From NCBI GenBank assembly GCA_944384305.1, contig CALWSW010000007.1:1-32744 (forward strand): a stretch of 32,744 nt of DNA, written 5' to 3'. The DNA comes from an uncultured Christensenellaceae bacterium. GTDB lineage: Bacteria > Bacillota > Clostridia > Christensenellales > CALWSW01. The notes beneath the pieces are model-generated. The model did no database searches, had not been told where the DNA came from, and saw only the letters and a program-made list of their open reading frames with translations. The translations under genes and the position numbers were made by a program. Below, piece after piece: positions 1 to 32,744 of the stretch; the first letter of the stretch is position 1; the number at the start of each line of letters is the position of its first letter.

Positions 1-1
1 A

Positions 2-403
2 GAACGGCAGAGCGCCGCACAAAGCGCCGCGTCCTGCGCGCGGCAGGCTGCGGCGCTGCGGGCCAAAAAGGTAGCGCTTTTGGACGCCTACCTAGAAGGC
101 GCGGTGGCAGAGGACGACCTGCGCCTCATGAACGCCGCGTACAACGAAAAGCTCCGCCGCCTCGCCGCGCGCCCCAAGCCCCCCGCCCCGCCCGGCGGGC
201 CGGAGCCCCAGGCAGAGGCGCTGTGCAGGGCGGCGCAGGCGCTCTGGCAGCAGCCGGAGTTCTGCGCCGCCTTGCTCCAAAGCCTTACGCTGCACCCCGG
301 CGGGCTGCTCGAAGCGCGCTACACCGGCCTTCAGGGCGCGGCGTGGTTCACGCTTCTGCCGCCCCCCGCCCCGCGCAAAAAAACAGCCCCCCGCAAAGAA
401 TGA
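2..403 (+). CDS. C-terminal fragment of a probable large serine recombinase (5' end outside window)
   Basis: The frame is open from the first bases of the window, so the gene begins upstream; the TTG at 80 is internal. The visible 133 residues form a charged helix (KKVALLDAYLEG, then EDDLRLMNAAYNEKLRRL), a Pro-rich linker, and a short helix-strand end (PEFCAALLQSLTLHPGG). Large serine recombinases of Firmicutes end this way: a coiled coil after the zinc ribbon, with a G-x-(I/V)-(S/A)-E-(E/D)-(E/D)-like turn, then a short beta-strand tail. Such proteins integrate or excise phages, ICEs or the sporulation skin element. The catalytic serine domain is not in view, so function is inferred from the tail only. 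It ends at a strong terminator. A generic coiled-coil protein remains possible. Confidence 0.5.
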   Translation, partial: ERQSAAQSAASCARQAAALRAKKVALLDAYLEGAVAEDDLRLMNAAYNEKLRRLAARPKPPAPPGGPEPQAEALCRAAQALWQQPEFCAALLQSLTLHPGGLLEARYTGLQGAAWFTLLPPPAPRKKTAPRKE

Positions 404-435
404 CCCCCGGCCGGTTGCGCCCCGCCGGGGGTTTT
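404..435 (+). terminator. Intrinsic terminator of the recombinase-like gene
   Basis: Eight-base-pair stem CCCCCGGC (404-411) with GCCGGGGG (424-431), 12-base loop, then TTTT. It starts directly at the stop codon. Confidence 0.8.
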
Positions 436-445
436 GTGCTACAAT
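415..445 (+). promoter_or_regulatory. Probable promoter of the mutT-yjbR pair, overlapping the preceding terminator
   Basis: Extended -10 TGC-TACAAT (437-445) lies 58 bases before the mutT start. The best -35 is TTGCGC (415-420) with a long 19-base spacer, and it falls inside the terminator loop. The extended -10 is the stronger part of the call. Confidence 0.45.
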
Positions 446-502
446 GGTAAAAACAAAACCGCCGGTTTTGCTGCCGGCGGCGCAAAACAAGGAGGAAGAG
501 CC

Positions 503-922
503 ATGAAAGGGCAGCAAGCGGTCACCCAGGTGGTGGCGGCGCTCATTTGGGAAAACGGGCGGTTTTTGGCCTGCCAGCGCCCGGCGCACAAGGCGCGGGG
601 CCTGCTGTGGGAGTTTGTGGGCGGCAAGGTCGAACCGGGGGAAAGCAAAGAGCAGGCCCTGGTGCGGGAATGCCGGGAAGAACTGGGCGTCACCGTGGCG
701 GTGGGGCCGGTGTTTTTGGAGCTGACCCACGCCTACCCCGACCTCACCGTGCACCTCACGCTCTTTCACGCCCGCATTGTGGAAGGCCGGCCGCAAAAGC
801 TCGAGCACAACGACCTCCGGTTTTTGACCCCCGAGGAGAGCGCAAATTACGCCTTCTGCCCGGCAGACAGCGCCATTTTGCAGGCGCTGCGCGAAGGCTC
901 CGGCCGGGAGGCCTGGGCATGA
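503..922 (+). CDS. mutT: MutT-type Nudix hydrolase (8-oxo-dGTP diphosphatase family)
   Basis: The 139-residue product carries a complete Nudix box at residues 41-63 (G41, E47, R55-E56, E59-E60, G62), the site that binds Mg and hydrolyses nucleoside diphosphate-X compounds. The N-terminal VVAALIWENGRFLACQRP strand and the GLLWEFVGGKVEPGE context match MutT proteins that destroy 8-oxo-dGTP, so nucleotide-pool sanitation is likely; exact substrate cannot be read. The ATG at 503 is chosen because GGAGGAAGAG (491-500) sits just before it; an in-frame ATG at 434 lies inside the promoter. The stop overlaps the start of yjbR (ATGA), so the two are translationally coupled. Confidence 0.85.
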   Translation: MKGQQAVTQVVAALIWENGRFLACQRPAHKARGLLWEFVGGKVEPGESKEQALVRECREELGVTVAVGPVFLELTHAYPDLTVHLTLFHARIVEGRPQKLEHNDLRFLTPEESANYAFCPADSAILQALREGSGREAWA

Positions 923-1305
923 CCACGCGCGAAGAGGCGGTGGCGCTCTGCCTGCAGTTCCCCGGCGCGGTGGAAGACGCCCCCTTCCACGACCCCAACT
1001 GGACGGTGCTGCGCCACGGCCCGGGCGGCAAAATGTTCGCTGCGGTGTTCGAGCGCCAGGGGCGCATCTGGCTCAACCTCAAGGCCGAGCCCCTGCAGGC
1101 GGAGTTTTTGTGCCGGGCGTTTGCGGCCATCGTGCCGGCCTACCACATGAACAAGCGCCACTGGGTCAGCGTCATTTTAGACGGCTCCCTCGCCAAAGAA
1201 CTCATCGCCGGGTTGGCGCAGGAAAGCTTTTTGCTCACCGCCTGCCGCCCGGCAAAACAAAGGGCCCAGAACGCCCCCGAAAATTGGGCGGAGCGCACAG
1301 AGTAA
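919..1305 (+). CDS. yjbR: MmcQ/YjbR family protein
   Basis: The 128-residue product matches the small single-domain MmcQ/YjbR (DUF419) family: an early FPG-x-x-ED motif, LRHGPGGKMFAAV, WLNLKAEP, and the family's strongest motif PAYHMNKRHWVSV near residues 73-85, followed by a Lys/Leu-rich C-terminal helix pair. The fold is a CyaY-like DNA-binding fold; cellular function is not established, so none is assigned. The ATG overlaps the mutT stop codon (ATGA), so the pair is cotranscribed and probably coupled in translation. The Ala/Gln-rich tail after residue 112 is not conserved in the family as I know it. Confidence 0.85.
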   Translation: MTTREEAVALCLQFPGAVEDAPFHDPNWTVLRHGPGGKMFAAVFERQGRIWLNLKAEPLQAEFLCRAFAAIVPAYHMNKRHWVSVILDGSLAKELIAGLAQESFLLTACRPAKQRAQNAPENWAERTE

Positions 1306-1398
1306 AAGGGCGCTCTGCCAAAGGAAGGCACAAAACCGCAAGTTTTGGGAACGGCAAAAGCTTCAGGCTCTGTGCGGCCGGTTTCTGCCGGACGAAAT

Positions 1399-1421
1399 TG
1401 CCGCCTGTTTCGCGGCGGCTC
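1399..1421. repeat. Dispersed short hairpin motif, copy 1
   Basis: GCCGCC (1400-1405) pairs with GGCGGC (1414-1419) around TGTTTCGC. The motif GCCTRTTTCGC plus a GC-rich GCTC end recurs at 21361 and 26473 and, in looser form, at 15863. It occupies the 131-base gap between yjbR and yaaA, just before the yaaA ribosome binding site. No good T-run follows, so termination is not certain. Confidence 0.5.
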
Positions 1422-1436
1422 TAAAAAGGAGAAGCG

Positions 1437-2204
1437 TTGAAGATCATTCTTTCCCCCGCAAAAAAGATGCACCAAAAGGCAGACGACTTGGAAGTGGCCG
1501 CCCTGCCGCGCTTTTTGCCCGAGGCCGAACAGCTGCTTGGCGCGCTGCGCCAGCTCAGCTACGCCCAGATCAAGGCCCTGTGGCGGTGCAGCGACGCCAT
1601 CGCCCGGCAAAACGCCGAACGCCTGGCGCACATGGACCTGCGGCGCGGCGTCACCCCGGCCCTTTTTTCTTACGACGGCATCCAGTACCGGCACATGGCG
1701 CCCAGCGTGTTCACCGGCCCGCAGTTTGGGTACGCGCAGGCGCAGGTGCGCATCCTTTCGGGGTTTTATGGGCTGCTGCGCCCCTTCGATGGCGTAACCC
1801 CCTACCGGCTGGAAATGCAAGCTAAGCTCGCGGTGGGCAAAAGCAGGAACCTTTACGCCTTCTGGGGCGGCAAGCTCGCCCAGGCCCTGTGCGAAGAGGA
1901 GGGCGAACGCCCCTGTATTTTGAACCTGGCCTCCAAAGAATACAGCAGCGCGGTAGAGGGCTTTTTGCCCCCGTCAGCGCGCTTCGTCACCTGCAAATTT
2001 TTGGAAGAAACCAACGGCAAAGCGGCCGAAAAGGGCACGCTCTGCAAAATGGCGCGGGGGGAAATGGCCCGCTTTTTCATCGTGCGGGGTGCGGAAACGC
2101 CCGAGGCCGCCAAGGAATTCACCGGCCTGGGCTTTCGGTTTTTGCCCGAACGCTCCAACAATACCACCTACGTGTTCTGGCGGCAGGGCAAAGGGCGGGC
2201 GTAA
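1437..2204 (+). CDS. yaaA: YaaA/DUF328 family peroxide-stress protein
   Basis: The 255-residue product begins MKIILSPAKKM and has the full family pattern: SYDGIQYRHM near residue 78, ILSGFYGLLRPFDGVTPYRLEM, LNLASKEYSSAV near 163, CKFLEETNGK and KMARGEMARFFI. YaaA proteins limit free iron and oxidative DNA damage under peroxide stress in E. coli; the biochemical activity is still poorly defined. Length equals the usual family size. Translation starts at a TTG, chosen because AAAAGGAGAAG precedes it and the conserved N-terminus begins there. The stop lies only three bases from the convergent stop of the HIRAN gene, and no terminator is seen between them. Confidence 0.9.
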   Translation: MKIILSPAKKMHQKADDLEVAALPRFLPEAEQLLGALRQLSYAQIKALWRCSDAIARQNAERLAHMDLRRGVTPALFSYDGIQYRHMAPSVFTGPQFGYAQAQVRILSGFYGLLRPFDGVTPYRLEMQAKLAVGKSRNLYAFWGGKLAQALCEEEGERPCILNLASKEYSSAVEGFLPPSARFVTCKFLEETNGKAAEKGTLCKMARGEMARFFIVRGAETPEAAKEFTGLGFRFLPERSNNTTYVFWRQGKGRA

Positions 2205-2207
2205 CGC

Positions 2208-2597
2208 TCAGTCGCGCAGGTAAACGCGGATGTCGATCTTGATCCACCCGTCGATGGTCCGCTGGTGGTCCATCTCGGCGTAAAGCTGTTTGCCGGCGTC
2301 CATCAGCCGGGCGAATATGGCGTTTTGCTTTTGGGGGAGGTATCCTAATTTCTGGCCCTTTTGGTTTTTGACGAGCACGGCCAAAGCGTCGTAGGGGTTT
2401 TCGGGCTCGCGGAAAAGATCCAGCCGCTCGCCGGGCTGCAGCGCTTCCGCCAGCTTTTTGATGTTCTTTACGTGCGAAGTACCGGCAATGTGGGTCTGTA
2501 ATAAAAAGATCTCCCGCCCAAAGGGCAGGGGCAGTTCGCCGTTCTGGCGCTGCAGCAGGCCGGCCACCCCGCCTTTTCGCAAAATGAGCTTTCCCAT
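2208..2597 (-). CDS. HIRAN-domain protein
   Basis: The 129-residue product is essentially one HIRAN domain: a conserved HIAGTSHVKN strand near residues 36-45, ERLDLFREPENPYDALAVLV (residues 57-76) and KLGYLPQKQNAIFARLMDAG. HIRAN domains occur alone in bacteria and fused to helicases such as HLTF, where they bind DNA 3' ends; the stand-alone bacterial proteins have no firm function. The ATG at 2597 follows the ribosome binding site TAGGGGG at a normal distance. It is convergent with yaaA, with stops three bases apart, and transcribed in the same direction as the J-domain gene's downstream region. DNA-end recognition is possible but inferred only. Confidence 0.8.
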   Translation of the reverse strand: MGKLILRKGGVAGLLQRQNGELPLPFGREIFLLQTHIAGTSHVKNIKKLAEALQPGERLDLFREPENPYDALAVLVKNQKGQKLGYLPQKQNAIFARLMDAGKQLYAEMDHQRTIDGWIKIDIRVYLRD

Positions 2598-2763
2598 TCT
2601 GTACCCCCTATGTCAAGGGCTCGCAACGATGTTCTATGGGGGCCCGGGCCGTGAAAACCGTGTAGCCCTTTGTCTACTAAAGGTACCCCCAAACAAAAGA
2701 ACAGGATCGTGGTTTTTGCCCCGCGCGCAACGCTGCCGCGGTTTTTTTGCGCCCTTTGCCGCG
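2598..2763. other. Intergenic gap with no assigned gene
   Basis: This gap lies between the J-domain gene and the HIRAN gene, both on the minus strand. It holds the HIRAN ribosome binding site (CCCCCTA on the plus strand) and GC-rich short inverted repeats around 2638-2650. The minus-strand hairpin just past the J-domain stop is weak and not called as a terminator. Confidence 0.4.
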
Positions 2764-3630
2764 CTAGGGCCGCCCCGTTCCGGTGAGTTTTTCGATCTCG
2801 GAAAGGTAATAGTCCCGTTCGGCGCGGTACTGCTTCAAAAGCTGCTTGTATTTTTTCTGCTCGGTTTTTACCCACAGGGGGTCCTCCAAGAAGTGCTTGA
2901 GCGTGTAGGGCGGCGTGGCGCGGATCCGCGCGATCTCTGCTTTGATGTGCTCAATGAGGCCGCGCAAACGCTCGCGCTCGGCAAGGAGCTGTTCGCGCTC
3001 GTTCTCTCTTTTCCTGGCGGCAAAGCCGGCGGCAAGGCCGGGGCTGTCGAGCAGCTCGGCAATGGCGCGCAGCGCCTGCAGGTCGCCCGCTTGGTAAGCG
3101 TCCGAAGCGGCGTAAAACAAATTCAGCTGGTCCTGCGTCACGTCGGGGTTCAAATCGGGGTGCAGCGCCTTTACAATGCGGCGGTACAGGGCCTTCAGCT
3201 CCTCTCGTTCCCGCTCGGCTTCCGGGCTTTTCAAGGCTTCCTCGCCTTCGGCGGGGCCGCTGCTGAGCGCCTCCTCCACCCGCTCGTTCTGCTCCTCTAC
3301 TTCGCTCCAGTACGCTTCAAACTCTTCGTCCAGCGCGGCGGCGGCTCTGGCGGCGTCGCGCGCGGTGGGCTGCCGCTGCTGGTTTTTAAGGGCGCGCAGC
3401 TCCTCCATCAAGCGCTTGTAATACAGCGCGTCGTACTGCGCTTCCAAGGCGGCGTTCACCAAACCGCCAATGAGGCGCAAATAGGTGTTTTCCAGCTCCC
3501 GGCAGTACAGGAGCAGCTCGTCGCGCGCAAAGATCAGCGAAGAGAGCTCGGCCCGCAATCTGGCGTTCTCCTGCCTCAAAGCTTCCAGCCCGTCCATGGG
3601 GGGAAGCGCCCGCTTCTTGTTTTGTTCCAT
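2764..3630 (-). CDS. Coiled-coil protein with a J-domain-like HPD helix pair
   Basis: The 288-residue product has three parts: a Glu/Leu/Arg-rich coiled coil (residues about 14-85), an acidic linker, and KALYRRIVKALHPDLNPD, whose HPD tripeptide (157-159) is the hallmark by which J-domains stimulate Hsp70 ATPase. The helix after it (DQLNLFYAASDAYQAGD) resembles J-domain helix III. A second coiled coil fills residues 205-285. It may be a DnaK co-chaperone or scaffold; the client is unknown. No DnaJ zinc finger or C-terminal domain is present, so it is not DnaJ. The ATG at 3630 is the first in frame after the promoter at 3677-3706, with GGAAAGGAG upstream. Confidence 0.7.
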   Translation of the reverse strand: MEQNKKRALPPMDGLEALRQENARLRAELSSLIFARDELLLYCRELENTYLRLIGGLVNAALEAQYDALYYKRLMEELRALKNQQRQPTARDAARAAAALDEEFEAYWSEVEEQNERVEEALSSGPAEGEEALKSPEAEREREELKALYRRIVKALHPDLNPDVTQDQLNLFYAASDAYQAGDLQALRAIAELLDSPGLAAGFAARKRENEREQLLAERERLRGLIEHIKAEIARIRATPPYTLKHFLEDPLWVKTEQKKYKQLLKQYRAERDYYLSEIEKLTGTGRP

Positions 3631-3674
3631 GGCGGCGGTCTCGCGCTCCTTTCCCCCGCGCCGGGTCGTTTTTT

Positions 3675-3923
3675 TTATGATACAATACTTTTTACGCCGC
3701 TGTCAAAAAACAAAAACGGCTTTTGTGCCGCCAAGGTACCAATATCGGTAAGGGTGGCTTTGATGCGGTCGTCCGGCATGTGGTAGCGCTGGGTCAAATA
3801 GGTCATGCCGGCGGTCAGTTCCGAAGCCGGGCCGCCGTACTGCGCCATGAGGATGCGCGCCACGTTCAGGTCGGGCTTTTTGATGTTTACGGGGAATTCC
3901 AGTTTCTTTTCATAGATCCACAT
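3675..3923 (-). pseudogene. cotJC: Truncated cotJC (manganese-catalase-like spore coat protein)
   Basis: Residues 1-63 (from MWIYEKKLEFPVNIKKP to TLTDIGT) match the start of CotJC, a spore-coat-associated protein of the manganese catalase family of about 190 residues. Homologues continue TDIGTEEL into the helices carrying the remaining di-manganese ligands. Here the match stops at TDIGT and 19 unrelated residues run to a stop, so about 125 residues including most metal ligands are gone; only the Glu at 35 remains. The tail overlaps the -35/-10 of the J-domain gene, pointing to a deletion that fused cotJC to that promoter region. A good AGGAGG site precedes the ATG, so a short peptide may still be made. 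Confidence 0.75.
3677..3706 (-). promoter_or_regulatory. Sigma-A-type promoter of the J-domain gene
   Basis: On the minus strand TTGACA (3701-3706), an 18-base spacer and TATCAT (3677-3682), 47 bases before the start of the J-domain gene. The whole site lies within the 3' end of the truncated cotJC frame. Confidence 0.7.
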
Positions 3924-3941
3924 CGCTCTTTCCTCCTAAGG

Positions 3942-4196
3942 TCACTTGCATTCCCAGGGCCAGGGGGTGGCGCTTACCCAATTTTCGCCGGTGCTGGGCG
4001 AGTAGCCGAAGTTGTGAAGCGGCGAGACCTCGCGCTCATAGCGCGCCTTCAGCTCGCGCAGGCGCTGGGACTGCGCGGCAAAGGCGGCCTGCGCGCCCGC
4101 GTCGTCGGGGTGGGTGTCGAGAAACAGGTTGAGCTCCACGCAGGCAAACTCAGCCTCCATCAGGGCGGTCAACAGTTCGTTCTGGTTGGCGTTCAT
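3942..4196 (-). CDS. cotJB: Spore coat protein CotJB
   Basis: The 84-residue product has the CotJB pattern: MEAEFACVELNLFLDTHPDD near the start, a Lys/Arg/Glu helix, and the C-terminal FGYSPSTGENWVSATPWPWE, whose W-x-x-x-PWPWE ending is highly characteristic. CotJB is made in the mother cell during sporulation and incorporated in the spore coat with CotJA and CotJC; its biochemical role is not known. The ATG at 4196 follows AAGGAGGCGCAGC. The frame is open further upstream, but that part overlaps cotJA and is Arg/Pro noise. The order cotJA-cotJB-cotJC, with 11- and 18-base gaps, is that of the Bacillus/Clostridia operon. Confidence 0.9.
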   Translation of the reverse strand: MNANQNELLTALMEAEFACVELNLFLDTHPDDAGAQAAFAAQSQRLRELKARYEREVSPLHNFGYSPSTGENWVSATPWPWECK

Positions 4197-4207
4197 GCTG
4201 CGCCTCC

Positions 4208-4414
4208 TTATTGATAGGGCCGGTAAAGGCAGGGGAAGAGCGTGCCTTTGGGGAGCGCTTCTTTGGGCGGGTAGGTCTCGCCGAATTTCTGGTACGGCAC
4301 GTAGGCCGTGGCCAGGGGCACGCGCGGCCGCCCGGCAGAAGCGCTTGGGGCGGGCGCGCGCGCGGCGCGGGCGGAAGCGGCCGGCAGGCGGCCGCCGTAG
4401 TTCACGGGACTCAT
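4208..4414 (-). CDS. cotJA: Spore coat-associated protein CotJA
   Basis: The 68-residue product has a variable Ala/Pro/Arg-rich N-terminus and the conserved CotJA end: LATAYVPYQKFGETYPP, then ALPKGTLFPCLYRPY. In B. subtilis CotJA is a coat component of the cotJ operon under mother-cell sigma-E control. A strong AAGGAGGTAACCCC precedes the ATG. It is the first gene of the operon and indicates an endospore former. No convincing sigma-E or sigma-K promoter could be found by eye in the 450-base region upstream, so the regulation is inferred from the family only. Confidence 0.85.
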   Translation of the reverse strand: MSPVNYGGRLPAASARAARAPAPSASAGRPRVPLATAYVPYQKFGETYPPKEALPKGTLFPCLYRPYQ

Positions 4415-4721
4415 TGGGGTTACCTCCTTGGGTTTTGCGGCGGAGACCGCCGGCTTTCAGCGCGCCGGGCAAGCCTTGCCGCCGCAGGGACCGCCGCTTT
4501 CAAAAGGCAGGCGGCGGCCCTTGCGTTCAGTTCAGGGCCCAAACATTTCCGGCAGGGGAAACTGAAAGGCAGGCTTTTTTGGCGTCTGAGCAGCCTGCCG
4601 GCTGTTTCAACAGGCTGCTTCTTTAACATATGCAAAAGGGTGTGTGTAGGGTACCAGCGCTGCCGCGCGGCAAAACACCCCACGCGCTTGGCTTTGCGGC
4701 AAAATAAACAAAAAACCCCGC
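4415..4721. other. Divergent intergenic region between cotJA and the GntR gene
   Basis: No gene is seen. A 9-base-pair perfect inverted repeat, AGCAGCCTG (4589-4597) and CAGGCTGCT (4611-4619), with a 13-base loop, lies in the middle. It could be a hairpin or a regulator site. Base composition becomes AT-rich toward the GntR promoter. Confidence 0.5.
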
Positions 4722-4750
4722 TTTGCATCAAAAAAAGAATATGTTACAAT
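4722..4750 (+). promoter_or_regulatory. Promoter of the GntR-family regulator
   Basis: TTTGCA (4722-4727), 17-base spacer, TACAAT (4745-4750), preceded by TG at 4742-4743 (extended -10). The leader to the start codon is about 110 bases. Confidence 0.65.
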
Positions 4751-4865
4751 CAAAACAGAATAATGGGAATAAAGCGACATTTCCGGGTACAGAAACACAC
4801 AATTCAGCACAACGAGCGGCCGGCACAGCTCTGCCGGCGGCCATGTCTTTGGGGAGTGAAGGGCA

Positions 4866-5615
4866 TTGACAGAAAATAAATTGCTTCGGCAGGGGAGCCA
4901 TACGCTTTTGTCGGCGCAGCTTTGCCAGCTGCTCAAAGACAAGATCGTTTCCCGCGAGTGGAAGGTGCACGACCGCATCCCGTCAGAGGTGCAGCTGGCG
5001 GCGCTTTACGGCGTCAGCCGCAGCACGGTGCGCGCCGCCGTGGGCGCCTTGGTAGAAGAGGGGCTGTTGGAGCGCCGGCAGGGGGTGGGCACCTTTGTGG
5101 CCCCGCCAAACACCGGCATGAGCTTTCCCGGCGCGGTCATCGGGGTGCGCAACAAGCTCGATACCCAGGTGCCCACGCCGGTCTCCCGCATCGTCAAAAC
5201 CGGCACCGTGCCGGCCACTCCTTTGGTGGCCGACATGCTGCGCCTCGAAGCCGGCCGCCCGGTGTTCGAGATCATCCGCGCGCGCTACAAGCTCATTGCC
5301 GGCAGCACCCCCATCGAGATCCAGTACAGCTATTTAAGGCCCGAGATCGGCAAAAAGGTGGATTGCGACCTGTTGATCATCGACATGGCCCGCCTTACGC
5401 TGCAATTGCAGGAGCGCTGCGGCCTGCGCCCCGCGCGGGTCAAGGAATGGATCGAAGCCTCCACCGCCACCCCCTTTGAAGTGAAGGAAATGAAGGTCAG
5501 CCCCGGCACGCCGGTGCTGCTGTACGACGAGCTCTCCTTCACGAAGGACGACAGGCCCTATTTGTTCACCCGCTTTACCATTCTGGGCAGCATGATGCGG
5601 CTGAGCTTTGGATGA
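4866..5615 (+). CDS. GntR-family transcriptional regulator with UTRA domain
   Basis: The 249-residue product has an N-terminal GntR winged helix-turn-helix (residues about 12-78; IPSEVQLAALYGVSRSTVRAA... then EEGLLERRQGVGTFV) and a C-terminal UTRA ligand-binding domain (about 100-245; RPVFEIIRARYKL, PIEIQYSYLRPEI, PVLLYDELSFT, YLFTRFTI). HutC-subfamily regulators of this build respond to small metabolites, often sugar phosphates or amino-acid derivatives. The start is the TTG at 4866, with GGGGAGTGAAGGG upstream. It is divergent from cotJA and followed by its own terminator, so its target is not evident; the sugar genes at 7.7-11.8 kb are one candidate. Confidence 0.88.
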   Translation: MTENKLLRQGSHTLLSAQLCQLLKDKIVSREWKVHDRIPSEVQLAALYGVSRSTVRAAVGALVEEGLLERRQGVGTFVAPPNTGMSFPGAVIGVRNKLDTQVPTPVSRIVKTGTVPATPLVADMLRLEAGRPVFEIIRARYKLIAGSTPIEIQYSYLRPEIGKKVDCDLLIIDMARLTLQLQERCGLRPARVKEWIEASTATPFEVKEMKVSPGTPVLLYDELSFTKDDRPYLFTRFTILGSMMRLSFG

Positions 5616-5616
5616 G

Positions 5617-5648
5617 GAAAGCCGGGACGGCTCCCGCCGCTTTCTTTG
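5617..5648 (+). terminator. Terminator after the GntR gene
   Basis: GAAAGC and CGGGA (from 5617) pair with TCCCG and GCTTTC (to 5644) around CGGC, followed by TTTGTGATTTT. A second hairpin, AAACCGG (5670-5676) with CCGGTTT (5689-5695) and more T, follows. Confidence 0.65.
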
Positions 5649-5757
5649 TGATTTTCCAGCAGCAAGGGGAAACCGGACGCAACCGCGGCCGGTTTTTGCT
5701 TACTATTAAAGATAGATGGCCATCGTGACAAGCAGCCGGCGCAAAGGAGGGAAGCAG

Positions 5758-6315
5758 ATGAACGACAGCGAGATTGTGGAAGGCCTGTTTGCCAGGGAGG
5801 AAGCCGCCCTGGAAGCGCTGCGCGCGCGGTACGGAGGGCGCTGCATGGCGCTCGCGGGGCGCGTGCTCGCAGACGGCAGGGACGCCGAGGAGTGCGTGAG
5901 CGACGCCATGCTTGCCGTGTGGCAAAACGTGCCGCCCGACCGGCCGCGCAGCCTGGGGGCGTACGTGGGGAAGATCACCCGCAACCTGGCGTTTAACCGG
6001 CTGGATTACAACCGGGCAAAGAAGCGCGGCGCCGCCCTGTGCGCGCTGGTGGAGGAACTGGCAGAGTGTCTGCCCGACCGCGCGCCGGTCGAAGAACGCG
6101 TCGAGGCGAGGGAAACCCTGGAAATCATCGACCGCTTTTTGGAGCGCGAGGGAGAGGAAGCCCGAAAGGCCTTTCTGCTGCGCTACTGGCACTGCTTTTC
6201 TCTGCCGGAGGTTGCAAAGCGGCTGGGGCGCACGCAAAGCAGCACGAAGTCTCTGCTCTTTCGATTGCGCAGGCGCCTGAAAGCCGAATTGGAACGGGGG
6301 GAAAGAAGAATATGA
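5758..6315 (+). CDS. Sigma-70 family (ECF-like) RNA polymerase sigma factor
   Basis: The 185-residue product has the two-domain ECF layout. Region 2 spans residues 15-90 (LRARYGGRCMALAGRVLADGRDAEECVSD, then LGAYVGKITRNLAFNRLDYNRAKKR); the D-A-E-E-C/V-S-D and RNLAFNRL motifs contact core polymerase and the -10. Region 4 spans 118-178 with the helix-turn-helix SLPEVAKRLGRTQSSTKSLLFRLRRRLK. Length is typical. The start is the ATG at 5758, eight bases after a perfect AAAGGAGG; an upstream in-frame ATG at 5716 has no ribosome site. Its stop overlaps the start of the next gene (ATGA), the usual arrangement of sigma factor plus membrane partner. A GGAAAC motif near 5668-5673 might be an ECF -35, but it is in a terminator. 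Confidence 0.88.
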   Translation: MNDSEIVEGLFAREEAALEALRARYGGRCMALAGRVLADGRDAEECVSDAMLAVWQNVPPDRPRSLGAYVGKITRNLAFNRLDYNRAKKRGAALCALVEELAECLPDRAPVEERVEARETLEIIDRFLEREGEEARKAFLLRYWHCFSLPEVAKRLGRTQSSTKSLLFRLRRRLKAELERGERRI

Positions 6316-7172
6316 GTGAAAACAGGGAAAATAGAATGACACGGGATACAAAGAATGAGGAAAAACGACAGGCGGACGAACGGAAGGAAGACGCCCGCCA
6401 GGCGCGCGAACAGGCGGCGCTTGCCCTGCTGAAGGGAATTGGCGGGCTGGACGCACCCCTCGAAAGCGGGGAAGAAGCCGCCGTGCAGCCAAAGAGGAAA
6501 AGCCAGAAGGGCAGATGGCTTGTGGGTGCAACAGTTGTTGCGGCTGCAGCGGCCGTGCTGCTCTTTGCGAGGGGCGGGAGCGAACCGCAGTTTGAGCTTG
6601 CCCGCTCGACGGACGGCGTGCGGGCGGAGGCCGTTGAAACGCCGCTTGAAGGGACGGCATCGGCCGAAAGCATAGGGGTCTTCCTGACGGAAGAGGAAAT
6701 CTTTGCGCAGGAACTCGTGCCCTTTGCAGGAGAGGTCGTACGCGTCCAGAACCTGCGCCTGACGGTGGGGGGCAGCGTGATGTACCGCGCGGTGATCGAT
6801 GTGAAGGTGACCCAAAGCCTTTCCGGCGGGCCAGACGCTGGTGAAACGGTCAGCCTGCTGCTGCCCAACCCCCTGATGGAAGGCGTGTGGGTGGAAGACA
6901 GCGACGTGACCTCAGCCCTTGCGCCGGGAAGGCAGGCGGTCTTTCTGGCCACGCGGTACGGGGAAGAGTCGCGCTACGAGGCGGGCGGGGAATCGCTTTG
7001 CCTGATGGATCTGGCCCAGTTTGGGCTGATGGACGGCGTACGGTATACCTTCGCGGAGACCGCGGAGGGCCTGCGCTTTGCGCAGGAGGTGTACACGGGA
7101 CTCGACGCCGGAAGTACGATCGACGAAGCGTGGGCGTATGTTTGCGCCGGGCTGGAAGAAGCCCGGGGCTGA
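6312..7172 (+). CDS. Single-pass membrane protein coupled to the sigma factor (putative anti-sigma factor)
   Basis: The 286-residue product has a very polar Lys/Glu/Arg/Asp N-terminal cytoplasmic segment (residues 1-67), one transmembrane helix (about 69-86, WLVGATVVAAAAAVLLF) and an external domain of about 200 residues. The outer part has FLTEEEIFAQELVPFAGEVVRVQNLRL and repeated beta-strand-like segments; I do not recognise the domain. Position and topology suggest an anti-sigma factor that holds the adjacent sigma factor at the membrane and releases it on an outside signal. No zinc HxxxCxxC anti-sigma motif is present, so this rests on gene order. The ATG overlaps the sigma stop codon. Confidence 0.6.
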   Translation: MSENRENRMTRDTKNEEKRQADERKEDARQAREQAALALLKGIGGLDAPLESGEEAAVQPKRKSQKGRWLVGATVVAAAAAVLLFARGGSEPQFELARSTDGVRAEAVETPLEGTASAESIGVFLTEEEIFAQELVPFAGEVVRVQNLRLTVGGSVMYRAVIDVKVTQSLSGGPDAGETVSLLLPNPLMEGVWVEDSDVTSALAPGRQAVFLATRYGEESRYEAGGESLCLMDLAQFGLMDGVRYTFAETAEGLRFAQEVYTGLDAGSTIDEAWAYVCAGLEEARG

Positions 7173-7197
7173 ACACAGGAAAAACACGACGGAAAGG

Positions 7198-7226
7198 AAG
7201 GGCCGTTTTAGGGGACGGCCCTTTTT
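7198..7226 (+). terminator. Terminator of the sigma factor operon
   Basis: AAGGGCCGT (7198-7206) pairs with ACGGCCCTT (7215-7223) around an 8-base loop, followed by T-rich sequence. Confidence 0.85.
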
Positions 7227-7267
7227 GTGCAGCGGGAAAAGAAGGCGGTGCGCTGGGAAGATTTTCG

Positions 7268-7636
7268 TTGACAATACTGTTCTTCGACCCGACGGAGTAC
7301 CTCGCGCGGGAGGAGGTCCGCCTGCTCAGCGCCAGCCTTTCCTTCCCCGACCAGGTGCTCGGCGTGGTGCGCAGCGATACCCGCACCGATGCGGAGGGGC
7401 TCGCGGCGCTTACCGAACTCCTCACTTCCGGTTCGTCTCCGACCTATCCGCCGGGCTGCCCCTTTGGCGGGGTGCTGACCCTCCAGCTTGAGGAGGGCGG
7501 CGAGCCGCGCACCCTGACGCTGACCCTTTCTTCTGGCAGCTGTTCGGTGTTTACCCTGCACGGATTGTCGTTTTACGATTACGGCGGCCAGGAAAAGCTG
7601 CTTGCGATCTTTCCCAACTGCCAGTCTGGGCGGTGA
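7268..7636 (+). CDS. Hypothetical protein, possibly a 5'-truncated extracytoplasmic protein
   Basis: The 122-residue frame runs from a TTG at 7268 between two terminators. The protein begins at once with FFDPTEYLAREEVRLLSASLSFPD, then a helix (DAEGLAALTELLTSG), and two amphipathic strands (GVLTLQLEEGG, RTLTLTLSSG) ending HGLSFYDYGG. This resembles the mature domain of small clostridial secreted or lipoproteins that combine an I-x-D-x-E-x-I-x-x-L element with a beta-sheet, but no signal peptide or lipobox is present. The ribosome site (GGGAAG) is weak and no promoter is evident. It may be a remnant whose 5' end was lost, or an unusual short gene. Function is not recognised. Confidence 0.5.
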   Translation: MTILFFDPTEYLAREEVRLLSASLSFPDQVLGVVRSDTRTDAEGLAALTELLTSGSSPTYPPGCPFGGVLTLQLEEGGEPRTLTLTLSSGSCSVFTLHGLSFYDYGGQEKLLAIFPNCQSGR

Positions 7637-7664
7637 CAGGGCGGTCTTTTCGCAAACACGGCAC

Positions 7665-7699
7665 AAAGCGCCCTTCGCGCAATACGCGAAGGGCGCTTT
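7665..7699. terminator. Bidirectional terminator between the orphan ORF and the alcohol dehydrogenase
   Basis: A perfect 15-base-pair stem (7665-7679 with 7685-7699) closes a 5-base CAATA loop and is flanked by AAA and TTT, so it can act on both converging transcripts. Confidence 0.85.
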
Positions 7700-7753
7700 G
7701 CTGTACAGGGTGAAGCCGCGCCTGTTTCCTGCGGCAAATTCCGCAATCGAGGC

Positions 7754-8905
7754 CTACAGAATGGTTTCCAGGAACTCCTCCCACCCCTTGGCGTCCATCT
7801 GCAGGGGGTTGGAGGACATGCTGGTCCCAAAGCTCTGCTGCGCAATGGAGGGAAACATCTCCTTGGGAATGTTCAGGTGCTTGAAGTCCGGCTTGATGTT
7901 CATGTGCGCGTTCAGCTCGTAAATAAAGTCCACCGCGGCGTTGGCGGCTTCCTCCAAAGAGTCAAAGCGCTTGCCGGTCAGGGTCTCGCCCACCTTTGCC
8001 ATGCGCTCCAGGGTGTGGGGGGCGTTCAGCTTCATCACGTGGGGCAGCAGAATGCCGCAGGCCTCGCCGTGGGGCACGTGGTACAAAATGCCAATGACCA
8101 TGCCGATGCCGTGCGCGGCCCCCAGGCCGGAGTTGGCAAAGGCCATACCGCCCATCACCGCCGCGGCGGCCATGCCCTCGCGGGCTTCCATGTCGGAACC
8201 GTCGTCGTAGGCGCGGCGCAGGTACTTGCCGGCCAGCTCAATGCCCTTTAAGGCCAAGCCGTCGCTGATGGGCGTGGCCCGCCAGGTGGTGTAGGCTTCA
8301 ATCAGGTGGGTCATGGCGTCAATGCCCGAGAAGGCCGTCACGCTCTTGGGGCAGCCGGCGGCAAGCGCCGGGTCGATGATGGCCAGGTTCGCCATCATGG
8401 AATCGGAGCGCATCGAGCGCTTGAAGTTGTGGATCTTCGAGCCCAGCACGGCGTTCTTGGTCACTTCCGAACCGGTGCCGCTGGTGGTGGGCACGGCAAT
8501 AAAGGGCACGGGTTCCACCGTCACCTTCTTGCCCTTGCCCACCACTTCCATGTAGTCGATGGCGGGGGTGCCGTTGGTGATGAGCGCGGCGACCGACTTG
8601 CCCACGTCGATGTTGCTGCCGCCGCCAATGGAAATAACGGCGTCGCACCCGGCTTTTACGGCCAGTTCGGCCACTTCGTCCACCTGCTCTACCGTCGGTT
8701 CGCCGGCCACTTCGGCGTAGACCGTAAAGCGCTTGCCGGCATCGGCGAGCTGCTGCTTCACGCTCTCCATCACGGGCGAGGTCTTAAAAAAAGGGTCCAC
8801 CACCAGCAGGAAGTTGCTGCCAAGCTCGCCCACGTGGGAAACGAGCTCGTGGATGGCGCCCTGCTTGAACACGATCTTATGCGCGGTCAAAAATGAAAAT
8901 TCCAT
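7754..8905 (-). CDS. Iron-containing alcohol dehydrogenase
   Basis: The 383-residue product is a full-length group III (Fe-type) alcohol dehydrogenase. It has the NAD(P)-binding GGGS (94-97), PTTSGTGSEVT (139-149), and metal ligands in family positions: D196 and H200 in FSGIDAMTHLIEAYT, H265 in GAAHGIG and H279 in YHVPHGEACGILLP. Such enzymes interconvert alcohols and aldehydes, for example ethanol/acetaldehyde or 1,2-propanediol/lactaldehyde; the substrate cannot be read. The ATG at 8905 follows AAAGGAG; an in-frame ATG 54 bases upstream lacks a site. It lies downstream of the sugar kinase and DeoC-like genes on the same strand, so reducing the aldehyde released by the aldolase is a reasonable role. 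Confidence 0.92.
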   Translation of the reverse strand: MEFSFLTAHKIVFKQGAIHELVSHVGELGSNFLLVVDPFFKTSPVMESVKQQLADAGKRFTVYAEVAGEPTVEQVDEVAELAVKAGCDAVISIGGGSNIDVGKSVAALITNGTPAIDYMEVVGKGKKVTVEPVPFIAVPTTSGTGSEVTKNAVLGSKIHNFKRSMRSDSMMANLAIIDPALAAGCPKSVTAFSGIDAMTHLIEAYTTWRATPISDGLALKGIELAGKYLRRAYDDGSDMEAREGMAAAAVMGGMAFANSGLGAAHGIGMVIGILYHVPHGEACGILLPHVMKLNAPHTLERMAKVGETLTGKRFDSLEEAANAAVDFIYELNAHMNIKPDFKHLNIPKEMFPSIAQQSFGTSMSSNPLQMDAKGWEEFLETIL

Positions 8906-8947
8906 CAGAATACTCCTTTGGTCAAAGGATAGTTGCCCCAAAGCCAG

Positions 8948-9040
8948 CCCACTCCACATGATCTCGCTTCACTCGATCATGCGGGGGCCCCGGGCGTGGT
9001 CCTCAGCTTCGTTGTGCAAGCTCTATCGCGGGGCCCCGGG
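8948..9040 (+). repeat. Two-hairpin mobile-looking repeat unit, copy A
   Basis: The unit starts with a CCCAC flank. Hairpin 1 is CATGATC (8957-8963) with GATCATG (8975-8981) and an 11-base loop. Hairpin 2 is framed by GGGGCCCC at 8984-8991 and 9030-9037, with AGCTT (9005-9009) pairing AAGCT (9018-9022). Copies B (32131) and C (32532, inverted) keep the frame and pairing while stem letters change. It sits between the kinase terminator and the alcohol dehydrogenase ribosome site. Confidence 0.7.
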
Positions 9041-9091
9041 CGAGCTCTTGCGTTTCGTTTGCAAAACACAAAGGGCGGCCAAACAAACGGT

Positions 9092-9127
9092 GAAAAACCC
9101 GCAAAACAGGCTTTGGCCTGTTTTGCG
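9092..9127 (-). terminator. Terminator of the FGGY kinase gene
   Basis: A 12-base-pair stem (9100-9111 with 9116-9127, loop TTTG) is followed on the minus strand by TTTTT. The stem core GCAAAACAGGC resembles the terminator after deoC. Confidence 0.85.
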
Positions 9128-9136
9128 GAACAACTT

Positions 9137-10702
9137 TTAATGATACTTCTGCTGGTACTGGAACACCTTGGGGAAGGCTTCCTTGGCCAGGCCCTCGTAG
9201 CAGGACTCGAACACCGAGAACACGTCGTCGTACTGCGCCATGGCGGCCGCGGTGGGCTCAAAGCGCTTCTTCAGGTGCACCATGTGCTCCGAAGCCTCGG
9301 CCAGGTCCTTAAACACGCCCGCGCCCACAGCGCCGATCATGGCCGCGCCCAGCGCAGTCGCTTCGGGGGCGTCCACGGTCTCAACGGCGCAGCCGTAAAT
9401 GTTGGCCTGCATCTCGCACCACAGGTCGCTCCTCGCCGCGCCGCCGGTCACGCGCAGGGTCTCAAAGTTCGAGAAGCCCGCCGCCTTCAGGGCGTTGAGC
9501 ATCTCGCGCATCTCAAAGCAAATGCCCTCCATGGCGGCGCGCAGCAGCTCGGCCTTGGTGGTGCCCAGCGTCATGCCAATAAAGCCGCCGCGGGCGTTGT
9601 CGTCGTAGTGCGGGCAGGCGGCGCCGGCCAGCCAGGGCAAAAAGATGGTGCCCTTTGCGCCAATGGGCGACTTGGCCGCCGTGGCGCTCATGATGTCGTA
9701 CACGTCGATGTCCGAAATATCGGCGGCGGTCATTTCGAACTGGCAGATGGCGTTGCGCAGCCAGCGGAAGGAAGAGGCCGCGGCCGAGGCGTGGCCCTCC
9801 ATGGTGTAGCCGCCCGCCGGGTGGCCCAGCACGTGGCACTTGCCGTTGGGGTCGCGCACGGGGGTGGCAGAGTAGCCAATGCACAGGCCCGCCGTGCCCA
9901 GGCACACCGAGCCCAGGCCGGGCGCGCCGGAGTTGCCCACGCCCGCAGCGCCGCACTGCTGGTCGCCCGAGCCAATGAAGATGGGCGTGCCCGCCTTCAG
10001 GCCGGTCTTTTTGGCCACCTCTTCGGTCACCTTGCCAATGGGGGTGCCGGGCTTGAGGTTTTTGGGGTACTTGTCAATGTCCATGCCAAAAATGCCGCAC
10101 AGCTCGGGGTCGTACTGGAAGGTGTCGCCGTTGGTCACCAGCCACCAGTTGGCGTCGCTCTCCTCGTCGTACCAGTCGTCTGCGCCAAAGGCCTTGGTCA
10201 GCATCGCCTGGGGCGAAACCATCTTCCAGGTCTTTTCGTACACCTCGGGCTCCTTCAGCTTCAGCCAGAAGGCCTTGGAACCGTACTGCACCGAGCTCAG
10301 CGGGTGGCCGCAGCGGTTGTAAAGGTCCAGTTCGGTCATGCCGTGCTCGGCCAGGCGCTCCCGCGCCCAGGGGAAAATCTCGGCGCCGCGCTGGTCCTGC
10401 CACAGGATCATGTTGTAAATGAAGTTGCCGTCCTTGTCGATGGGGGCAAAAGAGGTGCGCTGGTTGGTAAAGCTGATGGAAATGATCTCTTCAGCGTCGA
10501 TGTGCTTCTTGGCAATGGCGCCGGCAACGGCCTTGTAGGCCAGTTCGATCACGTCCTCCGCCCGCTGCTCCACCCAGCCGGGGCGGGGGTAGAAGGTGGG
10601 GGTCTCGTAGTAGTCGCTGCTTACCTGCTTGCCGGTCAGATCAAAAATGACGCAGCGGACGCCCATGGTGCCCGCGTCGATGCCGATGACGTATTTTCCC
10701 AT
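9137..10702 (-). CDS. FGGY-family carbohydrate kinase (xylulokinase-like)
   Basis: The 521-residue product is a complete FGGY sugar kinase. The N-terminal phosphate-binding IDAGTMGVRCVIFD (residues 8-21), WQDQR at 101-105, the catalytic-base region IGSGDQQCGAAGVG with D247, and the second ATPase-fold signature VTGGAARSDLWCEMQANI followed by APEATALGAA are all present. FGGY kinases phosphorylate sugars or polyols such as xylulose, ribulose, erythritol, glycerol or the AI-2 precursor; substrate assignment needs phylogeny. The ATG at 10702 follows GGGAGGATTTCA. It is between deoC and the alcohol dehydrogenase on the same strand, but each gene has its own terminator, so they are neighbours rather than one simple operon. 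Confidence 0.9.
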   Translation of the reverse strand: MGKYVIGIDAGTMGVRCVIFDLTGKQVSSDYYETPTFYPRPGWVEQRAEDVIELAYKAVAGAIAKKHIDAEEIISISFTNQRTSFAPIDKDGNFIYNMILWQDQRGAEIFPWARERLAEHGMTELDLYNRCGHPLSSVQYGSKAFWLKLKEPEVYEKTWKMVSPQAMLTKAFGADDWYDEESDANWWLVTNGDTFQYDPELCGIFGMDIDKYPKNLKPGTPIGKVTEEVAKKTGLKAGTPIFIGSGDQQCGAAGVGNSGAPGLGSVCLGTAGLCIGYSATPVRDPNGKCHVLGHPAGGYTMEGHASAAASSFRWLRNAICQFEMTAADISDIDVYDIMSATAAKSPIGAKGTIFLPWLAGAACPHYDDNARGGFIGMTLGTTKAELLRAAMEGICFEMREMLNALKAAGFSNFETLRVTGGAARSDLWCEMQANIYGCAVETVDAPEATALGAAMIGAVGAGVFKDLAEASEHMVHLKKRFEPTAAAMAQYDDVFSVFESCYEGLAKEAFPKVFQYQQKYH

Positions 10703-11047
10703 TGAAATCCTCCCGAAAATTCTTGGGTCGGTGTTGCAGTCCGGGCCGCCGCGGCTGCGCTTTTTTTAAAAACGTTGCAGGAAAGAGCGCTCCCCTGTTG
10801 GGAGTGCGGATTTTTGTGAAGGTTTTTTCAAAAAGCGTAACGGCCGGCCCTGTTGCGGAACGCCGTGTGTTCTCCGCCGTTTGGCCGGCTCTGCAGCCGG
10901 GGGGTTCGAGATGCGGTCAAAGTAAGAAAGGCGCCGGGGCGGGGGAAAGTACAATACCGCCCCGGCTTTCGATTGAGAGAGAAACGGGGTGCAGGCCCAA
11001 AGGCCCCGCGCTGGGGCGCTGTCAACGGGCCGCGGAAGGGTCCTGTA
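10703..11047. other. Intergenic region upstream of the kinase gene
   Basis: No gene is seen in about 345 bases. A 10-base-pair hairpin, GCCGGGGCGG (10933-10942) with CCGCCCCGGC (10957-10966), is followed on the minus strand by CCTTTCTTACTTTG and could be a second terminator behind deoC. No convincing promoter for the kinase was found by eye. The string GCGTAACGGCC near 10836 also occurs in the typA-flanking blocks, perhaps by chance. Confidence 0.45.
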
Positions 11048-11084
11048 AAGAAACTTTCGCAAAGCAGGAAATTGCCTGCTTTGC
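11048..11084 (-). terminator. Terminator of the deoC-like gene
   Basis: GCAAAGCAGG (11059-11068) pairs with CCTGCTTTGC (11075-11084); the minus-strand side continues GAAAGTTTCTTT. Confidence 0.8.
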
Positions 11085-11091
11085 GGTGCGT

Positions 11092-11817
11092 TTAGCGCAC
11101 TTCGAAGTTCTTCACCATGGATTCGAAGATGGGCAGCTCATCCACAATGGACTTTGCCGAGCGGGTGCCGATGATGTCGAAGCCGGCAGCCAGGGTGGTG
11201 AGCGCAATGGCGGTGGTCCAGAAGCGGCCGGTGCCGGCAATCTTCAGCTTGCAGCGGCCGGCGCAGGTCTTCACCATCAGGTCGATCACGCGCATATCGG
11301 GGCCGCCAAAACGGCCGGTAGAGGTCTTCACAAAGTCGCCGCCGCCTTCGATCACGGTCTCGCAGGCCGTCACGATCTCTTCGTCGGTCAAATAGCACAC
11401 TTCAATAATGAAGCGGGTCTCGCGGCCCTGGGCGGCCGCCACGCAGGCCTTGACTTCCTTCAAAAGGTGCTCGCGGTCGCCGCTCTTTAAGGCGCCGTAG
11501 TCAATGACGAAGTCAATGATGTCCACGCCCTTTTGAACGGCCACTTCCGCCTGGTGCACCTTGTCTTCCAGCGCGCCGGTGCCAAAGGGGTAGTCGATGA
11601 CCACGCAGGACTTCACATCCGTGCCCTTCACGGCCTCAATGACCATGTCGAGGTAATTGGGGTTGACGCAGATGGAGTTGGTGTGGTACTCGAGCGACAT
11701 GGAGATGAGGTTTTCGATCTCCTGCTTGGTGGTAAAGGGGTTCAAAAGCGAACCGTCGATCTTCTTGGCCAGGGTCCTTTTGTTGATCTCTTCGCCGCGG
11801 ATGTAAAGCATGGTCAT
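11092..11817 (-). CDS. DeoC-family aldolase (deoxyribose-phosphate aldolase-like)
   Basis: The 241-residue product has the class I aldolase features of DeoC: D102 in VDIIDFVIDYGALKSGD, the Schiff-base lysine K164 in GGGDFVKTSTGRFGG, and K192 in KLKIAGTG. DeoC cleaves 2-deoxyribose-5-phosphate to glyceraldehyde-3-phosphate and acetaldehyde. The end (IAGTGRFWTTAIALTTLAAGFDIIGTRSAKSIVDEL) departs from the usual ASGGIRT...RIGTS pattern, so this may be a sister aldolase with a different sugar phosphate. The neighbouring kinase and aldehyde-reducing dehydrogenase fit a route phosphorylation, cleavage, reduction. It has its own promoter and terminator. The ATG at 11817 has AAAAGGAGACA upstream. Confidence 0.82.
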   Translation of the reverse strand: MTMLYIRGEEINKRTLAKKIDGSLLNPFTTKQEIENLISMSLEYHTNSICVNPNYLDMVIEAVKGTDVKSCVVIDYPFGTGALEDKVHQAEVAVQKGVDIIDFVIDYGALKSGDREHLLKEVKACVAAAQGRETRFIIEVCYLTDEEIVTACETVIEGGGDFVKTSTGRFGGPDMRVIDLMVKTCAGRCKLKIAGTGRFWTTAIALTTLAAGFDIIGTRSAKSIVDELPIFESMVKNFEVR

Positions 11818-11907
11818 TGTCTCCTTTTCTGAACGGATTGAGTGAAGTGATGGCAGAAGGGTCCCGGTGTGCCAGGGGGATCTGGCAGGCCGGTCTTACT
11901 AAAATTT

Positions 11908-11937
11908 AAAATAGCACGTGATTTTTTGTTTTGTCAA
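11908..11937 (-). promoter_or_regulatory. Promoter of the deoC-like gene
   Basis: On the minus strand TTGACA (11932-11937), an 18-base spacer rich in A, and TATTTT (11908-11913), about 90 bases before the start codon. This is the only clear promoter upstream of the aldolase-kinase-dehydrogenase set. Confidence 0.7.
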
Positions 11938-12405
11938 GCGGTAAGATTTGCACAAAACAAACTAAAATTGTGAATTGTGATATGTTTTGTGTGAAATTAA
12001 GCAAAAACAAACAACCGCCATACAACCTGGGGCAGAGCGGTATGGTACCGGTATGCTGCATTGCGCGATGAATCACAAATTTCCGGCGGCAGCAAAAAAC
12101 AGGGGGAGGCGCCAAAAAACAGCGGGCAAAAAAGGCGGGGCCTGCGGGGCGCGCCAAAAAACCGGACTGCGCGGGGCGCAAAGCGCAGGCCTTTTGCCGG
12201 AAGAAGGGAAAAGCGGGCAAAGTTTGCCTTGCGGCAAACCCAAAGCCCGCCGGGGGTGCGAGCATACCGGTATGTTTTTTCTGCATAACACCCCGCCCCT
12301 TTGCTGCAAAACAAACGGGATTGACCGGGTGGTATCAAAAAAACCGGGCCAAACAAAAAATGTTGCAAAAATTTTTTTGCAACGGGGGCGCGCCCGGGCT
12401 GCGCG

Positions 12406-12445
12406 CAAAAAAACAGGGGAGCGCCTTGCCGCTGGCGCTCCCCTG
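12406..12445 (-). terminator. Minus-strand terminator without an assigned gene
   Basis: Perfect 12-base-pair stem CAGGGGAGCGCC (12414-12425) with 12434-12445, 8-base loop; on the minus strand it is followed by seven T. The transcript it would end is unknown. Confidence 0.65.
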
Positions 12446-12552
12446 CCGGCTGCCGGTTTTTCGGCAGCCCAAAGGGAATGGAGGGGTAGGAGGGCGGGCG
12501 CGCGGCCCGCCGCAAATGAAGACCTGTGCGTTGCTGCTGTAACCCTGCCTGC

Positions 12553-12594
12553 CCAAAGGGCTCTGCTGCTCTTCCCTTTGGACAGTTTTATCTT
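12553..12594 (+). terminator. Plus-strand terminator-like hairpin
   Basis: CCAAAGGG (12553-12560) pairs with CCCTTTGG (12574-12581), followed by ACAGTTTTATCTT. The stem is short and the T-run interrupted. Confidence 0.4.
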
Positions 12595-12701
12595 AACGGG
12601 CAAAAGTGGCGGGTGTGTGGCGCACAAAGGACGGTATCGGGCGTTTTTGTGAAGATTTTTAAAACGCCGGCCGCACGGCGCAAAAACGCGCCCGCGCGCT
12701 C

Positions 12702-12745
12702 TTGCGGGGCGCGCGGTGTTTTCATTATAATAAAAGCGAAAACAC
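12702..12745 (+). promoter_or_regulatory. uvrC promoter with an inverted repeat around the -10
   Basis: TTGCGG (12702-12707), 18-base spacer, consensus TATAAT (12726-12731). The arms GTGTTTTC (12716-12723) and GAAAACAC (12738-12745) form a perfect 8-base inverted repeat that straddles the -10 box, as an operator would. It does not match the LexA (CGAAC-N4-GTTCG) box. Confidence 0.65.
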
Positions 12746-12803
12746 GCGGCGGCCCAAGGGCTGTTTGCCGCCTGCGGAAAGGAAAGGAAGCGCACGACCC
12801 CCG

Positions 12804-14738
12804 ATGTTTGAACTGACCCCCGAAAAATACCGCGACGAATTGGCCCACAAGCTCGCCGAACTGCCCGAGTCCCCCGGGGTGTACATCCACCGGAATGCCG
12901 CGGGCGAGGTCATTTACGTGGGCAAGGCCGTCAATTTAAAAAACCGGGTGCGCAGCTATTTCCAGTCCCCCAAAAACCACTCCCCCAAGGTGCGGGCGCT
13001 GGTCACGCACATCGCCGATTTTTCTTATATCTTGGTCGACAGCGAGACCGAGGCCCTCACCCTGGAGTGCAACCTCATCAAGGAATACCGCCCGCGCTAC
13101 AACATCCTGTTAAAGGACGACAAAACCTTCCCCTATGTGCGCATGGACTTCCGGCAGGACTTCCCCCGGGCCGAATTGGTCTACCGCCTCAAAAACGACG
13201 GCGCGCGCTACTTCGGGCCCTACCTTTCCCGCCACGCCGTGGCCGAAGCGCTGGACGCCGTGCGCGACAATTTTCCCCTGCGCACCTGCAAAAAGGACAT
13301 CCACAAGGCCATCGCCCGGGGCGAGCGCCCCTGCCTCAACTACTACATCGGCAAGTGCGTGGCGCCCTGCAGCGGCCAGGTGACGCTCGAGGAATACCGC
13401 AGGGTGGCGGATTCGGTGGCGGCCTTCCTTTCCGGCCACACCGACGAAGTCGCCGCCGCGCTGGAAAGCGAGATGCAGCAGGCGGCCGAAGCGCTGGAAT
13501 ACGAGCGGGCCGGCATGCTGCGCGACCGGGTGCGGGCCATCCGCGCCATCAGCGAAAAGCAGAAGGCCATCTTAGCGAACGAGGATGAGCGCGACTTCTT
13601 CGCCCTTTGCCGGTTGGGCGGCGACGCCCTGATCTACGGCATGTTCATGCGGGGCGGCAAGATCGTGGGGGCCGAAGGCTACGCCTTAAAGGGGGCAGAC
13701 GAGGCCGACGGCGCGGTGCTGGCCTCCTTTTTGGCGCAGTTTTACAGCGAGGCCTACGTCCCGCGCGAGGTGCTGACCGCGACCGAACCCGAGGGCGCGC
13801 AGGCGCTGGAAGAGTGGCTGTGCGCGCGCCGGGGCAAAAAGGTGCGCCTGTATGTTCCCCAGCGGGGCGACAAAAAAAAGCTGTGCGGCGTGGCCCAAAG
13901 AAACGGCCTGGACCGTTTGGAAAAGGCCGCCAGCAAAAAGCAGCGGCAATGGGAGCGCACCGAGGGCGCGGTGCGCGACCTGGCGGCGGCCCTGGGCCTG
14001 GAAGAGCTGCCCCGGCGCATCGAGTGCTACGATATTTCCCACACCATGGGCATGGAACCGGTGGCCTCCATGGTGGTGTTTACCGACGGCAAGCCAGAAG
14101 CCAAGCAATACCGCCGCTTCAAGATCCGCACCGCCGCCAACGACGATTACACCGCCATGCGCGAAGTGCTCGCCCGCCGCCTGGAACGCTACAAAGAAGA
14201 GCGGGGCGCAGCGGTCTCTACCGGGTTTTCCGAGCGGCCGGATCTGCTGCTCATCGACGGCGGTAAGGGCCAGCTGAACGCGGCGCTCGAGGTGCAGCGC
14301 GAACAGGGGCTTTCCTTTGACACGGCCGCCCTCGCCGAGCGGCTGGAAGAGCTGTGGCTGCCCGGGGCGGAAGCGCCCGTGCTGCTTGAGCGGGGGTCGC
14401 CGGCTTTGCACCTGGTGCAGCGCGTGCGCGACGAAGCCCACCGCTTTGCCATCACCTACCACCGCAGCCTGCGAAACAAAGCCTCGCTGGCTTCCGCTTT
14501 GGAAGAGATCAGGGGCGTGGGCCCGGCCCGGCGCAGGGCGCTGCTCGCCGCTTTCCCCTCGCCCGAACAGATCCGCGCGGCAACGGCAGAAGAGCTCGCC
14601 CAGGCAGAAGGGGTGGATAAGCGCACCGCCGCGCTGGTGTACGCCCACTTCCACCCCCCGGCAGAAGCCGCCCCGCCGGAAGGCGAAGCGCCGCCCGCGG
14701 CAAACCAACAACAGCACAGCAAAGGAGAACCAACATGA
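12804..14738 (+). CDS. uvrC: Excinuclease ABC subunit C
   Basis: The 644-residue product is a complete UvrC, the dual-incision nuclease of nucleotide excision repair that acts with UvrA and UvrB. In order it has the GIY-YIG nuclease (SPGVYIHRN from residue 23, then VIYVGKAVNLKNRVRSYF), a Cys-bearing stretch (CLNYYIGKCVAPCSG), the UvrB-interacting UVR motif (EYERAGMLRDRVRAI), the RNase H-like endonuclease (IECYDISHTMG near 404; LLLIDGGKGQLNAA) and a C-terminal helix-hairpin-helix (IRGVGPARRRALL). An Ala/Pro/Glu tail follows. The ATG at 12804 is preceded by GGAAAGGAAG; the frame extends upstream but into the promoter. It overlaps hprK by four bases. Confidence 0.96.
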   Translation: MFELTPEKYRDELAHKLAELPESPGVYIHRNAAGEVIYVGKAVNLKNRVRSYFQSPKNHSPKVRALVTHIADFSYILVDSETEALTLECNLIKEYRPRYNILLKDDKTFPYVRMDFRQDFPRAELVYRLKNDGARYFGPYLSRHAVAEALDAVRDNFPLRTCKKDIHKAIARGERPCLNYYIGKCVAPCSGQVTLEEYRRVADSVAAFLSGHTDEVAAALESEMQQAAEALEYERAGMLRDRVRAIRAISEKQKAILANEDERDFFALCRLGGDALIYGMFMRGGKIVGAEGYALKGADEADGAVLASFLAQFYSEAYVPREVLTATEPEGAQALEEWLCARRGKKVRLYVPQRGDKKKLCGVAQRNGLDRLEKAASKKQRQWERTEGAVRDLAAALGLEELPRRIECYDISHTMGMEPVASMVVFTDGKPEAKQYRRFKIRTAANDDYTAMREVLARRLERYKEERGAAVSTGFSERPDLLLIDGGKGQLNAALEVQREQGLSFDTAALAERLEELWLPGAEAPVLLERGSPALHLVQRVRDEAHRFAITYHRSLRNKASLASALEEIRGVGPARRRALLAAFPSPEQIRAATAEELAQAEGVDKRTAALVYAHFHPPAEAAPPEGEAPPAANQQQHSKGEPT

Positions 14739-15685
14739 CCCAAAAGGCCAAAATCAGCGTCAACGACTTCGCCGCCGCGCTCGGCATGCAGGTCGCCGTG
14801 CCGGGGCGGGGCTATTTCGAGGTGGAAGTGAGCGACGTGTACCGCCCCAGCCTGCCCTGCGCGGGGTATTTCAGCCACATCGTGCCCAGCCGGGTGCAGC
14901 TGTTCGGCAACGCCGAAATGTACTATTTGGCCGAGCTGGATTCGGCCCTGGAGCGCCAGCGCCTGGAGCGCTACTTCGCCCTGCCGCTGCCGGTGGTGTG
15001 CATCAGCGCCGCCCATCAGCCCACCGCCGTCATGCGCGAGCTGGCCGAGCGCGCCCACGTGCCGGTGCTGTGCTCCGAGCAGTCCTCCACCCGCCTCACC
15101 CACCTCGTCATGGGCTATCTCGACCTGCGGGTCTCGCCCTGCATCACCCGCCACGGCGGCCTGTTGGACATTTACGGCGTGGGGGTCATGCTGGTGGGTG
15201 AATCGGGCATCGGCAAGAGCGAAACAGGGCTCGAATTGGTCAAGCGCGGCCACCGGCTGGTGGCCGACGACGTCATCGAGATCCGCCGCATCGGCGACCG
15301 CGAGCTCAACGGCTGCGCGCCCGAGCTGGTGCGCTACCTCATGGAGGTGCGGGGCATCGGCATTATCGATGTGCGCTCGCTCTACGGCGTGGGCGCGGTG
15401 TTAAACGACAAGCGCATCGACCTTTCCATCGAACTGCAGGACTGGGACGACCAAAAAGAGTACGACCGCATCGGCATGTCCAACGACACCATCTCCATTC
15501 TGGGGGTGGACGTGCCGCGCATCGTGCTGCCCGTGCGCCCCGGGCGCAACCTGGCCATCATTGTAGAGGTGGCGGCCATGAACTTCCGGCTCAAGCGCAT
15601 GGGCATCGACGCCGCCGTGCAGTTCGACGAGCGCCTCAAAAAGAAGCTGGCCGAAACCGACCCCAACGCCGGCACGGCCTTTTGA
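14735..15685 (+). CDS. hprK: HPr kinase/phosphorylase
   Basis: The 316-residue product is a full HprK/P. It phosphorylates and dephosphorylates Ser46 of HPr, setting carbon catabolite repression in low-GC-type Gram-positives. Visible are the N-terminal domain (PGRGYFEVEVSDVYRPSL), the catalytic RHGGLLDIYG, the Walker A GESGIGKS (155-162), the family signature MEVRGIGIIDV, and IVEVAAMNFRLKRMG near the end. Length and motif spacing equal B. subtilis HprK. The ATG overlaps the uvrC stop (ATGA), so translation is coupled, as in many Clostridia where hprK follows uvrC. Its presence implies PTS/HPr-based regulation of sugar genes such as those at 7.7-11.8 kb. Confidence 0.96.
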   Translation: MTQKAKISVNDFAAALGMQVAVPGRGYFEVEVSDVYRPSLPCAGYFSHIVPSRVQLFGNAEMYYLAELDSALERQRLERYFALPLPVVCISAAHQPTAVMRELAERAHVPVLCSEQSSTRLTHLVMGYLDLRVSPCITRHGGLLDIYGVGVMLVGESGIGKSETGLELVKRGHRLVADDVIEIRRIGDRELNGCAPELVRYLMEVRGIGIIDVRSLYGVGAVLNDKRIDLSIELQDWDDQKEYDRIGMSNDTISILGVDVPRIVLPVRPGRNLAIIVEVAAMNFRLKRMGIDAAVQFDERLKKKLAETDPNAGTAF

Positions 15686-15716
15686 GGGCGGCGAATACCG
15701 AGTTTACAGACCGTTT

Positions 15717-15756
15717 ACAACGCAGGTGTGAAAGCGCCTGCGTTTCGTGTTATAAT
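15717..15756 (+). promoter_or_regulatory. Hairpin and promoter between hprK and the PBP gene
   Basis: AACGCAGG (15719-15726) pairs with CCTGCGTT (15737-15744), extendable inward to about 10 pairs, ending in TTTCGTGTT; it may terminate hprK weakly. It runs into an extended -10, TGT-TATAAT (15748-15756). No clear -35 is seen (GTGAAA at 15728). The leader to the PBP start is 150 bases. Confidence 0.55.
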
Positions 15757-15862
15757 ACGATAGGAGTCCTATATCGTGCCGGAAAACGGCGGCTGTATTG
15801 CCGGCGGTTCCCGCACAGAAGGGGCGGCCGCAAAAAAACCGCGGAGTCAAACAATAGGCGCC

Positions 15863-15883
15863 GGCCTGTTTTGCGGCACCTCC
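15863..15883. repeat. Dispersed short motif, diverged copy
   Basis: GGCCTGTTTTGCGGCACCTC resembles the hairpin motif at 1399, 21361 and 26473. It lies in the PBP leader, just before the ribosome binding site. Confidence 0.35.
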
Positions 15884-15906
15884 TTCACAAAACAGAAAGG
15901 AAAGCA

Positions 15907-18900
15907 ATGAAGCTCGATCCCAGAAAGCATTACGTGTTAAAGAGCTTTGGCCGCGCCTGGCGCAAAACCGGCGCGGCAGAACCCGGCCGCGAAGCGCAAA
16001 ATGCGCAAAAGGGCGGTTCCCCCCGCCTGCGCCACGCCGCGCCCACCCGGCAAGCGGCCGCGCCCGAAGCAGAGGACGCGCTGTTTGCGCCCCCGGCAAA
16101 CGAAGAGCAGAACGGCCCCTGGCAGGGGGTAGAAGCCCCCGCTTCCCAAACAGGCGAACCGGGCGCAGCAGCCGAAGCGCTGCCGCCGGCCCTGCCCAAA
16201 GAAGGCGCCGCGCCCGAGCAGGGCGAAGAAGCAGGCGAAGAGGAAGAGGCAAACGAGGGGGAAGCCCCCCAAAAAAGCAGCCTCCTTGCGGGCGTGCGGC
16301 AGCGCGCCGGCAGCTTTGCCGCATCCCTTGCGGCCTTTGCCAGGGGCCGCAAACAGGCCCGCGCCCCCAAGGCCGAAGCCCCCAAGCCCGAGATCAGCGA
16401 AGAGCACCTCTACAAGGGCACGGCGGCAGAAAGCATCTTCATGAAGCGCGAAAAGCCCCGCAGCTTTGTGCTGTCGGTGTTCTTTACCGTGCTCGCGCTG
16501 CTCGTCGTCACCATCGGCGCGGTGGGCTTTGCCGGCCTGGGCGCGGTGGTGGGCATCGCCCGCGCTTACATCGACACCAGCCCCGAGCTGAACATCGGCC
16601 TCATCGAGGACCAGGACCAAACCTCCATCATCTACGACGCCAACGGCGAGGTCATCACCACCTTTGCCGGCATGGAAAACCGCGAGTGGGCCTCCATCGA
16701 CGAGATCCCCGACATGCTCAAAAACGCCTTCGTCGCCATCGAAGACGTGCGGTTTTACAAGCACTCGGGGGTGGACGTCAAGCGCCTGTTCTCGGCGGTC
16801 ATCAACACCCTGCGCAACCAAAACACCCACGGCGGCAGCACCATTACGCAGCAGCTCATCAAAAACCGCGTGCTCAACAACGAGCAGAGCTACAAGCGCA
16901 AGATCCAGGAGGCCTTTTTGGCCCTGCAGCTCGAGGAGCAGTACAGCAAGGACGAAATTTTAGAAGCCTACCTCAACGCCATTCCGCTGGGCGGGCTCAA
17001 CTACGGGGTCAAGGCCGCCGCCAAGGACTACTTCGGCAAGGAGCTTTCCGAGCTGACCATCCGCGAGTGCGCCATGCTCGCCGGCATCACCCAGAACCCC
17101 TCGCGCTACAACCCGCGCTCCAACTACTACAACGAAAACCGCGACTTCGAGACCACCAACGACCGCACCGATACCGTGCTGGCCGCCATGTACAACGCCG
17201 GGTTCATCACCAAGGAGCAGTACGACGCCGCGCTGGTGGAAGAAGTCACCATTTTAGAGACCTCCACCACCAGCTCCATGTACGAAATGGCGGCCTTTGT
17301 GGAATACGCCGTGGACGACGTCATCACCTATATGCTCGAGGACCGCGGGCTGGAAAACACCTCCGCCAACCGCTCGGCCATGGAAAACGAGCTGCGCACC
17401 GGCGGCTACCACATTTACACCACCGTCATTCCAGACGTTCAAAACACCGTGCAGGACACCCTTTCCACCTGGGAAAACTACCCCAGCATCGCCGACCCCA
17501 CCTATTCGGTGAAGATCAGCAAAAACTCCGACGGCACGGTGGACGAAATCGTCCAGCCCCAGGCGGCGGCCGTGGTCATCGACCAAAGCACGGGCTACAT
17601 CGTGGCCATGGTGGGCAGCCGCGACGAACCCACCCGCAAAAAGCTCTTAAACCGCGCGGTGGACAGCGACATGCCCATCGGCTCCTCCATGAAGCCCATT
17701 GCGGTTTACGCCCCCGCCATCGAAAACGGCGCTTCGCCCGCCAGCATCCTCATGAACTTCGCGCAGGCCATCGAGGGCTATGGCGGCCGCGGCTACCCCA
17801 CCGGCGGGCTTTCCACCCAGGGCCCCACCACGCTGCGCGAAGGCGTGGTGCGCTCCATGAACGTCGTGGCGGCGCGCGTGCTGTTCGAAAAGGTCGGCAC
17901 CGAGGCCTCCAAGCAGTTCCTGGTCAGCATGGGCGTGTCCGACGACGCCATCTTCACCGACGGCCCCGGCCTGGCGCTGGGCACCTCCGGCGTCTCCATG
18001 CTCGAACTCACCACCGCTTACGCCACGCTCGCCAACGGCGGCGTGTACCAAGAGCCCATCTCCTTCACCACCGTCACCGACAGCGCCGGCAACGTCGTGC
18101 TGGACGCGCGCGAGCTGCGCGAGACCCACCGGGTGTTCAAAACCTCCACCGCCTGGCTCATGACCGACATCCTCACCAACGCCGTGCAGAGCGGCACGGG
18201 CTGGCGCGCCAAGATCAGCGGCATCACCGTGGCGGGCAAAACCGGCACCAATTCCGACTACCGCGGCGTCACCTTTGCCGGCTACACCGGCTACTACACC
18301 AGCGCGCTGTGGATCGGCCACGACGACTACGCCCACGCCCTGAAGAGCGGCAGCGAGGGCGGCAACTCCGCCGCGCCGCTGTGGCAGGCCTATATGGAAA
18401 AGATCCACGAAGGCCTGGAAGACAAAGAGATCATCGACGAAAACCCCGTGGACCTCGGCCTGGTGCGGGTAAAGACCTGTACCATAAGCGGCCTGCTCGC
18501 CACCGAAGCCTGCGGCGAAAACACCGTGACCGACTGGTGGATGGCCGGGTACGTGCCCGAGGAGGAGTGCGACCACCACGTGGCCGTCACGCTCTGCGCC
18601 GGGTCCGGCAAGCTCGCCACGCCCTACTGCCCAACAGAGAGCCGCACCGAAGGCGTGGTGCTCTTCATCCCCTCCAACAGCCAGCTCGCCACCATCAGCG
18701 CCGAGCTCATGGAAAAGTGGATGCCCGACGCCATTTTAGACGCCGGTTCGGCCGAGACGCTGCTTTCTGCCCAGCCGGGCAGCGCGCTCTATGAAGAGTA
18801 CTACTGCAGCGAGCACGGGCCTTCCGGCTACCCCGATACCGGCTACCCGGACGATACCGCCCCCGGCGGCGAAGAGGAGGGCGGCGGATTGCAGGCGGCG

Positions 18901-19113
18901 CTCGCCGCGCTGCAGCTTTCCGACACGCTCCTAACGGGCGACTACTCGCTCACGGCCGCCCAGTACAGCACCCTTTTGAACATGCAGAACAGCCTGCAAT
19001 CGGCCATCAACACCGGCATGAGCGACGAGGCCCTGCGCCTGCTCGCCAACAACCTCAACGCCCTGTGCGCCGATATTCTGGATTCCCAGACCGGCGCCGG
19101 GGCGGTGGGGTGA
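15907..19113 (+). CDS. Class A penicillin-binding protein (bifunctional transglycosylase/transpeptidase, PBP1a-like)
   Basis: The 1068-residue product builds peptidoglycan at the membrane. It has a long disordered cytoplasmic Ala/Glu/Pro segment (residues 1-178), one transmembrane helix (about 186-208), the GT51 transglycosylase with EDVRFYKHSGVD (from 279) and GGSTITQQL (from 309), and the transpeptidase with SSMK (S593-K596), SMN (S650-N652) and KTG (K778-G780). The C-terminal region holds CTISGLLATEACGENTVTDWW-like repeats with paired Cys and a Gly/Asp/Glu-rich tail. The ATG at 15907 is preceded by AGAAAGGAAAGC; the earlier in-frame ATG at 15682 lies before the promoter. The stop overlaps the next gene (GTGA). 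The long N-terminal extension is unusual. Confidence 0.95.
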   Translation: MKLDPRKHYVLKSFGRAWRKTGAAEPGREAQNAQKGGSPRLRHAAPTRQAAAPEAEDALFAPPANEEQNGPWQGVEAPASQTGEPGAAAEALPPALPKEGAAPEQGEEAGEEEEANEGEAPQKSSLLAGVRQRAGSFAASLAAFARGRKQARAPKAEAPKPEISEEHLYKGTAAESIFMKREKPRSFVLSVFFTVLALLVVTIGAVGFAGLGAVVGIARAYIDTSPELNIGLIEDQDQTSIIYDANGEVITTFAGMENREWASIDEIPDMLKNAFVAIEDVRFYKHSGVDVKRLFSAVINTLRNQNTHGGSTITQQLIKNRVLNNEQSYKRKIQEAFLALQLEEQYSKDEILEAYLNAIPLGGLNYGVKAAAKDYFGKELSELTIRECAMLAGITQNPSRYNPRSNYYNENRDFETTNDRTDTVLAAMYNAGFITKEQYDAALVEEVTILETSTTSSMYEMAAFVEYAVDDVITYMLEDRGLENTSANRSAMENELRTGGYHIYTTVIPDVQNTVQDTLSTWENYPSIADPTYSVKISKNSDGTVDEIVQPQAAAVVIDQSTGYIVAMVGSRDEPTRKKLLNRAVDSDMPIGSSMKPIAVYAPAIENGASPASILMNFAQAIEGYGGRGYPTGGLSTQGPTTLREGVVRSMNVVAARVLFEKVGTEASKQFLVSMGVSDDAIFTDGPGLALGTSGVSMLELTTAYATLANGGVYQEPISFTTVTDSAGNVVLDARELRETHRVFKTSTAWLMTDILTNAVQSGTGWRAKISGITVAGKTGTNSDYRGVTFAGYTGYYTSALWIGHDDYAHALKSGSEGGNSAAPLWQAYMEKIHEGLEDKEIIDENPVDLGLVRVKTCTISGLLATEACGENTVTDWWMAGYVPEEECDHHVAVTLCAGSGKLATPYCPTESRTEGVVLFIPSNSQLATISAELMEKWMPDAILDAGSAETLLSAQPGSALYEEYYCSEHGPSGYPDTGYPDDTAPGGEEEGGGLQAALAALQLSDTLLTGDYSLTAAQYSTLLNMQNSLQSAINTGMSDEALRLLANNLNALCADILDSQTGAGAVG

Positions 19114-19745
19114 GCGCCGCATGGCCGCCCGCGCTGCTCGCGGCTTATGAGCAGGCGCGGCGGCAGCTCGCCGGGCAGGCAAAAGACCTGCCGCTGGGCG
19201 AACGGCTGCGCCCGGTGTTCGGCGAAGGGCCGGCCCCGGCCGGCGTGCTGCTGGTGGGCGAAGCGCCCGGCAGGGAAGAGACCGAGGCCGGCCGCCCCTT
19301 TGTGGGCCGGGCCGGGCAGGTGCTCAACGCGCTGCTCGCCGAGGCCGGCATCCCCCGCGCGGCGCTCTTCGTTACCAACGCCGTCAAATACCGGCCCTAC
19401 CGCCTTTCCCCCAAAGGCACAAAGTCCAACCGCCCCCCCACGCGCAAAGAACTGGCCGCAGGGCGCGAGCTGCTGCTTTACGAGATGGAGGCCGCCGCCC
19501 CCCGCATCGTGGTCACGCTGGGCAATTCCCCCCTGTGGGCGCTCACCGGCCAGGCGGAAGTGGGCGCGCTGCACGGCCGGCCGCTTGCCGCTTTGGGGCG
19601 CACGGTATTCCCCCTGTACCACCCGGCGAGCGTGCTGTACCGCCCGGCCTTGAAGGACGCATTGCAAACCGACGCCCGCGCGCTGGGCGAACTGATCAAA
19701 AGCCAAAGGACCGCCGGCGGGGCAAAGGCCCCGGCCGCGGAATGA
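19110..19745 (+). CDS. Family-4-type uracil-DNA glycosylase homologue without Fe-S cysteines
   Basis: The 211-residue product has the family-4 UDG pattern: FGEGPAPAGVLLVGEAPGREE (motif 1 GEAPG at 50-54), AGRPFVGRAGQVLNALLAEAGI, VTNAVKYRP, IVVTLGNSPLWAL, and LYHPASVLY with H171. These enzymes remove uracil from DNA. Canonical members hold a 4Fe-4S cluster by four Cys; here the whole protein has no cysteine, the VKCRPP Cys is Tyr94, and the N-terminal CxxC is absent. The start is the GTG at 19110, overlapping the PBP stop (GTGA); a later ATG at 19121 is out of frame. It is probably translated with the PBP and the SH3 protein. A canonical paralogue lies at 25543. Confidence 0.8.
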   Translation: MSAAWPPALLAAYEQARRQLAGQAKDLPLGERLRPVFGEGPAPAGVLLVGEAPGREETEAGRPFVGRAGQVLNALLAEAGIPRAALFVTNAVKYRPYRLSPKGTKSNRPPTRKELAAGRELLLYEMEAAAPRIVVTLGNSPLWALTGQAEVGALHGRPLAALGRTVFPLYHPASVLYRPALKDALQTDARALGELIKSQRTAGGAKAPAAE

Positions 19746-19755
19746 AGGAGGACCC

Positions 19756-20955
19756 ATGGAAAGGAACCAAGCAGAAAAAGGCGTGACCCGCCGGGACTTT
19801 TTAAAGGGCCTGGGCGCGGCCATCGCCCTGGCGGCGGCGGGCAGCCTGCTGCCGGCCGGGGTGCTGGCCCAAACCGGCCGCACCGGCCAGGTGCTGGGCA
19901 GCCAGGTCAACCTGCGCTCGCTGCCGGACGTGGCCTCTACCTCGCTGCAAAAGCTCGATCTGGGCGACGAGGTCACCATTTTAGACGAGGCCGGCGGCTG
20001 GTACAAGGTGCGCACCCAAAGCGGCGCCACCGGCTACGTCATGAGCGACCTCATCTTCGTGCGCTCCCTTACCGACCGCATCGCCTATTCGGATGTGGAC
20101 GGCATCAACCTGCGCAGCGCGCCCAGCCAGAGCGCCTCGGTGGTCACCACCATCCGCGCGGGGCGGGCGGTGCGCATCAAGCAGATGGTGGGCGAGTGGT
20201 ACTTCGTTTCCTACGACGGCAAGACCGGCTACGTCCGGCGCGATATGGTCACCCTCACCAACATGTCCGGCGTGGGCGGCAGCGCCACGCTCTTAAAGTT
20301 CGGCATGGAAGGTTCCGAGGTCAAAAAGTGCCAGCAGGAGCTTTCCAGAAGAAACTTCCTGGCCAGCTCCAACGTCACCGGCTACTACGGCGCCAAGACC
20401 CGCGACGCCGTGCAGGAGTTCCAGGAGGCCGCCGGCCTCTCTTCTACCGACGGCGTGGCCGGCCCCGAAACTTTGGAAGCCCTGTACGACACCAGCAACG
20501 GCATCAAAAAGAAGGTCGCCACCAGCGCCGAATCCATCCGCGAGCGGGGCGTCATCCTCTTTGACTGGACCCAGGGCGGCAACGGCCTGCTCGCCCGGCC
20601 GGGCGGCATCGCCACCGTGACCGACGTAAAAACCGGCAAGGCCTACAAGATCCGCCGCTCGGGCGGCAACAAGCACTTCGATGTGCACCCCCTCACCGCC
20701 GACGACACCGCCATCATGAAGAGCATTTACGGCTCGTGGTCTTGGGCGCGGCGGGCCATCTGGCTGACCATCGGCAACAAGACCTACGCCGCCAGCCAGA
20801 ACGGCATGCCCCACTCGCCCGACCCCTCGAGTTCCGACAACTTCGCCGGGCACTTCTGCATCCACCTCAAAAACTCCCGCTGCCACGGCAGCGGCAAGAT
20901 CGACCCCGACCACCAGCGGTGTGTGCAGTACGCTTACGAGCAGGGGAACCGATAA
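19756..20955 (+). CDS. Exported SH3/peptidoglycan-binding protein with a His-rich C-terminal domain
   Basis: The 399-residue product starts with a twin-arginine-like signal (TRRDFLKGLG at 11-20, hydrophobic to about 38, ending VLAQ). Two SH3b domains follow (about 45-102, VNLRSLPDVAS...GWYKV; about 112-168, INLRSAPSQSAS...WYFVSY), then a PG_binding_1 domain (about 180-243, GSEVKKCQQELSRRNF). The last 135 residues contain HFDVH (307-311), SWSWARRAIWL, AASQNGMPHSPD, GHFCIH (365-370), H377 and DPDHQ. I recall this His-rich module in other clostridial SH3 proteins, function unassigned; metal-dependent cell-wall hydrolysis is a guess. AAGGAGG precedes the ATG. It sits 10 bases after the UDG gene. 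Confidence 0.85.
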   Translation: MERNQAEKGVTRRDFLKGLGAAIALAAAGSLLPAGVLAQTGRTGQVLGSQVNLRSLPDVASTSLQKLDLGDEVTILDEAGGWYKVRTQSGATGYVMSDLIFVRSLTDRIAYSDVDGINLRSAPSQSASVVTTIRAGRAVRIKQMVGEWYFVSYDGKTGYVRRDMVTLTNMSGVGGSATLLKFGMEGSEVKKCQQELSRRNFLASSNVTGYYGAKTRDAVQEFQEAAGLSSTDGVAGPETLEALYDTSNGIKKKVATSAESIRERGVILFDWTQGGNGLLARPGGIATVTDVKTGKAYKIRRSGGNKHFDVHPLTADDTAIMKSIYGSWSWARRAIWLTIGNKTYAASQNGMPHSPDPSSSDNFAGHFCIHLKNSRCHGSGKIDPDHQRCVQYAYEQGNR

Positions 20956-20963
20956 AGCGTTTT

Positions 20964-20998
20964 CGCGGGGGATGCCGCGGGCATCCCCCGCGAGTTTC
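20964..20998 (+). terminator. Terminator of the PBP-UDG-SH3 gene set
   Basis: Perfect 13-base-pair stem (20964-20976 with 20980-20992) with a GCG loop, then AGTTTCTC. The T-run is imperfect, but the stem is very strong. Confidence 0.7.
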
Positions 20999-21175
20999 TC
21001 GCCGCCGGACTGGTCGCGCCAAGCGCTCCCGGCCGTCCGGCGGCGCAGAGAAAGATCCTGCGGATCTCATCCGTTTGGGCGCAAAGCGCCCAAGCCGGAT
21101 CAAGTTTTGGGCGGAGAGACGGCCCCAAAGTGCGCGCAGGGCAACAGCATCCTAAACCAGAAAGGAACCACATCC

Positions 21176-21271
21176 ATGAAGAGCAAAACGGCGGTGCGGG
21201 TCGTCTGCATCGTGCTGGCGGCGGCCTTTGCCGTGGCCATCCTCGCGGGCGTCCTCACGGCGCTAAGGTAA
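21176..21271 (+). CDS. Small single-pass membrane protein (31 residues)
   Basis: An ATG at 21176 follows AGAAAGGAACC at good spacing. It encodes a 31-residue peptide: a basic start (MKSKTAVR), one transmembrane helix (VVCIVLAAAFAVAILAGVL) and a short TALR tail. A strong terminator follows 20 bases downstream, giving a compact stand-alone gene. Such small proteins often modulate membrane complexes, but nothing shows a partner. The leader (20999-21175) holds GC-rich inverted repeats, including GGGCGC/GCGCCC near 21078-21091. No clear promoter is seen, so read-through from the SH3 gene is possible. Too small for most gene finders. Confidence 0.6.
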   Translation: MKSKTAVRVVCIVLAAAFAVAILAGVLTALR

Positions 21272-21290
21272 CAAATAACAGCAGCAACGC

Positions 21291-21334
21291 AAAAAAGAGC
21301 CGGCGGGCAAACGGTATTGCCCCCGGCTCTTTTT
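21291..21334. terminator. Bidirectional terminator between the small membrane protein and yebC
   Basis: AAAAAGAGCCGG (21292-21303) pairs with CCGGCTCTTTTT (21323-21334), with an inner GGGCAA/TTGCCC stem. A-rich and T-rich ends serve both strands. Confidence 0.88.
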
Positions 21335-21360
21335 GTACAACGAAAACTCGCGAAAGTGGC

Positions 21361-21384
21361 TGCCGCCTATTTCGCAGCAGCTCC
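21361..21384. repeat. Dispersed short hairpin motif, copy 2
   Basis: TGCCGCCTATTTCGC at 21361 plus GCAGCTCC; together with AAACTCGCGAAA upstream it can form GCGAAA/TTTCGC. The same arrangement, AAACTCGC then GCCTATTTCGC, recurs at 26458-26494. Confidence 0.5.
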
Positions 21385-21397
21385 TTTATGGTAAATG

Positions 21398-22144
21398 TCA
21401 GTCCTCTTCTTCCTCTTCCGGCATGTCGGCGTTGTGGTACACGTTCTGAACGTCGTCGTTGTCTTCCAGGTTGTCGATCAACCGGTTCACCTTGGCAATG
21501 CTCTCTTCGTCGGTCACCGCCACGGTGTTTTGCGGCACCATGTCGATCTCGGCCGAAACAAAGCTGTAGCCCGCCGTTTCCAGCGCCTCGCGCACGGCCG
21601 AAAAATCCTCCGGCGCGGTGTACACCTCAAAAACGTCCTCCTGGGGCACAAAGTCCTCGGCGCCGGCGTCCAGCGCGGTCATCATCAGCTCGTCCTCGTC
21701 GGTCTCCAAACCGCGCTCTATCACAATGACGCCCTTTTTGTCGAACATCCAGGAAACGCAGCCCGAGTTGCCCATGCCGTTGCCGAACTTGTCGAACAAA
21801 TGGCGCACATCCGAGGCGGTGCGGTTGCGGTTGTCGGTCAGCGTGTCCACAATAAAGGCCACGCCGCAGGGGCCGTACCCTTCGTAGGTGATGGACTCGT
21901 AGTTGTCGGCATCGGCCGAGCCCGCGGCCTTCTTAATGGAGCGCATGATGTTGTCGTTGGGCATGTTGGCCGCCTTGGCCTTGGCGATCACATCGCGCAG
22001 CTTGGAGTTGTTGTTGGGGTCGGGCCCGCCCTGCTTCACCGCCACGATCAGCTCGCGGCCGATCTTGGTAAACACCTTGCCGCGGGCGGCGTCGGTCTTG
22101 GCTTTTTTCGCTTTTGTGGTTGCCCATTTGGAATGGCCGCTCAT
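21398..22144 (-). CDS. yebC: YebC/PmpR family protein
   Basis: The 248-residue product is a full YebC. It begins [23 protein letters not shown]-like, with [15 protein letters not shown], the [21 protein letters not shown] helix, the hallmark [32 protein letters not shown], and an acidic end. Family members were described as transcription regulators and are now also linked to translation at proline stretches; either role may apply. The ATG at 22144 follows a CGGAGGTA site and is served by the promoter at 22201-22229. The gene stands alone between two terminator/promoter boundaries, divergent from the MerR operon. Confidence 0.95.
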
Positions 22145-22200
22145 TTAAAATACCTCCGAAAAAACAGAATCGCGGGGAACCGCGCAATTTACCAATTAAA

Positions 22201-22229
22201 ATAATAACACAGCGCCCGCCCGCTTGCAA
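22201..22229 (-). promoter_or_regulatory. yebC promoter
   Basis: On the minus strand TTGCAA (22224-22229), a 17-base spacer, TATTAT (22201-22206), 57 bases before the start codon. Confidence 0.65.
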
Positions 22230-22301
22230 GGCCCAAAGCGCCCCGCCCGCAGCGCTCAAAGGCCCCTGCCGGCCCGCCGCATGAGGCCCGTAAAAAAACT
22301 C

Positions 22302-22332
22302 TTGCTTATCACGCTGCGTCATGAAGTATACT
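22302..22332 (+). promoter_or_regulatory. MerR-type promoter with 19-bp spacer and operator dyad
   Basis: TTGCTT (22302-22307) and TATACT (22327-22332) are 19 bases apart, the over-long spacer typical of promoters that MerR activators untwist. The spacer holds the dyad ACGC-T-GCGT (22311-22319), flanked by T and A that extend it imperfectly. The regulator gene lies immediately downstream, so autoregulation of the whole operon is expected. Confidence 0.78.
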
Positions 22333-22391
22333 GAACCTGCGGCAAGGGCGCAGCGCCCCTGCCGGAAAAACCCGTTTGGAGGAACCATGCC

Positions 22392-23243
22392 ATGCCCAAC
22401 AACCGCGCCATTCCCCAGGGCTACTTGACCGTGGGCGAGGCCGCCAAAAAGATGGGGGTCAGCGTGCGCACCCTGCAGCATTACGACAAAACCGGCCTGC
22501 TCGCCCCCTCGGCCTACAGCGAGGGCGGGCGCAGGCTCTATTCCGGCAAAGACCTCGTCACCTTGCACCAGATCCTCGCCTTAAAGCGCCTGGGCTTTTC
22601 GCTTACCGACATCAAGACCCGCCTCATCCCCCTCAACACCCCGCAGGAGGTCGCCCGCGCGCTCTCCCACCAGGCCGCCGCCCTGCAGCAGCAGATCGAA
22701 AGCCTTTCGGAATCCCTGCGCGAGCTGGAAGCCCTGCGGCAGGAGGTGCTGCAAATGCAGAGCGTCGATTTTCAAAAATACGCCGACATCATCGTCAATC
22801 TGCAAATGAAGAACGATTACTACTGGCTCATCAAGCACTTCGACGACGATACCCTCGCCCACATCCGCACCCGCTTCACCAAAGAGAGCGGCGCCGACTT
22901 TTTGCAGCGCTTTTTGGCGCTGCAGCAAGAGGCCGTGCGCCTGTACCAGGCCAACGTGCCCCCAAAAAGCGCGCAGGGCCTGGCCTTTGCCAAGGTCTAC
23001 TGGGGCCTGGTGCAGGAGTTTACCGGGGGCGATATGAGCCTGCTGCCCAAACTGGTGGCGCTGGGCACGGGCGAAGCCGCCGTCCCCGAGTGGCAGGCCG
23101 CCCAGGCGCAGGCCAACGCCTTTGTGGGCCCGGCGCTGGAGGGGTATTTTGCAAAGCAGGGCATCGACCCCTTTCAGGCAGCCGGCGCGCAGCCGCCCGC
23201 TGCGCCCGCGCAAAAAGAACAAAAGAAGGGAAAAGAAGCATGA
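22392..23243 (+). CDS. MerR-family regulator with TipAS ligand-binding domain
   Basis: The 283-residue product has a MerR winged helix-turn-helix (residues about 10-78: LTVGEAAKKMGVSVRTLQHYDKTGL, GRRLYSGKDLVTLHQILALKRLGFSL), a dimerising coiled coil (about 90-128), and a C-terminal TipAS-like domain (about 145-262: FLQRFLALQQEAVRLYQANV, GLAFAKVYWGLVQEFTGGD, FVGPALEGYFAKQGI). In TipA and Mta this domain binds drugs and turns on resistance genes. The tail is Ala/Pro/Lys-rich. The ATG at 22392 follows GGAGGAACC. Its stop overlaps the ABC ATPase start (ATGA), so the likely role is ligand-induced activation of the exporter. The inducer is unknown. Confidence 0.9.
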   Translation: MPNNRAIPQGYLTVGEAAKKMGVSVRTLQHYDKTGLLAPSAYSEGGRRLYSGKDLVTLHQILALKRLGFSLTDIKTRLIPLNTPQEVARALSHQAAALQQQIESLSESLRELEALRQEVLQMQSVDFQKYADIIVNLQMKNDYYWLIKHFDDDTLAHIRTRFTKESGADFLQRFLALQQEAVRLYQANVPPKSAQGLAFAKVYWGLVQEFTGGDMSLLPKLVALGTGEAAVPEWQAAQAQANAFVGPALEGYFAKQGIDPFQAAGAQPPAAPAQKEQKKGKEA

Positions 23244-24046
23244 AGGCGCTGGAAATTACCGGGCTAAAAAAGAGCTATGGCCAACACGCGGTGCTGCGGG
23301 GCGTCAGCCTTTGCGTCGGCGGGGGCGAGACCGTGGCGCTGCTGGGCGCAAACGGCGCGGGCAAAACCACTCTGCTGGAGTGCGCCGAAGGCCTGCGCAG
23401 GCCGGACGCAGGCCGGGTGACGGTGCACGGCAGGGCGGGGGTGCAGCTGCAGCGCGCCGCGCTGCCCGGCGCGCTGCGCGCCATGGAAGCCGTAACGCTG
23501 TGCGCAAAGTGGAAGCGCGCCCCCGTGGACAGTTCCCTGCTTTGCGCCCTGGGGGTAACGGAGTTTGCCAAAAGCCCCTGCGCCGCCCTTTCCACCGGAC
23601 AGCAGCGGCGGCTGCACCTTGCCATGGCCCTTACGGGCAGCCCCGGCCTGCTGTTTTTAGACGAACCCACCGCCGGGCTGGACCCCCAGGGCCGCGCGGC
23701 CCTGCACGAGCTGCTGCAAAAGCTGCGCGCCGCCGGCAAAGCCATTCTGCTTGCCAGCCACGACATGGCCGAAGTGAGCGCTCTTTGCACCCGCATCGCC
23801 GTGCTCCACCAGGGCCGCATCGTTTTTTGCGGCGCCCCGCAGGAGCTTTCCAAGCGCCTGGGCGCCCGCCACCGCGTGGTCATTCGTTGTGGAGAAAAAG
23901 AACGCCGGTTCGAAACCGCCGACGTCGGGCGCGACCTTGCCCAGGCGCTCTTGGACTGCCGCGCCAGCGGCCTTTCTGTGACCGATGTGCAGGTAACGCG
24001 CGCCAGTTTGGAAGAACAGGTGCTTGCGCTCACCAAGGAGGGTTGA
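23240..24046 (+). CDS. ABC transporter ATP-binding protein (ABC-2 exporter type)
   Basis: The 268-residue product is one nucleotide-binding domain with Walker A GANGAGKT (36-43), a Q-loop replacement at QLQRAALPG, signature LSTGQQRRLHLA (118-129), Walker B LLFLDEP (137-143) with E142, D-loop GLD and H-loop H174. The fold class is the DRA/CcmA type that drives small-molecule exporters. The signature is LSTGQ rather than LSGGQ, which is common in this class. The C-terminal 60 residues (VIRCGEKERRFE..., ASLEEQVLALTKEG) form the usual extension. It overlaps the MerR gene by four bases and precedes the permease by two bases, forming a regulator-ATPase-permease operon. Confidence 0.93.
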   Translation: MKALEITGLKKSYGQHAVLRGVSLCVGGGETVALLGANGAGKTTLLECAEGLRRPDAGRVTVHGRAGVQLQRAALPGALRAMEAVTLCAKWKRAPVDSSLLCALGVTEFAKSPCAALSTGQQRRLHLAMALTGSPGLLFLDEPTAGLDPQGRAALHELLQKLRAAGKAILLASHDMAEVSALCTRIAVLHQGRIVFCGAPQELSKRLGARHRVVIRCGEKERRFETADVGRDLAQALLDCRASGLSVTDVQVTRASLEEQVLALTKEG

Positions 24047-24048
24047 CC

Positions 24049-24759
24049 ATGCGCGCCTTTGCTTACGGTTTTGCGCTGCAAGTGCGGCTGGACCTTCGCA
24101 GCCGCACCATGCTCGTTGCCTGCTACCTTGTGCCGCTGCTCTTCTTCGCCGTGGTGGGCGGCATTTTCAAGGCCGTTATGCCGGGGGTAGAGGCCACCCT
24201 TTTGCCCAACATGACGGTGTTTGGCGTCACCATGGGCGCGCTGGTGGGCCTGCCGCCCACGCTGTGCGAGCTGTACAGCCCGCCGGTCAAAAACCTCTGC
24301 CGGGTCAACGGCGCGCCCATGGCCTTTTCGCTGCTCACCTGCGCGCTTTCGGCCTTTTTGCACCTGCTGGTATTGAGCGCCCTGCTCTTTGTGGCCGCCC
24401 CCCTGGCCTTCGGCGCGGCCCGGCCCGCCCAGCCCCTTTCCTACGCGCTGGGCCTGGCGCTCTTCGTGTTCGCCACCACGGCCCTCGCTTCCGCCCTCGG
24501 CCTGGCCGTCAAACAACAGGCGCAGGCCTCGCTGTGGTCCGTCGTGCTCTTTTTGCCCTCCATTTTGCTTTCGGGCATCTTCTTCCCCGCCCAGCTTCTG
24601 CCCGCGCCGCTGCGCGCGCTGGGCCTGCTCTTTCCCGCCACCTGGGGCAATCGCCTGCTGCTGGGGGAAACAGCCGCCCTTTGGCCGCTCGTGGGGTTTG
24701 CTTTTTTGTGCACGGCGGGCTGCGCAGCGCTCCTGCGGGCAAAGAAAAGAGAGAAGTAA
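24049..24759 (+). CDS. ABC-2 type transporter permease
   Basis: The 236-residue product has about six hydrophobic helices: MLVACYLVPLLFFAVVGGIF, NMTVFGVTMGALVGLPP, FSLLTCALSAFLHLLVLSALLFVAAP, ALGLALFVFATTALASALGLAV, LWSVVLFLPSILLSGIFFP and LVGFAFLCTAGCAALL. The LPSILLSGIFFPAQLLP motif is typical of ABC-2 permeases of the DrrB class. Two copies would pair with two ATPase subunits to expel a hydrophobic compound, perhaps an antibiotic, in line with the TipAS regulator. The ATG lies two bases after the ATPase stop with AAGGAGGG upstream. It ends the operon. Confidence 0.88.
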   Translation: MRAFAYGFALQVRLDLRSRTMLVACYLVPLLFFAVVGGIFKAVMPGVEATLLPNMTVFGVTMGALVGLPPTLCELYSPPVKNLCRVNGAPMAFSLLTCALSAFLHLLVLSALLFVAAPLAFGAARPAQPLSYALGLALFVFATTALASALGLAVKQQAQASLWSVVLFLPSILLSGIFFPAQLLPAPLRALGLLFPATWGNRLLLGETAALWPLVGFAFLCTAGCAALLRAKKREK

Positions 24760-24804
24760 AACAAGGGGGAAGTAAAGCAGGGGGGAAGTGGAACGAAAAA
24801 GAAA

Positions 24805-24841
24805 ACAGCCGCCCGGGGTGTTTCAGCCCTCGGGCGGCTGT
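24805..24841. terminator. Terminator between the ABC operon and the convergent Nudix-like gene
   Basis: ACAGCCGCCCG (24805-24815) pairs with CGGGCGGCTGT (24831-24841), with an inner GGG/CCC. The minus-strand side continues into TTTTCTTTTTC, so it serves the Nudix-like gene best. Confidence 0.75.
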
Positions 24842-24972
24842 GTGGTTTAATGCAAAACTTTGCCGTAAAACTCTGCCGCTCAACGGGGCAAAGCGCAGGC
24901 TTGCGCGCAGCGGCCAAACCTCCGCTGCCAACGGCCGCAGGCTCCCCTTTGGCAAAAGCCAGGGGCGCTCGC

Positions 24973-25389
24973 TCACTTCTTCAGCCCGGTGTAGCGCGCC
25001 CAGGCGCTGCGCACCAGCGCGCGGTCCTGGCTGTAGGTAATGCGCTCCATGGCCTGGGGAATGGTGTAGTACCCGCCGTCTACAAACCCTTCCAGCCGGT
25101 TGGGGGCGGAATCGCCGTTTGCGGCCTTCATCAAATACCAGGCAATGTCGTTGCACACCGGCCGCTGGCGGGTGGCGGAGTAGAATTCGTAGGTGGTGTG
25201 CCCGGCAATGGAAAGCACCTCGGCCGTTACGCCGGCCTCGGTTTTTACGCGGGCCACGGCGGTTTCGGGCGCGGTCATGCCCGTGCGGATGATGCCCTTG
25301 GGCAGCACCCATTCCTTTTTTTCGTTTTGGAGCAGCAGCACGGTGTTTTCGTAAAACACCACGCCGCCGGCGCAACTGCGAAACAGCAT
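24973..25389 (-). CDS. Nudix-fold protein with a degenerate Nudix box
   Basis: The 138-residue product has the Nudix fold context (MLFRSCAGGVVFYENTVLLLQNEKKEWVLPKG) and a helix in the position of the box (32-54). Against G-x5-E-x7-R-E-U-x-E-E-x-G-U, it keeps G32, E51 and G53 but has M38, A46, R47 and T50, so most metal-binding residues are missing. The rest (GHTTYEFYSATRQRPVCNDIAWYLM, EGFVDGGYYTIPQAMERITYSQD) matches a clostridial family I recall as annotated Nudix. It may bind rather than hydrolyse a nucleotide, or use altered metal ligands. The ATG at 25389 follows AGAAAGGAG. Confidence 0.72.
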   Translation of the reverse strand: MLFRSCAGGVVFYENTVLLLQNEKKEWVLPKGIIRTGMTAPETAVARVKTEAGVTAEVLSIAGHTTYEFYSATRQRPVCNDIAWYLMKAANGDSAPNRLEGFVDGGYYTIPQAMERITYSQDRALVRSAWARYTGLKK

Positions 25390-25542
25390 AAAAGGCTCCT
25401 TTCTGTTTGCCCGCGCGGCCTGGCGCCGCCCGCCCTTCGCCCGGCAAACCCCCAAACGGGGCGGGCAAACAGGCGCGCTGCGGCCTTGCGGGGCAGCTCA
25501 AATTAAAAACTTTTTTTGGTGCGCGGCGGGGCGCTGGGGCGC

Positions 25543-26112
25543 TCACAGGGGCTTTTCTTCCAGCTCCCGCAGCTTTTGTTCCAGGCTCTGTAAGTCTTCC
25601 CAGGCTTCGCGCTTTTTTGCCGGATCGCGCAGCAGGGCGGCGGGGTGGTAGGTGGGCAGCACCCAAACCCCCTTTTGCTGCCGCCAAACGCCGCGGTCGC
25701 GGGTAATGCGCAGGCTTTCGCCGCAAATGGCCCGCCCCGCCGTTGCCCCCAGGCAAACGATAACGCGCGGCCGCAGCAGCACAAACTGCTGGCGCAAGTA
25801 GGGCAGGCAGGCCGCCGCTTCGTCCGGGGCAGGGGTGCGGTTGCCCGGCGGGCGGCACTTTACCACGTTGGCAATGTACACGTCCTCCCGCTTTAGGTGG
25901 ATGGCGGCAAGCATTTTGTCCAAAAGCTGGCCCGCCGCGCCCACAAAGGGCCGGCCGCAAAGGTCCTCCTCCCGCCCCGGGCCTTCGCCCACAAACAGCA
26001 CGCCGCTTTTTTGCGAGCCCTCGCCCAGCACGGGGCAGGTGCGGGAGGCGGAAAGCCGGCAGCGCGCACAGTGCGCCACCGCCTGCTCCAAAGCAGCCCA
26101 ATTAGCCTGCAT
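25543..26112 (-). CDS. Uracil-DNA glycosylase, family 4 (4Fe-4S)
   Basis: The 189-residue product is a canonical family-4 UDG. The cluster cysteines are C15 and C18 (CARC), C86 (VVKCRPPGNR) and C102 (AACLPYL). Active-site motifs are VGEGPGREED (41-50), RPFVGAAGQLLDKML, VIVCLGATAGRAI and PTYHPAALLRD. It removes uracil, arising from cytosine deamination or dUMP incorporation, in base-excision repair. The ATG at 26112 follows ATAGGAGCTGTT. It precedes the Nudix-like gene on the same strand, 153 bases away, with no clear terminator between, so they may be cotranscribed. It contrasts with the cysteine-free homologue at 19110. Confidence 0.92.
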   Translation of the reverse strand: MQANWAALEQAVAHCARCRLSASRTCPVLGEGSQKSGVLFVGEGPGREEDLCGRPFVGAAGQLLDKMLAAIHLKREDVYIANVVKCRPPGNRTPAPDEAAACLPYLRQQFVLLRPRVIVCLGATAGRAICGESLRITRDRGVWRQQKGVWVLPTYHPAALLRDPAKKREAWEDLQSLEQKLRELEEKPL

Positions 26113-26472
26113 AACAGCTCCTATGGCCCGGCAAACACGCCGGCCGGTTTTAAAACAGCTTATTCGATTGACGCAAAAGGCGTGAAAACAGCGGCACGAT
26201 CCTCAAAGCAAAGCAGAAACAGCAGAAACAAGACCCACCGAAGAGCAAAGAGAGGTGTACAAGTTTATGATACCCCAAATTTGCAAAAGAAACAATGCCA
26301 AGTTGCGGCAAAAGCCGGGCAAAACAGAACTTTTTGGTAAACAATGCAAAAAAAGGCAGGGCGGGGCCGAACCACCCGGCGCGCCCGCCGCCCGGCGCCC
26401 CGGCCGGGCTTTTCCGCTTGGCTGATACAAAGCGGGGGCGGCCAACCGTACGGTGTAAAACTCGCAAAACAG
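26113..26472. other. Intergenic region upstream of the second UDG gene
   Basis: No gene is seen. The stretch 26180-26340 is A-rich and 26355-26420 GC-rich with short inverted CCGG repeats. A probable minus-strand promoter lies at 26267-26295. Confidence 0.45.
26267..26295 (-). promoter_or_regulatory. Possible promoter of the second UDG gene
   Basis: On the minus strand TTGTTT (26290-26295), 17-base spacer, TATCAT (26267-26272). The leader would be about 150 bases long. Confidence 0.45.
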
Positions 26473-26494
26473 GCAGCCTATTTCGCGGTGGCTC
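26473..26494. repeat. Dispersed short hairpin motif, copy 3
   Basis: GCAGCCTATTTCGC followed by GGTGGCTC, preceded by AAACTCGCAAAACAGG. It abuts the terminator of the secreted-protein gene, as copy 2 abuts the yebC 3' side. Confidence 0.5.
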
Positions 26495-26525
26495 AAAAAA
26501 AGGACCCCCTACGGGGTCCTTTTTT
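26495..26525. terminator. Terminator of the secreted Ig-like protein gene
   Basis: A7-GGACCCC (26495-26508) pairs with GGGGTCC-T6 (26513-26525), loop CTAC. A-rich and T-rich ends make it work in both directions. Confidence 0.92.
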
Positions 26526-26548
26526 GGCTCGTATGAACGGGGGCGGCC

Positions 26549-28120
26549 TTATTCTTCCACAACCACCTTAAAGCGGCTCGTAAACTCCTTGCCGTCTTCA
26601 TTGGTGTAGGTGCCGTAAATGTAGCACTCGCCCACCTTGCGGATGGAAACGTAGCCCTCGTCGTCCACGCGGGCAACGCTGGTGTCGCTACTGGACCACT
26701 CCACCTCGTCGTGGCCGATCTTCTCGCCGTCCACGCTCAGGTTCTTGGCCGAAACGCGGAAGCGCACATCGCCCTTTTCTTCCAGGCTGCGGGTCACGCT
26801 GGTAATGCCGAAGTACAGGCCGTCTTCATCAATAATGGGGTCGTCTTCAAACGCCGTGCCGCTGCCAAGCACAAAAATCTGCTTGTTAATCACCTCGTGG
26901 TCGCCGCAGAACACGCGCAGCATGGTCATGCCGGCCTTCTTGGCGCGCACCAGGCCGTCCTGCGTTACGTCGGCAATGCTCTCGTCCGCTACCTTGTAGC
27001 TCATGCCCGGCGCGTTCACCGGCACGCCGCCCAGCATGTCGGCCGTAATCTGCTGGGTGCCGCCCACGTTCATGGCCTTCAGGTTGTTCATGGCCTCAAT
27101 GCCCACCATGATCACATAGGGGTTGTTGGCGTAGTACTGGTTCAGCACCACGTAGCCCATGCTGCCGTAGTCGGGCTGGGTGGGGCGGTTGTCCCAGGCG
27201 GTGGCGTCACGGACGTAGATCTCAACATTCTCATAAATCAAGGAAGTATTCGGATCAAAGTTAAGCACCGACGGCTTTGCATAATCAATTACTTTACCCG
27301 TTGTATAACCAACAGACGTGCCGCTACTCAAATAAGTCCTACGGGCTAAAGTCCCCGTGCCACTAGTATTTGTAGTTTGTAAACTGCCGGCGGCAATTTG
27401 TTGCTTTGTTTTGGAGTCATAATATATAACTTTGGCTGTGCCGCCATATACATCGACTTTATCATCGTCCTTCTCACTATACATCTCAGCGCCACGTTTG
27501 CGTAACGTCCAATTTGTAATAGTTTTTTGCCCATCCACCCCTGTTATTGTGCACGTTATTAAAAGTCTTCCCGGCTTACCTTTTTGATCGCTTCCCTGTG
27601 TAACAACAAAAGTAGCGCTACCGCCAGAAGCACTCACCAGCTCCGCTCCGACATTTTCACCACTTACTGACCAATTATATGTGTACTTATTGGCACTAAT
27701 AGTACTTCCACTACGTTGTGCAGTCACATTAACTGTAAATCTCTCCGTTGGGAAAATATTATTACCAGTATACGTACTTGATAGAGTAAAGTCAGTAGAA
27801 GTTATGGTCTCCCAACCACTACTGTTCGCGCTAATGTTTACCTCCACAGTTCTAACAACGTGACCCGACTCTAAAATCTCAATGTATGCTTTACCCGAAT
27901 AATTAGCGATAAAGGTATTCTTCCCAATTGGCCCATTAAGTAAGTCAGCATATCCTTGCTTAACTCTTGCCGTCTCATTCTCGCTGAGAGTCACAGTAAA
28001 GCTATGTCCAACATAAGTGTTATAAACGGGTTGTTGCTCATCCGCAGCAGCCGGCATCACGCCGATCGCCAGCGCGAGTGCCATCACCAGCGCCAGCAGG
28101 AATGCCATTCTTCTCTTCAT
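26549..28120 (-). CDS. Secreted protein with Ig-like (BIG2-type) repeats and an AT-rich, foreign-looking middle
   Basis: The 523-residue product has a clear signal peptide (MKRRMAFLLALVMALALAIGVMPAAA, cut near 26), then an Ig/PKD-like region (YTYNWSVSG..., GRLLITCTITG) and two BIG2-like segments near the C-terminus (YKVADESIADVTQDGLVRAKKAGMTMLRV; VEWSSSDTSVARVDDEGYVSIRKVGECYIYGTY). No LPxTG or SLH anchor is present, so it is secreted or loosely bound. Residues about 27-298 are encoded by DNA of about 37-42% GC in sampled lines, against about 65% at both ends; the left switch falls on the signal cleavage site. This suggests exchange of the exposed domain. The ATG at 28120 follows GGAGGAATCCC. 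Confidence 0.85.
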   Translation of the reverse strand: MKRRMAFLLALVMALALAIGVMPAAADEQQPVYNTYVGHSFTVTLSENETARVKQGYADLLNGPIGKNTFIANYSGKAYIEILESGHVVRTVEVNISANSSGWETITSTDFTLSSTYTGNNIFPTERFTVNVTAQRSGSTISANKYTYNWSVSGENVGAELVSASGGSATFVVTQGSDQKGKPGRLLITCTITGVDGQKTITNWTLRKRGAEMYSEKDDDKVDVYGGTAKVIYYDSKTKQQIAAGSLQTTNTSGTGTLARRTYLSSGTSVGYTTGKVIDYAKPSVLNFDPNTSLIYENVEIYVRDATAWDNRPTQPDYGSMGYVVLNQYYANNPYVIMVGIEAMNNLKAMNVGGTQQITADMLGGVPVNAPGMSYKVADESIADVTQDGLVRAKKAGMTMLRVFCGDHEVINKQIFVLGSGTAFEDDPIIDEDGLYFGITSVTRSLEEKGDVRFRVSAKNLSVDGEKIGHDEVEWSSSDTSVARVDDEGYVSIRKVGECYIYGTYTNEDGKEFTSRFKVVVEE

Positions 28121-28202
28121 TTTAGGGATTCCTCCTTCAATAAAAGATCTGATCGTTCTTTGTTCCAACACAAAAGTTCAGCACTCTGGAACCTTACTTT
28201 GT

Positions 28203-28231
28203 ATTATACCGCCCAAAGTGCCAATTCTCAA
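28203..28231 (-). promoter_or_regulatory. Promoter of the secreted Ig-like protein gene
   Basis: On the minus strand TTGAGA (28226-28231), 17-base spacer, consensus TATAAT (28203-28208), 83 bases before the start. Confidence 0.8.
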
Positions 28232-28339
28232 CAGGTATTTGGGAATTTACGGTTCGTTCACACAACCCTGCCGTTGGCTTTGCTCCCGCGTGCCGGTGTT
28301 AGCAACCGGCAAAGGGGGCGGGGGGAGTTTTTTCCTGCC

Positions 28340-28926
28340 GGAGGCTTTTGCCCGGGCGACCCGCACGGGCCGCCCGGGCAAACAATAAAAAATGGCGGGG
28401 GTGGGTGCAAGGGGATTGGTGGGTGCGTAACGGCCGGGTCGGGGCACGGGGGATTCACAAGCAACGCCCTTTAACCTGCACTGCTCCCGCGACGCCGCTC
28501 AAATTCTCAAGAACTATTCGGGCTCTGCCCGAAAGCCTTGAAATTTGAACGTCTTAGGCGGGAGCGCGCGGTTCTTTTGGGCTAAGAGCATGTTCACCCC
28601 CGTGCCCCGCCCCGGCCTTCCCAGCCGCGGTGCTTGCACCCGCCCGCTGCCGCCCGGGTCAAATTTCGTATTCTCCCCACCCACCCAGCGCGGGTGCTCA
28701 GCACAGCGTTTTACCACCTTAGCATCGCAGCACCACAACCAACGCCTTACCACCCTAGCCCGCAAGCGAGGGTTGCACTTGACGGGAATAATGCAGGGCG
28801 CAGGTAACCACGGCAACGGAACCGATGCCTGGCCGTTCAGAAGAACAACGAAAAGGGGAAAGAACCCCACGGCAACTGACCGGGTACCCGGCCGTTTAGA
28901 AAGATAACCTAAGCGCAGGGGCTAAG
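28340..28926 (+). repeat. Structured intergenic block 1 (left of typA)
   Basis: No gene fits. Shared with block 2, in the same order: a 12-base-pair hairpin (28347-28358 with 28371-28382), GTGGGTGCGTAACGGCC (28419-28435), a long multi-tier hairpin (GCTCCCGC 28492 region to GCGGGAGC near 28567, with CGGGC/GCCCG at its tip), a core of about 150 bases (28642-28790) holding two ACCACCYTAGC units, and two tandem units of about 59 bases with ACGGC/GCCGT stems (28810, 28869) ending AGAAAGATAACCT. The core stretch 28712-28762 differs from block 2 at 4 of 51 bases. Strand given is arbitrary. Confidence 0.7.
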
Positions 28927-28928
28927 GG

Positions 28929-29040
28929 CACAACCAGACCCCGGGAAGCACGCTCCCGAAGCAAAATCGCCAAAGAAGCAAGGCTTTTGCGCGCAGCGCA
29001 AAAAGTTCTTGTGAACTCTGGCGATTTTGCGAGGGTTGTG
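28929..29040 (+). ncRNA. Branched, RNA-like structured element (copy 1)
   Basis: By eye: outer stem CACAACC (28929-28935) with GGTTGTG (29034-29040); hairpin CGGGA/TCCCG (28942-28946, 28954-28958); a perfect 12-base-pair stem (28961-28972 with 29019-29030); inside it TTTTGCGC/GCGCAAAA (28985-29003) and GTTC/GAAC (29005-29016). The start CAGACCCCGGGA-CACGCT-CCG recurs at 32641, where the main stem has different letters but still pairs. Transcription is not shown, and the strand is assumed. Confidence 0.45.
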
Positions 29041-29264
29041 TGCTGGAGGGTGTCGTGCCCAGCCCCGGAGCCGGTTTAGGCATCGCGGCCCCGCAGGGCC
29101 GCGAAACCCCCGCCGGGGCGGTTGGGCGGATGGTAGGGCAAGGGTGTTTGTAGAATGGCTTGCAGGGAAGTGTAGCCCGGCGTTGAGGTCGCGCAGGCCT
29201 TTTCGGCTCGTAGACGGGGTCCCCGCGCACCCGTGCCGCATTTTTGCGGCACGGGTATCTAGTC
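29041..29264. other. Hairpin-rich non-coding stretch
   Basis: No gene is seen. Hairpins are CGCGGCCC/GGGCCGCG near 29075-29094 and a perfect 12-base-pair stem ACCCGTGCCGCA (29229-29240) with 29245-29256 around TTTT. Confidence 0.5.
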
Positions 29265-29307
29265 GCGGGGGTGGTCGGAGAGCCGAACCCGGCCTGCGGA
29301 CCTCACG
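29265..29307 (+). repeat. 43-base direct repeat, copy 1
   Basis: It starts GCGGGGGTGGTCGGAGAGCC and ends GGACCTCACG; 42 of 43 bases equal copy 2 at 29420-29462. Both copies are followed by AAAAGCCTGCGGCCG. Confidence 0.8.
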
Positions 29308-29419
29308 CCAAGAAAAGCCTGCGGCCGCAGCCGCAAAAAAGAAAAAGGCCCCTTCAGGAGGGCCCCCTCCCGCTTAAAACTACAGCAACGCGCAAAAAAA
29401 CGGCAAAGAGCATCGCCTT

Positions 29420-29462
29420 GCGGGGGTGGTCGGAGAGCCGAACCTGGCCTGCGGACCTCACG
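29420..29462 (+). repeat. 43-base direct repeat, copy 2
   Basis: It starts 155 bases after copy 1 and differs by one C-to-T change. Between its end and AAAAGCCTGCGGCCG there is an extra stretch with a CCCC-GAA-GGGG hairpin. The DNA to 29645 holds another CCCC-GCA-GGGG hairpin and no gene. Confidence 0.8.
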
Positions 29463-29654
29463 ACACTTGTGCCCCGAAGGGGTAAAAAAAGCCTGCGGCC
29501 GTTTATGCCCCGCAGGGGTACAGGCCGCAACAAAAGAGAAAGAACAAGGCTCATTCAGAAGGATTGCCTTCTGTCTATCACCTAAAAAGAAGCCCCCGGG
29601 GGTTGCCCAACCCCCCAAAACCCCCTGCCTTGTGGGCCTTTACGCTCTTTTTTC

Positions 29655-29683
29655 TTGTGCTTCTTTGCTCTTTGTACTATAAT
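29655..29683 (+). promoter_or_regulatory. typA promoter
   Basis: TTGTGC (29655-29660), 17-base spacer, consensus TATAAT (29678-29683), 84 bases before the preferred start. Confidence 0.78.
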
Positions 29684-29766
29684 ATCCCGGTTGAAGAACA
29701 CAGAAAAAACACAAAATCAAAGCGACCCGGCCGCAGCATCGAGTCATGAAGGAGAAAAGAACAGGG

Positions 29767-31602
29767 ATGGAAACTCGGAACGACATCAGAAACATCGCCA
29801 TCATCGCCCACGTCGACCACGGCAAAACCACGCTGGTGGACCAGCTGTTGAAGCAGAGCGGCGCTTTCCGCGACAACGAGGCCGTGCCCGACTGCGTGAT
29901 GGACTCGGGCGACCTGGAACGCGAACGCGGCATTACCATTACGGCCAAAAACACCGCCGTAATGTACAAAAACACCAAGATCAACATCATCGACACCCCC
30001 GGCCACGCCGACTTTGGCGGCGAGGTGGAGCGCATCCTTTTGATGGTAGACGGCGTGCTGCTGCTGGTGGACGCCTTTGAAGGCTGCATGCCCCAGACCC
30101 GCTTCGTGCTCAAAAAGGCGCTGGGCCTGAAGAAGAAGGCCGTGGTGGTGGTGAACAAGCTGGACCGCGCCGAAGCCCGCCCTGCCGAGGTGGTAGACGA
30201 GATCATCGACCTGTTCATTGAACTTGGGGCCGACGACGACCAGCTGGAGTTCCCGGTGGTGTTTGCTTCCGGCCGCGAGGGCTACGCCACGCTGGACCCG
30301 GACGTGTACTCCGACAATATGCAGCCCCTGTTTGAGACCATTTTGAAGGAGATCCCCGCCCCGGTGGTGGACACCAAAGGCCCCATGCAGCTGCTCATCT
30401 CCTCTTTGGATTACGACGATTACGTCGGCCGCATCGGCATTGGCCGGGTGGAGCGCGGCGAGGTGAAGATGGGCGACGCGGCCGTGCTCTGCCGCACCGA
30501 CGGCACGCGCGAAAACGTGAAGGTCTCGCGCCTGTACCAGTTCAGGAACTTGCGGCGGGTAGAGGAAAAGACCGCCCTGGCCGGCGACATTGTGGCGGTT
30601 TCGGGCGTTTCCGACATTGGCATTGGCGAAACGCTCTGCGCGCCGGACTGCGTGGAGCCGCTGCCCTTTATTAAGATCGACGAGCCCACCGTTTCCATGA
30701 CCTTTATGGTAAACGACAGCCCCTTTGCCGGCAAGGAAGGCACCTACGTGACCAGCCGCAACCTGCGCGACCGCCTGTTTAAAGAGGTGCAAACCAACGT
30801 TTCCATGCGCGTGGAAGAGACCGACTCCACCGACGCTTTTAAGGTGAGCGGCCGCGGCGAGCTGCACCTTTCGGTGCTCATCGAGCAGATGCGCCGCCAG
30901 GGGTACGAGTTTGCCGTCTCCCGCCCGCGGGTGATCTACAAAGAGATCGGCGGCAGGCGCTGCGAGCCCATGGAGCGCCTCACCATCGACGTGCCGGAGG
31001 ACTTTGTGGGCCCGGTCATCCAAAAGCTCGGCATGCGCAAGGGCGAGATGCTGGACATGACCGCCGCCGTGAACGGCTCGGTAAGGCTGGAGTTCCGCAT
31101 CCCCTCCCGCGGGCTGATGGGCTACCGCAGCGAGTTTTTGACCGATACCAAGGGCAACGGCATTATGAACTGCGTGTTCGACGGCTATGAGCCCTACAAG
31201 GGCGAAATGGAAACGCGGCAGAACGGCTCGCTGGTGGCGCACGAAACCGGCGAGGCCACGGCCTACGGCATTTTTAACTCGCAGGACCGCGGGGTGATGT
31301 TCATTTCGGCCGGCGCGCCGGTGTACGAGGGCATGATCGTGGGCGAGTGCGCCAAGGAGGGCGACATTGTGGTGAACGTGTGCAAAAAAAAGCACATCAC
31401 CAATATGCGCGCCGCCGGGTCGGACGAAGCGCTGCGGCTGACGCCGCCGGTGATTTTGAGCCTGGAGCAGTCGCTGGAGTTCATTGGCGACGATGAGCTG
31501 GTAGAGGTGACCCCCAAGAGCATCCGGCTGCGCAAGCGGATCCTGAACAAAGAGCAACGGCTGAAGATGAAGAGCCGCATGGAAGCTGCCGCGGCTGAAT
31601 AA
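29767..31602 (+). CDS. typA: Ribosome-associated GTPase TypA/BipA
   Basis: The 611-residue product is a full TypA/BipA translational GTPase. It has AHVDHGKTT (G1, 14-22), RGITI (G2), DTPGH (G3) and NKLD (G4), an EF-Tu-like domain 2 (VGRIGIGRVERGEVKMGD), EF-G-like domains III and V (GRGELHLSVLIEQMRRQGYEF; PSRGLMGYRSEFLTDT), and the family C-terminal domain ending in a Lys/Arg helix. It aids 50S assembly and growth in cold or stress. The ATG at 29767 gives the conserved start METRNDIRNIAIIAHVDHGKTT, with AAGGAG 12 bases upstream; an in-frame ATG at 29746 would overlap that site. It is flanked on both sides by related structured non-coding blocks. Confidence 0.96.
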   Translation: METRNDIRNIAIIAHVDHGKTTLVDQLLKQSGAFRDNEAVPDCVMDSGDLERERGITITAKNTAVMYKNTKINIIDTPGHADFGGEVERILLMVDGVLLLVDAFEGCMPQTRFVLKKALGLKKKAVVVVNKLDRAEARPAEVVDEIIDLFIELGADDDQLEFPVVFASGREGYATLDPDVYSDNMQPLFETILKEIPAPVVDTKGPMQLLISSLDYDDYVGRIGIGRVERGEVKMGDAAVLCRTDGTRENVKVSRLYQFRNLRRVEEKTALAGDIVAVSGVSDIGIGETLCAPDCVEPLPFIKIDEPTVSMTFMVNDSPFAGKEGTYVTSRNLRDRLFKEVQTNVSMRVEETDSTDAFKVSGRGELHLSVLIEQMRRQGYEFAVSRPRVIYKEIGGRRCEPMERLTIDVPEDFVGPVIQKLGMRKGEMLDMTAAVNGSVRLEFRIPSRGLMGYRSEFLTDTKGNGIMNCVFDGYEPYKGEMETRQNGSLVAHETGEATAYGIFNSQDRGVMFISAGAPVYEGMIVGECAKEGDIVVNVCKKKHITNMRAAGSDEALRLTPPVILSLEQSLEFIGDDELVEVTPKSIRLRKRILNKEQRLKMKSRMEAAAAE

Positions 31603-31626
31603 ATATTAAAAATATTTGAAAGAGTG

Positions 31627-31664
31627 AAAAACCCGGGGTGGGTGCGCCTGCCCGGGGTTTTTTT
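31627..31664 (+). terminator. typA terminator
   Basis: AAAAACCCGGG on the left and CCCGGGGTTTTTTT on the right pair with one bulge around a GC-rich loop. Confidence 0.8.
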
Positions 31665-31699
31665 ATGGGGGTGGGGTTTGAGTGGGCGGCCCCTGCGGG

Positions 31700-32530
31700 G
31701 CTTTTTGACCGGGCGGCCAAGGGCCGCCCGGTCAGGGAGAAGGGTGATGAGGGGGAGCGGGCAGGGGTAAGAGGGGAGTGGGTGCGTAACGGCCCTTGGG
31801 CGGTCACAGGGGTTCCCCGCGACTCTTCCCGGGGGCTGCGCCCCCAGTACGGTCTGAATGCGGAGTCACCCCCCGTGCCCTGCCCCGGCCTAACAGCCGC
31901 CCAGCTAACCCCAGCCCGCTGCCGCCCGGGTCAAGTTTCGTTATCTGCCCACCCACCCAGGGTGGGCAGTTTTCTGTCGTTTACCACCCTAGCATTGCAG
32001 CAGCACAACCAACGCCCTACCACCCTAGCCCGCCAGCGCGGGTGCCACTTGGCGGCGTAATTCCAGCAAAGGAGAAACGAGCTCGAAGTGGTCAAAAGAG
32101 AATCCGCCCCGGCAGACCCACCCCACACAACCCACCCCAGAACCCGCCCCACACAATCTCGTTTCACTCGATTGTGCGGGAACCCCGGGTGTAGTCCTTC
32201 CGCTTCCATAGCAAGTTCCATCCTGACGGGGCAGGATGGAACACGAACGCGGGGGCCGGGGGGAGAACGAAGAAGCAGCGAACGGAATTTGTCCAGGAAG
32301 TACACTTCCTGTTGGGCAGAAACAGGGGAGAAATTTGTCGAACCAAGGCCGGGCAAGGACGGCTGAAAGGGCAGAAGGCTCCTTCAGAAAGACCACGCAA
32401 GGCACAGGAAACAACGGCAGATGAAACGGTACCCGGCTGTTCAGAAGACCAGCGGAAAGGGTAAAGAGCAGCAACGGCAGCTGAACAGGGACCCGGCCGT
32501 TCAGAAAGATAACCTGAGCGGAGGGGCTGA
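31700..32530 (+). repeat. Structured intergenic block 2 (right of typA)
   Basis: Related to block 1 at 28340. In order: a perfect 12-base-pair hairpin (31707-31718 with 31722-31733), GTGGGTGCGTAACGGCC (31778-31794, identical over 17 bases), a hairpin with GGGGGC/GCCCCC tip and GACTC/GAGTC base (about 31830-31886), the core (31914-32056) with two ACCACCCTAGC units, and units of about 56-60 bases at 32359, 32415 and 32475 with the AACGGC stem, ending AGAAAGATAACCT. Unlike block 1, it carries two-hairpin unit B in its middle. No gene fits; strand is arbitrary. Confidence 0.7.
32131..32262 (+). repeat. Two-hairpin repeat unit, copy B (diverged, inside block 2)
   Basis: CACAATC (32152-32158) pairs GATTGTG (32170-32176) with the same 11-base loop size as copy A; A has CATGATC/GATCATG, so two pairs changed on both sides. 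Downstream, an 11-base-pair stem (32215-32225 with 32232-32242) replaces the second hairpin, then GCGGGGGCCGGGG. It is absent from block 1 at the matching place. Confidence 0.6.
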
Positions 32531-32531
32531 A

Positions 32532-32623
32532 CCGGGGCCCCCGCGATGGAGTTTGTGCCTGCGAAACTGAGGACCACACCCGGGGCCCCCAACATTTTCT
32601 CTACGAGAAAATGTTGGGGTGGG
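32532..32623 (-). repeat. Two-hairpin repeat unit, copy C (inverted)
   Basis: Read on the minus strand: a CCCAC flank, a perfect 15-base-pair hairpin (32587-32601 with 32605-32619, loop TAC), then the GGGGCCCC-framed second hairpin with AGTTT/AAACT (32550-32554, 32564-32568), where copy A has AGCTT/AAGCT. It separates the end of block 2 from the branched element, which are adjacent in block 1. Confidence 0.7.
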
Positions 32624-32640
32624 TTTTTGGGGTGGTATGG

Positions 32641-32744
32641 CACATTCAGACCCCGGGAGCCACGCTGCCGCGCCAAAACCGGACAGCGCCCAGGCTTTCG
32701 AGTACGGCGAAAACAGCGCTTACCTACTCTGCCGTAATTTTGGG
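32641..32744 (+). ncRNA. Branched, RNA-like structured element (copy 2, 3' end outside window)
   Basis: The 5' part (CACATTCAGACCCCGGGAGC, then CACGCTGCCG) matches copy 1 at 28929. CCAAAA, CGG and CAG on the left can pair with CTG, CCG and TTTTGG at 32728-32743, with an inner TTTCG/CGAAA hairpin. The letters differ from copy 1 while the shape is kept. The window ends inside it. Confidence 0.4.

Follow-up and report, generated by a model that had tools for sequence, protein, structure and literature searches.

Palindromic arms on either side of typA belong to a modular intergenic repeat family, probably of mobile hairpin DNA

The long palindromic arm that precedes typA in this uncultured Christensenellaceae bacterium is, at a probability that we put at about 0.6, part of a modular family of intergenic palindromes that behaves as mobile hairpin DNA, spreading and diversifying in a REPIN- or GC-cluster-like manner. 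The repeats are modular in anatomy, their stems are complementary even where they differ from one another, and their folding is asymmetric between strands. A sister hairpin unit is found only in intergenic DNA, occupies some equivalent points and is missing from others, and is spread across families. The window, meaning the whole stretch of DNA analyzed, is the entire 32,744-nt contig C7 of a 2.07-Mb MAG (186 contigs, 80.6 per cent complete). Named genes in it encode TypA, UvrC, HPr kinase, and a PBP1A-type protein, and a scan found no tRNA or tmRNA in the window. The typA gene occupies positions 29746–31602; the first copy of the arm (copy 1) lies in the intergenic space before it and the second (copy 2) in the space after it.

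Anatomy of the arm and its array

From the outside in, copy 1 consists of GGGGCT/AGCCCC (28918–28923 pairing with 29061–29066), GGGCAC/GTGCCC, GACCCC/GGG.GTC, a stem in the GCACGCT region, a perfect 12-bp main stem (28961–28972 with 29019–29030), an AAGGC/AGTTCTT section whose 3′ side has a bulged A and T, and, at the apex, an 8-bp stem closed by a 3-nt loop. Its folding energy is −74.3 kcal/mol, compared to −50.6 kcal/mol for shuffled sequences (z = −5.44), and none of 200 shuffles reach it; the tight arm has a z of −7.6, and the pairing of the end arms was equaled by 0 of 2000 shuffles. Both the outer stem and the perfect 12-bp stem named in a preliminary description of this DNA are present in the fold, far beyond what shuffles produce. 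That description also had the element as branched, with two hairpins enclosed by the main stem. We rejected a branched fold, as the minimum-energy structure forms one extended, bulged arm that ends in one apical hairpin. The element is also longer than the roughly 110 bases (28929–29040) first proposed, with GGGGCT/AGCCCC and GGGCAC/GTGCCC closing outside of that interval.

The arm lies inside an intergenic repeat of about 1.3 kb, as one of its internal domains; the repeat occurs in about six places. The domains follow each other as a 5′ hairpin, a long arm (28432–28617), blocks with TTTACCACCCTAGC, tandem CGGCAACTGA units, the arm studied here, a TCGC..GCGA hairpin, and another long arm. As far as each copy reaches, this order is collinear in the second array of the window (C7b), in C12 and C160 (both on the minus strand), in C140, and in contig L023. 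The supposition that the arm is a terminal module is therefore wrong, since collinear domains continue past it to about 29340. In the TCGC..GCGA hairpin, 100 per cent of cells are paired in five copies, and its covariation is 0.556 versus 0.269 in shuffles. Domains are nested and exchanged as well: inside the sister arm, the core recurs on the minus strand in a different frame (28503–28545), and in C12 the base frame GGGGGGTGACTCCGCATTCAGACC holds an arm of the type studied here and in C7b it has a short hairpin instead, while the equivalent place in the first array of the window (C7a) and in C160 has another frame with, again, the same core. The features of the window are listed in Table 1.

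Table 1. Palindromic features of the window, with coordinates and the evidence for each.
Feature	Coordinates	Strand	Basis
Array C7a, with the arm as an internal domain; ends approximate	28340–29340	+	Repeat comparison and folds
Sister long arm, base frame GGCCGGG...CCCGGCC	28432–28617	.	Folds and core model
Copy 1, one long bulged arm	28918–29066	+	Folds; outermost GGGGCT/AGCCCC read from sequence, also in a fold
Variable main stem GCAAAATCGCCA / TGGCGATTTTGC and all that it encloses	28961–29030	+	Own arms best-pairing; 0 of 2000 shuffles
Conserved core AAGGC, 8-bp stem, 3-nt loop, AGTTCTT	28980–29010	+	Eight genome copies, one in L023
TCGC..GCGA hairpin, immediately 3′ of the arm	29083–29104	+	Covariation in five copies
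Next long arm GGCGTTGAGGTC...GACCTCACGCC, with GGGGTCCCC hairpin at its tip	29180–29308	+	Fold; C140 and C78 have this arm too
Array C7b, second copy of the repeat after typA, truncated by the contig end	31690–32744	+	Repeat comparison and folds
Tip exchange, base frame GGGGGGTGACTCCGCATTCAGACC with short hairpin	31816–31886	−	Sequence read against C12
GGGG hairpin, opposite orientation	32142–32189	−	Hairpin scan
GGGGCCCCC hairpin directly ahead of copy 2, an insertion that separates GGGGCTGA from GGCACA	32579–32624	+	Hairpin scan; filled and empty points
Copy 2, with its 5′ frame, a degenerate core, and no 3′ half because of the contig end	32639–32744	+	Fold and shuffles
Lone GGGG hairpin elsewhere in the window	8947–8994	−	Hairpin scan

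Two side observations concern the surroundings of the arrays. C7a and C7b form direct repeats on either side of typA, and deletion or duplication of typA could therefore be favored. A tyrosine recombinase gene (PF00589; L012:3155–4009 in G000:C12, minus strand) adjoins the C12 array; this association was seen at that array only, and an integron-like site was rejected for this reason.

In copy 2, the 5′ segment CAGACCCCGGGANNCACGCT is kept, as described earlier, in an exact repeat at 32647, and it recurs at four further sites in the genome. The pairs CCAAAA/TTTTGG, CGG/CCG, and CAG/CTG that had been read in its main stem exist, but end-arm pairing is as good in 109 of 2000 shuffles (about 5 per cent). 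What remains of copy 2 folds no better than shuffles (z = −0.06; z = −0.25 in a second test, with +0.59 for the core). Because C7 ends at 32744, copy 2 is not extendable in place. Contig C78, which begins with 49 nt at 96 per cent identity, may continue copy 2, the adjacency being putative. If it adjoins, C78 would supply the GTGCC that closes the outer stem of copy 2 and would also put an inserted GGGG hairpin into its 3′ half.

Shape and letters among copies of the arm

A BLAST search gave seven matches in the genome. A model of the core found eight core copies there, including copies 1 and 2, and one more in L023 (nine in total), although the model was built from the same sequences and its hits recover them by construction. 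A ninth match in the same genome, on C19, was rejected, being a GGGG hairpin with no core copy. Across 297 genomes of the order, the core model gave only two weak matches beyond the bacterium's own genome, neither with the shared frame, and no true match came from scans of IMG/VR, nor any match from plasmid and phage records. Among the 10 stretches returned by a pattern scan of genome contigs, only L023 (CALXCC010000104.1) has the repeat around the motif; the others look like chance motif matches lacking the frame. L023 belongs to a foreign genome bin and is filled with these repeats; it may be misbinned, because the repeat was found on no other contig of that genome.

The intact arms keep their fold while their letters differ. 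Five of them besides copy 1 have z between −5.7 and −8.6, and all six fold more stably on the plus strand than as the reverse complement. Their main stems (AAAATCGCCA, CCGCTCAAAT, GAACGGCCAG, and GCAAATCCG) differ yet are complementary. When arms were swapped among five intact copies (5 × 5), the copies' own pairs summed to −242 kcal/mol, compared to a permutation mean of −162 kcal/mol, ranking first of 120. The covariation score of the eight distinct cores is 0.257 versus 0.103, above all shuffles. In a family-wise test no single column pair of the arm is significant, a test that is underpowered because there are only eight copies. The claim that shape is conserved over letters thus holds for the family, in which own arms pair best and covariation is in excess; the covariation expected with it is seen in the score as a whole and in the sister GGGG hairpin, though not in any individual pair of the arm, an outcome that the preliminary description had counted as refuting and that comes from low power.

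The GGGG hairpin as a sister unit

As the arm itself has few copies (nine), most of the statistical support comes from this sister unit, GGGGYCCCC-stem-3 nt-stem-GGGG, which has 73 matches in the genome, several of them within arrays. Its stems vary widely but pair, with a covariation of 0.464 versus 0.195 for shuffles in this genome and 0.562 versus 0.184 in a cross-family alignment. Significant column pairs are stem pairs in six of six cases within the genome and in seven of eight across families, under a null that ignores the relatedness of copies. Distinct hairpins in this genome are mostly 33 or 35 nt long, their loops are usually 3 nt, and 29 of the 33 odd-length ones have a GNA loop. 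G.T pairs outnumber A.C pairs, which detection treats alike, by 40 to 4 here and by 45 to 2 in other genomes. This excess suggests that the hairpin folds from one of its strands, whether RNA or ssDNA, although most of the excess is due to a single conserved wobble beside CCCC/GGGG and may therefore partly be sequence conservation.

None of 48 checked copies falls in a called gene, though 75 per cent of the sequence is coding (genes were called by a simple codon-usage script). Relative to co-directional neighbor genes, the hairpin is in the same orientation five times and in the opposite orientation nine times. Filled and empty versions of the same repeat point were seen, between paralogous places in one genome. 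The hairpin also occurs in other families of the order. Among 391 genomes of the class 21 have it, and among 398 of the phylum 10 do (the bacterium's own genome being counted in each). Both matched 5S rRNA genes of the complete, one-contig genome G752 contain a GGGGTCCCC hairpin (L235, C1:2131967–2132007; L238, C1:2233523–2233563), which sits as an expansion segment in the region of helix III. Another genome of the same phylum, G776, has 14 hairpin matches (e.g. L240 and L246), with copies like CCCGGGGTCCCCGCGCACATGTGCGTGGGGTGGG and flanks similar to those seen here. At three loci of other genomes (L197, L202, and L208), duplicated pieces of tRNA genes (Thr, tandem Ser, and Glu) surround the hairpin, and an intact tRNA is adjacent.

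Mobile palindromic DNA and alternative explanations

Conserved frames, compensated stems, nesting, tip exchange, presence and absence, and intergenic-only location together fit mobile palindromic DNA. Under the mechanism that we propose, small units, each a hairpin whose end frames are conserved (GGGGYCCCC...GGGG; CAGACCCCGGGA...AGTTCTT...GGGTGTC) would insert beside or into existing hairpins, and tip exchange by recombination, together with insertion, would build arms of 150–200 bases and more. A putative trans-acting factor would read one folded strand (ssDNA or RNA), and stems would stay complementary as letters drift or swap. We infer that the units move at all, that ssDNA is what folds, and that an enzyme mobilizes them. 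Searches of the 81-per-cent-complete genome gave no match to a Y1 transposase (PF01797), with controls detected, and found no reverse transcriptase; a Y1 transposase gene may lie in the missing part. The failure to find either enzyme speaks against mobility, as does the lack of a defined target-site duplication or of exact unit ends, and the filled and empty points are paralogous places rather than different strains.

In REPINs, which are mobile DNA, the ends are conserved and the hairpin spacer between them is compensated (PMC3116915), and REP palindromes are preceded by a conserved tetranucleotide foot, most often GTAG (PMC8266576). The repeats described here resemble the RAYT-mobilized REPIN/REP-BIME elements in being short multicopy intergenic palindromes with single-strand folding and unit mosaics (PMC3116915; PMC8266576). 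The GGGG hairpin has conserved ends around a length-constrained, compensated hairpin spacer, and it has the many intergenic copies of a REPIN (73), whereas the arm has only eight in the genome. Unlike in REPINs, the aligned frames read NNCGGGGYCCCC without a GTAG foot, the arms are nested and far longer, tips are exchanged, and no Y1 transposase was detected. Because of the absent foot and the lack of a Y1 match, we do not claim membership in REPIN/REP. Yeast mitochondrial GC clusters are likewise gene-less, structurally constrained palindromes, or double-hairpin elements, whose units merge and shuffle (PMC4478555). Merging and shuffling under structural constraint are also found here, in tip exchange, nested arms, and own-arm pairing that is the best of 120. 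The likeness is one of structure, and the setting differs, as the units here are on a bacterial chromosome and reach collinear arrays of 1.3 kb. Clostridial 5S rRNA genes carry inserted hairpins, and similar motifs have been noted in intergenic regions (Stepanov and Fox 2021, PMC7812874); the hairpin in both 5S genes of G752 is comparable, and the motif may be the same. More speculatively, the hairpins (GGGGYCCCC-stem-GGGG and relatives) might be a new class of gene-less mobile elements across one phylum that move as a folded single strand by a non-Y1 mobilizer, grow giant arms inside hairpins, and enter structured RNA genes such as that of 5S rRNA, a proposal that we regard as rather unlikely to hold in full.

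The strongest competitor is a large structured non-coding RNA of about 1.3 kb with multiple arms, whose fold RNA-level selection would keep in some six diverged copies, with the arm as one functional domain. It would account for the collinear domain order in all copies, the covarying stems, and the preference for folding one strand, with G.T pairs. The preliminary description had likewise taken conserved shape as the mark of a functional RNA. This does not follow, because REPINs (PMC3116915) and GC clusters (PMC4478555) share such constraint; REPIN DNA is also compensated, and the hairpins here are intergenic without consistent orientation. A scan against Rfam 15, at gathering and permissive thresholds, gave no credible match for the window or the array. 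Between 28150 and 29760, no sigma-70-like promoter was found on the plus strand, and the only one detected is on the minus strand, directed away from the array. Furthermore, the copies adjoin unrelated genes in both orientations and have swapped or lost tips and even base frames, and one of them, copy 2, is degenerate. Judged from sequence features, an RNA function of the array is possible, but we consider the large-RNA explanation improbable, at perhaps one chance in four.

Complementarity could also be renewed by replication template switching and arm-to-arm correction, without selection or a mobilizer. Template switching can copy one arm onto the other and so mimic compensatory change, and the usual 3-nt loops and the nested, recombined arms agree with such an origin. 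A mechanical process of this kind would not be expected to yield conserved frames, a near-fixed hairpin length, or GNA loops at the frequency seen, nor the asymmetry of G.T over A.C and the same frame in other families, and we hold it to be a distinctly poor candidate. Least plausible of all, to the point of being nearly dismissible, are cis-acting elements of neighboring genes, such as transcript-end or RNA-stability hairpins: some hairpins of other genomes (L197, L199, L208, and L210) do lie behind tRNA genes in the same sense, but there is no orientation preference in the bacterium's own genome, and hairpins also occur between divergent genes.

A folded shape that is kept while its letters change probably fits a family of small mobile hairpin DNA better than a dedicated RNA gene; within one genome, such a pattern need not imply an RNA gene. 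The arm also draws attention to a hairpin repeat that is widespread in clostridia-like bacteria and apparently enters other hairpins and 5S rRNA genes. If the reader of the folded strand were identified, one could test how 5S expansion segments and giant palindromic intergenic arrays arose.
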